Part shown: one piece after another, positions 1 through 64,000 of the stretch
How positions within the stretch are numbered: position 1 is the first letter of the stretch
Layout of the letters: every line of letters starts with the position of its first letter
NCBI RefSeq assembly: GCF_018446385.1
Contig: NC_055989.1
Coordinates: 131,963,004 to 132,027,003, forward strand
Direction: 5' to 3'
Length of the DNA stretch: 64,000 nucleotides
Origin: Zingiber officinale
Taxonomy: Eukaryota; Streptophyta; Magnoliopsida; Zingiberales; Zingiberaceae
Made by a program: the position numbers and the translations under genes
The notes under the pieces: model-generated
What the model was told of the DNA's origin: nothing
The model's input: only the letters and a program-made list of their open reading frames with translations
Databases searched by the model: none

Positions 1-295
1 GATTTGGGTATAGAGGCTGGTTTGGTAAAATCCTATCCATATCCGACCCGAATACCCTATTAAATTATAATACATATAATATTTTTTCTTAAAAATTTGA
101 TAAATATCCATAGCTTCATCGAAATTGACAATTTGTAGTCGGTAATAGGATATTTGGGTAGGGTATGGATATTCAATACTCTAACAACTATGGGGATGAG
201 AATGAAAGTTGAATACTCGATGGAGTGAATATAATAAACGGGGACGAGGATGGAGAATATGGAATCTGAATATTCGACCCATTGTCATTCCTAGT
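1..295. repeat. Fragment of a dispersed repeat with GGGTATGGATATTC-type motifs
   Basis: The segment repeats variants of GGGTATGGATATTC and ATATTCGACCC and closes with CATTGTCATTCCTA near 290. That resembles the end of plant nonautonomous DNA elements whose terminus reads TAGGAATGACAATGGG on the other strand. The other end lies before the window, so no target duplication can be checked. It sits upstream of, or in an intron of, the TT9-like gene. Class is inferred from style only. Confidence 0.3.
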
Positions 296-1069
296 GTGCT
301 CGACGTTGCACCGTGCCCAGGGATTGTAGAATTGAGATATTGCATTTTATGATACTCATTTCATTTTTTTTTTATGATCTCAATCATGTGTGACTATTAT
401 ATTTTATAATAAATTTTTTATATAAATCAAATAAATAAAAAATAATATAATTATTTTTTTTAGTAAACTCTGAGTTTAAATTATTATTAAATTTAGAATG
501 AAATTAGTTTAATATATTAATATATTAAAAATAAGATAATTAAGTTGGACACTTAAATATTTTAAAAACTCAGAATGATGAGAATTAATAATTTTTAAGC
601 TATATTGATTAATAAATCGATTTATACATAAAAATTCATGTAAAAATTTGAATAATTATATTGAAATTGACCATTATTAATACTTATATACCTTAAACAG
701 AATTAATCAATCAAATCTAGAAAAATCATTTGGATCACAAATCAAATTTTAAGATGATTTTTAATCAATTATTCCTTCAAGACCATTATAAGTTGTGAAA
801 CATTCTAAATAGAAATTTTATCCTTGTATTTAAAGAGTTAATTTTAATAAAAAAATTGGTCAAAATTATTTAATAAATTAGAATGTAATCATTGTGTCAA
901 TTTTAAAATATAAACTAATTTACAAATTATCTACTGCATTCAAAAAAAAAAATTGAGAATTTGAGCTACAAAATATCCTAACTTGAATATCAAAATATTT
1001 GAGTCCAAAAAGTGTTTTAAAATATGAGCCTATAAACAAGCGAGTATAAACAAACTCATAAACGATCCC

Positions 1070-1300
1070 ATAAACAAGCTCATATATGATTCTAACCATG
1101 AACATTGTTCACAAACATTGTTCATGAACATTAACAAGCCGAACGCATATGTGTTCCAACTTGTTCATTTATCTTATCGAGCTGTTCAAGCTTGTTTATT
1201 TAAGTGACTTTATGCATATTGAACGAACATAAATGAGCGCTTATTAAGTCGAACACTAAGCTTGTTCACGAATGCTTGGTTCATTTACAACCCTAACTGT
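1070..1300. repeat. Dispersed repeat rich in TTGTTCATGAACA motifs
   Basis: Short inverted motifs built on TTGTTCA/TGAACAA recur, and the segment ends with TTCATTTACAACCCTAA, the reverse of a TAGGGTTGTAAATGAA terminus often seen on plant hAT-like nonautonomous elements. The left end and a target duplication were not found. The rest of 300-1470 is AT-rich, with no exon recognised. Confidence 0.35.
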
Positions 1301-1471
1301 TTTGACATTTTGAATCATTGAATTTGTGTCCTAGCATGCATGTGTCAAAGAGATCTTCTAATAATGATTTTTTTTATAAAAATAAATCTTATACTACCTC
1401 CTCATTACCTATCCTATGTTTTTTGATTGGTAGTAATTCTTTACTTTTATAATCACATTTTGGCATTGCAG

Positions 1472-4400
1472 GGAGCTATTGCTATCATATATAATTCATG
1501 GGGATGAGTTGCAAGTTTTGGGCTCATTATGTCTTCTGGCTACCTTGCTGCAGACAAAAGGTTATATTGGTACCAAATTGTTTTTTTCTTTCATTTGGTA
1601 TCATCATGGGTTTTAATCAAGTTAATATTGCCATTATGATAGAATTAGATGAATCAGTGCTGGATGGGCTTGGAATTCTTCCTCAAAGAAAGCAACACAA
1701 GAAGCTGCTGCTTGTAAGTATTGACACTTCGATTGCAGTTTTATCATCTTGATTCTCATTTGTTTTATTTTCCTATCGTGGCTAAATATTATATAGCAGC
1801 TTAGCTGTTTTAAGCCACTGATTACTTAGCTATTCAAGCTCCGAAAGAGCAAAAATGTTTGAGATTCCTGAAGGAAAAATGTTAACTATTTAGCCACTAG
1901 TTGGAATCTACCAAATACCATCTCTTTTACTAAAGGAAACTGTAAACTTGATGTGAAATGTTATTATCTACAGCGACAACATATGATAAAAAAATCTCAA
2001 TTATACTATAGCTAAAAGGTAACGATATGTATTATGTCCTGCAGCAAGCTTTGGTTGGTGAAGACAATGGGGAGGAGCAATTGTTTTCTTCAACCTGCAT
2101 GCCAAAAGATAATAGGAGCACTGAACTTGAGAGTTTCCTGCTAAAACTTGAGGTTTTTTTTTTGACTTGTCTTCCAGCATTTGGACATATTAGACAACTC
2201 TTGCTAAGATTAATCTTTTATTGATTATTTTGAGTTGGGACCAAAATAGCCACCATTATTGTTTTTCCCCCTTCCCCTTCCCCTCACCTCCCCTCTTTAG
2301 AGTCGACTGCTTGAATCTTACCCTCCATTGAACTCTATTGTATATCAATATTAACACAAAAATTTAAACACCTTCAAGTCGAATATATTTCAACCCTTTT
2401 AATCACAGAATTTGCTAGTCGTCTTTGAATATTTAAATATTTTCTCAACCTATTTTCTCTCATTTTGTCATATATTCAAGCTACACCTAATTGCTTTTGG
2501 AATTAGTATTTTTTTTTTTAAAAAAAAAACTTATCTTTTTTGATAACCCCACACTTCTACTTTAACATTCTCACTTATGTTATATGTTATCTTTATACAA
2601 TATGATTATTTTTTCCAAGAAAAATTAGGCTACTAGATTGGCAACATTTTGGATGAACTTGGTGGTTTGGTGTCATAAGCTTTATCTCTATTCTCTGTTC
2701 TTATGCTCTGTGACACTTTCCAGAGTGATCTTTCATTGTGAAATGGGCTTGAGGTTTTTAACGGCTTTGTAAATTATTTGGACCAAAATGGATAGATACC
2801 TGAATAACAAACTATTTTTCATGAAATTGCTTTAAACAGTCAAATATCCCACAGGTATCTCTTCTAATTTTTCTCTGCTTTGTAATTTTTTCTGGTTATC
2901 TTCATTAGCAATGGCGTGGCATACTGTGGTAGCCTGCCCTCAGCATAGTAAGAACACAAAGTTTATGATGCTGAAGCATAGCATGTCAGCCATCTGTTGT
3001 CATGTATGTAATGAATTACAATATAGGCATGTCAATTCTTTATTTTGATCTATCTACCCATTTATTCATAATACATTTTGGTTTGGAGTAATAGTGCTAT
3101 TTTCCAGTATGGAATCTAATAACCGACATGCATTCAATACTCCAAATCACAAGGACAGATTGTTCGGATCCAGCTGTATGATGTATACATTTTTTTACTA
3201 GATACTTATAGTTATTCTTGGATAGCTAGAAATCATAAAAAATAATAATTTGGATTTTTAAAAAAAAATTGAAATACAAAAGCACAACTGAAGCATTAGG
3301 ACTTTACATCCTAGTACCCTACTACTCATAAACCAAGTGCTAATTAGAATAAACTATAGTTTTTTTAGAGAGACTTTATACATTGATATGAAAAGATTGG
3401 GCAAAAATCGAAAGGGCACCCCAAATTAAGAGAAACACCATATTAGCGCCCCTTTTTCCCCTTTTCCAAAAAAATCAATTCAATGCCCTTCCCATGATTT
3501 TATCCCGAAAATATTTCTGGATTTAGCGTTGTTGTAGAAGCTACCGAGTAGCTGTGTAGAAGTTAACTGGTAGCTGCTACACATTGTAAAAGCTACATGC
3601 TAGCTTCTACACTCTCAATCATGATTAGAATATATTCATTTGAAATGTAACAAATGTCACGGAGTCTACATGTTTGTTTTGCTCGTTGAAATATTATTTT
3701 AACCAAGTTATCATTCAGAGAAGCAAAATCAAAATGATATAAAGTCACCGTTGCAACTAGCTTCTACGTTGTACCTTGTAGAAGCTACATGTTAGCTTCT
3801 ACACAGTTGATCGTGATCAAAAAATGTTCATTTGAAAATGTAGCGAGTGTCATGGAGTCCCCATCGTTTGTTTGCTAGTTGAAATATTGTTTTAACCATG
3901 TGATCACTTAAAGAAGCAAAATCAAAATATATAAAATATTGTTGTAGAAGCTAGCAACTAGAAATTGTAAAAGCTAGTTGCTAGCTTCTACACAGCCGAA
4001 TGATCAGAAAATGTAATGGTATTTTGAGTTAGGCACCCATTTAACTTTAAGTGAAAATGGGGCGCCCATCTGACGATTTTGCAGATGATGGACGCCCTTT
4101 TGATTTTTGGCCAAAAGAATTTTTGAAGTACTAATAGACTACAGTACTCATACTAGTTAGAACAACCCGTAACTTATGAGTTGTCACACGTAATGCTAGC
4201 CAACACAATACATAGAGTGAAGTGAATACATCCTTGTGAAAGGATCCAGTTAGCTATAGGTCATATTATATAATATTGTTAAAGATATTCAGATTGATGA
4301 ATATTAACTACTAATCCAACCAAGTTTGGACATCTTAACAGACATGAGCAGAACCATGTGGTTAGGTCATCTATTAAATTAATGTAGTTTTTATCATATA

Positions 4401-7400
4401 AACTTTGGTGACTTGAAATAAAACCTGTTTACAAACTATATATTAGAAGACTAACTAAGAAAGTTCTTTTAACTTGCTATTTACTGCTACCCTATTCTAC
4501 TAGAATGGTTGATGTCGTTTTATTTGTTTTCACAGGATGAGTATGGGTATCATGCCAAATGCAACGTAAACCCCAAAATGCATAGATATCAGGTAAAACC
4601 ATTGCTTTTTACTGATTCTTTCTTCCTTATTCATTGAATGATTTTCTATATGAATATACCACTTTAATTTCCTTGAATTTAGAGGTTGAATACCAAATGT
4701 GGTTAGGAAAACTTGCAATGTTGAACTAATATATTGGCTAGCTACCCTATTGTTATAAGGGCAATGCCAACTGTTTCCTAGCTCTGAATTGCCCAATAAT
4801 TTTTGAATGACAAAAGTTCATTTTTCCATATGACAAAATTTTGCCACATTCAAGAGGTGCCTTATGTGTATCCAAACCTCTGATAGGCTGTAAAGCTATT
4901 TTGAATTAGATGGAATGCTTTCTTGTTGTATAGGACTTTCCCTGAATTTTTTAGTAATATTTGGATTAGGCAAAAGTTCAAATATCTGTGCAATAATTTT
5001 TCCACATACAAGGTGGTGCCTTATGTCTATTCATTAATCTGTGGTAGGCTACGAAACCCGATAAATATCCTTTTTCTAAAATGTAGTATAACTTTACATT
5101 GAAACATAACTAAGTCTTTTAAAATAACTAGCAGTTTATGTGGCGGTTTTCCATTTGTAGGTACTTGATGCATTAGTAAGTCTTTTCTTCCGGTCCAATA
5201 TATCTGCAGAGATACTATGGCTTGGTGGTTGGCTCTTAAGGCAGCTTATTCCTCATGGCGAGGGAGAATTTGCTTCTCCTCATCTTAGCCGACTCAAGGT
5301 AGTTCTAGTTTTCTTATGAATTCTTCATGGTTCTTGATATCAGTGATGCACTTGTTGCATAATCTATCTGATTTTTAGATATGCTAGGATTTTTTTTCTT
5401 TATGTGAGATGTCCAGTTATTGTTTGCAAACTAGTAGGTACTTTCATAAATTTATTTAGTTGTTAGGAGGAATTATCTAGTTAATTGCGGCTTTGATATG
5501 ACATTGTAGCCATTACTTCCTGCTAATTCATCCTTTTGTGAGGCATCTGCATTGATGATGATTTTCATCTTTTCATAGTGTTCAAATGTTAGAAATAAGA
5601 TGGCATGATTTTTTACTACTTTCCTTTTCAAGTTCCTACAAAAAGTTCTAATCATTTGCACAGACTTGTTTGCATTATGTAACCTGTTTTTTTTAATGTT
5701 TTTCTAAATCATTTTCTTTTTGAGATATTTACAAATTTTCAACTTAAATTTTTGACTGGATCATAAATCATTCATTATTTCATTTTCTGCTTTACCCTAT
5801 CCTGGCAAACCTCTATGGTTGACCATAATAGCAGCATGAATTGAACCTAAATATAATAGAACACAGACCACCCTTTTACTTTGGAGTCACTGCACATTCA
5901 GTTGTTGAATTGTTCCTTTTCCTTAGTTTATGGAATGTAAGTCCTGCATATAGGATTCACACAAGTTGTATACAAGCAATCTTTTTGAGGAAGTTAAGGG
6001 AGCTTGGTGCGATGCACTCATATTTGTCCTTCAAGACACATGGAAAATATGCAAACGAGGTAATTGTCTGCCCTACCATAAATTGCTCGATTGTCATTTG
6101 CTGGCATATATTGGATTCATGATTTATTTCCTCATCTTACTAATCAGTACTTGAAGCTTCCTCTCCCTCAAAAGACTCCAAATTCATACTCTCGCCATCA
6201 CAAGGATGTTCTTCTGGAGATTAGATTTAAATTTCACTTGTTTTAATTCTGATCCGTAGGTACATGAATTAATTCCTGAGAGAGTGGTTAATTTGTATTT
6301 TTATATAAAGGCTTTGCATATATGTTTATTCATGTAATAGCATTTCAGGTGAATCCTCTCTTGGTGCTGCTGAAAGAATGTGCAAGATGGTCAAGGTTGT
6401 TATTTTCTGAAGTCATTCTATAAATTTTGGTGTTGCTAATATCTCTTTGTTTCTGTTCTAGTAGATTCATACACTGTCATTTGCAGGTAATTTGCCATGA
6501 TACAGGTTTTGATCAAATAATTTATGGTTATTTTTTAAAGAAACCCCCTATTTGTTCTGTTTTGGAAATGGTTGATTTATTCTGGCTATTTGTCTATTGT
6601 CACTTGTTTGATAAAAGGATTTAAGATGAGGAGGACAATATGATTAGATGAACAAGGACTTAGCTACAAATAAAAATATTATTGATATCTTGTTTATAAA
6701 TTTAGGTTATATGTGAGCTGAAGTTATATATAATTTCTACATATTTCGGTTTCAGATGTTAGGATTTGTTACTGATGTTGTACATGAAGTCTTTAAGGCC
6801 AGATATTTGTCCTAATTGGTCCATAATGTGAATTTTCAGGTTTTTGTTCTTCTACGCCAACTTCTTGTTTTCTCGCTAGGTGGAACCTTATCTGATCTAC
6901 CCAATATACAATCTTCACTCGTTTCTCTAGAAATATCCAGAGCCAAAACTTCAGGTTTAGATGCTGTAGTACCAAACCCTGGTTCTGAAATTTGCCTAGG
7001 TATGCTGTTACATAGTTTTCTCTTCCATAAATTTCATGGTCTGTGTTCATTTATGTTGTTGGTTTTTCCAGTTGATGCAATACCTTGCAGAATAGCATTT
7101 GAGAGAGGCAAAGAGCGTCACTTCTGCCTCTTAGCGATATCTAGAGGAACATCTGGGTGGATTCTTCTTGCCCAAGAATCACCTATCAGGCAGCAAGGTG
7201 GCATTGTTCGTGTCGCAGCACCGTTGTCCAGTTCTGATGTATGTATTCTTAACTCGGAAGTATCATATGCTATTGAAATTATTTCCATGTTGGTGATTTA
7301 CTTTCCTTGAAGATATAAAAAGGCCCACATAAAACATATCTCGAATCATTTGCAGTTTTGTTTGAGTTTGAGAACATAATTCTATTTCCTGTGGGCAAGA

Positions 7401-7812
7401 ACGTTAGAAATCATCTTAGCTTCATTTCAGCAGTAGTAGTGTTTACTGTTTACCACATGATAGAAAGTTTCATTTAGTAGAATTATTGTCCATAACTGAC
7501 TTATTAGCCTAGATGAATTTGAATTAGTATTTTATCTTTTAACTTCAGCCAAAAATCGACGAAAAACATCCAAAGTGGTTGCATTTGCGCATCCGACCTT
7601 CCACTTTGCCATTTTTGGATCCTGCAAGATCTGATTCTTTCAACAAAGGGAAAACAAAAAATTTGATCGATGGACGATGGACACTAGCATTTAACGATGA
7701 GGAAGCTTGCAAAGCTGCGGAGGCAATGCTCGTGGAGGAGATAAATTTGCAACGAAGCGAGGTGGAAAGAAGGTTGATTCGTTTGCTCTATGCGGATACA
7801 ACAATCGACTGA
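1472..7812 (+). CDS. TT9: TRANSPARENT TESTA 9 / CLEC16A-like membrane-trafficking protein (5' partial)
   Basis: Eleven exons were placed by homology and GT-AG signals: 1472-1560, 1643-1713, 2045-2152, 4536-4592, 5161-5298, 5954-6059, 6148-6207, 6349-6395, 6840-6999, 7072-7238 and 7549-7812. Phases agree throughout; the donor at 6208 is weak. The product reads like the middle and C-terminal parts of plant TT9/GFS9: LGILPQRKQHKKLLLQAL, then VLDALVSLFFRSNIS, GGWLLRQLIPHGEGEF, VDAIPCRIAFERGKERHF, and a last exon with LHLRIRPSTLPFLDPA and GRWTLAFNDEEACKAAE. In Arabidopsis this peripheral Golgi protein supports vacuolar trafficking and flavonoid pigmentation of the seed coat (family knowledge). The N-terminal FPL-type region should lie before the window, because nothing coding is seen from 1 to 1470. 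All placed exons are open. The gene converges on the kinase gene downstream. Confidence 0.82.
3399..4112. mobile_element. MITE-like nonautonomous DNA transposon in an intron of the TT9-like gene
   Basis: The ends are inverted: left GGGCAAAAATCGAAAGGGC, right (reverse complement) GGCCAAAAATCAAAAGGGC. The flanks AAAAGATT (3391-3398) and AAAAGAATT (4113-4121) look like an imperfect 8-9-bp target duplication, which fits hAT or MULE insertion. Inside are repeated TAGCTTCTACAC and GTAGAAGCTA arms and two diverged direct units of about 185 bp (from about 3600 and 3790). There is no coding capacity. The family is unassigned. Confidence 0.6.
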
Positions 7813-8068
7813 AGGCGCGAAACCATTCTATGCACTTGCCAACTCGGTGCTCAGTTTCTTTTGTACTAGACTGCACTGAAGCAATCATAAGCCGCTTCTT
7901 CGACCCTGTAGAGTTCGAGCCATTTGATGCGATTCTTTGTAAATTATTCGGTGAGTTTCACTTTCAAATTCTGTAGTCCACATGTTCTTACATATCCATT
8001 GTAAAAACCAATCCTTACAGGGAAGCCAGTCGTTGTATTTAGATAGATAAAGTTTGTAATAGAGAATC

Positions 8069-8074
8069 AATAAA
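8069..8074 (+). terminator. Candidate polyadenylation signal of the TT9-like gene
   Basis: A canonical AATAAA lies about 260 bases after the TGA at 7810-7812, in an AT-rich tail, before the convergent kinase gene ends at 8358. Position and motif are the only support. Confidence 0.4.
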
Positions 8075-8357
8075 ACTTAGTCAATGAACTGATACACACA
8101 ATTTCGTTAAAGAATATTATATGTTTGGCGACTACGTTCATCTCCCGCATAGAAACCCATGCTGGATGAAGTACACTAATAGTTGCCATAGGGACTCTTG
8201 TTATAGGACCAGACTCAGCAGTTCTTACCATCTTACGATGACATGTTCGCGTACCCGTTAAAACCGTGTCTTTCTTGGCCCATCAGCGGATCACTCATCG
8301 CATCCTACAAGAAATTCTCAACGATGATCAATCAGAAGATTCAGAACTCTAGTAAAT

Positions 8358-11247
8358 TCACATTCTTGTTTGTTTTGATGCGATGAAATGGTTCACCTGA
8401 TGAGAAATTTGACAGCCAGGAGAGCCATCCATCGGAGTCCTGATGGGGAAGAAGACGAAGTTGCAATCTCCTAGCGCCCTCAGCCGGTTCAATTCCGGCA
8501 GAACTACCTTCTCCAGATCCGGCCGGTCCTTCCGCCTGAGCTCCGTGCACTTGAGTGCTATCTCGGCGTAGCGCTGCGCCTCGTGGACGGGCCAATCGGC
8601 CACCTCCGGGTCGAGCATGGATTCGAGCTCCCCGCGCTCGATCGCGCGGCTGACGTGGTGGGTGAGCCCCATCGGCGGCTTGGCGGTGATGATCTGCAGC
8701 AGCATGACGCCGAGGGAGTAGATGTCGGACTTCACTCCGAGCATCCCCGTCTGCTGGTACTCCGGGTCGATGTAGCAGAAGGTGCCGGCGGTGGAGGTGA
8801 CGCGGTACTGCGTCACGCTGTCGGCGACGGAGGGCGGCACGAGACGGGCGAGCCCGACGTCGCCGATCTTGCTGACGTAGTTCCGGTCGAGAAGGATGTT
8901 GGCCGGCTTGAGATCCCTGTGAACGAGCGGCTCGGGCTTCATGCGGTGGAGGAAAAGTAGCGCGGTGGCGATCTCAGCGGCTATGCGGAAGCGGTACTGC
9001 CAGGGGATCGCCGGCGTGTTGCCGCGCCGGAAGAGGCGGTCCTCGAGGCTGCCGTTGGCCATGTACTCGTACACGATGCAGCCGTACTCCGGACAGGCGC
9101 CCAGCAGCAGCACCATGTGCGGGTGGCGGATGCAGCTCAGCACTTCGATCTCCTGGTGGAACTGCGACCGCCCCTGGGCCGCGTCCGGCCGGAGAACTTT
9201 CACCGCCACTGCCGTGTGGTCCAGGTGACACTTGTACACAGGCCCGTAGCCGCCCTCCCCGATCTTGCGCCGGTCGGTGAAGTACTCCGTCGCCACCTCG
9301 ATCTCATTGATCGTGTACTTCCGATACCGCAAATCATGGCGCATCGGTCCGATCGAGTCCCTCTCCGACGACTCCTTGATCGCTTTCATCTCTGCAGTCA
9401 CTCTCTTCCTCGCTTCCAGCTCCGCGATGCGGTTCTCCGCCTGCCCCGCCTCCTCCATGGCTTTGTACCTCGTTTTCTCCCTCTCGGCCGCTTCCTCTGC
9501 CACATTGACTTCGTGAACCTTCTTCTCCTCCTCTATCTTCCACTTCTGCAGCTCCCTCGCCTATTCATTTCGCCCAAATCACGAAGCTTGAATCAATCTT
9601 CTGAACAAAAGGGGGGGAAAGTTCATTTTGCCCTAAAAATCACCTTTTGATTGGCCGTGTTTGCTTCCTTGCAGGCGTTGTTGTACATATCCATTGTATG
9701 CTTCAGCTCCAGCCTTAATCTCTTCATCTCTTCTTCCACTTCTTCCTGCAAACCAATCGAACAGATCCCCTTTTCCTCATCCGATTCATTCAGCTTAATC
9801 TTTCCTACAAACCCCCGAAAAACGAACGCTTACCATTTGCGACGACGATGAGGTTGCGGTGCTGGCCTGCGAGGCGTAGGAGAACTCATTTCCGGTGGAG
9901 TAATCCACCGACTTGAGCGGCGTCGGGACCGACTCGAAGCTGCGATCTAGGCCGTCGGATCCATTTGATAACCTCGGAGGCAAGGCCTGTTCGAAGCTCA
10001 CCCGCCCGCCGGAGCTCACGAAGGATATGTCGGTGTCCGACGACGTCGAAATCTCGGCGTACGACTTCGCCGTGTATCCTCGCAACCCTCTTGTGAACGG
10101 TGACCTATTTTATCGATATTCCAAGAAATTAAATTAAATTAAATTAAATTTTAAAATTATTTTTTTACAAATATGCAATTATCTCCCTTCTAATTCTATT
10201 ATTTACCGTATCGAATCGTTGTGACGCAAATTGTAACTCTCTTTCCCGGGCTCACTTTGTGCTACAAGAGTGAAATTGTTTTATGTAAGCGTGTGAAATA
10301 AATAAATAAATAAACAAACAAAAAATTCCAAAAATAGAAGGCTAACCTTTGGGAGTTAGCAAACTCCGGCGAGGGGTCATGCTATCGACATTGAGAGGGG
10401 GCTTCAGGCTCATCGAGTTTTGAATTTGAGCCCGCAAGGGAGAGGTGGTCGGAGCCGACCGAACCGCGTTCCGCATGCCTAACACTTTCCCCTTCGATAT
10501 AATGACCACCGTGCAAAAGTCAGGTGCGCCCTTGGTGATGTGGGTTGACAAATCGGGACTTTTGAATCTTCTAACATATCGCAAAATCAAACACATAATT
10601 CACATAGCAAAATGACTAAATTTTATAATTTAGCACGACATTTCTTTCAAAATTAAAGTTAAGCCAAGTGTATTACCTCATAAATCCACTCTTCGCCGGA
10701 GCGCCAAGCACCAATTTCTCTATTGCCACTTGTGCTACAAACTCCGTTATAGCCTTGGCCACGTCACAGTCTTCGAGCAATATATCTTTGCATGTTATCT
10801 ATCAATTAAAACGTTAAATTATTTCTTAGGGATATTTTCATCCCCGAATAAAAAATAATGAAAAAATGAGGGGTTAGAAAGTGAGTTATGAGATTACATC
10901 TTTCCGAGTACAAAAGCAACGAAATGGAAGGAAAATTTCCTTCATTTGTTGATCCATTGGCTCTTTGTAGCTACCTTCTTCGTCTAGAGTTACATGAGAT
11001 TTAAAGAACAATGCAAGATAAAGAGGCTTTCGATATCTTTGAATGATCTCGTGTACGATTTGAAATACTCACTCGGGGTGTTAGTGATCTTGACGTGGAT
11101 GAGAATGATGGTCTGGCCCCGGGTGAGAAGGTTGTCGATCGTCCATTTGAGAGCGTATTGGCTTCCCTTATTCTTGTTGATGGCTACCGCGACCAATGAA
11201 GATCCAACGTCTTTGTCGACTTGAGTCGAGTGCTTGTTGTTATACAT
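8358..11247 (-). CDS. USP-domain receptor-like cytoplasmic kinase, U-box-less
   Basis: Seven exons on the minus strand: 11247-11073, about 10974-10898 (start could be 10977), 10798-10677, 10570-10347, 10087-9834, 9745-9644 and 9560-8358. Phases agree and give about 718 aa. Order: an N-terminal universal stress protein domain (SLVAVAINKNKGSQYALKW; then THITKGAPDFCTVV at about residues 130-145), a Ser-rich linker, a charged coiled coil (KWKIEEEKKVHEV onward), and a Ser/Thr kinase with GEGGYGPVY at about 419, catalytic HRDLKPANILLD at about 532 and DVG instead of DFG at about 552, as is usual in this plant family. Related PUB35/51/52 proteins add a C-terminal U-box; here the frame stops about 40 residues after LPELNRLR, so it matches the U-box-less members. 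Substrates are unknown. The first ATG (11247) was chosen because the USP strand follows directly. The long last exon is strikingly GC-rich. Confidence 0.85.
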
Positions 11248-11793
11248 CTTATTCAAAGAAGAGTATTTTGTCTCTTTTTTTTCTTGCTTAATGGATGCGA
11301 TGTTAGAATTTTATAGTATAGAGGAAGAAAATTTTATAGTGTTCGAACTTACTTACCTACCGCTCTTCCCTCCCCTCCTTCATTTTAGGGACTACTTTTT
11401 TTCTATATTTAGTTTAAATATTTGTTTCCTTTATCACTTTATATTAAATTTGGCAATATAGTATTTATGGCATCAAATTTTAAACAATATAAAAAAAGAG
11501 AGAGGCCGTGATTCAAAGATTTCGAATCACCATACAATTTATAGATATTAATAGAAAACGAGCAATTTCAAGAACAAAAGGGTGGAATTGGGATAATTTG
11601 TAGAAAAATGAGTCCCCTTTCGATAAAAATGTCTTTTTTTAATGATTTAGATAAAATGAGGGTCTAAACTGATTTAGGAGACGAGCTAACTTTAAAATCA
11701 CTTTAGCCGTTAATAAGTTAAGCCCGGAACCTATACCCGAACCTTGAATCTGGAACTGGAGTCTTTGTAGTATCTCAATCGTTGCGACGACCA

Positions 11794-11841
11794 GCGTCGG
11801 CATCGGCATCAGCATCGGCATCGGCATCGGCATCGGCATCC
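11794..11841. repeat. GGCATC hexanucleotide microsatellite
   Basis: About seven near-perfect tandem copies of GGCATC, one with an A variant. The Met-Pro repeat reading frame over it on the minus strand is a by-product of the repeat. The surrounding 11250-12290 is AT-rich, with no gene recognised. Confidence 0.85.
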
Positions 11842-12295
11842 TCCGTCTAGGTTTCGGCCAACGTAGAGGAAGATGGCGGGCGACTGGAAGACTTCGGGAG
11901 GAGAGCATCTAGATGGAGGGGGAAGATTTTAAGTCTGGTTTACTTTGAGGTGAGGTGAGAACAGAAGGGGAAGGTAAAAGGAGCGACGTATTTTACTTGG
12001 TGATAGAATGAGTCAAGTCGTTCCTGAATTGTCTTTGAATGACTTGGTCAAAGTTAAACTTATGTCGACTCGTCCAATCTCGAAACTATTAAATACAAAT
12101 TCGAAGGCTTGTCGAGTCCTATCAAGTTATGTTATATATAATCTATATTTTTTATTTTTTTTATTGTAAATATTGAACAATTTAATTAATGGTAATTATT
12201 ATAGTTAAAATCTTAAAATTTGACAGTTTACTTTCACAAGCATCACCCCATTATTATTGTTTGATTTATTGTAAACTTACTTCTATGTTGGTTTT

Positions 12296-12566
12296 GTCTC
12301 GAGCTCGAGCTCGAGCTCGAGTTTGGGTTTGAAAGTTTGATTTTAATTCAATTTTTTCAAACTGAACTCAAACTTATGACTAGATGATTGAGCCGAGTTT
12401 GAGCTCAAATTTGTAAGCTTAATTAAACTCGAGCTCAAGCTCGAGCTAAGCCTTTTTATTTTTATTTTTGAGCTCAAACTCGAATTAGGATCAACTCGAG
12501 CTCAAGCTAGGATCAGCTTTGAGCTCGACTCAGCTCGAGCTTTACACAGCTCAATTACAACCCTGC
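12296..12566. repeat. GAGCTCGAGCTC-rich dispersed repeat
   Basis: Dense GAGCTC/CTCGAG palindromic motifs, closing with CAGCTCAATTACAACCCTG, which resembles a hAT-like nonautonomous terminus on the reverse strand (CAGGGTTGTAATTGAGCTG). The left boundary was not found. From here to about 13600 the DNA is AT-rich and shows no gene. Confidence 0.4.
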
Positions 12567-13609
12567 TTAATGGATTAACCCTTTGTTTAATTAAAAGGAT
12601 GGAAAATAAAATTAAGGAATATTTTTATCCGTGGAAAGTTTTACTTTATTTACTGACGCATTTTTTTTTAAAATACTCAATTCGCATACTTGATGCTTAT
12701 TTTGTATCGATGCTCATACTCGTTTGCTCGTCAAATCGATTGTTATAATATAATAATCAACTAGCTAATAGATTTAAAAAATTTAAAATGATATGAAATC
12801 AAATCTTATATATTTGTCTAATTCTTTTAATTATATATATTCTTAAAATTAATTGATGTATCGTATTGAAAATAATAAATTTATTATCATAAACATTTTT
12901 TAAAAACTTTTATTAATTTTTTAATCCATCATTACATTATAGCAACAGATTAATTACTCTTCATGCAAGCCAAAAATTACTCTACATTAGGAAATTACTC
13001 TACATTATAATATCGGGTATGAGATATGAATATTTTCAAAATTACTTATATAATTTAGACAATATAAAACTTAAATTACATGAAAATGAAAAAAAAATGA
13101 TTAATCAAACTAGTAACGTCGAGCTTAGGTGATCGATCTGATTTTACGAAATTTTTTCATCAGGCACTAGGATAAATCGGGAAGCGTTCACAGTAAACAG
13201 ATAATATTCTTTAATTGCGTGTCTAATTCAAAGGAACTACATGAAAATAAAGGATCATCCTTTCGTGAATGATTTTAAAGAAAATTTCAGGTCTGAATTG
13301 GATGGGAAGTCTGAAATTAAAAACAAGAAGAACATAATTATATAAATATTTTTTTATCATAATAAAATTACCATCCACTAGTTCGGATCTCTAGTTCAAA
13401 ATTTCTGATCCTCTTCCTAGTGAATAGATGCTACTTTTCAATGAATTCATTAAAAAAAATGAGGATTTTTATTTTTTTTACCTTATAAATATATTTAATG
13501 ATATCTTTTCTTAACTTTTAGATTTTCACTTTTATTTTTAGATAGAAGCATTTTAGATTTTTATTTTTTATTTTTTTGGGATAAATTGATGAATTAAATA
13601 TAAAAAAGG

Positions 13610-13870
13610 GCATCCTAGGAATAGGAGGAGACGATCCGGACTGTCCTGTTACTAGGTTTTATCTTCTCTTTCGCCGATCCTCTCTCTTTTTTCTCCTCAT
13701 TTTCCATCCACGTTGCACAGCCGCGCCTCCTCTTTCTCCACTGCACAGCCGCGCCTCCACGCTGCACGGCCCCGCTTCTAGCGCTGCACAGTGGGCCTCC
13801 AACCGCAGCCGCTACAGCCATCAACCTCAGTCCTCAATATCTTGTTGTAGACAGATTCAGTTTTCTTTGG
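13610..13870 (+). promoter_or_regulatory. GC-rich probable 5' leader / promoter-proximal region of ALG13
   Basis: A sharp GC-rich patch with repeated CTGCACAGCCGCGCCTCC-like units lies in AT-rich DNA about 400-650 bases before the ALG13 start codon. It could hold a non-coding first exon spliced to the leader that ends at the ATG at 14255 (possible acceptor near 14199). The minus-strand frame over it looks spurious. A transcript start was not identified. Confidence 0.35.
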
Positions 13871-14254
13871 AACAGGGTATTTTGGATAATAAATAATTTA
13901 GTATTACGGAAATGATTTCTTTTCTTTACTCCGAGGATTCTTTTCTACTTATTCTTTTTCTTCTTCAATCCCAACCTCTAAATAAACAGATTTAGGAAAC
14001 TTACAATTTATTTGCCAGTTAATTGTTTGTTTCCATCAACAAATTTTAATAAAAAAGAAAACACCCGAGTTTTAAGGTAATCTTGGATATTTAATTTTGT
14101 ATAATCATACCAAGATTTTTGATGTATCGAGTATTTGTATCTTCATTGAGCACTTAACTTGAAACTATTAAAATGTGTGAATTTCTATCCTGGACAGATT
14201 GGTCATCTGAAGAATATTAAATTGTTTGCTCGAGGTTGTGTTAACTTCCTGCAA

Positions 14255-16701
14255 ATGGATGGAGCAGGAAATGGTGGCAGAATAAGAAAAATGGTGTTTG
14301 TAACAGTGGGAACAACGTGCTTTGATGCTCTTGTTAAAGCTGTTGATTCTAGACAAATTAAAGAAGCATTGTCAAAAAGAGGTTACACCGACCTTATGAT
14401 CCAAATGGGGAGAGGGTCATATGCCCCATCCAAGGTTCCCATCTCATTAAATTGTTCATTTGCTTTACTTATTTTGTATATCTTCATGATGCAATGTGTC
14501 AACAAAATTTCGAACTCTCTTGATAACCATGTTTATGTTCTTTGACATAGCACATGCTGCATGCCAATATAGTAATAAGATGCTAATTTCTTCCCAATAC
14601 TTCTAGTTTGTATTTGAATGTACACTTAGCTCAAGGAAAAAGAACTAAAATACTAAAAACTAAAGTGTACGGCACAGTAGTTGTTATCTTATACGTCTTT
14701 GAATTATTTCAATATTTCTTGTCTTTGGACCTGGATGATGAAGTTAGTTGTCCTGGTATTTATGAGAAATTGAGTGTATCATGTGCCACGTGCATTAATC
14801 TTGTGCATTACAGTTGGTTGATAACATGTTTGGATGCATATACTTTGTGTAGTTCATAGCATTGTTGGTCTGGTGAAAAATAGTAGTCTGAATCTATAGC
14901 ATACTAGTTTCAGTCCTAATAATTTTAAGAACTCTAAAATTTCATATTCTTGAATCGAAGGGGTTTCATTAAGACATTCTGAATACAAATTAGTTGTAAT
15001 TCCTGCTTAGTACGCCCCCATGGAAAGCTAACAAGGAATTGTCATAATAAAGTTGTCTCTCAAATATTTGTATTATGAACTTAGTGATCTGATGGAATGG
15101 TATGTCACTTCTTACATAGTAATGGAGCAAAGTAAAATTCAATAATAAAGATCTCTTTTAAGAAACACATCAAGAAGTTATGGAGTTGCAATTGGCATCG
15201 ATGAATAGAAGTCATCTTCTTCACAGATTCTGGGCTTTTCTACTTGGTGGATGAGGCAATTGTAAGGGCTTCTGCTATGGTCACCAGTGATTGTTCAAAT
15301 CCACGACAACTATTGCTTGGAAAGAGAAGATGCTGGCTAGCTTGTCTGCTGATAATTCAGCAGATTTCTTTGGCAGCACCTAGGTGTTGCTGCTGGGGAT
15401 AGGAAGTGAACTTATAGGGAATAAAGAGAAGTTAAAAAAATTTGATTGTTATAAATACACTTAATACGTAAGATGATGTGCTTTTTTATTATCTGATTAC
15501 AACCATAGGTTTTTGGCTCTAACCAATGACTAATTTAAAATATCTTGCCATATATTTCTAGATTCACAAACAAAGTTAGACCTTTATTAAGTTTCCACAA
15601 CTGGTCCAATTCAAACTTCTAGATTATTGGAAAAAAATGAATTTGTTTGAGCAATTATTTATGATGACTATAGAACTAGATTAAATTCATTGGTTCAGAA
15701 GAAATTATATTGAAGTTCATTGAGTTGTGATGTGTCAATGTTGCAGTATTTGTTTATGAACCACAGTAAAAGCTAACAAGAGGCTTCTACAGAATCCTTA
15801 ATGCAGAACAAATCAAGATATAAAGATAGTAACTAGCTTTAACCTCACCGATGTGAAACTCGGATGGTGTTTTTAACTGAACTTTTCTTCACAGCCGAAT
15901 GCATTGGTATTGCTACTATGCATTCTATTCTGCTTGATACAATCTAATATTTCTTTACTTCTTTGCTTATGAATATAGAAGATCCTTCTTGTTTGACCCA
16001 AATTTATAGGTTTCAGAAGAAGATGGGCCTCTTACAGTGGATTACTTTGCTTTCTCACCAAGCATTGCTGACTACCTCAAATCAGCATCCCTTATCATCA
16101 GTCATGCAGGTAAAGTTTATATAACCAATAGAAGAATAACTTATTCAATCTAAAGAGATTCATATACTTATTCCTTACTAGAATTCTATAAAAGAATATC
16201 ATTTGGATTTTTAACATTGTGTTTGTTTGCACAAACACACTAAAAATGACAAGAGAACAAAGACACTTTGGGAGATACAAGCTAGTAGTTTTCTAGTGAC
16301 ATGATGGTACATTTAGTTTATGTCAATGACTATTTCTTTGCATGAATAGGGCATACTAAGTTTTCATCCTCTATATTTATGTTATGTTATTTTTTTTTTT
16401 TATCATGTCGAGCCATTTTATGTAATATAGCGTAACAATTGCAGGTTCCGGGAGCATATTTGAGACGTTGCAATTGGGTAAATCCTTGATTGTTGTTGTA
16501 AATGAGGACCTGATGGACAACCACCAAAGCGAGCTGGCAGAGGAACTTGCAGAGAGGAAGCACCTCTTTTACGCTCGGCCCCAGATGCTGCAGCAGACTA
16601 TCGAAACCATGGATTTGGAGACTTTGGTCCCATATGTTCCAGGCACTCCAAAGCTGGTGGTTGACTTGATGAACAAGTTCCTCGGTTTCCCGACGGATTG
16701 A
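14255..16701 (+). CDS. ALG13: UDP-N-acetylglucosamine transferase subunit ALG13
   Basis: Three exons, 14255-14434, 16010-16109 and 16445-16701, join in phase to a complete 178-aa protein, normal for plant and yeast ALG13. It opens with KMVFVTVGTTCFDALVKAV, the glycine-turn motif of this GT-B C-terminal-half family. YFAFSPSIADYLKSA and LIISHAGSGSIFETL form the UDP-GlcNAc site region, then NEDLMDNHQSELAEEL follows. By family knowledge, ALG13 with membrane-bound ALG14 adds the second GlcNAc to dolichol-PP-GlcNAc on the cytosolic face of the ER, in N-glycan precursor synthesis. The ATG at 14255 was chosen because an in-frame upstream extension has no conserved sequence. The introns (1.6 kb and 0.3 kb) hold nothing recognised. 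A decayed tandem copy of the 3' end follows directly. Confidence 0.9.
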
Positions 16702-16936
16702 ATGTACGATAAGGTGCTCATAAGCTTTTCCAAACAAAATGTTTCAGATAGGAGGGATTGCAATATGAGAATTGATTTGAAGTCTCTAGTCCCTTATGCA
16801 CAAGGTGATCCTGTGCCAGTGGTTGATTGGATGAACAAATTCCTCTGTTTTCCATCTCATCTGTGTAGAACAAGCTGCTCCATAAGTTTTGGAAAACAAA
16901 ATCTTTCAGATTGTAGGTTTTGTCATATGAAATCCA
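16612..16936 (+). repeat. Tandem duplication (unit 162 bp) of the ALG13 last-exon end and 3' UTR
   Basis: Unit 1 (16612-16773) covers the last codons and stop of ALG13 plus 3' UTR; unit 2 (16774-about 16936) repeats it with clear divergence. Translated in matching frames, LETLVPYVPGTPKLVVDL pairs with LKSLVPYAQGDPVPVVDW, both then read MNKFL, and the post-stop segments share SFSKQNVSD and SFGKQNLSD. The similarity across the stop and UTR shows a DNA duplication rather than a second domain. Unit 2 probably lies in the present 3' UTR. Confidence 0.8.
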
Positions 16937-17352
16937 AAGAAGTATTGAGATCATTGATATTTGATTTAACTTTATTTTTTTTACGTTTCGTGCGTAAGAT
17001 TGTTTTTTTTTTCTTCTTTTGATGATTCAGACACTCGACGATTTTTTATTTGATCTGTCTATGAAGTAAATTTGAAATATAATTTATGCACATTTAAAAG
17101 TCAAATTTTAGGATATTTATTCTATTTAAAATTTAAATTTAAATTTTTATATTGCTCATTATGTAGAGTTTTAGAATTATTTATCATCAACATGGACATC
17201 TAAAATCAAATAAATTTATAAAATATATAAATTTGGGTTTTTATAATTATTTTATGAATGATAAGCTTTTTACTGTTGTTTTCCCCTTTTTTTTAATCAA
17301 GGTTTCATGATTTGGTAAATTAAGAAGGTGATGGAAGTTGGGGAAATACATT

Positions 17353-17499
17353 ATTTGGATGATGGATTCGACAAAAGTATTTCATAGGCCATTCATAGAA
17401 GTTTGTCATTAATCATCAAGAAAAATTAAGAAGTATAAATAAATCTTACGGATGATCTAACATCAAGATCACATAGTGTAATGTGCCTTAAATGAGATT
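17353..17499. repeat. 147-bp direct repeat, left copy
   Basis: Starts ATTTGGATGATGGATTC and ends near AATGTGCCTTAAATGAG. It matches 18834-18980 with only a handful of differences by eye. The two copies bracket about 1.33 kb of LTR-like sequence. Whether they are terminal repeats of an element or a local duplication is open. Confidence 0.75.
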
Positions 17500-18833
17500 T
17501 GAACACTTGTTCTTTACGAAATCGTCCTACCGTTTGCTATCTCACTATTGTTGGTTAGTCCTAGGAAAATGTACCGGTTCCACTGTACAAATTTTTTTTT
17601 ACAAGTGTCAAACATTTCCTTAAATAACCTATTGTGTTATTTAGAAGTTAAATTAGGAATCGCAGACGGAACTTAACATTATTGATTCCAAATTTAACTT
17701 ATCTGTTCTTAATGGTTTATATTTGAATCGCAAGCGGAACTTAACACTATTGATTCAAATCCACCTATGTTATTAATTTCATTAAATATTAATTCTTAAA
17801 ATTGGTTTCCAGAACTACATGGCGAGGCACATGACTTTCTTGGATATGGGAGCAACCACCACCACCTAGACAAAGCCTTTTAAGGAAAGCTAATATTTAA
17901 TTTCCTTAAATAACTCTAGGTTAACCAAAAAGAACAATCGAATCACAAATTCGAAAAAGAAGAAAACACAAACTCGAAAAACTAATTCAAAAAATTAGAT
18001 CTAATGCCTATTGTATTTGGAATTCATACAAAAGAAATACAACTAGTATGATGCGGAAATTAATTACTAATTATACATTCCTTTTACCGTATTCCTCTTC
18101 TTATCTCGGACGTTGTGTGGGCAACGATCTTCCGAGACGAGAACCACCAAGCTCCTTCTTCTCCAAGCTAGATTCGGCCACCAATGAGAAGTAAGTCAGC
18201 CCTCTCAACATGAAAGGCATGCTTTCTCCATATCGAACCTGCACCATCATCGAATCATCACTGTAGTTATTGATTGTATAAAATTCACAAGAAAGATTTG
18301 TGTCACCTGTAGTCCATGCAGTTTTATTTCTCCAGGGGATGGCCAACTGGTATCTAGTTTGCACCTCTACCCCCTCTTTTATAATCCTTAGTCTTGGCAA
18401 ATAAGAAAATTTTAATAAAAACTTCCTTAATTCTTTTGCCATGAAAAAGAAAAAATTAATTAATTAAAAATCAATTTTCTTTTTCCAAATTTCTTGGCCG
18501 ACCACTTTCTCCCCAAAACAAGGAAAGTTTTAATTAAAACAAGAATTAAAACTTCCTAATTTATTTCTAGAAATTTATAAAAAATTTCAATAATTTTAAT
18601 CCTTCATGATTGGTTAGTAAAAAGGAAATTTTATAAATTAAAATATTTCTTTTAAACATGTTATCTCTAACATGTGCATGCTTGTTATTATATTAGGATT
18701 AAGAGCACACACTTCCATAATAACTAAGGTGTTATATAAATGGGAACGAAAACATTTTAGGGATATTAATGGGAAAACTCAGAAACAATAAGGACATAAT
18801 AATGTATTTCCCCGGTTCAAGTTCAACAAAAGT
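17500..18833. mobile_element. LTR-retrotransposon-like fossil (possible solo LTR), no coding domains
   Basis: AT-rich sequence with internal short repeats (AATCGCAGACGGAACTTAAC and a diverged second copy) and the look of a Copia-type LTR. No gag, protease, integrase or reverse transcriptase is visible, so it is a remnant and cannot be dated from paired LTRs. A minus-strand open frame of 113 codons (18101-18442) lies in it; I do not recognise its product and treat it as element sequence. The family is a guess. Confidence 0.3.
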
Positions 18834-18980
18834 ATTTGGATGATGGATTCAACAAAAGTATTTCATAGGCCATTCATAGAAGTTTGTCATTAATCATCAA
18901 GATAGATTAAGCAGTATAAATAAATCTTACGGATGATCTAACATCAACATCACATAGTGTAATGTGCCTTAAATGTGATT
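18834..18980. repeat. 147-bp direct repeat, right copy
   Basis: Partner of 17353-17499. The motif TTCAACAAAAGTATTT occurs once just before this copy and once inside it, so the junction has a small duplication. From 18980 to 19325 the DNA is AT-rich, with no recognised feature. Confidence 0.75.
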
Positions 18981-19325
18981 CTTATAAATGTTTATACAAA
19001 AGCTAAACTTTTAGTATACACTCCAACAACTATATCACCTCTTATCGTTCCAGGATAATAGTACAATGGTGATGCTCTCTAATAAATAAACAAGAGATCT
19101 AAGGTTTGAGTCTCAGCTACACTGTAGTGAATTTTTCCTCACATTATAATATTGATTAGTACAATTTTAAAGCTATAATTAATGTAGATTACAAGACCAA
19201 CAACACATAGTCGCTCAATGCTTAACTAAAATTTAAATGCTAAATATACCTATATATGAATTATATTTCTTATAAGAAATAAATAATAGTTTAATGGATT
19301 CATTCATTGAATATTTGCATAGTTT

Positions 19326-21480
19326 TGACATTGGCTGGCAACCTAACGCAACCCTCCTCCTTTATCCGGACTCGGGACTGACCATGACCGATCGTCATGA
19401 GCGGAGTTTGTATTTAAGGAGAAGGTAGAAGTACAAACATTAGGTGAAATATACGATGACTCTAATATAACATGAGATAAGATGATATCAAAGTTAAAAA
19501 TAGTAGCTAACAGTGTGTTTGGTGAGTCAAACAGACATGCACCACTAAGTAAAGAATATTGGTGGTGGAATGAGAAAGTACAAGAAAAAGTGAGGGAAAA
19601 AACGAATAACTTATAAGAAATTATATATTTGTAAGAACGAGGAAAACTTAAAAAAATATACAATAGCCAAGAAAAAAGCTCTAAAGTAGTGAGTGAAGAA
19701 AAAAATGAAAATTTTGAACGATTATATCAAAAATTGGATACAAAAGAAGAGGAAAAAAATATTTATAGAATAGCTAAAGTGAAAGAAAAGAAAACAAGAG
19801 ATCTTAGCCAAATAAAATATATTAAAGATGAATGTAATAGAGTATTAGTAAACGATGGAGAAATAGAAGAGCGGTGGAAGAGATATTTTCATCAACTTTT
19901 TAATGAAGGTTTAGATGACCAACTTAACTTAGGTAATTTAAGTAGGTCAAATGAGTATAGAAATTTTATTTTTTATCGTAGAATTCAAACTTTATAAGTA
20001 AAACAAACTTTAAATGAGATGAATAATGGAAAAGTCGTTGGACCAGATGCTATTCCGATAGAGGTATGGAAGTGCTTAGGGAAATAAGGTATTGAATGAC
20101 TTACAAAATTATTTAACATGATATTGAAAATGAAAAAAAATATCTGATCAATGGAGAATAAGTATTATAGTTCCTTTATATAAGAACAAGGGAGACGTAC
20201 AAAATTGTACAAACTATAGGGGTATTAAACTAATGAGTCATACTATAAAACTTTGAGAAGAAATAATAGAAAAAGGATTAAGGAAGGAGATCACAGTGAC
20301 AAAAAAATCAATTTGGGTTCATGTTTGAAAGGTCGACAATAGAAGCTATACATCTTCTTAGACAATTAATTGAAAAATATCGGGAGCAAAAACAAGATCT
20401 ACACTTGGTATTCATTGACTTAGAAAAAGCTTATGATAGAGTCCCAAGAGAAATTATATGGACAATTTTAGAAAAGAGAGGCGCTAGCGTAACATATATT
20501 AATTAATTAAAAATATGTATGAGAATGTAACAACCAAAGTAAAGACTTCAGGCGAAGTAACTAAAGCATTTTTAATAAAGATAGGGTTACATCAAAGATC
20601 AACTATAAGTCCCTATCTTTTTACGTTAATTATGGACGAACTCACTATGCACATTCACGATACTGTACCATGGTGCATGTTGTTTGCAGATGATATTATT
20701 TTGTTAGATGAAACACGTGAAAAAGTAAATGCTAAACTAGAATCTTGGAGGGAAACACTAGAAGGGAAAAGTTTTAAATTTAGTAGATTTAAGACAGAAT
20801 ATATGGAATTTATGTTTAGCAATATTAGAAGTAATAAAACAATTGTTACGATAGGAGAGGACGAGTTGCCCAGAACCAAGAGATTTAAATATTTAGGATC
20901 ATTTTTGCAAAACAATAAAGAGATTGAGAGAGATGTCTTACATAGAATACTAGTAGGATGAGTGAAATGGAAGGGAGCGTCGAGTGTTTTATGTGACCGT
21001 AATGTATCTCTTAAATTTAAAGATAAGTTCTATAAAATCATAATTAGACCTGCTATGTTATATGGAGCTGAATGTTGGAATATGACTCGAGCACATGAGC
21101 AAAAGATAAGAGTTGCAGAGACGAGGATGTTAAGGTGGATGTGTGGACATACAAGGATGGACAAAATAAGAAATGAGAGGATTGGAGAGAAAGTCGGGGT
21201 TACATCTATTGAGGAAAAACTCCGAGAGACATGTTTAAGATGATACAGACATGTACTTAGACGATTAATAAATGTTCCAGTTATGCGATATGAAACTATG
21301 ATAAACATGCATATCAAACGAGGAAGGGGAAGATAAAAAAAGACTTGGTTAGCAACAATAAAATAAAATAAAATTTATTTAAATATAGATGATGATATAA
21401 TAGGAGATAGAACTCAATGACGTAAAAAGATTCATACAACCGACCCCACCTACTAAGAAAAGACTTTTGTTATTATTGTA
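19326..21480 (+). mobile_element. RTE-clade non-LTR retrotransposon (LINE), 5'-truncated and broken
   Basis: Translated pieces in order: a linker before the polymerase (EYWWWNEKVQEKVREK near 19550-19600); reverse transcriptase with GPDAIPIEVWKCLG (20040), LHLVFIDLEKAYDRVPREII (20400-20457), then CMLFADDIILLDE with the catalytic FADD (20672-20710); and a C-terminal region with RPAMLYGAECWNMTRAHEQK and TRMLRWMCGHTRMDKIRNER (21045-21175). The apurinic-type endonuclease is missing, and several stops and frame changes interrupt the rest. The 3' end CCGACCCCACCTACTAAG followed by a TTG/TTA-rich tail (21440-21480) is the usual end of plant RTE elements; the same end occurs as a short insert at 35624 and 56371. 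It is inactive. Confidence 0.88.
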
Positions 21481-21620
21481 TAAGAAATAATACACCAAAC
21501 AAAAAGTGTAATCACAATTATAATCAAAGGTTATATATATATATATTATATACAACTCTTTTACTACATATAATAATATAATATTAATTACATTATATTA
21601 TAAATTTTATTACATATCCC

Positions 21621-21747
21621 TAATTATAATAGTAAAAGATAAAATTAACCATCTAACAGTCCTACACACAATCAACCCCATAATTAAATTATAATAATAA
21701 AAAATAAAATTAATCATCTAACAGTCCTACACACAGTCGGCCCCATA
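21621..21747. repeat. Tandem duplication of a 62-66-bp unit
   Basis: Two units, about 21621-21682 and 21683-21747, share CATCTAACAGTCCTACACACA and CCCCATA with AT-rich spacers. They lie between the LINE and the large gene's leader. The rest of 21480-22048 is an AT repeat, then the probable promoter and GC-richer 5' UTR (from about 21960) of the gene starting at 22049. Confidence 0.7.
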
Positions 21748-22048
21748 ATCAAGAGTTAAATCAAGAAATACGGAGGAGTTTTTTTCCTACATTATCCTAA
21801 CTAAACCCCCACCCTAGTGTAGGGAAAAAACTTCTCCCATGGCCATAGGAAATACAACATTTGCGTCAAAATATTGACGAGCGAAGTGGAATACTTGCCA
21901 AAAGCCTAGTTGCCAAATTATTAAAAACTAAACAATGAGAGGCAAAGTGAAAAATAACCTCGTTTCGTAATTAGACCTAGGACGACGAGGCGAAGCCACC
22001 TCCCTCGTGAGCGATCGATACGGCGCTAGCCACCGGCTGATCCTGCCG

Positions 22049-25000
22049 ATGGATCTCTCCTCCAAACCGCGAACTTCGAGCCATCTTCGCCTCTCCGTTT
22101 GTTCGCCGATTTTTATCCTGATCCTACTGGTGAGGCTCCGGTAGACTAAGATTTCTGCCCACTTATCGAATTTCGATCCTTACTTTTTTTTCCAGTTAGA
22201 TCCTGGAACAGTCATAAAGTGGTTAGTTTTGGTCATGGTTTACGCATTTTCTACTATTCTGCTGAACTTTGATCGTGGGTGTTAATTCTAGGTTCTGCCA
22301 CTGTCTCTCTGATCTATAATTAACTTGTTTTTACCAGAATATTAGAAGCTATTAACTGTTCTCATACTTTGTGCTGGGTGCATTTTTAGCTGTTACTAGT
22401 CGACGTGGGAGCGGCGCCTTGGGAATCGAGAAGAAACGGAAAGTTTTCAGTTTTCTCCTTGTTCAATCTCAAAGGAAAGAGTAAATTCTGGAGCGAATCT
22501 GTGATTCGTGGTGGTAAGGAATTAAAGCCGTCACTCCTATAATCTTCGAATATATGAATAAAACTGGATTTGTAGTAGTACCCTGATCATGATGGTCGGG
22601 ATAAATGCATGTTTTCTTTAATGACGAGTGTGTTGTCCCCTAAGTTCAGTCATCATCTATATTTTCTGTTTGATGATGTGACTTTGCGATTTCAGATTTT
22701 GATGATTTGGAAAGTTCAGTATCTACTGAATCTGGTAAATTGGCAGTGTCAAATTACACAAATTCAGGTAATTACTTCTTCTCTCCTTTATGCTTTGGTT
22801 ATTTTTATTTTATGGTAGATATTGAAAAGAACAATTAACATGAAAAAACAAAAGAGAAATATTAGCTACCTTTTTTTACAGGCAACCACTATAAATGTTG
22901 GACTATTAAAATTTTCAATTCATTGCCTATGTTCCAAGGGAGTATCATATAGAATCATTTTCCAAGTTGTTTGTGAACAAAAATAAGCAGTTTGTAAATA
23001 CTTCGCTTGCTCATAAAACTTATGTAAAATGCAGTATAAACTAACACTCATGCATCTGCATGTCTTACACAATTTCACTTGAGGTTAAAGACATCAATGA
23101 TGATAATCTATATTTCTAATGTGCTAGCCATCAACCTATTCCATATTTTAGCACTTGGCTTGCCTAACAGATATGCTTTTACATTGTTGGAATGACTACT
23201 TCGAGTTCAGTTACAGTTAGAATAATCAGATTGATGTTTGGATAAAGCATAATTGGTGCCCACGACTGAATATAGGTCATAGAATTTGATTTCCAACTGA
23301 ATGCTTTCATGCTTTAAAAGTACTCAAAGTCAAATTCCTTTTGCATGTACAGGCAGAGTACATATATTGAAAATTTATATCCATACTTTTGAGCACGCAT
23401 TGAAATATATATGTGCAAAGCATATACCTTTTATCAAAAAATCCTTATTACCCCTTGATACTTGACTTGAGGGAAAGCTTGGCACATTTTCTTATTTATT
23501 CTACAATCATAGAGTTTGCTAAAATATCCATGCTTATTTTTCAGTTTTTATTATGTAATCTTGATGTGCTATTGATATATGCTTCAAAAAGAGCGAACTA
23601 ATTGTAAACATAAAGTAATCTAACAATAAGGTGGAAATGCATTTAACTATGGGAATATTGTTATTGTGCATTTGTTCTTCAACCATTTTATGTGACTTGT
23701 ATATCTAACTTCATATCTGTTGGTCTATTGGTGATCACATTTATTTGATTAGTTTCTTGGTAATTGCAGTTATCTGAAGATTCTGTATCAAAATTTTCTT
23801 TTTTATGTGATATTTTCAGGTAATATTGCAAATTTCTTAAAACTCTCAGAGGTTGATTCAATATACCTCCCTGTCCCAGTAAACTTTATTTTCATAGGAT
23901 TTGATGGAAAAGGAAACCATGGTATGTTTTTTAGTTATATATTTTATTAGTTTGAACTACATCTTATTTTAGTCTCTGGATAATATCATGGTTGTACTAC
24001 TACAGAGTTTAAGCTTGGCTCTGAAGAATTAGAGCGATGGTTTACTAATATTGACCACATTTTTGAGCATACACGGGTGCCACCTATTGGTGAAGTTCTT
24101 ACTCCATTTTATAAGATCAACATTGATAAAGTTCAACGCCATCATCTACCGCTTGTCAGCCACATAAACTACAAGTGAAATGCAACTCTTTCATGATTTG
24201 TACAAATTGATGATTTGCATGTTACAAGCATAATTTCTTATTTTGATCACGATACTTTTATGTGGATGCAGTTTCACCGTGCATGCCATACATATGGGAG
24301 AGCAAGTTACTTCTGTCTTTGAGTATGCTGTAAAGACTCTTTCACGTAAGGAGACTCCCTTGGACGTAAGGTAATCTAAATGCCACTTTTTTTTTTTCAG
24401 ATGCCCAAGTTAATAATATTCTTGATTTTTTTTATTGGAGTATAAAATTAATTAAAAATAATAAGTTTTTTATTAGAATATAATCTTTATGGTGTATGTT
24501 TGCCTTAATATATTGAGATTGTTCTCACATGAGAGAAAATAAAATGTAATTGAAAAATAAAATATACTTAGGTTTTGTTTGGTGCATATTAAAGACAAAC
24601 AAACATGACTTGATGATAATGAAAGAAGAATCAAATGTAGTTGCCATGGGAAATCAATGTACAGCAATGTTGCAAAAAGTGCTAGGCGCCAATCAGGCGC
24701 TCGACTGGTGCCTAGTACTTTTAAATTATATATATATCTATATATATATTAATTTCAGCATTAATAATATTGGTATTATTTATAATTATAAATTATTTTG
24801 AAGCAATATTTAGTTTTTCAATACTAATATTTATGTTTTTTTTAAACTTTTTTTAGGTTGGAAGACAAAAAGAAGTTCAAATCCACTTGAAAAGTTCCCT
24901 TGAAGACATTAATTTCATTGTAAAACTTGTTTACGGCCCAAAACAGTGTCGTTTTAGGTCATCAATATTTATAAAAAAAAATTAAACTGGACTGAAACGA

Positions 25001-28000
25001 TGCCGTTTTGGTCCAAAACTAAAAAAATAAAAATTGCCTGAGCGCCTAGACCGAACATGCCGCTTATTTAGTGCCTAGGACCACACATAAATAGTGACAC
25101 CTACTTTGTCTGATTAGAGGGTTTTCGGTTCGGCTAGGGGCCGCCTAGGCCGAAATCTGCAACCATGATGTACAGTCATATCCTTTTTATCAATTTATAG
25201 CAAACATGGGTTTTGAAGTTTTATAAATTATGTTACTCCAGGTGAAACAGATTTTTAAATATTCCCTTCACAAGAAACTTCACAAACTCATCACGTAGCG
25301 ATTACAATATCACTATTAATATTTTAATGAATTTCTTAGCGTTTCTTATTTTTTTAGTTAAACACAATTAATTAAAAGAACTTGAAGTTCCTTATTTCCC
25401 AGAATGATTTCTCTTATTAATTCTTCTTTGTAACTTCATTAGATCTTTAACCTGGATATTGAAGGAACCTAAAATAAATTTGGTTGCTGCCACTTTAGTG
25501 TCTCAGTAATGGTCCTATAGTTCAGTGTTCCAATAAAGAATCTGAGAGTTATCTAAACTCTTCTATTGACTTCTATGCTAAAAAATTTGAGTAGTTAAAC
25601 ATCTTTACTGAAATAAGTGCTTATAATTCAGTTTGAAAATGATGGTATTTTTCTATGTACTCGGAGCTCTTTTTAGTGTGTTTGCAATCTTCTCAGGGAG
25701 GACAAAGATGTTGTTTGGCAAGTGGATATGGATAGAATGGAGTACGTCTTCTCAACTCTCGTTGAGTATCTTCAGATTGATCATGCATATAATATCTTCA
25801 TTCTGAACCCTAAGAAGAATAGAAAACTTCAGTATGGTTATAGGTGAGTAATCTTTAAGCTCCTAATTTCTACCTGGATAACTATCATTGTGTACTAATG
25901 AAATATTTGTTGTATTTGATTTTGAGCGTTAGGCCTTGTGCTTTTTTGTGGCATTTGGAATTGGACCAAACTTAGAATTACAGTTAACCTCCATGTTCAC
26001 TTGTGATGTTTAGGTTTTGCTTCTTTCAATGTTTTTATTTTGCAAAAAAGATTTCTGCGTGATTGATAAAAAACTTTTTTTTGCAAAAGATGATTTTGGA
26101 ACAATTTAAAAACATAGTTTGAAGTTGGAGACAATTACTTCCTCTTCAGTAAAGAATGTGTTTTGTGCATGATCCCAGTGAAGATTTCTCACAAAGGTTT
26201 ATTTTCAAAACTTCCTTTATAGCATTAGAGATCTGCCAATTCAGCATCTCTTCTAGGTTTTTTAGATTGTTGTCTGAGTTGGCAAACATTTTATGTTCTT
26301 CGAATGCTGATACAGTAGAGCTATGTGTGTCTTTATTTTCTTTGCAGATAATTCTACTTTTTCTTTTGGCAGGGAAATTGACTCGATCAATTATATTATG
26401 CACCATGCTTATGGAGTTGTTTTAATATGTTTTCTATCTGTGAAGCTTAAGGAAATAGAAAACTCTTCTAAACCTAAGATTTTATATCCACAAATCTTGA
26501 ATCTTTCAAAGCATCAAGCTGGGCTAATAAAGGACGTGTGCTGATTTGGTCTTGTCAACAACATAGGAAACTACTCATTCCCCTATAAAATTGTTCTATG
26601 AGGTCCACCAGGCACAACACCTTTAAAATTAATAAGTTTATTAGGAAAGTTAACTTACAAATTAGACTTACAAGGAAATTCCAAGCAAACAACACGATCC
26701 TTTTGTAATCGAAGGCTGCTGGCCAGATTATAGCTAAATGCTAGAAGGGTTCTATATCTGCAAAACCAAAGAGTTGTATGGATTAATATTATTCATTTTT
26801 CGTTCTACTTGATGCATGGATAGAATTTCTCATATGCATAGATCTGATATCTGCTGCTTTTAATTTTGGATCATGTTTAATCTCCAATTTAGATTTCATG
26901 GCATCTCTTTTGCAGGAAGCTGCTGGGAATTCACTTTTAGCTTTTGTTTTGGACTAATTGTAGGGTAGTCAGTTTTTTTTTTTTTGCATTGAAAATATAC
27001 ACAATCATTATCATCCTACATCAAATTATGTTTGTTTTGACTATTTTGAATCAGCTAGATAAAATTTATCCAATTGAACTCTATACAATGTTACATCACT
27101 AAAAAAAAAAATCCACTGAATCATTCATCCTTCATACTACCCCTAATTATTTTATCTCATGTTATTATCTGTTAAGCTACCTAATTGCCCTCAAATAATA
27201 ATAAATACTATTTCTGAAATCTACATAATAATCATTCAATTGTTGGTTATTTTCTCTTGATCCTTAGCTACGACATTTGTTTGTGTGCTTCAAAAATACC
27301 TCTTGTTTGACTAGAACCATTTTGTCTTTTGCAGGAGAGGCTTATCTGAGCCAGAGATCAAGTTTCTCAAAGAGGTACAGTGAGTTTACTGGGTTTTCAT
27401 TAAAAGTTATATCATGTGTTTGTTCTGGATGCTAAATTAATCCATCAAACCTACCTGCTATATTTAAAAGAAAACATATAGTATATATTCTATTTATTTA
27501 TATGTTATTGTATATTTATAGTTTTATACATCTATATAATCTCATTATCATACTGGAAAATTTCACGAATACAGCTTTAATAATTATTTAATCTATATAT
27601 ATATTTTTTACCTTAGATTTTCAACAAACGATAAGTCTTTTTTTTGGCATCTTGGATCTAGAAGTGTTGGATTTAGATTTGGATCTTTATAGGCCGGTCT
27701 GTAATATTTCATACCTTAAAGTAATGAACCCTTTGCATGGTATAGTATGAAATTTCAATCCATCGTTAGGTTATTCACATACTCGTTTTGAAATGACCTA
27801 TATTTTAGAATAGGTTGCATTCTTGTTGACATAGTTCTATGCTATTCTTTTGTTCTTTCATCTCTTTGACTTCTAATTTTAAGTACATTATTCTAAATCT
27901 ATGCAGTATGCTGTTTTCTTCCTTTTTTCTTCCATTGTGCTCAATGATTCTTCTCACCAAGCATTTGACTCCAGTTTTCCTTTTTTTTTGTTGCAGAATA

Positions 28001-31000
28001 AGACACTACAAGACCAAATACTCAAATCAAATAAAGTTTCTAAAATTTCCCTTGGTATTTTTTTTAGATTTTACTGTTTTTCATGAATATTTCATGTAGA
28101 TAGCTAGATATATGTTCCTCTTGAACTGTTAGTGCCATGCTGATGTGGAAATATGCATTTGTAGTATTTCACATGTCAAATTGATATGCCTTTCTTTGTG
28201 ACTTTGTTTTAGATGTCAGCTGTGTCCATGAGCGTCTGCATATGTATGATTGGCTTTTGTATGCTGGATTGCATGCTTTGCAAGTGTATTATTTTGTTCT
28301 CCCTGTTGCCAATTGCTTCATCATTGATTGTTGAACTGAAAACTCTAGAAAAACATATTATTAGTTTCATAGTAACTGAAAAGTTCATCGCGCTTTAAAA
28401 TATATACAATTCCTGAATATGACGCGCTAAGTTTACATGAAGTGAGAGAAGCAGATTATCTAATATAATGGATGTCATTTTTTTTCAATTTTGAACTTCC
28501 ATCTAGTTAAACTGAAATTTCTGTTGCTATTGGCTGTTGCTAAAAGTTTAGAGCTAAGTTATAATTGTCAGTGCAATGATGCTTCTAAATGGTTAGATTC
28601 GACCATGTGGTTTTGATGTGTTTGACAAAGAGTTCAAGTTAGGTTTAATCTATGTTTATTTTTGATGTGTGCATCAAGTGTGCAAAGACATGGCAGAGTG
28701 TATATGGAGAACACAGAGCTTAGTTGACTCGACGGAGTCAAGTTGTTTGGATGGATTATACTCGATTACCTAGAGGTCCATAATGATGAAGTTGGAGGTT
28801 TGAGGGTAACACTGAATATGTCATAGGGTGTGGAGTAAGAGCAGTCTTTGAACCTTATAAAGCTAATGTTTAAGCATTGTTTTTTTTTCTCTTATATTTT
28901 CCTCCATACATACTTCGACACAACAAACCATACACAACTTAACACCTTAATATATTCATTCCTTCCTTCTAGCGAGCCATAACTCATATGTGACTTGCTA
29001 TGTTCAATAGGGTTCATTGAATAAGGCTAGTCATTGGAATGGTCAATATCCAATCTTACCCTGCAAGCAAAGTGGGAAGAAAGTTTTTGCATATAGAGAA
29101 GGCACTATACAATATTTTTACATCACCTTTATATAACCTCTGACTTGCGCTTTTTTGCACATTTAATATTGATTTAAATTCAAACTTTCTTTTACAGTTA
29201 AAAATTTGAGGAACATTATACATACCTAAAAAATTGGACATTTAATTATTAGTTAATGGAATTATCTTTGCTGCTGTGGATTTTCAAAATGTATTTCAAT
29301 TCCATGACCATAATCTATATTTAATTTGGTAAGTTGGCATCATCTTAAGTTGGCGTCATGTGATAAGATGGATGAATTTTGTTTCTTTGTTAAATTGGAG
29401 ATCTTTTTCAAACCTTTTCTTAGTTAAAGCTTTATTTACAATGGTTGTCCATTGAAAATTCAACGCTCTTATCCATGAGGATGAATGACATGAAATTACT
29501 AGGACTAGTGAAATGAAAATTATTGTATTTAGCTAGCCAGTTTGCAGCTGCATCCACCTTTCTCAGGCAGGAGGTGATTTTGGTATGATGGGAAGGATAA
29601 TTCATGAAGGCATTGTTAGTAAAAGAAGCATGGTTAAAGTGAAGAGGAGCTCCTTATTAGTCAATTTGATTGAAATGTGCCTTTTGGTGATAACTATAAA
29701 GTTAAGGTAGTTAGCGACTATTAATGGATGGGATTATTAGTAACATTGATGTGGTTGGATTTGACCATGGCAAAAAAATATGGCATGGGTTCATTTAATA
29801 TATATGACAGGAATTGTTTCTATTGATCAAATAATAATGATAGAGAATTATTAAAGGTGGTATATTGGTGGAAAGTTTTTAAAGGAGATTTATAGGTAAT
29901 ATGATTACAAAGGCAAGTTGGTTAGATTAAATGGTTAAAGGGGAGGTATAAAAGGAGAAGATCTAAGAAAACTTTACTGCTATGAAAATTGATTTGAGTC
30001 CAATGTCATACATAAGCTCACATTAGTTTAATACTTGATAACAGAAACCAAGGTGAACATGAAGAAGCTGTTACACACTTTATCAAATTATCTGTCATTG
30101 CTGCTGGTTTGATTAGAGTCAATCAATCTAAAAGCAGTTTAAATATCGTTTAGTTGATTAATGATTGTAAATGCTGCATCTGGATTAAAAGATAACTGTA
30201 CCTAGGAAAAATTTAACGGGTTCAACTATGACTACATCTTTTTTTTCCTATATGCTAGTAACTTTTATACCTGTTGCTAGAAGATGTTGCTTTTGCTGGT
30301 GCATTTTCTGGAAACTGTGAAATTCTCCTGTTTAGCATTTAACAAGTGTTGACATGTTTGCCATTTTATGTTTTTTTGGTAAAAACATTATTCCTGTATA
30401 TGCTTATAGACACACTTATATATGTTATCTTGGCATGTGATTTCTCATTCATTGATATTTACTCCACATCTATATGATTAACTGTCCTGAAAATTTATAC
30501 CTTGATTAAATTTGTTTAGTTGCCTTTCTCGACTGTACTTTAGATAAAGAATTGTTTCTTTTTGTGGCATATCTAGAGAGCAGTAAATGAGCTCTTAACC
30601 TTTTCATTATAACAAGTTTTCTCAGAAAAATCCTTTTGGCTCTGCAGAAATTGACAAGGCTAAAAAGCCACTGTATTCTAGTCATCCAACTTCAACTTTT
30701 GCTTGGACTGCAACTCAAGATACAGATACTGTAAGTTCTCATTAGTATGATGTTTCCATTACATATTCAGATCTGAGCAGATTCTTGTTCTTTTCTACAT
30801 AAATTGCATTTATACAGGGATTATTCTACTTTGAGAGATAAGTACAACTTTGTTTTTTACTTCTATAATGTGAAAGCATAAATCAGGTTTAGTTTGATTA
30901 GGTGCCAATGGATGATTAGAATGGAGATAAGCTTCTAAAATCTTGTGTGATCATCATGCACTTTTGGGGCTAAAAGGAAAATTTTATAGCCTGTGGTATG

Positions 31001-34000
31001 GTGATGGTCCTCTATACTTTATGGAACATGTTGAGAAACATAAGCGAAAAGTTGATAGCAGAGATGAGATGCTCTGATAGATGTGTGGAGCTCAATAGAT
31101 TCTATAATTAGAATAGCCACTTCTATTAGAGTGGAAGGTGCAAAGGTAAATGGAGAGAAAAGTAAATCCTAGTCAATGTTGACTTAAACATGTTTCTGCC
31201 TTCCTAGCAACTTTATGTTTAGTGACTTCTCTTTTGGTTGCTGATAGGTTTTCAATGACGAGCTGGTTCTATATAGGTTTAAATTGTGAGACTGACACTT
31301 GATTATTTCTTATGTGTCGGATATAGATAGAATGGTCAAAGAAATGGATTGATGCCTTGACAAATGTTGAAAAAATTAATGAAGGAAAGGATGACATTGA
31401 GATTTTGCAGAACAAAGCAGTTCAGGTATTGAAGATCTGCAGTTGTCGAGAATAGTTCCATTTGATATTGCATGACATGTTTATTATTTTTCATGTCACT
31501 TATTAGATGTTGCATGAGACAAAGAATGATGTGAATTTCATCTTTGAGAAAGAATTAAAATTGGGCGACTTGATGGGTCTTAATTCTGAATGTCTTACGG
31601 ATACATGGATTGGCCAGGATAGGTTGGTATTTCCCTTTAACTTTTGCCCACAAATTTGATCATTGGTGGTTAATCTGCTGCACGTATCTTTTTTCCAGAT
31701 GGGCATTCATTGACTTGAGTTCAGGGCCATTTTCCTGGGGTCCAGCTGTTGGCGGGGAAGGTGTTCGTACGGAACTTAGTTTACCAAACGTAGAGAAGAC
31801 TATTGGTGCTGTAGCAGGCATGTCTTCTGAAGTTCTAGTTTTCTGAGCTTTTCTTTGCTGTGCCATTTTCAGTTGAGGCAGTTTATACTAATTGCATGGC
31901 TTGTGCAATATTTTCTTCTCAATTGTCATATTTAGTTTCTCGAGATCTAATACAACTGAGAATGAACTTTACAATAAATCACTTGTGCTGGTTTCACATG
32001 TTAATGATGCATGAATTTTTTTTTTTTTGTGAATGTTCACTGGATCAATTTGATATTCAGGTAGTTTGATACAAATAATGCAAAAATCATTTTAGGATGC
32101 AATCTGTTTTATAGATAGAAATAATAAGGAAAGATCAAGTTCATATGTTTTCTATTTAAAATTATGTTAGATTAACCTATTATTTTGTCCACTGCAGAAA
32201 TTAAAGAAGATGAAGCTGAAGATAAGTTGCAAGATGCAATCAGGGAAAGATTTTCATCGTTTGGTGATGTAATTTTTTGCCCATTGATGAATACAATCGC
32301 ATTCAATTTTGCCTTTCTTTTCTCATATTTGATTTTAAGTCACTTCACTCACCATCATACATGTTCACTCATTTAGTTTTTAGGTGTTTTTCCTGTCTTT
32401 GCATGCTGTGGGTCTGCAATTCTTTATATTATCCTGAATCATTTGGATAACTGATATTAGTTTGATGACGTCAAAACTGTGCTGCAGGATCACCAAGCTA
32501 TCGACATTCTTTTAGCAGAAATCGATATATATGAAGTTTTTGCCTTCAAGCACTGCAAGGGAAGAAGGGTCAAACTTGCCCTTTGTGAAGGTTTGTATCC
32601 ATATTCCTCTCCTATTTACTCCTGAAGATGTTTTTGCGTGAATTATTTCTAGATAGCAAACCCAATTTTTTTTTGTGGTGTCTTATTGGTGATTCTTCAT
32701 TCTCTAAATTTATTTGGGTTGACGTTTCTATGCATTTTGATATTTTTTTTCTTTTGTCCTTGCGTTTTTATTATTTGTGATTTGCCTAAACATGAATCCT
32801 TTAGCTGTACTTCTGAACTCTGTAATTTGATATTGAACCTTATTTCACTTGTAATTAATCATTAAATTGCAGATTTCTCATGACAGATTATTTTGCTTTT
32901 TCAACTGCTGAGAATGATTTGTTGCACCATTAACTATTTAATTTTGATTCAACTAACAGAGCTTGACGAGAGGATGCGTGATCTAAAACATGAGCTGGAA
33001 GGCTATAATAGTGAAGAATTTGATGAGACCCACAATAAAAAAGCTCTTGATGCATTAAAGAGAATGGAAAATTGGAACTTGTTCAGCCAGATAAATGAGG
33101 TTAACACAGTAACATTGCAAATCTTCTTAGCAGTTATTAGAACCTTTGTATTTATTTCCCTAATTGGGATAAGATATATGTATGTGACCGCAAATAGTTG
33201 AGATTCATAGCATCTATTGAATTTATTTTCCATCACACAAATGGATTATTTTCATGAACATTCTTCATTTGCAATTGAACCTTGCAATTTTCTTGAGCAG
33301 GAAAATCACAATTATAGTGTTGCTCGTGATTCATTTCTTGCTCATCTTGGTGCTACACTATCGGGTTCTATGAGGCATATAATGGCTCCCTCTATTGCAG
33401 ACAGGGCATATCACTACTATCAGAAAATATCATTTCAGTTGTATTTCATTTCACAAGAGGTAGTTGATTAATTTTAGGTTTTTGGTTGCCTTTCTGTAGT
33501 CTGCCTTTCCAATGTTATTGTTTTACAGAAACTCAGGAGCATTAAACAGTTGCCTGTGAACCTTAAGACTTTGAGGGAAGGACTTTCTTCGCTTCTTGTG
33601 GCATCTCAAAGTGCCATGTTTAGTGAACACCTGTAAGTATTAACAGAGCTCATACAAGTTCTTTCCTGTTCATTCAGTCTAGATACACTTCTGAGTGACA
33701 AGCAAGATTTGGATTTTGCAGTTGTATTAACTATTATGGTCTGTAGGTTATCACTGTCAGATGATCCTTCCCTGGTAATGGCCTTCTCTGTAGCCCGACG
33801 TGCAGCAGTGGTCCCAGTTTTGCTTGTCAATGGAACTTATAGGTCAACTATTCGCTCCTATCTTGATTCGTCCATTCTTCAGCATCAGCTGCAGAGATTG
33901 AGTGACCATGGTTCACTTAAGGGTATGCTGACATCTCAAGGCTTCCTTTCTAACATTGGGTCAGTTGACAAATTCTTTCAAAAAAGGTTACTGTGTCTAG

Positions 34001-37000
34001 GTTTTTTTTCGTTTACAAACAAATTATTTGTTTAGGTTCAATCTTTTTTGTGAAGTATCAATGAAAGCACTGTTTGATTTGGTTCTTGTAGTTGCACATG
34101 AATATTTCCTCGTGAAACGGTTTTGTACAATGCTAGTATTTCAGTATCAAAGCCAGATCATTTTGCTGAAGCTAGTTAAGAGAATTCTAATTATTTGCCC
34201 GTTTCCTATAATTTGTTTGGAGGTAGTAACTGAAACAACTCTAGTTTACAGTGATACTCTTCACCAATCAGCAAAAGTCAGAACCTATGACTTTTTTTTT
34301 TGTTGATTCTGTGTAATTGCATGTGCAGGTACTTATTCAAATATTAGGTCAACCTTGGAAGTTCCAATATTTTGGTTCATACACAGTGATCCATTGTTGT
34401 TGGACAAGCACTATCAAGCAAAAGCCTTGTCTGACATGATCATTGTTGTGCAATCTGAGGCAGCATCATGGGAAAGCTACTTGCAGTGTAATGGTCGGTC
34501 ACTGGTATGGGACTTGAGGTCAGTCGTGTTTATTGTTAGATCATCTTTGCTTATCCTGTAAAAAAATTATAAGTTGGGCACTTCATTAGTTTCTCAATAT
34601 TTTTAAAAGGTTGTCACCCAATGAAATGCTAACATTGTATCAAAGCTAACGTCATGAATTCAAGAACTACATGTACCATTTCGCCTGGTCTTTTAAAAAT
34701 TTTCTCTTTGCTGAATCTGTGATCTTGATTTGGTCTCTACTCCCTCAATTTAGTCCAAATTTAATCAGCTTGTGGGGAAAATGGTGTTAGCTTAGATTAT
34801 GATCCTATATCATGAATCATAAGTATATAAAATCACACCTTTCCTTGTAACTTGAGCTTTTAGGATAACAGTCAGCCTTTAATTTACCAATTATTCTATA
34901 TAAATCACAATCTGTAGCATGTATACACACTATTTGCACCCATTGAAGCTAAAAGTATTAAATGTAGATTTTGGTTATATGAACTGTGAATGGCAACTTT
35001 GATGATGATTTTGGTTATCTTCTCTGATAGCTTGATTAAATGTAGTGAATATTGTAACCTATTTTTGTAGTTGTCCATATATGTATGTTTCTCTTTTAAT
35101 GAAGGTGGCCCACAAAAGCTGCTATTGCTGCTACTGCTGAACACCTGGCTGGTTTGCTTCCTCTTCATCTGGTTTACAGTCAGGCTCATGAAGCTGCAAT
35201 TGAGGTTTGTCCCTTTTCCTTTTTTTTTTCATGGTGTAGCAAGTAACAAGTATTTCTAAAATTATGCATATGTAATATCTGTGAACAACATTAATGAATG
35301 TGCTTGGGTTCTATCTTTTTTTGGATTTGCTATGGTTTACTCAATAAACCACTTTTATCTTTGAAATTATGATAGTTTTTAGGATTTTTCTTTTTTCCAT
35401 CTGAACTTTTCTGCCATTTGTTTCTCCTTGCATTGATTAAGCTGGCTGACCATGTTGTTAACTAACTGTATTATTAGTTGATTGATGGAAGACCATTAAT
35501 TAATCTTACCAATTCCATTTAGTTCTATCCTGAATTTGGAGTAGTTGCTAACAAAATATAGTTGGTGAACAATCTGTGCAAACTGCTTTTCAATTCTTTT
35601 TTTTTGATAATCCATGTATCCAGCCGACCCCACCTAGTGAGATAAGGCTTGGTTATTGTTGTTGTTGATCCATGTATCCAGCTATTTGAACCGACCAATT
35701 TGCTTTACAATGATAATATGAAAGATTGTTTCATGATGACAATCATTTTCATGTTTCATTTTTTTTGTATTTGAGAGTTTTTCACTGAAATGAGGGTGTA
35801 ATTTCAATAGGAAAACTTCCTTGCCGATTGTTCCATATTATCCTGGTGAAAAGATTATGGTCCTCAGACTTGAGCAATTTATATGAGAAATAGAAACTTT
35901 ATATTGTTTTTCTTTTTCAAGGTTTGCCACTTAAAATTATCAATACGTTGCCTAGTGATTATTGTTTTTCTTGGCTTGTTTCTACTTTTGGCTCTCTCAT
36001 CATTTGTACAATGTTGTTTTTTTATTAGGTTTTTGCATATGTTGTTGAATCCTCCTACATTCAGTATGATACTAAAACTTTTTTTTTTTTATGTTAGTTT
36101 CTTCCTATTACGTAGAAGTGCCTTTTTTTCTTTTTTATGTTTTACATTCTTGCGAATTGTTTTTCTTAATCAACTTATTCTTTTTAATTGTTTTGAAATC
36201 TAATAGGACTGGACATGGTCTGTTGGTTGTAATCCACTGTCCATCACTTCCCAAGGTTGGCATCTTTCTATGTTTCAATCTGATGTGATTGCCAGGAGCT
36301 ATATCGTCACTGCCCTTGAAGAATCTATACAAGCCGTTAATGCGGCCATATATTGCTTGATTATGGAGCGAACAAGTATCCTCTCTTTAACCATTTCTTT
36401 TTTTGACCAAATGCCATGTTTTTGATGGGGAAAATACAGGCATCAGTTTTGGATGTATTCTTTTTATTCCAATATTTTACCTGTGAAACTTTGATAATTA
36501 TTTCATCATCGTTCACCAATTAATCCTGTATCCTCATATCAGAATTCCCTTACGGCTTACGGTTATCTTCTTTTCATCAGAAGGTATATTTCATGTGACC
36601 TTAACAGAAACTTAGCTGCACAGAGTTTTAAGTTATTCAAGACTAGGGAACGGAACTTGGTGGACAAATATAACTCAATTGTCGGATTGTGGAGAAGAGT
36701 GAGACTATAATCTTCTAGTATCCAGCAAATATTAATGCTTTTTTCCTTCCCATCTAACATTCTTATTTACTTTAGATTTCCACAATATCTGGTGGGCTTC
36801 GGTATCATGATGCTGTGAAGCTTTTATCCTTGCTCGAGGATGCATCTTCAGGGTACATTTTCATGTTAATTTCTTTTTCATCACAATCCAGAATATCCTC
36901 CACTTTTTGATGTTTTGCCTGTTAAAATGTCAATAAATTCTCTGTTCGATTTGCCTTTAAACATTGGTTTAAATTAGTGATCAACACAAGAACGAACTTA

Positions 37001-37410
37001 ATTTATTTCTATTTTGTGACTTTGTTCCAAGTAACGCCACAAAATTATCGAAATGACGGCGAGTTATTTGATTTCTCTAGTTGAGAAGATCTAGTACTAT
37101 AATCCTCAACTACATACCCTTCTAATTCGACTACAATTGATTTATATTGGATGTTATTCCATTAATGTTAGGAAAGCTATCCCTTTCACTTTTCTAATCG
37201 TTTCAGATTTTGTTGAGTTGAACCATTATTTGTTGCAGGTTCACAGACTATGTCAATTCAACGATCGCTGCACTGCATCCGATTCATTGCACTCGTGAAA
37301 GAAAAGTTGGCATCGAGTTTGACCTTACTACAATCCCCGCCTTCATTGTTGTTTTTGTAATCCTCTGGTTCGTGCTAAGACCAAGGAGGCCGAAACCTAA
37401 GATTAACTAA
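22049..37410 (+). CDS. AT5G58100-like secreted/type I membrane protein (pollen exine-related family)
   Basis: Twenty-five exons join in phase to about 950 aa: 22049-22129, 22390-22513, 22696-22767, 23820-23921, 24006-24174, 24272-24370, 25697-25843, 27335-27374, 27997-28054, 30648-30730, 31327-31425, 31507-31622, 31699-31817, 32198-32268, 32488-32590, 32960-33099, 33301-33459, 33529-33632, 33747-33922, 34329-34518, 35105-35204, 36207-36375, 36616-36698, 36776-36852, 37239-37410. An N-terminal signal peptide (SPIFILILL) precedes a long luminal part with NLKGKSKFWSESVIR and DSIYLPVPVNFIFIGFDGKG; the C-terminus has one membrane helix (IPAFIVVFVILWFVL) and a basic RPRRPKPKIN tail. It matches the plant family of Arabidopsis AT5G58100, reported to act in pollen wall patterning (recalled). 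No enzyme motif was found. Intron 13 is GC-AG and intron 22 is U12-type. Several introns exceed 1 kb; 28600-28900 may hold an old LTR scrap. The gene appears intact. Confidence 0.8.
24665..25167. mobile_element. hAT-type nonautonomous element (MITE) with perfect 8-bp target duplication
   Basis: ATGTACAG occurs directly before (24657-24664) and after (25168-25175) this 503-bp segment. Its ends are inverted: left CAATGTTGCAAAAAGTGC then TAGGCGCC, right (reverse complement) CATGGTTGCAGATTTCGG then CCTAGGCGG. Eight-base duplications and CA-starting ends fit hAT elements. It has no coding capacity and sits in intron 6 of the large gene. Confidence 0.8.
31818..32197 (+). other. GC-AG intron (intron 13 of the AT5G58100-like gene)
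   Basis: The donor reads GCAG|GCATGT and the acceptor CTGCAG|AAATTAAAG. Only a split at the GC keeps the frame (GAVA then EIKEDEAED). No GT donor nearby fits. GC-AG introns are a known minority class with strong flanking consensus, as here. Confidence 0.75.
35624..35667 (+). mobile_element. 44-bp RTE 3'-end insertion with 14-bp target duplication
   Basis: CCGACCCCACCTAGTGAG, then GATAAGGCTTGG and a TTG-repeat tail, match the 3' end of the LINE at 21440-21480. ATCCATGTATCCAG flanks it on both sides (35610-35623, 35668-35681). It is an extremely 5'-truncated LINE, or a SINE sharing that tail, in intron 21 of the large gene. Confidence 0.85.
36376..36615 (+). other. U12-type (minor spliceosome) intron, intron 22 of the AT5G58100-like gene
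   Basis: The donor is GTATCCTCT against the U12 consensus GTATCCTTT. CCTTAAC near the 3' end matches the U12 branch site, with the branch A 11 bases before the TTAG acceptor. Only this acceptor keeps the frame (LIMERT then TAQSFKLFKTRER); the nearer CAG sites shift it. The intron recurs at 57136-57375. Confidence 0.82.
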
Positions 37411-39694
37411 GGAACCGAAAGAGCAACACAGAAAAAGCGAAACTGAGAGCAAGTTGGAGTTGCAAACTTTGTCGTCTTCGCTCGAATATGAGTCTATGAG
37501 AATTTAAACGTTGTAATCCTTGCGAAAAAACTAGATGCCCGGGCAACCGCCAGATGATGTTTTGTTGTGGAAATTGAAAATTGATTTCTGGAAGGTTTTA
37601 ATGCCAAAAATAGAAATCCTGATGATTATTCGACTGTTGCTTTCTTGAATGAATAGTGAACCAAGTGTCGTATTTTTCACTATAACTTGAAAAATCTACT
37701 CATGCTTGGGCGTGCACGAGTATATATTTTGCTATGGGAACAAGTTTCTGGTTGGACCGCGTAAAGTTGAATTCTCTTGATTAATTACTTATTCATTTAC
37801 ATGTGTAATTACTTTTAATTCTGTTTTAAACATTTTTGATGTAATGAAATAATTCAATTAATCTTAATAGTATTCATTCGGTTTTAACTATAGTTTGTAA
37901 AATCATGATTATACGATCTTATGATTTGGAAGCACAAATCATTCTGGAATATATCATATCGAAGTTTGTCTTTTTTTTTTTTATTAGCTTTTGCAGAGTA
38001 AGTTAGTTTTTATCAATAATGTTTTATCAAATTTTTTCCCAAAATGATTTGTTTTTGATACCAAGTGTCTATTATTCTGTGCAATTAATAAGTTTTAGAA
38101 AATTAATTTCAACGTCCAAATCAAACGATTTAATAGTTTCTATTACTTAGGTTATTTTGTTTTGTTGACCTCTAAATTAGATTATTTTATAAAGTAAGAG
38201 ATATTTTTGAAGTTTATTATTATTATTATTATTATGTTAATAATTTTATGATATTAAAATATAAATATTATTAAATATCATTTTACAAGAATGATAGCTG
38301 AATTACTGATCGCGACATCCAATCCCGAGGGCTTAACTCACATAAATTGAGAAGGAAAGACAAAAAAATATATATATAAAAAAAGATTTTGTCTTGTTTT
38401 ATTTTTCTAACAAAGGGAAAAGGAAGAAGAAATTACATTGACATCTAACAACTTTTCAAACTTCGATTACACGGTATTGTATATATAATTCGTATGGTCT
38501 AATTTACTCACCAAACGGACCGTAGGTCCGCAGCCCTAGATTTCTCCCTTCGCTTCCGGTTTTGCGTCGTTCCCTTTCTCTTTGTTACCGTTCTCTTCCC
38601 GGTAGCATCCAGCCGGTGACAACCGCCATTTGCTGCTGCTGACGCTTCCTCCTCCGCTATCTCCGTTCCCAAGTTCGGTGCTTGGCTGCGACTACGACTT
38701 GTTTGGGTAAGGATTTTGTTTGTGTTGTGGAATGATCGCCTTGACTAATATTAGTTGTTTAGGGTAGATTGATTCTTGTTTGTGTTGTGGAATGATCATC
38801 TATTCTGGATTAATACTCGTTTAGATTAAAGTGGTCTGAGTGTTCGGTATTATCAGAACACTTGTATTTTGGGGATTTGAATAATGATGTTAGTAACCTT
38901 TACTCCTTAAAGATTGGGATTTATTAGGGGACTAGATGCTCGAATAGGTGGAGTTCAAGATTGATACTTCTATTACATATTAGCTGTATTTGATTTTTTA
39001 AAGCTATACTAATGTCGATTATGCAGACTTTTTAAGTGGGTAAATCTATTCTGAATCTCTCTTATAAATCATTGTGCATGAATTAAATGTGTAAAACATT
39101 AATATGCTCCTATAAATTATTGAAAATGGTCTCTCGTGTATGACCTTGTGCATGAATTAAATGTGTTAAAACATTATATATGCTGCTATAAACACTTGAA
39201 AATTTATTGAAAAGACTATGTTAAATCACAAAAAAGGGGTTCAAAATTGAATTAATCTGTGGGTTAAATTTTTGGATGAAATGAATGCTTATTTTCTCTC
39301 ATGTTTATCTGTCATGTGGGACATCTTGTAGATGCTCTTGTTAAGGTGAAAATATATTCAAATCTTAGAGGCCAAATAAAGTACATATTTTGTTCTGTTA
39401 TTCGCTTCACTTTCATTGATACACGCTATTAGGTTATTTTAGTGACTTTCCAAAGGAGTACTTCCTCATGCATGGCAGAATACTTTGGGGTGAATATATA
39501 TAGAAATATCAATGTCTGCATACCTCGGGTCATTGAATTAATTGTAAAAGTACACACTGACAAATATTTGACATTTTATTCTTTTCTCTTTCATCTTTTT
39601 TCGTTTCAAATGTACACTTCCACAAACAATCTTATCTCGCTTGACGGGTGATCTCAGTTGGGAGACATAGGATTAGCGAGGACACAAGAAAGTG

Positions 39695-42600
39695 ATGGCT
39701 CTTCTTTCTGTCTCTGCAATATGGGACGAAATTGACATCTCTGAGAGGTAAAGCTATCTTAGGATATATTCTTTCTAGCTTATATACTGTTTTTATTATA
39801 TAATAGGGGTTTTGAGTTTATCCTCAATATGGGAGGAAATGTAAAGTTATTTATATGTATTACTATACACACACATACATGTGTACATGCATACATAGAT
39901 GTATGGTGACCTTAGTGAGCATAAAAGCTTTGCGTACTTTGTAATTTCATTTATGTGCCTATCTCTAAATGCCTGTGCTAACTGTATCCTGTGTGATCTA
40001 TGTGGAATTTGAGTAGAAAGTTCCACACTTTAGATTTTACTTGTAATCTATATCCTTTAACTAAAGTCCTTAATTCTGTGGATTCCTTGGATACCAGATC
40101 AGAACTACTAGGAGATTAGTAACTGAACATATCAAGACTATTCTGCAATAGTTTTAGGTATATAAAATCACCAAAGTCTTGAATTTCTTAAATTAGAATG
40201 GATATGTTTATAGATCATTAATCTCTGAGTATAATATGTTAAGTTGTTCTTTAAGATGTCTATTGTTCTCTTCTTCCTTTACAGTTTGTTTGTTAATTTA
40301 TCTGCAAAGTTTTACATGAGTTATTTATCAGCGATGTTATTCTCAAAAAAGATTATTCAAGTCTGTTTGCTGATAAAATATCTGATAGCATACTGCCCTT
40401 ACTAGTAATCCCTATTTTTGAGGTCATCAGCATTGAAACTCAATGCTTGGTTCAATGTTGCTTCTTTGCCAAACTTTTTATGCTATTATTTGTTTATCAA
40501 CATAACCTGATTATGATATTGTTAAACTGTGCTTATCATTGTTTATTCCGTGGGCTAGCTATCTTGTTTGTTGCATGTTTGAGGAGGCAACAACCCTTGC
40601 TGCTTCAATTCTTCATCGTGTATTATGTACTCCCTTTGAAGATGCAATAGATGATGTTCAGTCAGATGAAATTTTGGTATCAGCCAGTATGGTTTTTATC
40701 CAGTCAATGAAACAATTGAAAAGGTTTGTAATTGTTATGCTAAGAAATGTTGTTGCAGACTTGTATTTCATTTTAGTTATAAATAAATATAATAATCCCA
40801 AGATATTCCATTGTCAAACAATCACAAATTGCGGAATGAAATTGACAACCCATTTCTAAGATTTTCTTTTCCTAGACCAATTTAGGTAATTTTCATTTTC
40901 TACTTCCACATGTTCTTTCAGTACAATGCCATTTGGACTTAGTAAACCATACCTTAAAAGTGCAAAAATTTAGGTTAATTTGAACTAAGAATGATTAATC
41001 ATTATCTGTTGTGTGATTTTAGCAATAGCGAACCAGAATTGACAGAATAAGAACAGGTTTTGATGTTCAACGATATGGACAACAATTTGGAGAGATGGAT
41101 GTGCTCAATGACCAATAAAATCCATAGTTACAGTGGATCAATTTGTATTTAAAGGAACAAAGCTATAAAATTTACTTAATGACAAAAGATGACCCTGACT
41201 TATGACCTTTTATAAGTAAATGATGGGATAAGAGAAGATTTCACATTCTTGGGTGACACCTGGCTTGTAGTTGTATGCTCATTTGAAATTATCATGTTCA
41301 AGGATAAGATGTGCAAAATAAATTGTATATATATATATCTTCAATAAGAGAGGCCAACTGATTGGCTCTTGTTAAAGGACAATAAGGATCCAAAAATAAG
41401 AATTCGGAGCAGCATTGTTGGAGTTTCAGCATCCATACAAGTATTCAAGTCTGGATGCATGTTATATGATAAAATACAAGAGAGACATGTTTCCTACTTC
41501 ATTTTATAGGTAAGCGCATTCCACCATAAGTCTGGTCTAACCATAGTACTCTGCAGCTGCCACATTACTATGCTGTTCCTTTTCCCCTCAAGGATGATAT
41601 GTTTTCCAAATTATTCAACCCTTCTTCATACATCGACTGATTCTTGTGCATCCTGTTCTCGTAATTCTGCAGGACAGAAGAAATAATTGTTGAGCTTAGA
41701 ACATTGTTTGGCTCAGTTGCAGCTATACCTGTTCAAGTGTTTCTGACAGGGTAAAGTTCTTTGTTGCACCATTCATACTTTGCAAAACTTATGTTGGCTT
41801 TGTCTTTAATCTGTTGCTTCTCTTGATTGTTGTAAATATCTGATTTGTGCATATTTGAACTTGGCTGAGCTTGTTTTCTCAATACTATAAACCTTTTGAT
41901 ATACGGTAACTTCATTAGACAAGTTCCCTTGTAAATATATCTATTTTGTATTTTCATAAAGCAATATAGCAATGATTTGTAGGGCGTGCATGCAAATTTC
42001 TGAAGGATATACATCCAACCTTGGGTCAATCTTTGAGGAATTCCTCAGCAAATGGAAGCTTGTGGATGACAAAATGTACATTTTGACAGATGCAGAACCT
42101 CAATGTTCTGATAAAGGAAGCCCAAAGCAGCTTGTAATGAGTCCTGAAAAGTACTTGGCGGTTGCTGAAGTTTATACCATAACAGTTCTTGGGCGAGTCT
42201 TTCATAATCTTAACCTTGCAATATCCTGGACAGAGGAAGCAGAGTTGCCTGAAGAGAGCCGTCAGGTAAGATTTCCATCTCAAGTCATATCGGCTTTCTG
42301 CATGTTGATGCATGCAATTCAGTAAATTCTGTAATCTAGTTGATCTTAAAAGTTAAAACCCAAATGATATCATAGAAGTCGTTAATTTTATGCAAATTAT
42401 GGTCCTATTTATAGATAGCAGGCTTTTTAGTTTTATACGCCCAACCACTAACGTATTCTTTCACCACCGGCGAAAGGATTTTAGGTATATTGATTCTACT
42501 AATTGTTCTCATGAGATCTTTTTGTATGTTTTCCTAGATTCATACTGGGAAGGCCCAACGGCTAACGTATACTTTCACCACCGGTCCTTTTGGGTGTATT

Positions 42601-43147
42601 GATTGTACTAATTGTTATCCTGAGATTTTTTTCGTATGTTTTCCTAGATTCATACTTGGAAGGCCCTTTCCTGACTCATTAAAATTGAATTACGGCATAG
42701 GAAGGCAAGAGATGCCTCTGCGAAAAGTATTAGATAATTTTCGCAGTGTCATCTTTAATTTTCTTTAGAAAATCCATTAAAGTTTTCATCATTCATCCTT
42801 TGCAGGTCTTGCATAGGAGGTTACACTCTTTGCTAAGTGCTCAAAGGCTAGACCATGCACACTCGTCTTCTGCCAATGGATCCATGCAAATTGGAAATGA
42901 AACCTACCCTAAAGCAAGAATACAAGAGCTGCAATTCGACGAGAGCAAACCGATAGCGAATTCTTTAAAAACTGCTCATCCAAGCAAGAAAATCGCGGAT
43001 CAAATATTCTGGTGGTTTGATACAGTCGGTATCAAAGTTGGCAACATTCAGCTGGTTCTTCCTCGTGGGAAAAATTTGCTCTTTGGCTTCTTGATCATTC
43101 TAGCCTCCTACATTCTCCGTCGCAGAACTACTACGCTGAAGCGGTAA
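39695..43147 (+). CDS. APEM9: APEM9-like peroxisomal membrane protein, copy 1
   Basis: Five exons, 39695-39747, 40559-40723, 41673-41750, 41983-42265 and 42806-43147, give 306 aa in phase. The N-terminal half is helical (MALLSVSAIWDEIDISE, then SYLVCCMFEEATTLAASIL), as in plant APEM9. The C-terminus has a conserved KIADQIFWWFDTVG block, a single membrane helix (LLFGFLIILASYIL) and a basic RRRTTTLKR tail. Arabidopsis APEM9 anchors the PEX1-PEX6 ATPase complex at the peroxisome, doing the job of yeast Pex15/mammalian PEX26 for recycling the PEX5 receptor (family knowledge). The ATG is the first in the frame after a probable 5' UTR intron. It follows the AT5G58100-like gene head to tail by 2.3 kb; both were duplicated together. 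The identity rests on the remembered N-terminal motif and architecture. Confidence 0.72.
42448..42666 (+). repeat. Tandem pair of about 110-bp units in APEM9 intron 4 (copy 1 only)
   Basis: Units 42448-42561 and 42562-42666 each start CTAACGTAT.CTTTCACCACCGG and end CTAGATTCATACT.GGAAGGCCC. The second copy of the gene has only the first 30 or so bases and lacks about 268 bp here, so it lost, or never gained, this segment. Confidence 0.8.
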
Positions 43148-43560
43148 GGTTACTATTTTCTTCACATCAATTGCTAGTGAATTTTAGTCTAATAGGCTAC
43201 GTAATGGGTTCAACAAGTTCGTTAGTGTGCCATCACTGACCCCTCGCCTTGCGAACCACACAGATTGGTCGCTAGACAAGCTTCAGTTGTTAAAGGGGCT
43301 CTGCTTGATGCCTGGCGACTGGCGTTCTCTGTCCAAGTGAACCCGCTGGCTGCTATCCAACAGCTTCCCTCTGCTCCGCAATGAAACGCCCAGTGATGTA
43401 TGTAGAATAATGCCCAGTGGAATTGAGTTTATGCTGTACTATTATGTAAACAATATTCTAATTGTTTACACTTCATATAGCTGTTTCTGTAATTCTCAAA
43501 AATTAATATTTATTTATTTATTTATTATTTTTTAAAATAATAAAAGAACACACTATAAGC

Positions 43561-43880
43561 ATCATGGTTGTCAACCGCTGCTCTGGCTTGGAGAGAACAT
43601 TTCCTCTGAATTATATTGATGAGGATGTTCATGACCGACACAAGCCGGAGGAATGTATGACTGAGTATGAGCTGCGGCAGCAACTAGAGAATGAGTCATG
43701 CATGCCGATCTAGGCAAAGGAAGAAGCTGATCGTGAGAACTCAAAGTCAGAGAGCAAGATGGGATTTTCTTGGTAGCAAGGTCACTCTGGCGCTCTCACA
43801 GCCGATGATCAATGACCATTACACTCTTTCTTGAGAAAGAGTGCCATGGTGATGAATCGATATTGTTGCAAATGTATTGG
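43561..43880 (+). other. Unidentified gene-like fragment
   Basis: Base composition is more balanced than the flanks. A short frame from ATG 43564 reads VNRCSGLERTFPLNYIDED and then VHDRHKPEECMTEYELRQQ before a stop at about 43711. I do not recognise it. It could be a decayed exon or a chance frame. From 43900 to 45150 the DNA is AT-rich, with no supported gene. Confidence 0.25.
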
Positions 43881-45611
43881 CGTGTACATCTCCAGTAGAC
43901 CAGTACCACTAATAAAATAAAAATGTAACATATATATATTTTCAAATTTTTAACAAAAATTATAATATGGTAAAAAATTTCCCTCTTTAATAAATATATA
44001 AATACATAGCTTTATACATTACATATAGAATCAATTTTGTCGTTTTACACGATTTGAAACCAAAGCAAAGTCGGAATCTCCTTTATTTTTAATACCAAAA
44101 TAAGTTAATAACTCGACAAATTTGTTTTATTTGATTGGATTCTAATATGCTTTCTTTTATGTTTTTTCTAAAACATGTGATTCATGCATCGTTTGAAAAG
44201 ACGAGACCTCATAAAGAATATTATTTACAGGATGATGGTAATTTAAAAAAATAAAGAAAGAGAAAAATTAAGGTAAAATAATTTTATTTTCATTTTCTTT
44301 GATGGAATAAAGAGAGGAAAGGAGAAAGTTAGTTTTGTTTTTTTTTTAAAAAAAAATCATTCTTTAATTTTACTCTCCTAAAAATTACTATTCATGCAAA
44401 GATTCAATTATTTTTTTTCAATTTTATTAACAATTACACTCATTAAAAATGAAGTTCTAGAATACCTATCCATTGCGTGAAGGACTGTTATAGTTAAGGC
44501 CACTATTGCCATCCTTTGACATTCTTTTGCCTCAATTGAAATGTGCCTCCATGAACTAATTAAATTTGCACTTTTAACATGTGCTATTTAGCTCTAAATT
44601 CTACACCTTTCTATGATCCACCCACCCTAATTTTAACATCACTTGCAATAATTGTTCGACAAAGGAATACAAATGATGTATAAAATTCAAAAAAAATGAG
44701 AGGGGCATAATGAAATGAAGCCATAACATTTAGAGTTTATTGTTTGAATTCATATATCAATAAGCCTGATCGAAGTACTCCATATCTTTATTCGGATAAA
44801 CACTTTATATGGATAACCCATTTTATTAAAAACATTTTTTTAAAACAAACAAGCAAAGCAAGTAAAGCATGTGTCTATAAAGAGGTCCATATGAAGCAAC
44901 AAGACCAATCTCCCACGCCATCAGTAGAAGTACTCAAATATCTACCGGTTTCACGATTAGATAAGAAGGCAGCGTTCCGTGATGGACCGATGAAAGGAGT
45001 CCTTTATGCGTAGCTCGCTTGGTTTCGCACGAGCACATTGTTGCTCAATGTGAGTGAGACTCGGGGACTACTGTAGGTGTGCGGGTCCCGCCTGACTCAT
45101 GCCTGTCCGGTAAAAAAGGGGTCGCAGTGCTGTGTGAGATGAGCGATTTATCTTTTTGTTGATGGAGCAGCGCGGCCGCGAGGAAAGCGGATCGGCGGTG
45201 GAGCGGCGGCGGTACAGGAGGGTGCGGCGGCGGAAGTGGGGGCGGTGGGTGTCAGAGATCCGCCGGCCCAACAGCCGCGCGCGCATTTGGCTGGAGTCCT
45301 ATGACGCCCCCGAGAAGGCGGCACGGGCGTTCGACGCCGGCTCCGCCTGCCTCCGCGGCCGCCGCGCGTGCCTCAACTTCCTCGACGACGCACCAGCTCC
45401 GCAGGCCTCCTGCCCCGGCCTCTCACCGTCCTCCAGATCCAGGCCGCAGCAGGCCGCCACGCCGCCCTCAGATGGGCCTAGTGGACGATACAGATGATCA
45501 TCCCCGGATTCTGCGTGGACAGCTCGCGATCCACGTCACTGCCGCTCTCGGGCGGAGCCCACTTAACCAGCCACGCGGAGGATTTAGATTGGTCCACATT
45601 CGAGCCGCTCC

Positions 45612-45621
45612 CCGCGCGCGA
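45612..45621. repeat. Target site duplication, left copy (10 bp)
   Basis: CCGCGCGCGA here and at 51943-51952 brackets the element. Ten bases is within the 8-11-bp range of MULE insertions. Two bases (CC) separate it from the shared terminus AGTCCAGATCC on the left. Confidence 0.75.
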
Positions 45622-45623
45622 CC

Positions 45624-46061
45624 AGTCCAGATCCTATGCGCCCGTCTCCCGTGCGCCCTCTGCGCCCGTCGCTACGCGACAAAAAACCCACGCGCTAAGC
45701 ACGTGCGTTTCTCCGCTCCAGTAATAAAACCCAGCTCCAACGCACACATATCGTTTCCTGCTGATCGGTCTGTTGACCGATCAGCAAGAATGCTGATCGG
45801 TCAGCAGACCGATCAGCAGGAATGCTGATCGGTCTTGCTGACCGATCAGCATTCTAGCAGGAAACTTTATTAACTTTTTTTAATTTTTTTTCTTTTTTTT
45901 TAAAAAATAAAATAATAAATAAAAACGTTTCTAATACATATAATAATTATACAAGTCCAATATACTTCGATCCATATTAATCCTAATAAAAAATAGTAAA
46001 TACTAATGTTATATTTTTGTAATATTAGGATAATTAGTAGGCATTAACGATCAGTCTGCTG
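45624..46061. repeat. MULE left terminal inverted repeat, with palindrome cluster
   Basis: Matches the reverse complement of 51464-51942 from AGTCCAGATCCT to CGATCAGTCTGCTGA. Positions 45755-45855 hold a dense run of TGCTGATCGGTC/GACCGATCAGCA palindromes, followed by an AT-rich part. Paired half-sites near MULE ends may be transposase binding sites (inference). Confidence 0.88.
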
Positions 46062-46092
46062 AAAAAGCCCGTCGAAAAAGCCCGCTTCTCCT

Positions 46093-46195
46093 CTCCGCTT
46101 CTTCTCCAGCCGACGACGGAGCTCTCTTCGCTTCTCCAGCCGACGACGGAGCTCTCTTCGCTTCTCCAGCCGAAGACGGAGCTCCCTACGACCGC
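46093..46195 (+). repeat. Three tandem 30-bp units in the transposase leader
   Basis: CTTCTCCAGCCGACGACGGA plus GCTCTCTTCG occurs twice exactly and a third time with small changes. It lies in a GC-rich stretch (46065-46280) that probably is the 5' UTR exon; GGAG|GTAACA at about 46280 could be its donor. Confidence 0.8.
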
Positions 46196-46843
46196 AGGAC
46201 CTCGCGAACCCTAGCTCTCCGCCGATTCCCTCTACGCCCTCTGCGCCCGCTGCCCCGTGTGCCCTCTTCGCCCGGAGGTAACAAAGATTGCATCATAACG
46301 AATTATGAATTTTAGTTGGCCTTGATATTTGGGTGGCTACATTGATGTTTCAATAACTTCCTTATCATTTCTAATTTTGTAAATGTCACAGAAAAATCCT
46401 GTGCTCAACCATGTTACTAAAATCCTAGATATTGGTTTTGTATCTAAGGACATGCTTGATCCTTATGTTGGAGTAGGAAACCTCATTATTTCTCTGTTTA
46501 TCTTACTTGCTCATGCAAACTGGAACCTAAAATTTTAAGTTGAACTAATGGTAAATTACTGCTTCAAATCTTGAATTTTTTTGCTAATTGGCCGCAGCCT
46601 CGCGCTCTGTGAATGAAACCTGTTGTGATTACTGAAAGCACAGCACTTTACAGTATATTGTCCATTGTTCTGGATCAGCTTGAAGTGCTTGCACATTTTC
46701 AGGATTTTTCTGTGACATTTTTTCACATGTTAAGTTTCCTAGAAAGTTGTTCATTGCTATTTGTTAATAATAAAACTGATATTACTTAATACTGATTGTA
46801 GAACAGATCAGAAGTATCCTCTGAAAGGTGTTCTTGTTAAGTC

Positions 46844-49413
46844 ATGGAGGGCGAATCTATGAGTTGTCGTAGGTTGAATTTTGATGAGTCAATTGAAGAG
46901 TATTCTGAAGCAAACCAAGGCTGTGGTGATTATGAAGTTAATATAGAAGAAAGGGCTGATGAAGGTAATAAGATTCATAGTGCGTTATATTGAACTTTAT
47001 ATACTTCGTTTTTTTACATAATTTGATTATCTATGTGCATTGTTAATTGATTTGTTTGCATTAATTGATTAATTTTAAAGGCAATGAAGATGACACAGAG
47101 ATTTTCCCCCCATTAAGCACAGATGAATTGGTGCCAAAAATTGGTATGAAATTTCAAACAGAAGAGGAAGCGTATGACTTTTATTTGAAATATGCTAAAC
47201 AAGTTGGATTTAGCATACGAAGGACAAGAACCCATAATGATAATTCGGGCAGATTAATTGTCAGGACGTTTTGTTGTAGTGCACAAGGAAAAAGGGGAAA
47301 GGACAAACGAGATATTTATGTGAAGCAAAGTTGTGCTGAGACAAGATTTGGTTGTGATGCTAAACTGAGGATTAGTTGTCGAAATAATGACAAGTTTTGT
47401 GTGGTGAACTTCATTAAAGAGCATAATCATTATCTTTCAAGCCCAAACAAAACACATCTCTACAGATGTCATAGGAACATATCTTCTTCTGCAGCGATAC
47501 AAATTAAGATGGCAAGTGAGGTGGGAATCCCCCCAAAAGCATCTCATGATCTTATGATGAGACAAGCAGGTGGGAGGGAGAATTTAGGGTTTATTCCTGA
47601 AGACTATAAGAACTACTTGCGATCTAAAAGAACTAGAAATATGAGAGTGGGGGATACAGGAGGTGTTCTAGAATATTTGCAGAAAATGCAATGTGATGAT
47701 CCAAATTTTTTTAATGCTATTCAAGTTGATGAAGATGATTTGATCACAAACATTTTTTGGTCTGATGCTAAGATGAGAGCTGATTATGGCAATTTTGGAG
47801 ATGTTGTTTGTTTTGACACAACCTATAGGAAGAACAATGAAAGTCGTCCAATTGCATTGTTCGTGGATGTTAATCATCATAAGCAATCCATAATTTTTGG
47901 TGCAGCTTTATTATATGATGAAACTACTTTGTCATTTGAATGGTTGTTTGATACCTTCACTAAAGCTATGTCTGAGAAAAAACCAACAACTATTCTTACA
48001 GATCAAGATGCTGCAATGGCAAAGGCTTTAGCTTCCAGATGGCCTGAAACACATCATCGTTTATGCATTTGACACATTTATCAAAATGCCGCAATACATT
48101 TGAGTGGAGTTTTTTCTCAATTCAAAGAGTTTGCTAAAGATTTTGCCTCTTGTATATATGATTTTGATGAAGAGGAAGACTTTCTTTCTACTTGGAACTT
48201 GATGTTGACTAAGTATGCACTTGAAGATAATGATTGGTTGAGACATTTGTTTAGCATAAAGGAAAAATGGGCGTTAGTATATGGAAGACAAATATTTTGT
48301 GCGGATATGACTACAACCCAAAGAAGTGAGAGCATGAATAGCATTTTGAAAAGGTATGTCACTTATCAGCATAAGTTTTTAGAGTTTTTCAATCACTTCG
48401 AAAGATTGCTTCAGGATCGTCGATATGAAGAGTTAAAAGCATATTTTAGATCCAATTCAAGTGTTCCATGTTTATTGTATCCGGTTGAAATATTAAAACA
48501 TGCTAGTTATACTTATACTCCTGAGGCATTCAAGTGTTTTGAAAAAGAATGGTATAAATCTCATGATTCTATTGTAGAAATTTGTGAGATTGTTGGATCA
48601 CATGCAACATACAAAGTTACTTCGCACAAAAAGAAGCACCATCATATAGTTACACTCTATTAATCTTCTGAAAAAATTCAGTGTAGTTATAGCTGTAGAA
48701 AATATGAATTTGCTGGGATTTTATGTTCTCATATTTTGAGAATATTTTCTATGAAAAATATTATGAAGATCCCAAATGAGTATATTTTGGAAAGATGGAC
48801 AAGAAATGCAAAAGGTGGATACTTTGAAGGTAATGATACAATTGTGAACAAAGATAGTTTGGATCCAAAAATTCTTCACAATATGCGATATAGAGATTTG
48901 TGTGGGTTATCTGTTCAATTGGTTACCAAAGCAGCAGAAAGGGATGACACCCACATGGTTGTTAAAAATGCTATGTTGAGCTTATGTAAGATGGTTGATG
49001 AAAAATTACAAGTTAATGAATCAATTGTGCATCAATCAAATCTTAGCCAAGAAGCTAGTGAGTTGGTTCAATCTCTAGATGACACAACAAGAAATTTGAA
49101 TGAAACAGAGTATCAAATTGGCGAAGGAAACGATCTTACAGTCAAAGGAATTAAACCTAAGAAGAAAACAGTTTCAGGCAAGAGGTTGAAAAGAGGCATA
49201 GAACAAATTTCTAGAAAAAAGAAAGGGGCAAGCAAAACTAACCAAACTCCAACAATTGTTCAGGTTTCATTCTTACTAATATTAGATTTTTTTTGTATGA
49301 TGTTACATTTAAAAAGCATATAGAATTAAATAATTTTATTTTTTTAATAGGGTATAGAAGATCCCAATATAGAAGATCAATTTCCACCACTTTTGCCAAC
49401 ACAACTATTTCAG
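46844..49413 (+). pseudogene. FAR1/MULE transposase with two in-frame stops
   Basis: Exon 46844-46964 starts MEGESMSCRRLNFDES; its last base joins in phase to 47081-49263, then a small exon 49351-49413 and perhaps others follow. Domains in order: FAR1 DNA-binding zinc region (GMKFQTEEEAYDFYLKYAKQ, CDAKLRI, EHNHYLS), MULE DDE core with first Asp in VVCFDTTYRKN, second in ILTDQDAAMAKAL and Glu in TTTQRSESMNS, then a SWIM zinc finger (CSYSC, then ILCSHILRIF) and a basic KRLKRGIEQISRKKKGA tail. TGA at 48070-48072 replaces the conserved Trp of the RLCIWH motif, and TAA at 48661-48663 lies before the SWIM finger. Everything else stays in one frame, so decay is recent or slight. FAR1/FHY3 light-signalling factors derive from such transposases. 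Confidence 0.88.
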
Positions 49414-49699
49414 GTTTACTTATTTTTTAACATTCCAAAATTAAATATTTATTAATAAATTCAGGCAACTATCTCAGGCTAACTTTGTTAGTGATTATTA
49501 TCAGGTGACTTCCTCAACTTCAAAATTTCAGACTGCTATCTCAGCTTTGGACAACAGATTAAACGAAGAACAAGTAAGATGAATACCACCTGCTATCATA
49601 TTTTATCATGAGTATTATTGTCTTACCTAATCTGCTTATTATTGTTTTGCCTACTCTCTACTTCTCACATAGTTATATTCCCCCCCTCCCCTTTTGCAG

Positions 49700-50068
49700 C
49701 GAAGATATCCACCTACTGGATACCACTCGCTGGATACCACCTGTTGGATACCGCCTGCCAGATTTTTTCCTCCAGGACATCCACCTACTGGATATCCACC
49801 GTCAGGATATCCCGCATCTGGATATCCACCTTTCGGAAATCCTCCAGTTGGTTATCCACCTTCGGGATATCCCCCAGTTGTTATCCACCTTCTGGATATC
49901 CACTCTTTGAGTATCCTGGTACATCAGCTCCACACCACGGTGAGTCTCATTTTTTATTACCAATATTCACATATCAAGTTTATAGGTGACATGATGTTTA
50001 CATGTGGGCATATTCTGAATACAGGCGGACAGCACGGGCATCGAAAGGAAAAACATGGTACCTCTTGA
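49700..50068 (+). pseudogene. Captured GYPP-repeat fragment, glycine-rich protein A3-like
   Basis: After a TTTTGCAG acceptor the exon (49700-49939) reads RYPPTGY and then a run of GYPPSGYPASGYPP-type repeats, switching frame before YPGTSAPHHG, with a GTGAG donor inside the HHG codons. A second exon at 50025 gives GGQHGHRKEKHGTS and a stop. Tyr-Pro-Pro-Gly repeats followed by YPG.SAPHH and a Gly/His tail are typical of plant glycine-rich A3-type proteins, which split there by an intron as far as I recall. The frame is damaged. It could instead be a degenerate tail of the transposase gene. Confidence 0.5.
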
Positions 50069-50490
50069 ACAAATAGGAAAAACATGGTACCTCTTCTTCT
50101 GTAGGTACCTCTCGATCTTTTGTTACAGTGTAAGATTGCTTATGTAGCAGGAATTTGGTACACCTCAAATTAACTGCCTTAGTTAGAAATGCTACATGTA
50201 TTATGTAGGTATATGCTAAACTGCACAGATTGTTTCCTTCCATATATAAACAAATTTCTCAATTCAATTGGATTTTTTTTGTTGAAAATATTAGTTCTTA
50301 TTATACAATTCCTTTTGGTGATGTTTAGTAATGGCTAGTTCCTTGATTCAAGTCATACAGTTTTGTGTTTTGAGTTTCATTAATATTATTGACGATCCTT
50401 TACAATGAACACAAAGTACTTGTCATTCGTGTTAAAAATCTATTTGATGTAAGTATATTGTCTGTTCAATATTATTTCTATCTTGTGTAG

Positions 50491-50795
50491 GAAAGTTCAG
50501 CTTGGGTTACTTCACATTTTGGGCAATCATTGCCGTCGCCTGGGGTTCTATTGCCTCCGCCTTAATCATAGTCTTGCCAATACTGGAAAGCTGGAGGACA
50601 ATTACATGTGTCTTGAGTGGCATGTTCACCAACGATGCTTTGATTGAAAAGGTTGATGAAATGAATATCCGGATGCGTGCCATCATGTTGGCAATGCCCG
50701 AAATTGAGAGACACTACTTGCTGGAAAAGGGCACGGCAAAGAAACTTGATTCATTTGAAGAGGCAAACACCGGTGTCCCAGGTGGTGGTTGCTGA
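50491..50795 (+). pseudogene. DUR3: Captured C-terminal exon of a DUR3-like urea transporter
   Basis: A TTGTGTAG acceptor precedes an open frame to TGA at 50793-50795: a hydrophobic helix (GYFTFWAIIAVAWGSIASAL), then LPILESWRTI, MFTNDALIEKVDEMN, IRMRAIMLAMPEIERHYLLE and an end GVPGGGC. That is the last transmembrane helix and cytosolic tail expected of plant DUR3, a high-affinity urea/H+ symporter of the SSS family of about 700 aa. The other helices are missing. The exon entry is phase 1, so it needs an upstream exon; here the nearest are the GYPP exons and the transposase. The assignment is from memory. Confidence 0.62.
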
Positions 50796-51240
50796 ACTGT
50801 GGCTGCTTGCTATGAGGAACTTCGCGACTTTGTATCATCTATTATGTGCTGTGTAAACTACTTACTAAAGGTGCATAATTTGTTGTACGCTATGCTCTTG
50901 CTTTTCTCCTTCAGCTTTGCTCAGTTTCCAAGATTTTAATGGCAAAAATATTACTGTGTTTGACATAAGATTTATTTTGAAAATGGTGTAACACTTTCAG
51001 TGATTCGAATTGACCCCTATCTTCGATCAATTCTACCACAACCCATGTTTCCTAAATTTTGTGGAATGATGCCCATGAATCTTATATTGAGCATAAGAAA
51101 ACTGTTAACTTGAACTATTATGTTTTGTTAAAACTATCCACAAAACATTATGGCATCTGTTCAACAGGCTCACACTTTAGTTCCTCATCATGTCACCCAT
51201 CATATTGAAAGTTTAGTTCAGAAACATATTGTGAACTCAA

Positions 51241-51470
51241 AGCCAGGTGGTTATCTGATCGATCACCAGACCGATCAGTAACCGATCAGTAACCACCGAG
51301 AATTACTGATCGGTCTACAGACCGATCAGTAACCGATCAGTAACCACCGAGAAGTTACTGATCGGTCTGTGGACCGATCCACAGCAGGCAACGGAGGCAA
51401 CGGAAGGATAGGGGGATCGGTCTGTGGACCGATCCACAGAAGGTTGATCGGTCCACAGACCGATCAGCAG
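51241..51470. repeat. Subterminal array of GACCGATC/GATCGGTC palindromes (MULE right side)
   Basis: Many copies of ACCGATCAGTAACC, CTGATCGGTCTGCAGACC-like and GGATCGGTCTGTGGACCG hairpins follow one another, just inside the right TIR. They share the GATCGGTC core with the TIR palindromes but have a different outer context (GTAACCACCGAG; TGTGGACCGATCCACA), so they form a second set of half-sites. Confidence 0.85.
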
Positions 51471-51942
51471 ACTGATCGTTAATACCTACAAATTATCCTA
51501 ATATTACAAAAATATAACATTCCTAATATTACAAAAATATAACATTAGTATTTACTATTTTTTATTAGGATTAATATGGATCGAAGTATATTGGACTTGT
51601 ATAATTATTATATGTATTAGAAACGTTTTTATTTATTATTTTATTTTTTAAAAAAAAAAGAAAAAAAAATTAAAAAAAGTTAATAAAGCAAACATTAGTA
51701 TCTTCCTGCTGGAATGCTGATCGGTCAGCAAGACCGATCAGCATTCCTGCTGATCGGTCTGCTGATCGATCAGCATTCTTGCTGATCGGTTAACAGACCG
51801 ATCAGCAGGAAGCGATATGTGTGCGTTGGAGCTGGGTTTTATTACTGGAGCGGAGAAACGCACGTGCTTAGCGCGTGGGTTTTTTGTCGCGTAGCGACGG
51901 GCGTAGAGGGCGCACGGGAGGCGGGCGCAGAGGATCTGGACT
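51464..51942. repeat. MULE right terminal inverted repeat
   Basis: Reverse complement of 45624-46061 with indels; the segment CCTAATATTACAAAAATATAAC is present twice here (from about 51490) and once on the left. It ends GGATCTGGACT, followed directly by the target duplication CCGCGCGCGA (51943-51952). Confidence 0.88.
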
Positions 51943-52582
51943 CCGCGCGCGATGATCTCCTGGGACTGGAGTGGACAGCTGGCGATCCACGTCGTCCACC
52001 ACGTCCCTATCGCACTCGGAGGCGCCCAACTCTGATGAACACGTAGACTGGTCATTCATTGAGCCGCCGCACGCCGGCGTTCATCTCCCGGATTTTGCGG
52101 CGTCCATGGAGGACTTCTCACTCGGCCTATGGTTCTCGGCGACGGCGCCGCCGGCGGAGGAGCAACACAGCGTTGACTTCGAGCCCAATGCTTTCCTTTG
52201 GAGCTTCTGAAGGATCACCGCTGTAAAAACAGCACGAGGTGGAGCTCTTGACGTCATTTCTCATAATAAGGGAAACAACATTCACTAATTCATTCAAAAT
52301 ATTTTTTAAAAATTATTATTCATTGGACATTATTTTTATTTGTTATTTTTTTGGTGAAATTTTTATTTGTTAATTTGTCTGCACAACCACCGACAAATTT
52401 TGGCCGTTTGCTGTCGAGTAAAAACATTTGTAATCAAATTTGATTTTATATATATTTATATTCATTTGCTCTCATATTTGCTTATTATCTCTTCAATTTT
52501 GTGAAAGATAATTATGTTGGAAAAAATATGTTCGTGTGTTAGCAAATAGATATCCTAGGCCACAAATTTGGGCGTTCAAAAC

Positions 52583-53542
52583 TAGAGCAGTTAATTTGGA
52601 TTGAGTCCATCAAATTTATCCGACACGTCAAATAATTTAAATGGATTGAGTTGAATTTTTATCAATCCAAAATCGTTACAGATTGATCTACCTAGGCCCG
52701 TGATCCATGTGGATCGACTATGATAGGTTTGGTTAACCTACGAATTGAAAAAGACATGTACTTTATTTTTTGATAGGGCAAATGTAGCATGAACATGAAT
52801 ACATTTTATACCATAAGAGATGATGATATTCGATTATTATATTATTTGAGTAAATCATTAAATTAAATAAATATATTTAATAGAAATTTAATTGTGGATC
52901 TAAACAAATTATTAAGAAGAAATTTTTCTACAAACAAAATTTTAACAACAAATCAAATACATTATACATGCACAGGAGAGATTTATTAATTTCATATCAA
53001 TGTTCCCTTTGGTCGTCAGATGACGACGACAATGATTCCTCTCATCGGGGGGCCTCGGCGCTGATGGTAAGACCTCGACACTAACGACAAGACCTTACCT
53101 CCAACAAGCATGTTGGAAAGCAAGGTCAGCCAACGGTGGACGTTGATGGAGCGCGTTGGCTGAGGCTTATCCTCACCCTGTCATCGAAGAAGATGGTAGA
53201 GGACTTGGAGAGGATGAGATAGATGAGAGCCTGAACTAGAGCGAACAACGCCACCTTCGTCATCAGCAAGTTGGGATCGGAGAAGAAGTCATCCATCACT
53301 CAAATTAAGTGATTAAAATCGTAGAGACTAAATTAACGGAGAGATCTCCTACAGTAGGCATATTTTTTTAAAAAAATTTATAGGCCTGCGGGTTGGCTCG
53401 TGTAACCCGCAATCGTCTTTGGATTGGGTTGGATCGAGGATTTCTCAATCCGCTAAGATAATGGGTCGGCCCACCCCACTAAATGACTGGCCTACCATGA
53501 GCCGGCCCGCCCTGTCATGGGTTGGCTTGTCTGACAACTCTG
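52583..53542. mobile_element. Older nonautonomous DNA element, same family as 53651-54110
   Basis: Starts TAGAGCAGTTAATTTGGATTG and ends TGACAACTCT, which pairs loosely with the start as an inverted end. Both outer parts carry the GGGTTGG/CCCGC-type motif set of the element at 53651. The middle (about 52980-53345) is unrelated, GC-richer sequence and may be an insertion. From 52211 to 52582 the DNA is AT-rich, with no feature seen. Confidence 0.45.
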
Positions 53543-53650
53543 CCCAGGATGGACGACCCTTATAGCTTAGGGTCTTCGGACCTGGTCCGGATGCCCTGAG
53601 TATTTTGACTGTGAGGGTGGTCCATCTTGATTACCCAAATTGGTTACCAC

Positions 53651-54110
53651 TAGAGCCGTCAATTTGGGTTGGGCCCGTTGGTTTGGCCCGCCCCACTAAA
53701 TAATTTAAGTGGGTTGGGTTGGAACTTTATCAACCCAAACCCGCGGCGGGTCAACCCGCCTAGGTCCACGACCCGCGCGGGTCCGCCCGCGATGGGCTTG
53801 GGTTGACCCGTGGGTTGAGAAACACATGTAAATGAGGTTTTATGTAAATTTATTATCTTTTTTTGTTATAATTTTGAAATAAAAATAATATTTTTCATCA
53901 ACAAAATTACTCATTTATATCAATTTATATTTAAAATACATGTTTATGGATACATTTGATTGATGAAACTTTTCCAAAGTAAAATTTTGAAGATATGAAA
54001 CATTTTTTTAATTTTTTAAAAAAATTTAATGGGCTCGCGGGTTGGCCCGCTAAACCCGCAACCCGCCTTGGATTGAGTTGGGTTGGAAATTTCCTAACCC
54101 AACAGCTCTA
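53651..54110. mobile_element. hAT-like nonautonomous element (460 bp)
   Basis: The ends are inverted (TAGAGCCGTCAATTTGGG; right end reverse complement TAGAGCTGTTGGGTTAGG) and the flanking 8-mers GTTACCAC and GTTGCTAC agree at six of eight bases. The interior repeats GGGTTGG and CCCGC motifs. No coding capacity. Confidence 0.55.
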
Positions 54111-54309
54111 GTTGCTACACACACATAACAATTATACTATGCACACTCTTACCTGAGCGAGGGTGGGGCGACATCTAATGTGGATGATCTAACATAGCCA
54201 TTTTTTTTAAAAAAAATTTCTCTTATCTATATGTAATGTTTTTCTCTCTCCTATATGCAAGCAACTCTTTTCTTTCTCTAGCATGCAAGATGGTACTAGT
54301 TTGTACAAA

Positions 54310-54765
54310 CAACACCAGTGTTGGTGGTGGTCTTTAAAGACCAGCACCATATTGGTATTGGTATTTAAATACCAACACCATCGTTGGTGGTGATTTCAAC
54401 AGTAGTTGATGCTGATTTCAAACCAACACCATATTAGTTAGTGCTGATCTTTAAAGACTAGCATTGATTTGAAGCTAACACCTGCTAGCAATAACGTAGT
54501 GCTGGTCTTTAAAGACCAACACCAACATGATGCCGGTCTAATGTGGTGCTGGTTTGAAACCAACACCACATTAGCTGGTGTTGGTCTTTAAAGACCAGCA
54601 CCAATGCTGGTTTGAAATCAGTATCAACCAGCACCAACGTGGTGTTAGTATTTAAAGACCAACACCAGTGCGGTTTGAATCAAGCACAAGCCAGTACTAA
54701 CGTAGTGATGGTCTTTAAAGACCAACACTAACGTGGCGTTGGACTTTAAAAACCAACACTAATGT
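54310..54765. repeat. Array of TTTAAA-centred palindromes at the duplication boundary
   Basis: Eight palindromes with cores such as GGTCTTTAAAGACC or GGTATTTAAATACC, interspersed with GGTTTGAAACC and CCAACACCA/TGGTGTTGG motifs, fill about 455 bp. Spacing is irregular and the units are both direct and inverted, which resembles subterminal repeats of a CACTA-type or other DNA transposon end. The last unit abuts base 54766, where homology to 34031 begins. Confidence 0.8.
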
Positions 54766-55056
54766 TTTAGGTTCAATCTTTTTTGTGAAGTATCAATGAA
54801 AGCACTGTTTGATTTGGTTCTTGTAGTTGCACATGAATATTTCCTCTTTTTGTACAATGCTAGTATTTCAGTATCAAAGCCAGATCATTTTGCTGAAGCT
54901 AGTTAAGAGAATTCTAATTATTTGCCCATTTCCTATAATTTGTTTGGAGGTAGTAACTGAAACAACTCGAGTTTACAGTGATAGTCTTCACCAATCAGCA
55001 AAAGTCAGAACCTATGACTTTTTTTTTTTGTTGATTCTGTCTAATTGCATGTGCAG

Positions 55057-58000
55057 GTACTTATTCAAATATTAGGTCAACCTTGGAAGTTCCAATATTT
55101 TGGTTCATACACAGTGATCCATTGTTGTTGGACAAGCACTATCAAGCAAAAGCCTTGTCTGACATGATCATTGTTGTGCAATCTGAGGCAGCATCATGGG
55201 AAAGCTACTTGCAGTGTAATGGTCGGTCACTGGTATGGGACTTGAGGTCAGTCGTGTTTATTGTTAGATCATCTTTGCTTATCCTGTAAAAAAATTATAA
55301 GTTGGGCACTTCATTAGTTTCTCAATATTTTAAAAGGTTGTCACCCAATGAAATGCTAACATTGTATCAAAGCTAACGTCATGAGTTCAAGAACTACATG
55401 TACCATTTCGCCTGGTCTTTTAAAAATTTTCTCTTTGCTGAATCTGTGATCTTGATTTGGTCTCTACTCCCTCAATTTAGTCCAAATTTAATCAGCTTGT
55501 GGGGAAAATGGTGTTAGCCTAGATTATGATCCTATATCATGAATCATAAGTATATAAAATCACACCTTTCCTTGTAACTTGAGCTTTTAGGATAACAGTC
55601 AGCCTTTAATTTACCAATTATTCTATATAAATCACAATCTGTAGCATGTATACACACTATTTGCACCCATTGAAGTTAAAAGTATTAAATGCATATTTTG
55701 GTTATATGAACTGTGAATGGCAACTTTGATGAAGATTTTGGTTATCTTCTCTGATAGCTTGATTAAATGTAGTGAATACTGCAACCTATTTTTGTAGTTG
55801 CCCATGTATGTATGTTTCTCTTTTAATGAAGGTGGCCCACAAAAGCTGCTATTGCTGCTACTGCTGAACACCTGGCTGGTTTGCTTCCTCTTCATCTGGT
55901 TTACAGTCAGGCTCATGAAGCTGCAATTGAGGTTTGTCCCTTTTCCTTTTTTTTTTTCATGGTGTAGCAAGTAACAAGTATTTCTAAATTTATGCATATG
56001 GAATATCTGTGAACAACATTAATGAATGTGCTTGGGTTCTATCTTTTTTTGGATTTGCTATGGTTTACTCAATAAACCACTTTTCTTGTAGAGCAATTTA
56101 TTCATCTTTGAAATTATGATAGTTTTTAGGATTTTTCTTTTTTCCATCTGAACTTTTCTGCCATTTGTTTCTCCTTGCATTGATTAAGCTGGCTGACCAC
56201 GTTGTTAACTAACTGTATTATTAGTTGATTGGTGGAAGACCATTAATTAATCTTACCAATTCCATTTAGTTCTATCCTGAATTTGGAGTAGTTGCTAACA
56301 AAATATAATTGGTGAACAATCTGTGCAAACTGCTTTTCAATTCTTTTTTTTTGATAATCTAGGTATCCAGCCGACCCCACCTAGTGAGATAAAGCTTGGT
56401 TATTGTTGTTGTTGATCCATGTATCCAGCTATTTGAACCGACCAATTTGCTTTTCAATGATAATATGAAAGATTGTTTCATGATGGCATTCATTTTCATG
56501 TTTCATTTTTTTTTGTATTTGAGAGTTTTTCACTGAAATGAGGGTGTAATTTCAATAGGAAAACTTCCTTGCCAATTGTTCCATATTATCCTGGTGAAAA
56601 GATTATGGTCCTCATACTGAGCTAAAGACTTGAGCAATTTATATGAGAAATAGAAACTTTATATTGTTTTTCTTTTTCAAGGTTTGCCACTTAAAATTAT
56701 CAATATGTTGCCTAGTGATTATTGTTTTTCTTGGCTTGTTTCTACTTTTGGCTCTCTCATCATTTGTACAATGTTGTTTTTTTATTAGGTTTTTGCATAT
56801 GTTGTTGAATCCTCCTACATTCAGTATGATACTAAAACTTTTTTTTTTTTATGTTAGTTTCTTCCTATTACATAGAAGTGCCTTTTTTTCTTTTTTATGT
56901 TTTACATTCTTGCGAATTGTTTTTCTTAATCAACTTATTCTTTTTAATTGTTTTGAAATCTAATAGGACTGGACATGGTCTGTTGGTTGTAATCCACTGT
57001 CCATCACTTCCCAAGGTTGGCATCTTTCTATGTTTCAATCTGATGTGATTGCTAGGAGCTATATCGTCACTGCCCTTGAAGAATCTATACAAGCCGTTAA
57101 TGCGGCCATATATCGCTTGATTATGGAGCGAACAAGTATCCTCTCTTTAACCATTTCTTTTTTTGACCAAATGTCATGTTTTTGATGGGGAAAATACAGG
57201 CATCAGTTTTGGATGTATTCTTTTTATTCCAATATTTTACCTGTGAAACTTTGATAATTATTTCATCATCGTTCACCAATTAATCCTGTATCCTCATATC
57301 AGAATTCCCTTATGGCTTACGATTATCTTCTTTTCATCAGAAGGTATATTTCATGTGACCTTAACAGAAACTTAGCTGCACAGAGTTTTAAGTTATTCAA
57401 GACTAGGGAACGGAACTTGGTGGACAAATATAACTCGATTGTCGGATTGTGGAGAAGAGTGAGACTATAATCTTCTAGTATCCAGCAAATATTAATGCTT
57501 TTTTCCTTCCCATCTAACATTCTTATTTACTTTAGATTTCCACAATATCTGGTGGGCTTCGGTATCATGATGCTGTGAAGCTTTTATCATTGCTCGAGGA
57601 TGCATCTTCAGGGTACATTTTCATGTTAATTTCTTTTTCATCACAATCCACAATATCCTCCACTTTTTGATGTTTTGCCCTGTTAAAATGTCAATAAATT
57701 CTCTGTTCGATTTGCCTTTAAACATTGGTATAAATTAGTGATCAACACAAGAACGAACTTAATTTATTTCTATTTTGTGACTTTGTTCCAAGTAACGCCA
57801 CAAAATTATCGAAATGACGGCGAGTTATTTGATTTCTCTAGTCGAGAAGATCTAGTACTATAATCCTCAACTACATACCCTTCTAATTCGACTACAATTG
57901 ATTTATATTGGATGTTATTCCATTAATGTTAGGAAAGCTATCCCTTTCACTTTTCTAATCGTTTCAGATTCTGTTGAGTTGAACCATTATTTGTTGCAGG

Positions 58001-58171
58001 TTCACAGACTATGTCAATTCAACGATCGCTGCGCTGCATCCGATTCATTGCACTCGTGAAAGAAAAGTTGGCATCGAGTTCGACCTTACTACAATCCCCG
58101 CCTTCATTGTTGTTTTTGTAATCCTCTGGTTCGTGCTAAGACCAAGGAGGCCGAAACCTAAGATTAACTAA
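55057..58171 (+). pseudogene. 5'-truncated copy of the AT5G58100-like gene (exons 20-25)
   Basis: Exons 55057-55246, 55832-55931, 56967-57135, 57376-57458, 57536-57612 and 58000-58171 equal exons 20-25 of the gene at 22049 in length and phase and remain open to the same stop. A Cys-to-Arg change (AAIYCLIM to AAIYRLIM) is seen. Exons 1-19, the signal peptide and the promoter are missing, because the duplication starts within intron 19. The preserved frames point to a young event. The U12 intron is at 57136-57375. A transcript from a new upstream promoter is possible but unsupported. Confidence 0.88.
56371..56414 (+). mobile_element. RTE 3'-end insertion, duplicated copy
   Basis: Same 44-bp insert as at 35624 with one changed base (AAAGCTTGG). 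The right target duplication ATCCATGTATCCAG (56415-56428) is intact; the left has drifted to ATCTAGGTATCCAG. Confidence 0.85.
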
Positions 58172-58987
58172 GGAACCGAAAGAGCAACACAGAAAAAGCG
58201 AAACTGAGAGCAAGCTGGAGTTGCAAACTTTGTCGTCTTCGCTCGAATATGAGTCTATGAGAATTTAAACGTTGTAATCCTTGCGAAAAAACTAGTTGCC
58301 CGGGCAACGCCAGATGATGTTTTGTTGTGGAAATTGAAAATTGATTTCTGGAAGGTTTTAATGCCAAAAATAGAAATCCTGATGATTATTCGACTGTTGC
58401 TTTCTTGAATGAATAGTGAACCAAGTGTCGTATTTTTCACTATAACTTAAAAAATCTACTCATGCTTGTGCGTGCACGAGTATATATTTTGCTATGGGAA
58501 CAAGTTTCTGGTTGGACCACGTAAAGTTTAATTCTCTTGATTAATTACTTATTCATTTACATGTGTAATTACTTTTAATTCTGTTTTTAACATTTTTGAT
58601 GTAATAAAATAACTCAATTAATCTTAATAGTATTCATTCGGTTTTAATTATAGTTTGTAAAATCGTGATATATGATCTTATGATTTGCGTGATCATACGA
58701 TCTTATTATTTCGAAGCACAAATCGATTTTAGAATATATCATATCGAAGTTTGTTTGTCTTTTTTTTATTAGCTTTTGCAGAGTGAGTTAGTTTTTATTT
58801 TATCATTTTTTTTTTCAAAATGATTAATTTTTGATACCAAGTGTCTATTATTCTTCTATATAATCAATAAGTTTTAGAAAATTAATTTAGACGTTGATAT
58901 TTGAATCAAAGAGTTTAATAGTTTCTGTTACAGTTTTGTTGACCTCTAAATTAGATTATTTTATAAATTAAGAGATGTTTTTGAAGT

Positions 58988-59018
<31 letters not shown>

Positions 59019-60452
59019 GTTAATGATTTTATGATATTAAAATATAAATATTATTAAATATTATGTTACAAGAATGATAGCTGAATTAATCCCGACTGAT
59101 CCAATCCGAAGGGCTTAACTCACATAAATTGAGAAGGAATGACCAAAAAATAAACATAAAAAAAAAAGATTTTGTCTTGTTTTATTTTTCTAACAAAGGA
59201 AACAACTTTTCAAATTCCGATTACACGGTATCGTCTATATAATTCGTATGGTCTAATTTACTCACCAAACGGACCGTAGGTCCGCAGTCCTAGATTTCTC
59301 CCTTCGCTTCCGGCTTTGCGTCGTTCCCTCTCTCTTCGTTACCGTTCTCTTCCCGGTAGCATCCAGCCGGTGACAGCCGCCATTTGCTGCTGCTGGCCAC
59401 GCTTCCTCCTCCGCTATCTCCGTTCCCAAGTTCAGTGCTTGGCTGCGACTACGACTGGTTTGGGTAAGGATTTTGTTTGTGCTGTGGAATGATCACCTTG
59501 ACTAATATTAGTTGTTTAGGGTAGATTGATTCTTGTTTGTGTTGTGGAATGATCATCTATTCTGGATTAATACTCGTTTAGATTAAAGTGGTCTGAGTGT
59601 TCGGTACTATTAGAACACTTGTATTTTGGGGATTCGAATAATGATGTTAGTAACTTTTACTCCTTAAAGATTGAGATTTATTAGGGGACTAGATGCTCGA
59701 ATAGGTGGAGTTCAAGATTGATAGTTCTATTACATATTAGCTGTATTTGATTTTTTAAAACTATACTAATGTCGATTATGCAGACTTTTTAAGTGGGTAA
59801 ATCTATTCTGAATCTCTCTTATAAATCATTATGCATGAATTAAATGTGTAAAATATTATATATGCTCTTATAAATTATTGAAAATGGTCTCTCGTGTATG
59901 ATCTTGTGCATGAATTAAATGTGTTAAAACATTATATATGCTGCTATAAACACTTGAAAATGTATTGAATAGACTATGTTAAATCACAAAAAAGGGGTTC
60001 AAAATTGAATTAATCTGTGGGTTAAATTTTTGGATGAAATGAATGCTTATTTTTTCTCATGTTTATCTGTCATGTGGAACATCTTGTAGATGCTCTTGTT
60101 AAGGTGAAAATATATTCAAATCTTAGAGGCCAAATAAAGTGCATATTTTGTTCTGTTATTCGCTTCACTTTCATTGATACATGCTATTAGGTTATTTTAG
60201 TGACTTTCCAAAGGAGTACTTCCTCATGCATGGCAGAACACTTTGGGGTGAATATATATAGAAATATCAATGTCTGCATACCTAGGGTCATTGAATTAAT
60301 TGTAAAAGTACACACTGACAAATATTTGACATTTTATTCTTTTCTCTTTCATCTTTTTTCATTTCAAATGTACACTTCCACAAACAATCTTATCTCGCTT
60401 GACGGGTGATCTCAGTTGGGAGACATAGGATTAGCGAGGACACAGGAAAGTG

Positions 60453-63400
60453 ATGGCTCTTCTTTCTGTCTCTGCAATATGGGACGAAATTGACATCTCT
60501 GAGAGGTAAAGCTATCTTAGGATATATTCTTTCCAGCTTATATACTGTTTTTATTATATAATAGGGGTTTTGAGTTTATCCTCAATATGGGAGGAAATGT
60601 AAAGTTATTTATATGTATTACTATACACACGCATACATGTGTACATGCATACATAGATGTACGGTGACCTTAGTGAGCATAAAAGCTTTGCGTACTTTGT
60701 AATTTCATTTATGTGCCTATCTCTAAATGTCTGTGCTAACTGTATCCTGTGTGATCTATGTGGAATTTGAGTAGAAAGTTCCACACTTTAGATTTTACTT
60801 ATAATCTATATCCTTTAACTGAAGTCCTTAATTCTGTGGATTCCTTGGATACCATATCAGAACTACTAGGAGATTAGTAACTGAACATATCAAGACTATT
60901 CTGCAATAGTTTTAGGTATATAAAATCACCAAAGTCTTGAATTTCTTAAATTAGAATGGATATGTTTATAGATCATTAATCTCTGAGTATAATATGTTAA
61001 ATTGTTCTTCAAGATGTCTATTGTTCTCTTCTTCCTTTACAGTTTGTTTGTTAATTTATCTGCAAAGTTTTACATGAGTTATTTATCAGCGATGTTATTC
61101 TCAAAAAAGATTATTCAAGTCTGTTTTCTGATAAAATATCTGATAGCATACTGCCCTTACTAGTAATCCCTATTTTTGAGGTCATCAGCATTGAAACTCA
61201 ATGCTTGGTTCCATGTTACTTCTTTGCCAAACTTTTTATGCTATTATTTGTTTATCAACATAGCCTGATTATGATATTGTTAAACTGTGCTTATCATTGT
61301 TTATTCCGTGGGCTAGTTATCTCGTTTGTTGCATGTTTGAGGAGGCAACAACCTTTGCTGCTTCAATTCTTCATCGTGTATTATGTACTCCCTTTGAAGA
61401 TGCAATAGATGATGTTCAGTCAGATGAAATTTTGGTATCAGCCAGTATGGTTTTTATCCAGTCAATGAAACAATTGAAAAGGTTTGTAATTGTTACCTAA
61501 GAAATGTTGTTGCAGACTTGTATTTCATTTTAGTTATAAATAAATATAATAATCCCAAGATATTCAATTGTCAAACAATCACAAATTGCAGAATGAAATT
61601 GACAACCCATTTCTAAGATTAATCTTTTCCTATACCAATTTAGGTAATTTTCATTTTCTACTTCCACATGTTCTTTCAGTACAATGTCATGTGGACTTAG
61701 TAAACCATACCTTAGAAGTGCAAAACTTTAGGTTAATTGGAACTAAGAATGATTAATCGTTATATGTTGTGTGATTTTAGCAATAGCGAACCAGAATTGA
61801 CAGAATAAGAACAGGTTTAGATGTTCAACGATATGGACAACAATTTGGAGAGATGGATGTGTTCAATGACCAATAAAAATCCATAGTTACAGTGGATCAA
61901 TTTGTATTCGAAGGAACAAAGCTATAAAATTTACTTGATGACAAAAGATGACCCTGACTTATGACCTTTTATAAGTAAATGATGGGATAAGATCCTTCAG
62001 AAGATTTCACATTCTTGGGTGACACCTGGCTTGTAGTTGTATGCTCATTTGAAATTATCATGTCCAAGGATAAGATGAGCAAAATAAATTGTATATATAT
62101 ATATCTTCAATAAGAGAGGCCAACTGATTTGCTCTTTTTAAAGGACAATAAGAATCCAAAAATAAGAATTTGGAGCAGCATTGTTGGAGTTTCAGCATCC
62201 ATACAAGTATTCAAGTCTGGATGCATGTTATATGATAAAATACAAGAGAGACATGTTTCCTACTTCATTTTATAGGTAAGCGCATTCCACCATAAGTCTG
62301 GTCTAACCATAGTACTCTGCAGCTGCCACATTACTATGCTGTTCCTTTTCCCCTCAAGGATGATATGTTTTCCAAATTATTCAACCCTTCTTCATACATC
62401 GACTGATTCTTGTGCATCCTGTTCCCATAATTCTGCAGGATAGAAGAAATAATTGTTGAGCTTAGAACATTGTTTGGCTCAGTTGCGGCTATACCTGTTC
62501 AAGTGTTTCTGACAGGGTAAAGTTCTTTGTTGCACCATTCATACTTTGCAAAACTTATGTTGGCTTTGTCTTTAATCTGTTGCCTCTCTTGATTGTTGTA
62601 AATATCTGATTTGTGCATATTTGAACTTGGCTGAGCTTGTTTTCTCAATACTATAAACCTTTTGATATACGGTAACTTCATTAGACAAGTTCCCTTGTAA
62701 ATATATCTATTTTGTATTTTTCATAAAGCAATATAGCAATGATTTGTAGGGCGTGCCTGCAAATTTCTGAAGGATATACATCCAACCTTGGGTCAATCTT
62801 TGAGGAATTCCTCAGCAAATGGAAGCTTGTGGATGACAAAATGTACATTTTGACAGATGCAGAACCTCAATGTTCTAATAAAGGAAGCCCAAAGCAGCTT
62901 GTAATGAGTCCTGAAAAGTACTTGGCGGTTGCTGAAGTTTATACCATAACAGTTCTTGGGCAAGTCTTTCATAATCTTAACCTTGCAATATCCTGGACAG
63001 AGGAAGCAGAGTTGCTTGAAGAGAGCCGTCAGGTAAGATTTCCATCTCAAGTCATATCGGCTTTCTGCATGTTGATGCATGCAATTCAGTAAATTCTGTA
63101 ATCTAGTTGATCTTAAAAGTTAAAACCCAAATCATATCATAGAAGTCGTTAATTTTATGCAAATTATGGTCCTATTTATAGATAGCAGGCTTTTTAGTTT
63201 TATACGCCCGACCACTAACGTATACTTTCACCACCAGCGAAAGGATCATGCATTAAAGTTTCTTTAGAAAATCCATTAAAGTTTTCATCATTCATCCTTT
63301 GCAGGTCTTGCATAGGAGGTTACACTCTTTGCTAAATGCTCAAAGGCTAGACCATGCGCACTCGTCTTCTGCCAATGGATCCATGCAAATTGGAAATGAA

Positions 63401-63646
63401 ACCTACCCTAAAGCAAGAATACAAGAGCTGCAATCCGACGAGAGCAGATCGATAGCGAGTTCTTTAAAAACTTCTCATCCAAGCAAGAAAATCGCGGATC
63501 AAATATTCTGGTGGTTTGATACAGTCCGTATCAAAGTTGGCAACATTCAGCTGGTTCTTCCTCGTGGGAAAAATTGGCTCTTTGGCTTCTTGATCATTCT
63601 AGCCTCCTACATTCTCCGTCGCAGAACTACTATGCTGAAGCGGTAA
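60453..63646 (+). CDS. APEM9: APEM9-like peroxisomal membrane protein, copy 2
   Basis: Exons 60453-60505, 61317-61481, 62439-62516, 62750-63032 and 63305-63646 have exactly the lengths and phases of copy 1 and give a complete 306-aa frame. Substitutions seen include TEEI to IEEI, ACMQ to ACLQ, SDKG to SNKG, GRVF to GQVF, FDESKPIANS to SDESRSIASS and KNLLFG to KNWLFG. The start, the SYLVCCMFEEA block, the membrane helix and the basic tail are kept. The 5' leader and spacer (58172-60452) were duplicated too, so a promoter is probably present. Both copies could be functional, or this one may be drifting. The 3' UTR runs to the window end. Confidence 0.72.
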
Positions 63647-64000
63647 GGTTACTCATTTCTTCACATCAATTGCTAGTGAATTTTTGTCTAATAGGCTACG
63701 TAATTGGTTCAACAAGTTCGTTAGTGTGCCATCACTGACCCCTCGCCTTGCGAACCACACAGATTGGTCGCTAGACAAGCTTCAGTTGTTAAAGGGGCTC
63801 TGCTTGATGCCTGGCGACTGGCGTTCTCTGTCCAGGTGAACCCGCTGGCTGCTATCCAACAGCTTCCCTCTGCTCCGCAATGAAACGCCCAGTGATGTAT
63901 GTATAATAATGCCCAGTGGAATTGAGTTTATACTGCAGTATTATGTAAACAATACTATTCTAATTGTTTACACTTCATATAGCTGTTTCTGTAATTCTCA

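Follow-up and report, generated by a model that had tools for sequence, protein, structure and literature searches.

Probable capture and exchange of host gene fragments in the 3' half of a transposase-bearing Mutator-like element family of ginger

Introduction

Gene capture by plant Mutator-like elements (MULEs) is usually studied in elements that lack a transposase. In PMC4858842 and PMC8903248, Pack-MULEs or Pack elements are defined as non-autonomous and without transposase, and the survey methods set out there drop or re-class elements matching a transposase before the search for captured genes. With elements matching a transposase removed or re-classed, both pipelines would miss MULEs that capture genes and bear a transposase. 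Pack-MULEs of rice, maize, tomato and Arabidopsis share with the ginger family described here the Mutator-type terminal inverted repeats (TIRs), a target-site duplication (TSD) of about 9 bp, fragments of several host genes and possible chimeric frames. The ginger cargo, however, lies inside a transposase element, whereas Pack-MULEs, as defined in PMC4858842 and PMC8903248, carry no transposase.

MULEs without TIRs that carry Ulp1 are described in a 2026 review (PMC13317346). The KIU and Ulp1 MULEs presented there (Arabidopsis; grapevine, melon, rice) resemble the ginger elements in combining coding genes of their own with a host-derived domain, and Arabidopsis KIU appears as a non-TIR element with one old, conserved Ulp1 cargo (PMC13317346). 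The ginger family, in contrast, has long TIRs and differing cargoes with no sign of cargo conservation, and the Pfam-scanned cargo and donor peptides contained no Ulp1 domain.

MuDR and FAR1-type MULEs such as Jittery encode a FAR1-MULE-SWIM transposase, a feature shared by the ginger family. MuDR has two convergent genes (PMC3310237). In relatives of the ginger elements, too, the transposase faces a convergent second gene, whereas in ginger elements with DUR3 or FRIGIDA-like cargo no convergent gene was found and the 3' half consists of captured DNA. In a soybean CACTA element, said to be non-autonomous, fragments of captured genes are reportedly spliced in alternative ways. Both systems have captured exons brought together by splicing, although in ginger the joining is predicted and the transposase itself would act as splice partner.

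Among the open-licence papers listed in the searches, judged by title and opening of the abstract, no transposase-bearing TIR-MULE family with exchanged cargo was found. The present analysis makes it likely, with a probability of roughly 80%, that an element of ginger belongs to a transposase-bearing FAR1/MULE/SWIM Mutator-like family, the 3' half of which is a cassette for host gene fragments that are captured, exchanged and spread.

Results

The analysed stretch of 64,000 nucleotides (C4:131963004-132027003, referred to as the window) was compared with a genome of 3.09 Gb in 211 contigs. The element spans positions 45623-51943 of the window (Table 1). The long TIRs proposed in the initial annotation were borne out, as the inverted terminal arms 45615-45863 and 51703-51951 are 96% identical and the pairing extends to 46062 and 51464. 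The target duplication proposed with them is also present, but its length is 9 bp and not 10 bp. The earlier 10-bp call (CCGCGCGCGA) arose because the borders of the window copy carry small changes, whereas the sister copy C4b, at the same insertion site, has GCGCGCGAT on either side (by eye).

The ends of the 11 copies with DUR3 cargo, when compared, gave the termini GAGTCCAGATCC...GGATCTGGACTC and a 9-bp TSD. The two repeats are identical at 9/9 positions in five of the 11 copies (C4b, C16, C3, C7 and C2) and at 8/9 in three (C9b, C11 and C5a); the TSD is disturbed in the window copy and was not found in C9a, and C5b is without its left end. TSDs were computed for C16, C3 and C7 and read by eye in the other copies. 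Long TIRs, a TSD within 8-11 bp and a MULE-type transposase, which are features of MULEs, are present. Host gene fragments between MULE TIRs, a trait of Pack-MULEs, were found as well; absence of a transposase, the other such trait, was not, the transposase region being present in 11/11 full DUR3 copies and 23/23 copies with the GYPP exon.

Among the subfamilies, the outermost 75-100 bp (approximately) of the TIR are alike and the inner sequence is not (left ends of the window copy and C1g and right ends of C11g and C4g compared). At least ten opposed TIR pairs 0.6-1.4 kb apart occur in the genome. Their spacing is too small to enclose a transposase, and therefore the MULE transposase probably also moves short elements.

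Table 1. Features of the element in the window copy (positions are those of the window).
Feature	Position	Strand	Remarks
Left TSD GCGCGCGAC	45614-45622		final base unlike right TSD; compared by eye with C4b
Left TIR and subterminal inverted repeat	45623-46062	+	complementary to right arm, 96-97%
Transposase exon 1 (predicted)	46844-46964	+	768-codon frame together with exon 2
Transposase exon 2 (FAR1, MULE, SWIM)	47081-49263	+	in-frame stops here at 48070-48072 (codon 371) and 48661-48663 (codon 568)
Transposase tail exon, 63 nt (predicted)	49351-49413	+	some distant relatives have a sequence resembling 49377-49420
Transposase tail exon, 69 nt (predicted)	49505-49573	+	followed by GTAAG donor
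Captured A3-type GYPP exon	49700-49939	+	240 nt; about 80% to host gene C13:26.10M / C14:20.84M
Captured A3 intron	49940-50024	+	aligned with host gene over both borders
Start of second A3 exon	50025-50068	+	stop codon ends fused frame in sister copies
Captured DUR3 intron piece	50116-50397	+	94% to C18, 91% to C17
Captured 3' end of last DUR3 intron, including AG	50398-50490	+	3-nt overlap at junction with preceding piece
Captured last DUR3 exon, to own stop	50491-50795	+	open in 9/11 copies
Captured DUR3 3' untranslated/downstream DNA	50796-51248	+	matches host gene
Right TIR and subterminal repeat	51464-51943	-	pairs with left arm
Right TSD GCGCGCGAT	51945-51953		by eye

The statement that the element keeps its transposase held for the FAR1/MULE/SWIM region and not for an intact frame. 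The three domains were found above the Pfam cut-off in exon 2 of the sister copy C9a, which was scanned instead of the window copy (PF10551, E = 2.5e-30; PF03101, 3e-21; PF04434, 9.5e-8), and in this open copy Pfam also gave a ZSWIM RNaseH-like domain. The window copy has two in-frame stops and a GYPP exon one base short, and it is therefore no working autonomous element. The 768-codon frame is open in six of the 11 DUR3-type copies (C9a, C9b, C11, C16, C7 and C2); besides the window copy with its two stops, a stop interrupts the frame in C4b and C5a, the start is missing from C5b and C3 is frameshifted. In the two other cargo types described below the frame is open in 2/4 (FRIGIDA) and 0/8 (HMGS) copies, giving a total of 8/23 close copies. 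Two loci homologous to the transposase tail, C6:124.03M and C13:26.18M, were considered as host genes and rejected, both being decayed MULE relics. The GTAAG donor after 49573 is absent from the two decayed relics (by eye).

A search of the host genome and comparison of intron flanks agreed with the proposal that the GYPP exons are a fragment of a host gene. The stretch 49779-50031 is about 80% identical to a gene on C13/C14, which we take to be of A3 type, and the alignment spans both the exon-intron and the intron-exon border. The host A3-type protein begins with MGGGKDKHDESDKG and carries GYPP repeats; in Pfam it gave XYPPX only, weakly and below threshold. In most DUR3 copies the GYPP exon has 241 nt, in comparison with 240 nt in the window copy.

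The exon previously called DUR3-like was likewise traced to a host gene. The region 50090-51245 is present at 11 places with 96-100% identity, the window counted (all 27 candidates of the DUR3 search scored), and matches a C18 gene and the corresponding C17 gene at 87-94%, other loci being weaker. The host coding stretch, consisting of two joined exons with the last one included, matched solved chains of the DUR3 urea-proton symporter with E <= 1.4e-130. The window exon alone gave no Pfam family and nothing significant in NCBIfam (best E 0.094). The captured DUR3 part is larger than the last exon assigned at first, as it also comprises a piece of an earlier intron (50116-50397) and, with the last exon in 50395-51248, the end of the last intron and the 3' region (Table 1), and about 1.97 kb of the host gene is absent between the intron piece and the end of the last intron. 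The introns retained in the DUR3 piece show that its source was genomic DNA of the host gene; retroposed capture was rejected on the same ground. The transposase, GYPP and DUR3 exons all lie on the + strand, in the single direction noted earlier.

The DUR3 exon is disrupted in two of the 11 copies, C3 having 10 extra nt and C2 one nt fewer. Compared with the host, the exon of C9a showed dN of 0.026 and dS of 0.15, a contrast attributable chiefly to the host gene. Between the two host alleles, 8/95 positions of the intron, 10/305 of the exon and 12/417 of the 3' region are different, and C9a differs from the C18 allele at 8/95, 16/305 and 18/419, respectively. The alleles thus differ almost as much mutually as C9a differs from C18, so the capture is poorly datable.

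At least 23 close copies of the element were identified, with 96-100% identity in the transposase region, all containing the transposase and the A3-type GYPP fragment with its intron. This number is a lower bound, as 40 of 483 candidates from the transposase search were scored; the GYPP search, for which all 30 candidates were scored, returned the identical 23 loci. Beyond a switch point at about 50097 (50076 in one subfamily), 11 copies carry DUR3, eight carry HMG-CoA synthase (HMGS) together with DNA from beside a kinase-like gene, and four carry an antisense FRIGIDA-like fragment. The HMGS donor was located at C11:134.40M and on C12 (host exon, Pfam E = 2.1e-23). The last 172 nt of the query were matched in 7/8 HMGS types, with a source on C18/C17 (98%/97%) beside a kinase-like reading frame, the kinase match of which lies below the Pfam cut-off; in C11b, also of HMGS type, the query was matched over its first two thirds only. 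The FRIGIDA-like donor was found at C6:1.717M and on C50 with 90% identity (host Pfam Frigida, 3.7e-18). Genes of the donor types are thus present elsewhere in the genome, on two contigs each, and those for DUR3, HMGS, the kinase-like frame and A3 lie on homologous contigs with neighbouring numbers. The cargo keeps the donor introns. Within the stretches analysed, the right end was not recognised in 7/8 HMGS types, and in C19b about 7 kb separate the transposase from the GYPP part. The three alternative cargoes of the family and the open frames of sister copies go beyond the earlier description of the element.

The suggestion that the element had spread the captured exons was supported by the 11 DUR3-region copies (96-100% identity) at 10 insertion sites. 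C4b is a tandem sister 20,447 bp downstream of the window copy with a common insertion site, and so the 11 copies represent 10 sites. An empty allele was found at one of three sites tested (C7, C16 and the window), namely for the C7 insertion, where the corresponding sequence on C8 is contiguous over 405 nt (98%). For C16, the left flank alone was matched, on C15, the right flank being itself repetitive, and the search of the genome with joined flanks revealed no empty allele of the window site. A paralog on C10 (71%) runs continuously across the window site, from which it follows that the window copy inserted inside a copy of an AP2-type gene, presumably of DREB type; the AP2 match of the interrupted gene is just below the Pfam cut-off. 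Neighbouring-numbered contigs often acted as pairs in the searches (C17/C18, C13/C14 and C7/C8). The ginger 'Zhangliang' assembly is phased, with 11 chromosome pairs (PMC8342452).

Reading frames and splice dinucleotides would permit the chimeric RNAs proposed in the initial annotation. The two predicted tail exons, the GYPP exon and the second A3 exon (Table 1) would form a frame leading from the transposase through the GYPP repeats to a stop in the second A3 exon. This whole frame, from ATG to the A3 stop, is open in 8/23 copies belonging to two subfamilies, and the four splice positions checked in these copies are all GT/AG. Its tail part is open to the A3 stop in 17/23 copies, three of which (C4b, C16g and C20g) are without one acceptor AG in the alignment. 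In the open DUR3 copies the phase at the end of the A3 exon is the one required by the DUR3 exon, so that skipping of the second A3 exon would give a transposase-A3-DUR3 reading. By arithmetic on frames under predicted splicing, this reading is open to the DUR3 stop in 5/11 copies; the chance of each phase match is 1 in 3. The window copy can make neither fusion, because two stops and the loss of 1 nt break both frames.

Three distant relatives (L063-L065; 83, 84 and 87%) have no GYPP exon and contain a convergent frame, the resemblance of which to GRF zinc fingers stays below the Pfam cut-off. A GRF-like frame was also detected in 5/8 HMGS types (53-56% protein identity), and no match was found in the 11 DUR3 or four FRIGIDA types. 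The HMGS types that gave no match are C4g, which was covered to the right end, and C8g and C17g, for which the coverage perhaps did not reach that far. A 16-mer at the FRIGIDA junction, present in 4/4 types, is shared with HMGS-type elements, and the host HMGS intron differs from it at two positions. In an unrooted tree of 22 rows, with C19b left out, the DUR3 types formed one clade (100/99), as did the FRIGIDA types (100/100), and the HMGS types were placed on one side (84/75). When the three distant relatives and C19b were included, DUR3, FRIGIDA and C19b formed a group (86/77) and the HMGS types were unresolved; in this tree the DUR3 cargo itself takes two changes, and C19b, of HMGS type, lies inside the DUR3/FRIGIDA group.

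These data point to replacement of the 3' cassette. Because of the distribution of the GRF-like frame, the shared 16-nt word and the trees, the favoured order leads from an ancestor with transposase and GRF-like gene through putative gain of A3, then of HMGS with the kinase-side piece, to DUR3 or FRIGIDA-like cargo, a succession that is weakly to moderately supported. Against this order, the 16-mer is short. Divergence from the donors does not confirm the order either: the HMGS cargo, at 93-95% (C8g), is no more diverged than the DUR3 cargo, at 87-94%, although the order needs HMGS to be older.

Discussion

According to the favoured explanation, capture and exchange would have taken place at the DNA level. 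Repair of a gap that excision or replication had opened probably proceeded by copying from unlinked genes, and the template may have changed during copying, as suggested by the DUR3 piece, which skips 1.97 kb at a 3-nt overlap. The ancestor would have had a convergent GRF-like second gene, which 5/8 HMGS types and the three distant relatives examined have kept. Replacement of HMGS plus the GRF-like gene may have produced the DUR3 and FRIGIDA types. The DUR3 type would then have reached 10 sites by cut-and-paste, using its own transposase (open in 6/11 copies) or one acting in trans. The window copy, within the presumed AP2/DREB-type gene, represents a member now without intact transposase. Weighing against this explanation are the closed transposase frames of all eight HMGS types, the lack of an empty allele at the window site and the match of the left flank alone at the C16 site.

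The odds are about even that the captured fragments are hitchhikers, passively carried without a fused transcript or protein, and that the open frames reflect recent origin. An in-frame join at one new junction has a 1-in-3 chance, and the entire fused frame is kept in just 8/23 copies and lost in the window copy. Transposase dN/dS between copies of 0.46-1.39 (18 pairs computed) and the variation of the DUR3 exon among nine open copies, with seven third-position and six other sites of 300, are also consistent with passive carriage, yet these selection comparisons on transposase and cargo rest on too few changes to tell. On the other hand, those same eight copies, which come from two subfamilies, have a fused frame open all the way from ATG to the A3 stop, and the GTAAG donor, missing from the two old relics, stands exactly where the frame requires it. 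A more far-reaching and rather doubtful proposal, built on reading frames and predicted splice sites, is that the transposase became a fusion that traps exons. Through a new 5' splice site just before its old end it would be joined in frame to the captured A3 GYPP repeats, the 3' cassette (HMGS with the kinase-side piece, FRIGIDA-like or DUR3) would be swapped between lineages, and active copies would make transposase-A3 and, with one exon skipped, transposase-A3-DUR3 proteins.

It is also rather improbable that capture proceeded independently of repair. In the composite model described for Pack-TYPE elements in PMC8903248, two neighbouring MULE ends around a host gene would have moved jointly, with deletions following. 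Such composite units could form in ginger, as four TIR matches lie inside 4.6 kb at C1:92.80M. However, pieces of unlinked genes stand close together inside an existing transposase element, and no internal TIR was seen in the window copy.

That the DUR3 and GYPP parts belong to another element nested between the TIRs, with no capture by the MULE, is very unlikely. The captured material does end near short GATCGGTC palindromes at 51255-51467, which are possible remains of such an element, but no inverted-repeat pair of at least 20 nt encloses 49586-51248 (searched within 49440-51500). The 14 inverted pairs listed are GYPP repeats, the GATCGGTC cluster and one 23-nt pair of 83% at 49974/51186 inside the cargo. 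Moreover, the same composition recurs in 11 copies, the outer TIRs are flanked by 9-bp TSDs in most of them, and the donor introns are retained. The nested-element reading was rejected for want of an enclosing second TIR-like pair of at least 20 nt and in view of the recurrence in 11 copies. The claim of capture made at the outset thus survives on both points that could have undone it, the exons being homologous to DUR3 and A3-type genes and no second TIR-like pair of at least 20 nt surrounding them. An artefact of assembly or haplotype duplication behind the copy number and sites is scarcely credible: both haplotypes are in the assembly, and a tandem sister of the window copy lies 20,447 bp off at the same site, but the other copies differ in flanks and TSDs and the count of 10 sites already merges the tandem pair.

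Capture and exchange of host fragments by a transposase-bearing family, the preferred reading, indicates that elements with a transposase also capture genes and can exchange their cargo, and that cargo can occupy the place of the second gene of their relatives. If the exon-trapping proposal were true, the transposase would test new C-terminal tails or 3' ends at each change of cassette, and joining a transposase to host exons would lead directly from a transposon to a new host gene. As near-identical copies, donor genes and at least one empty allele are available in a phased genome, the borders of each capture step can be read to the base, a resolution that the study of how capture works requires.

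Copies related to the window element

The window element, a MULE carrying the last exon of the urea transporter gene DUR3, was accompanied by a tandem sister located 20,447 bp downstream and inserted in a sister AP2-type gene at a site identical to that of the window element. Apparently, the AP2-type gene and its MULE were duplicated as one, giving both elements.

Additional loci
Feature	Position	Remarks
Tandem sister	C4:132028750-132036237	loci L036, L024, L016
L072	C1:5539504-5540515	extra HMGS cargo copy, 92%
L049	C1:92.80M	window-element TIRs
L050	C12:64.06M	window-element TIRs

Close to both ends of the window element (45755-45860 and 51255-51470), GATCGGTC palindromes were clustered, and similar clusters were present in other MULEs (C1g, of the same transposase family, and the distant relative L063). 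The right flank of another DUR3-carrying insertion, C16, started at the edge of a different, many-copy repeat (C16:4530460 onward).

In the 3 kb compared, L072 gave no match to the TIR, transposase, GYPP or DUR3 of the window element. L049 and L050 each contained 175 nt of the DUR3 exon and a 50-nt piece of the same exon in inverted orientation, which could allow hairpin formation; no match to the window element's transposase was present in these stretches, and a single TIR was found within the 1.6 kb examined for L050.

The window copy and the DUR3-carrying copy C9a differed at 8 of the 819 DUR3 positions compared, with seven of these differences located inside the 305-nt exon (50491-50795). 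Such a concentration perhaps reflects conversion from another DUR3 copy.
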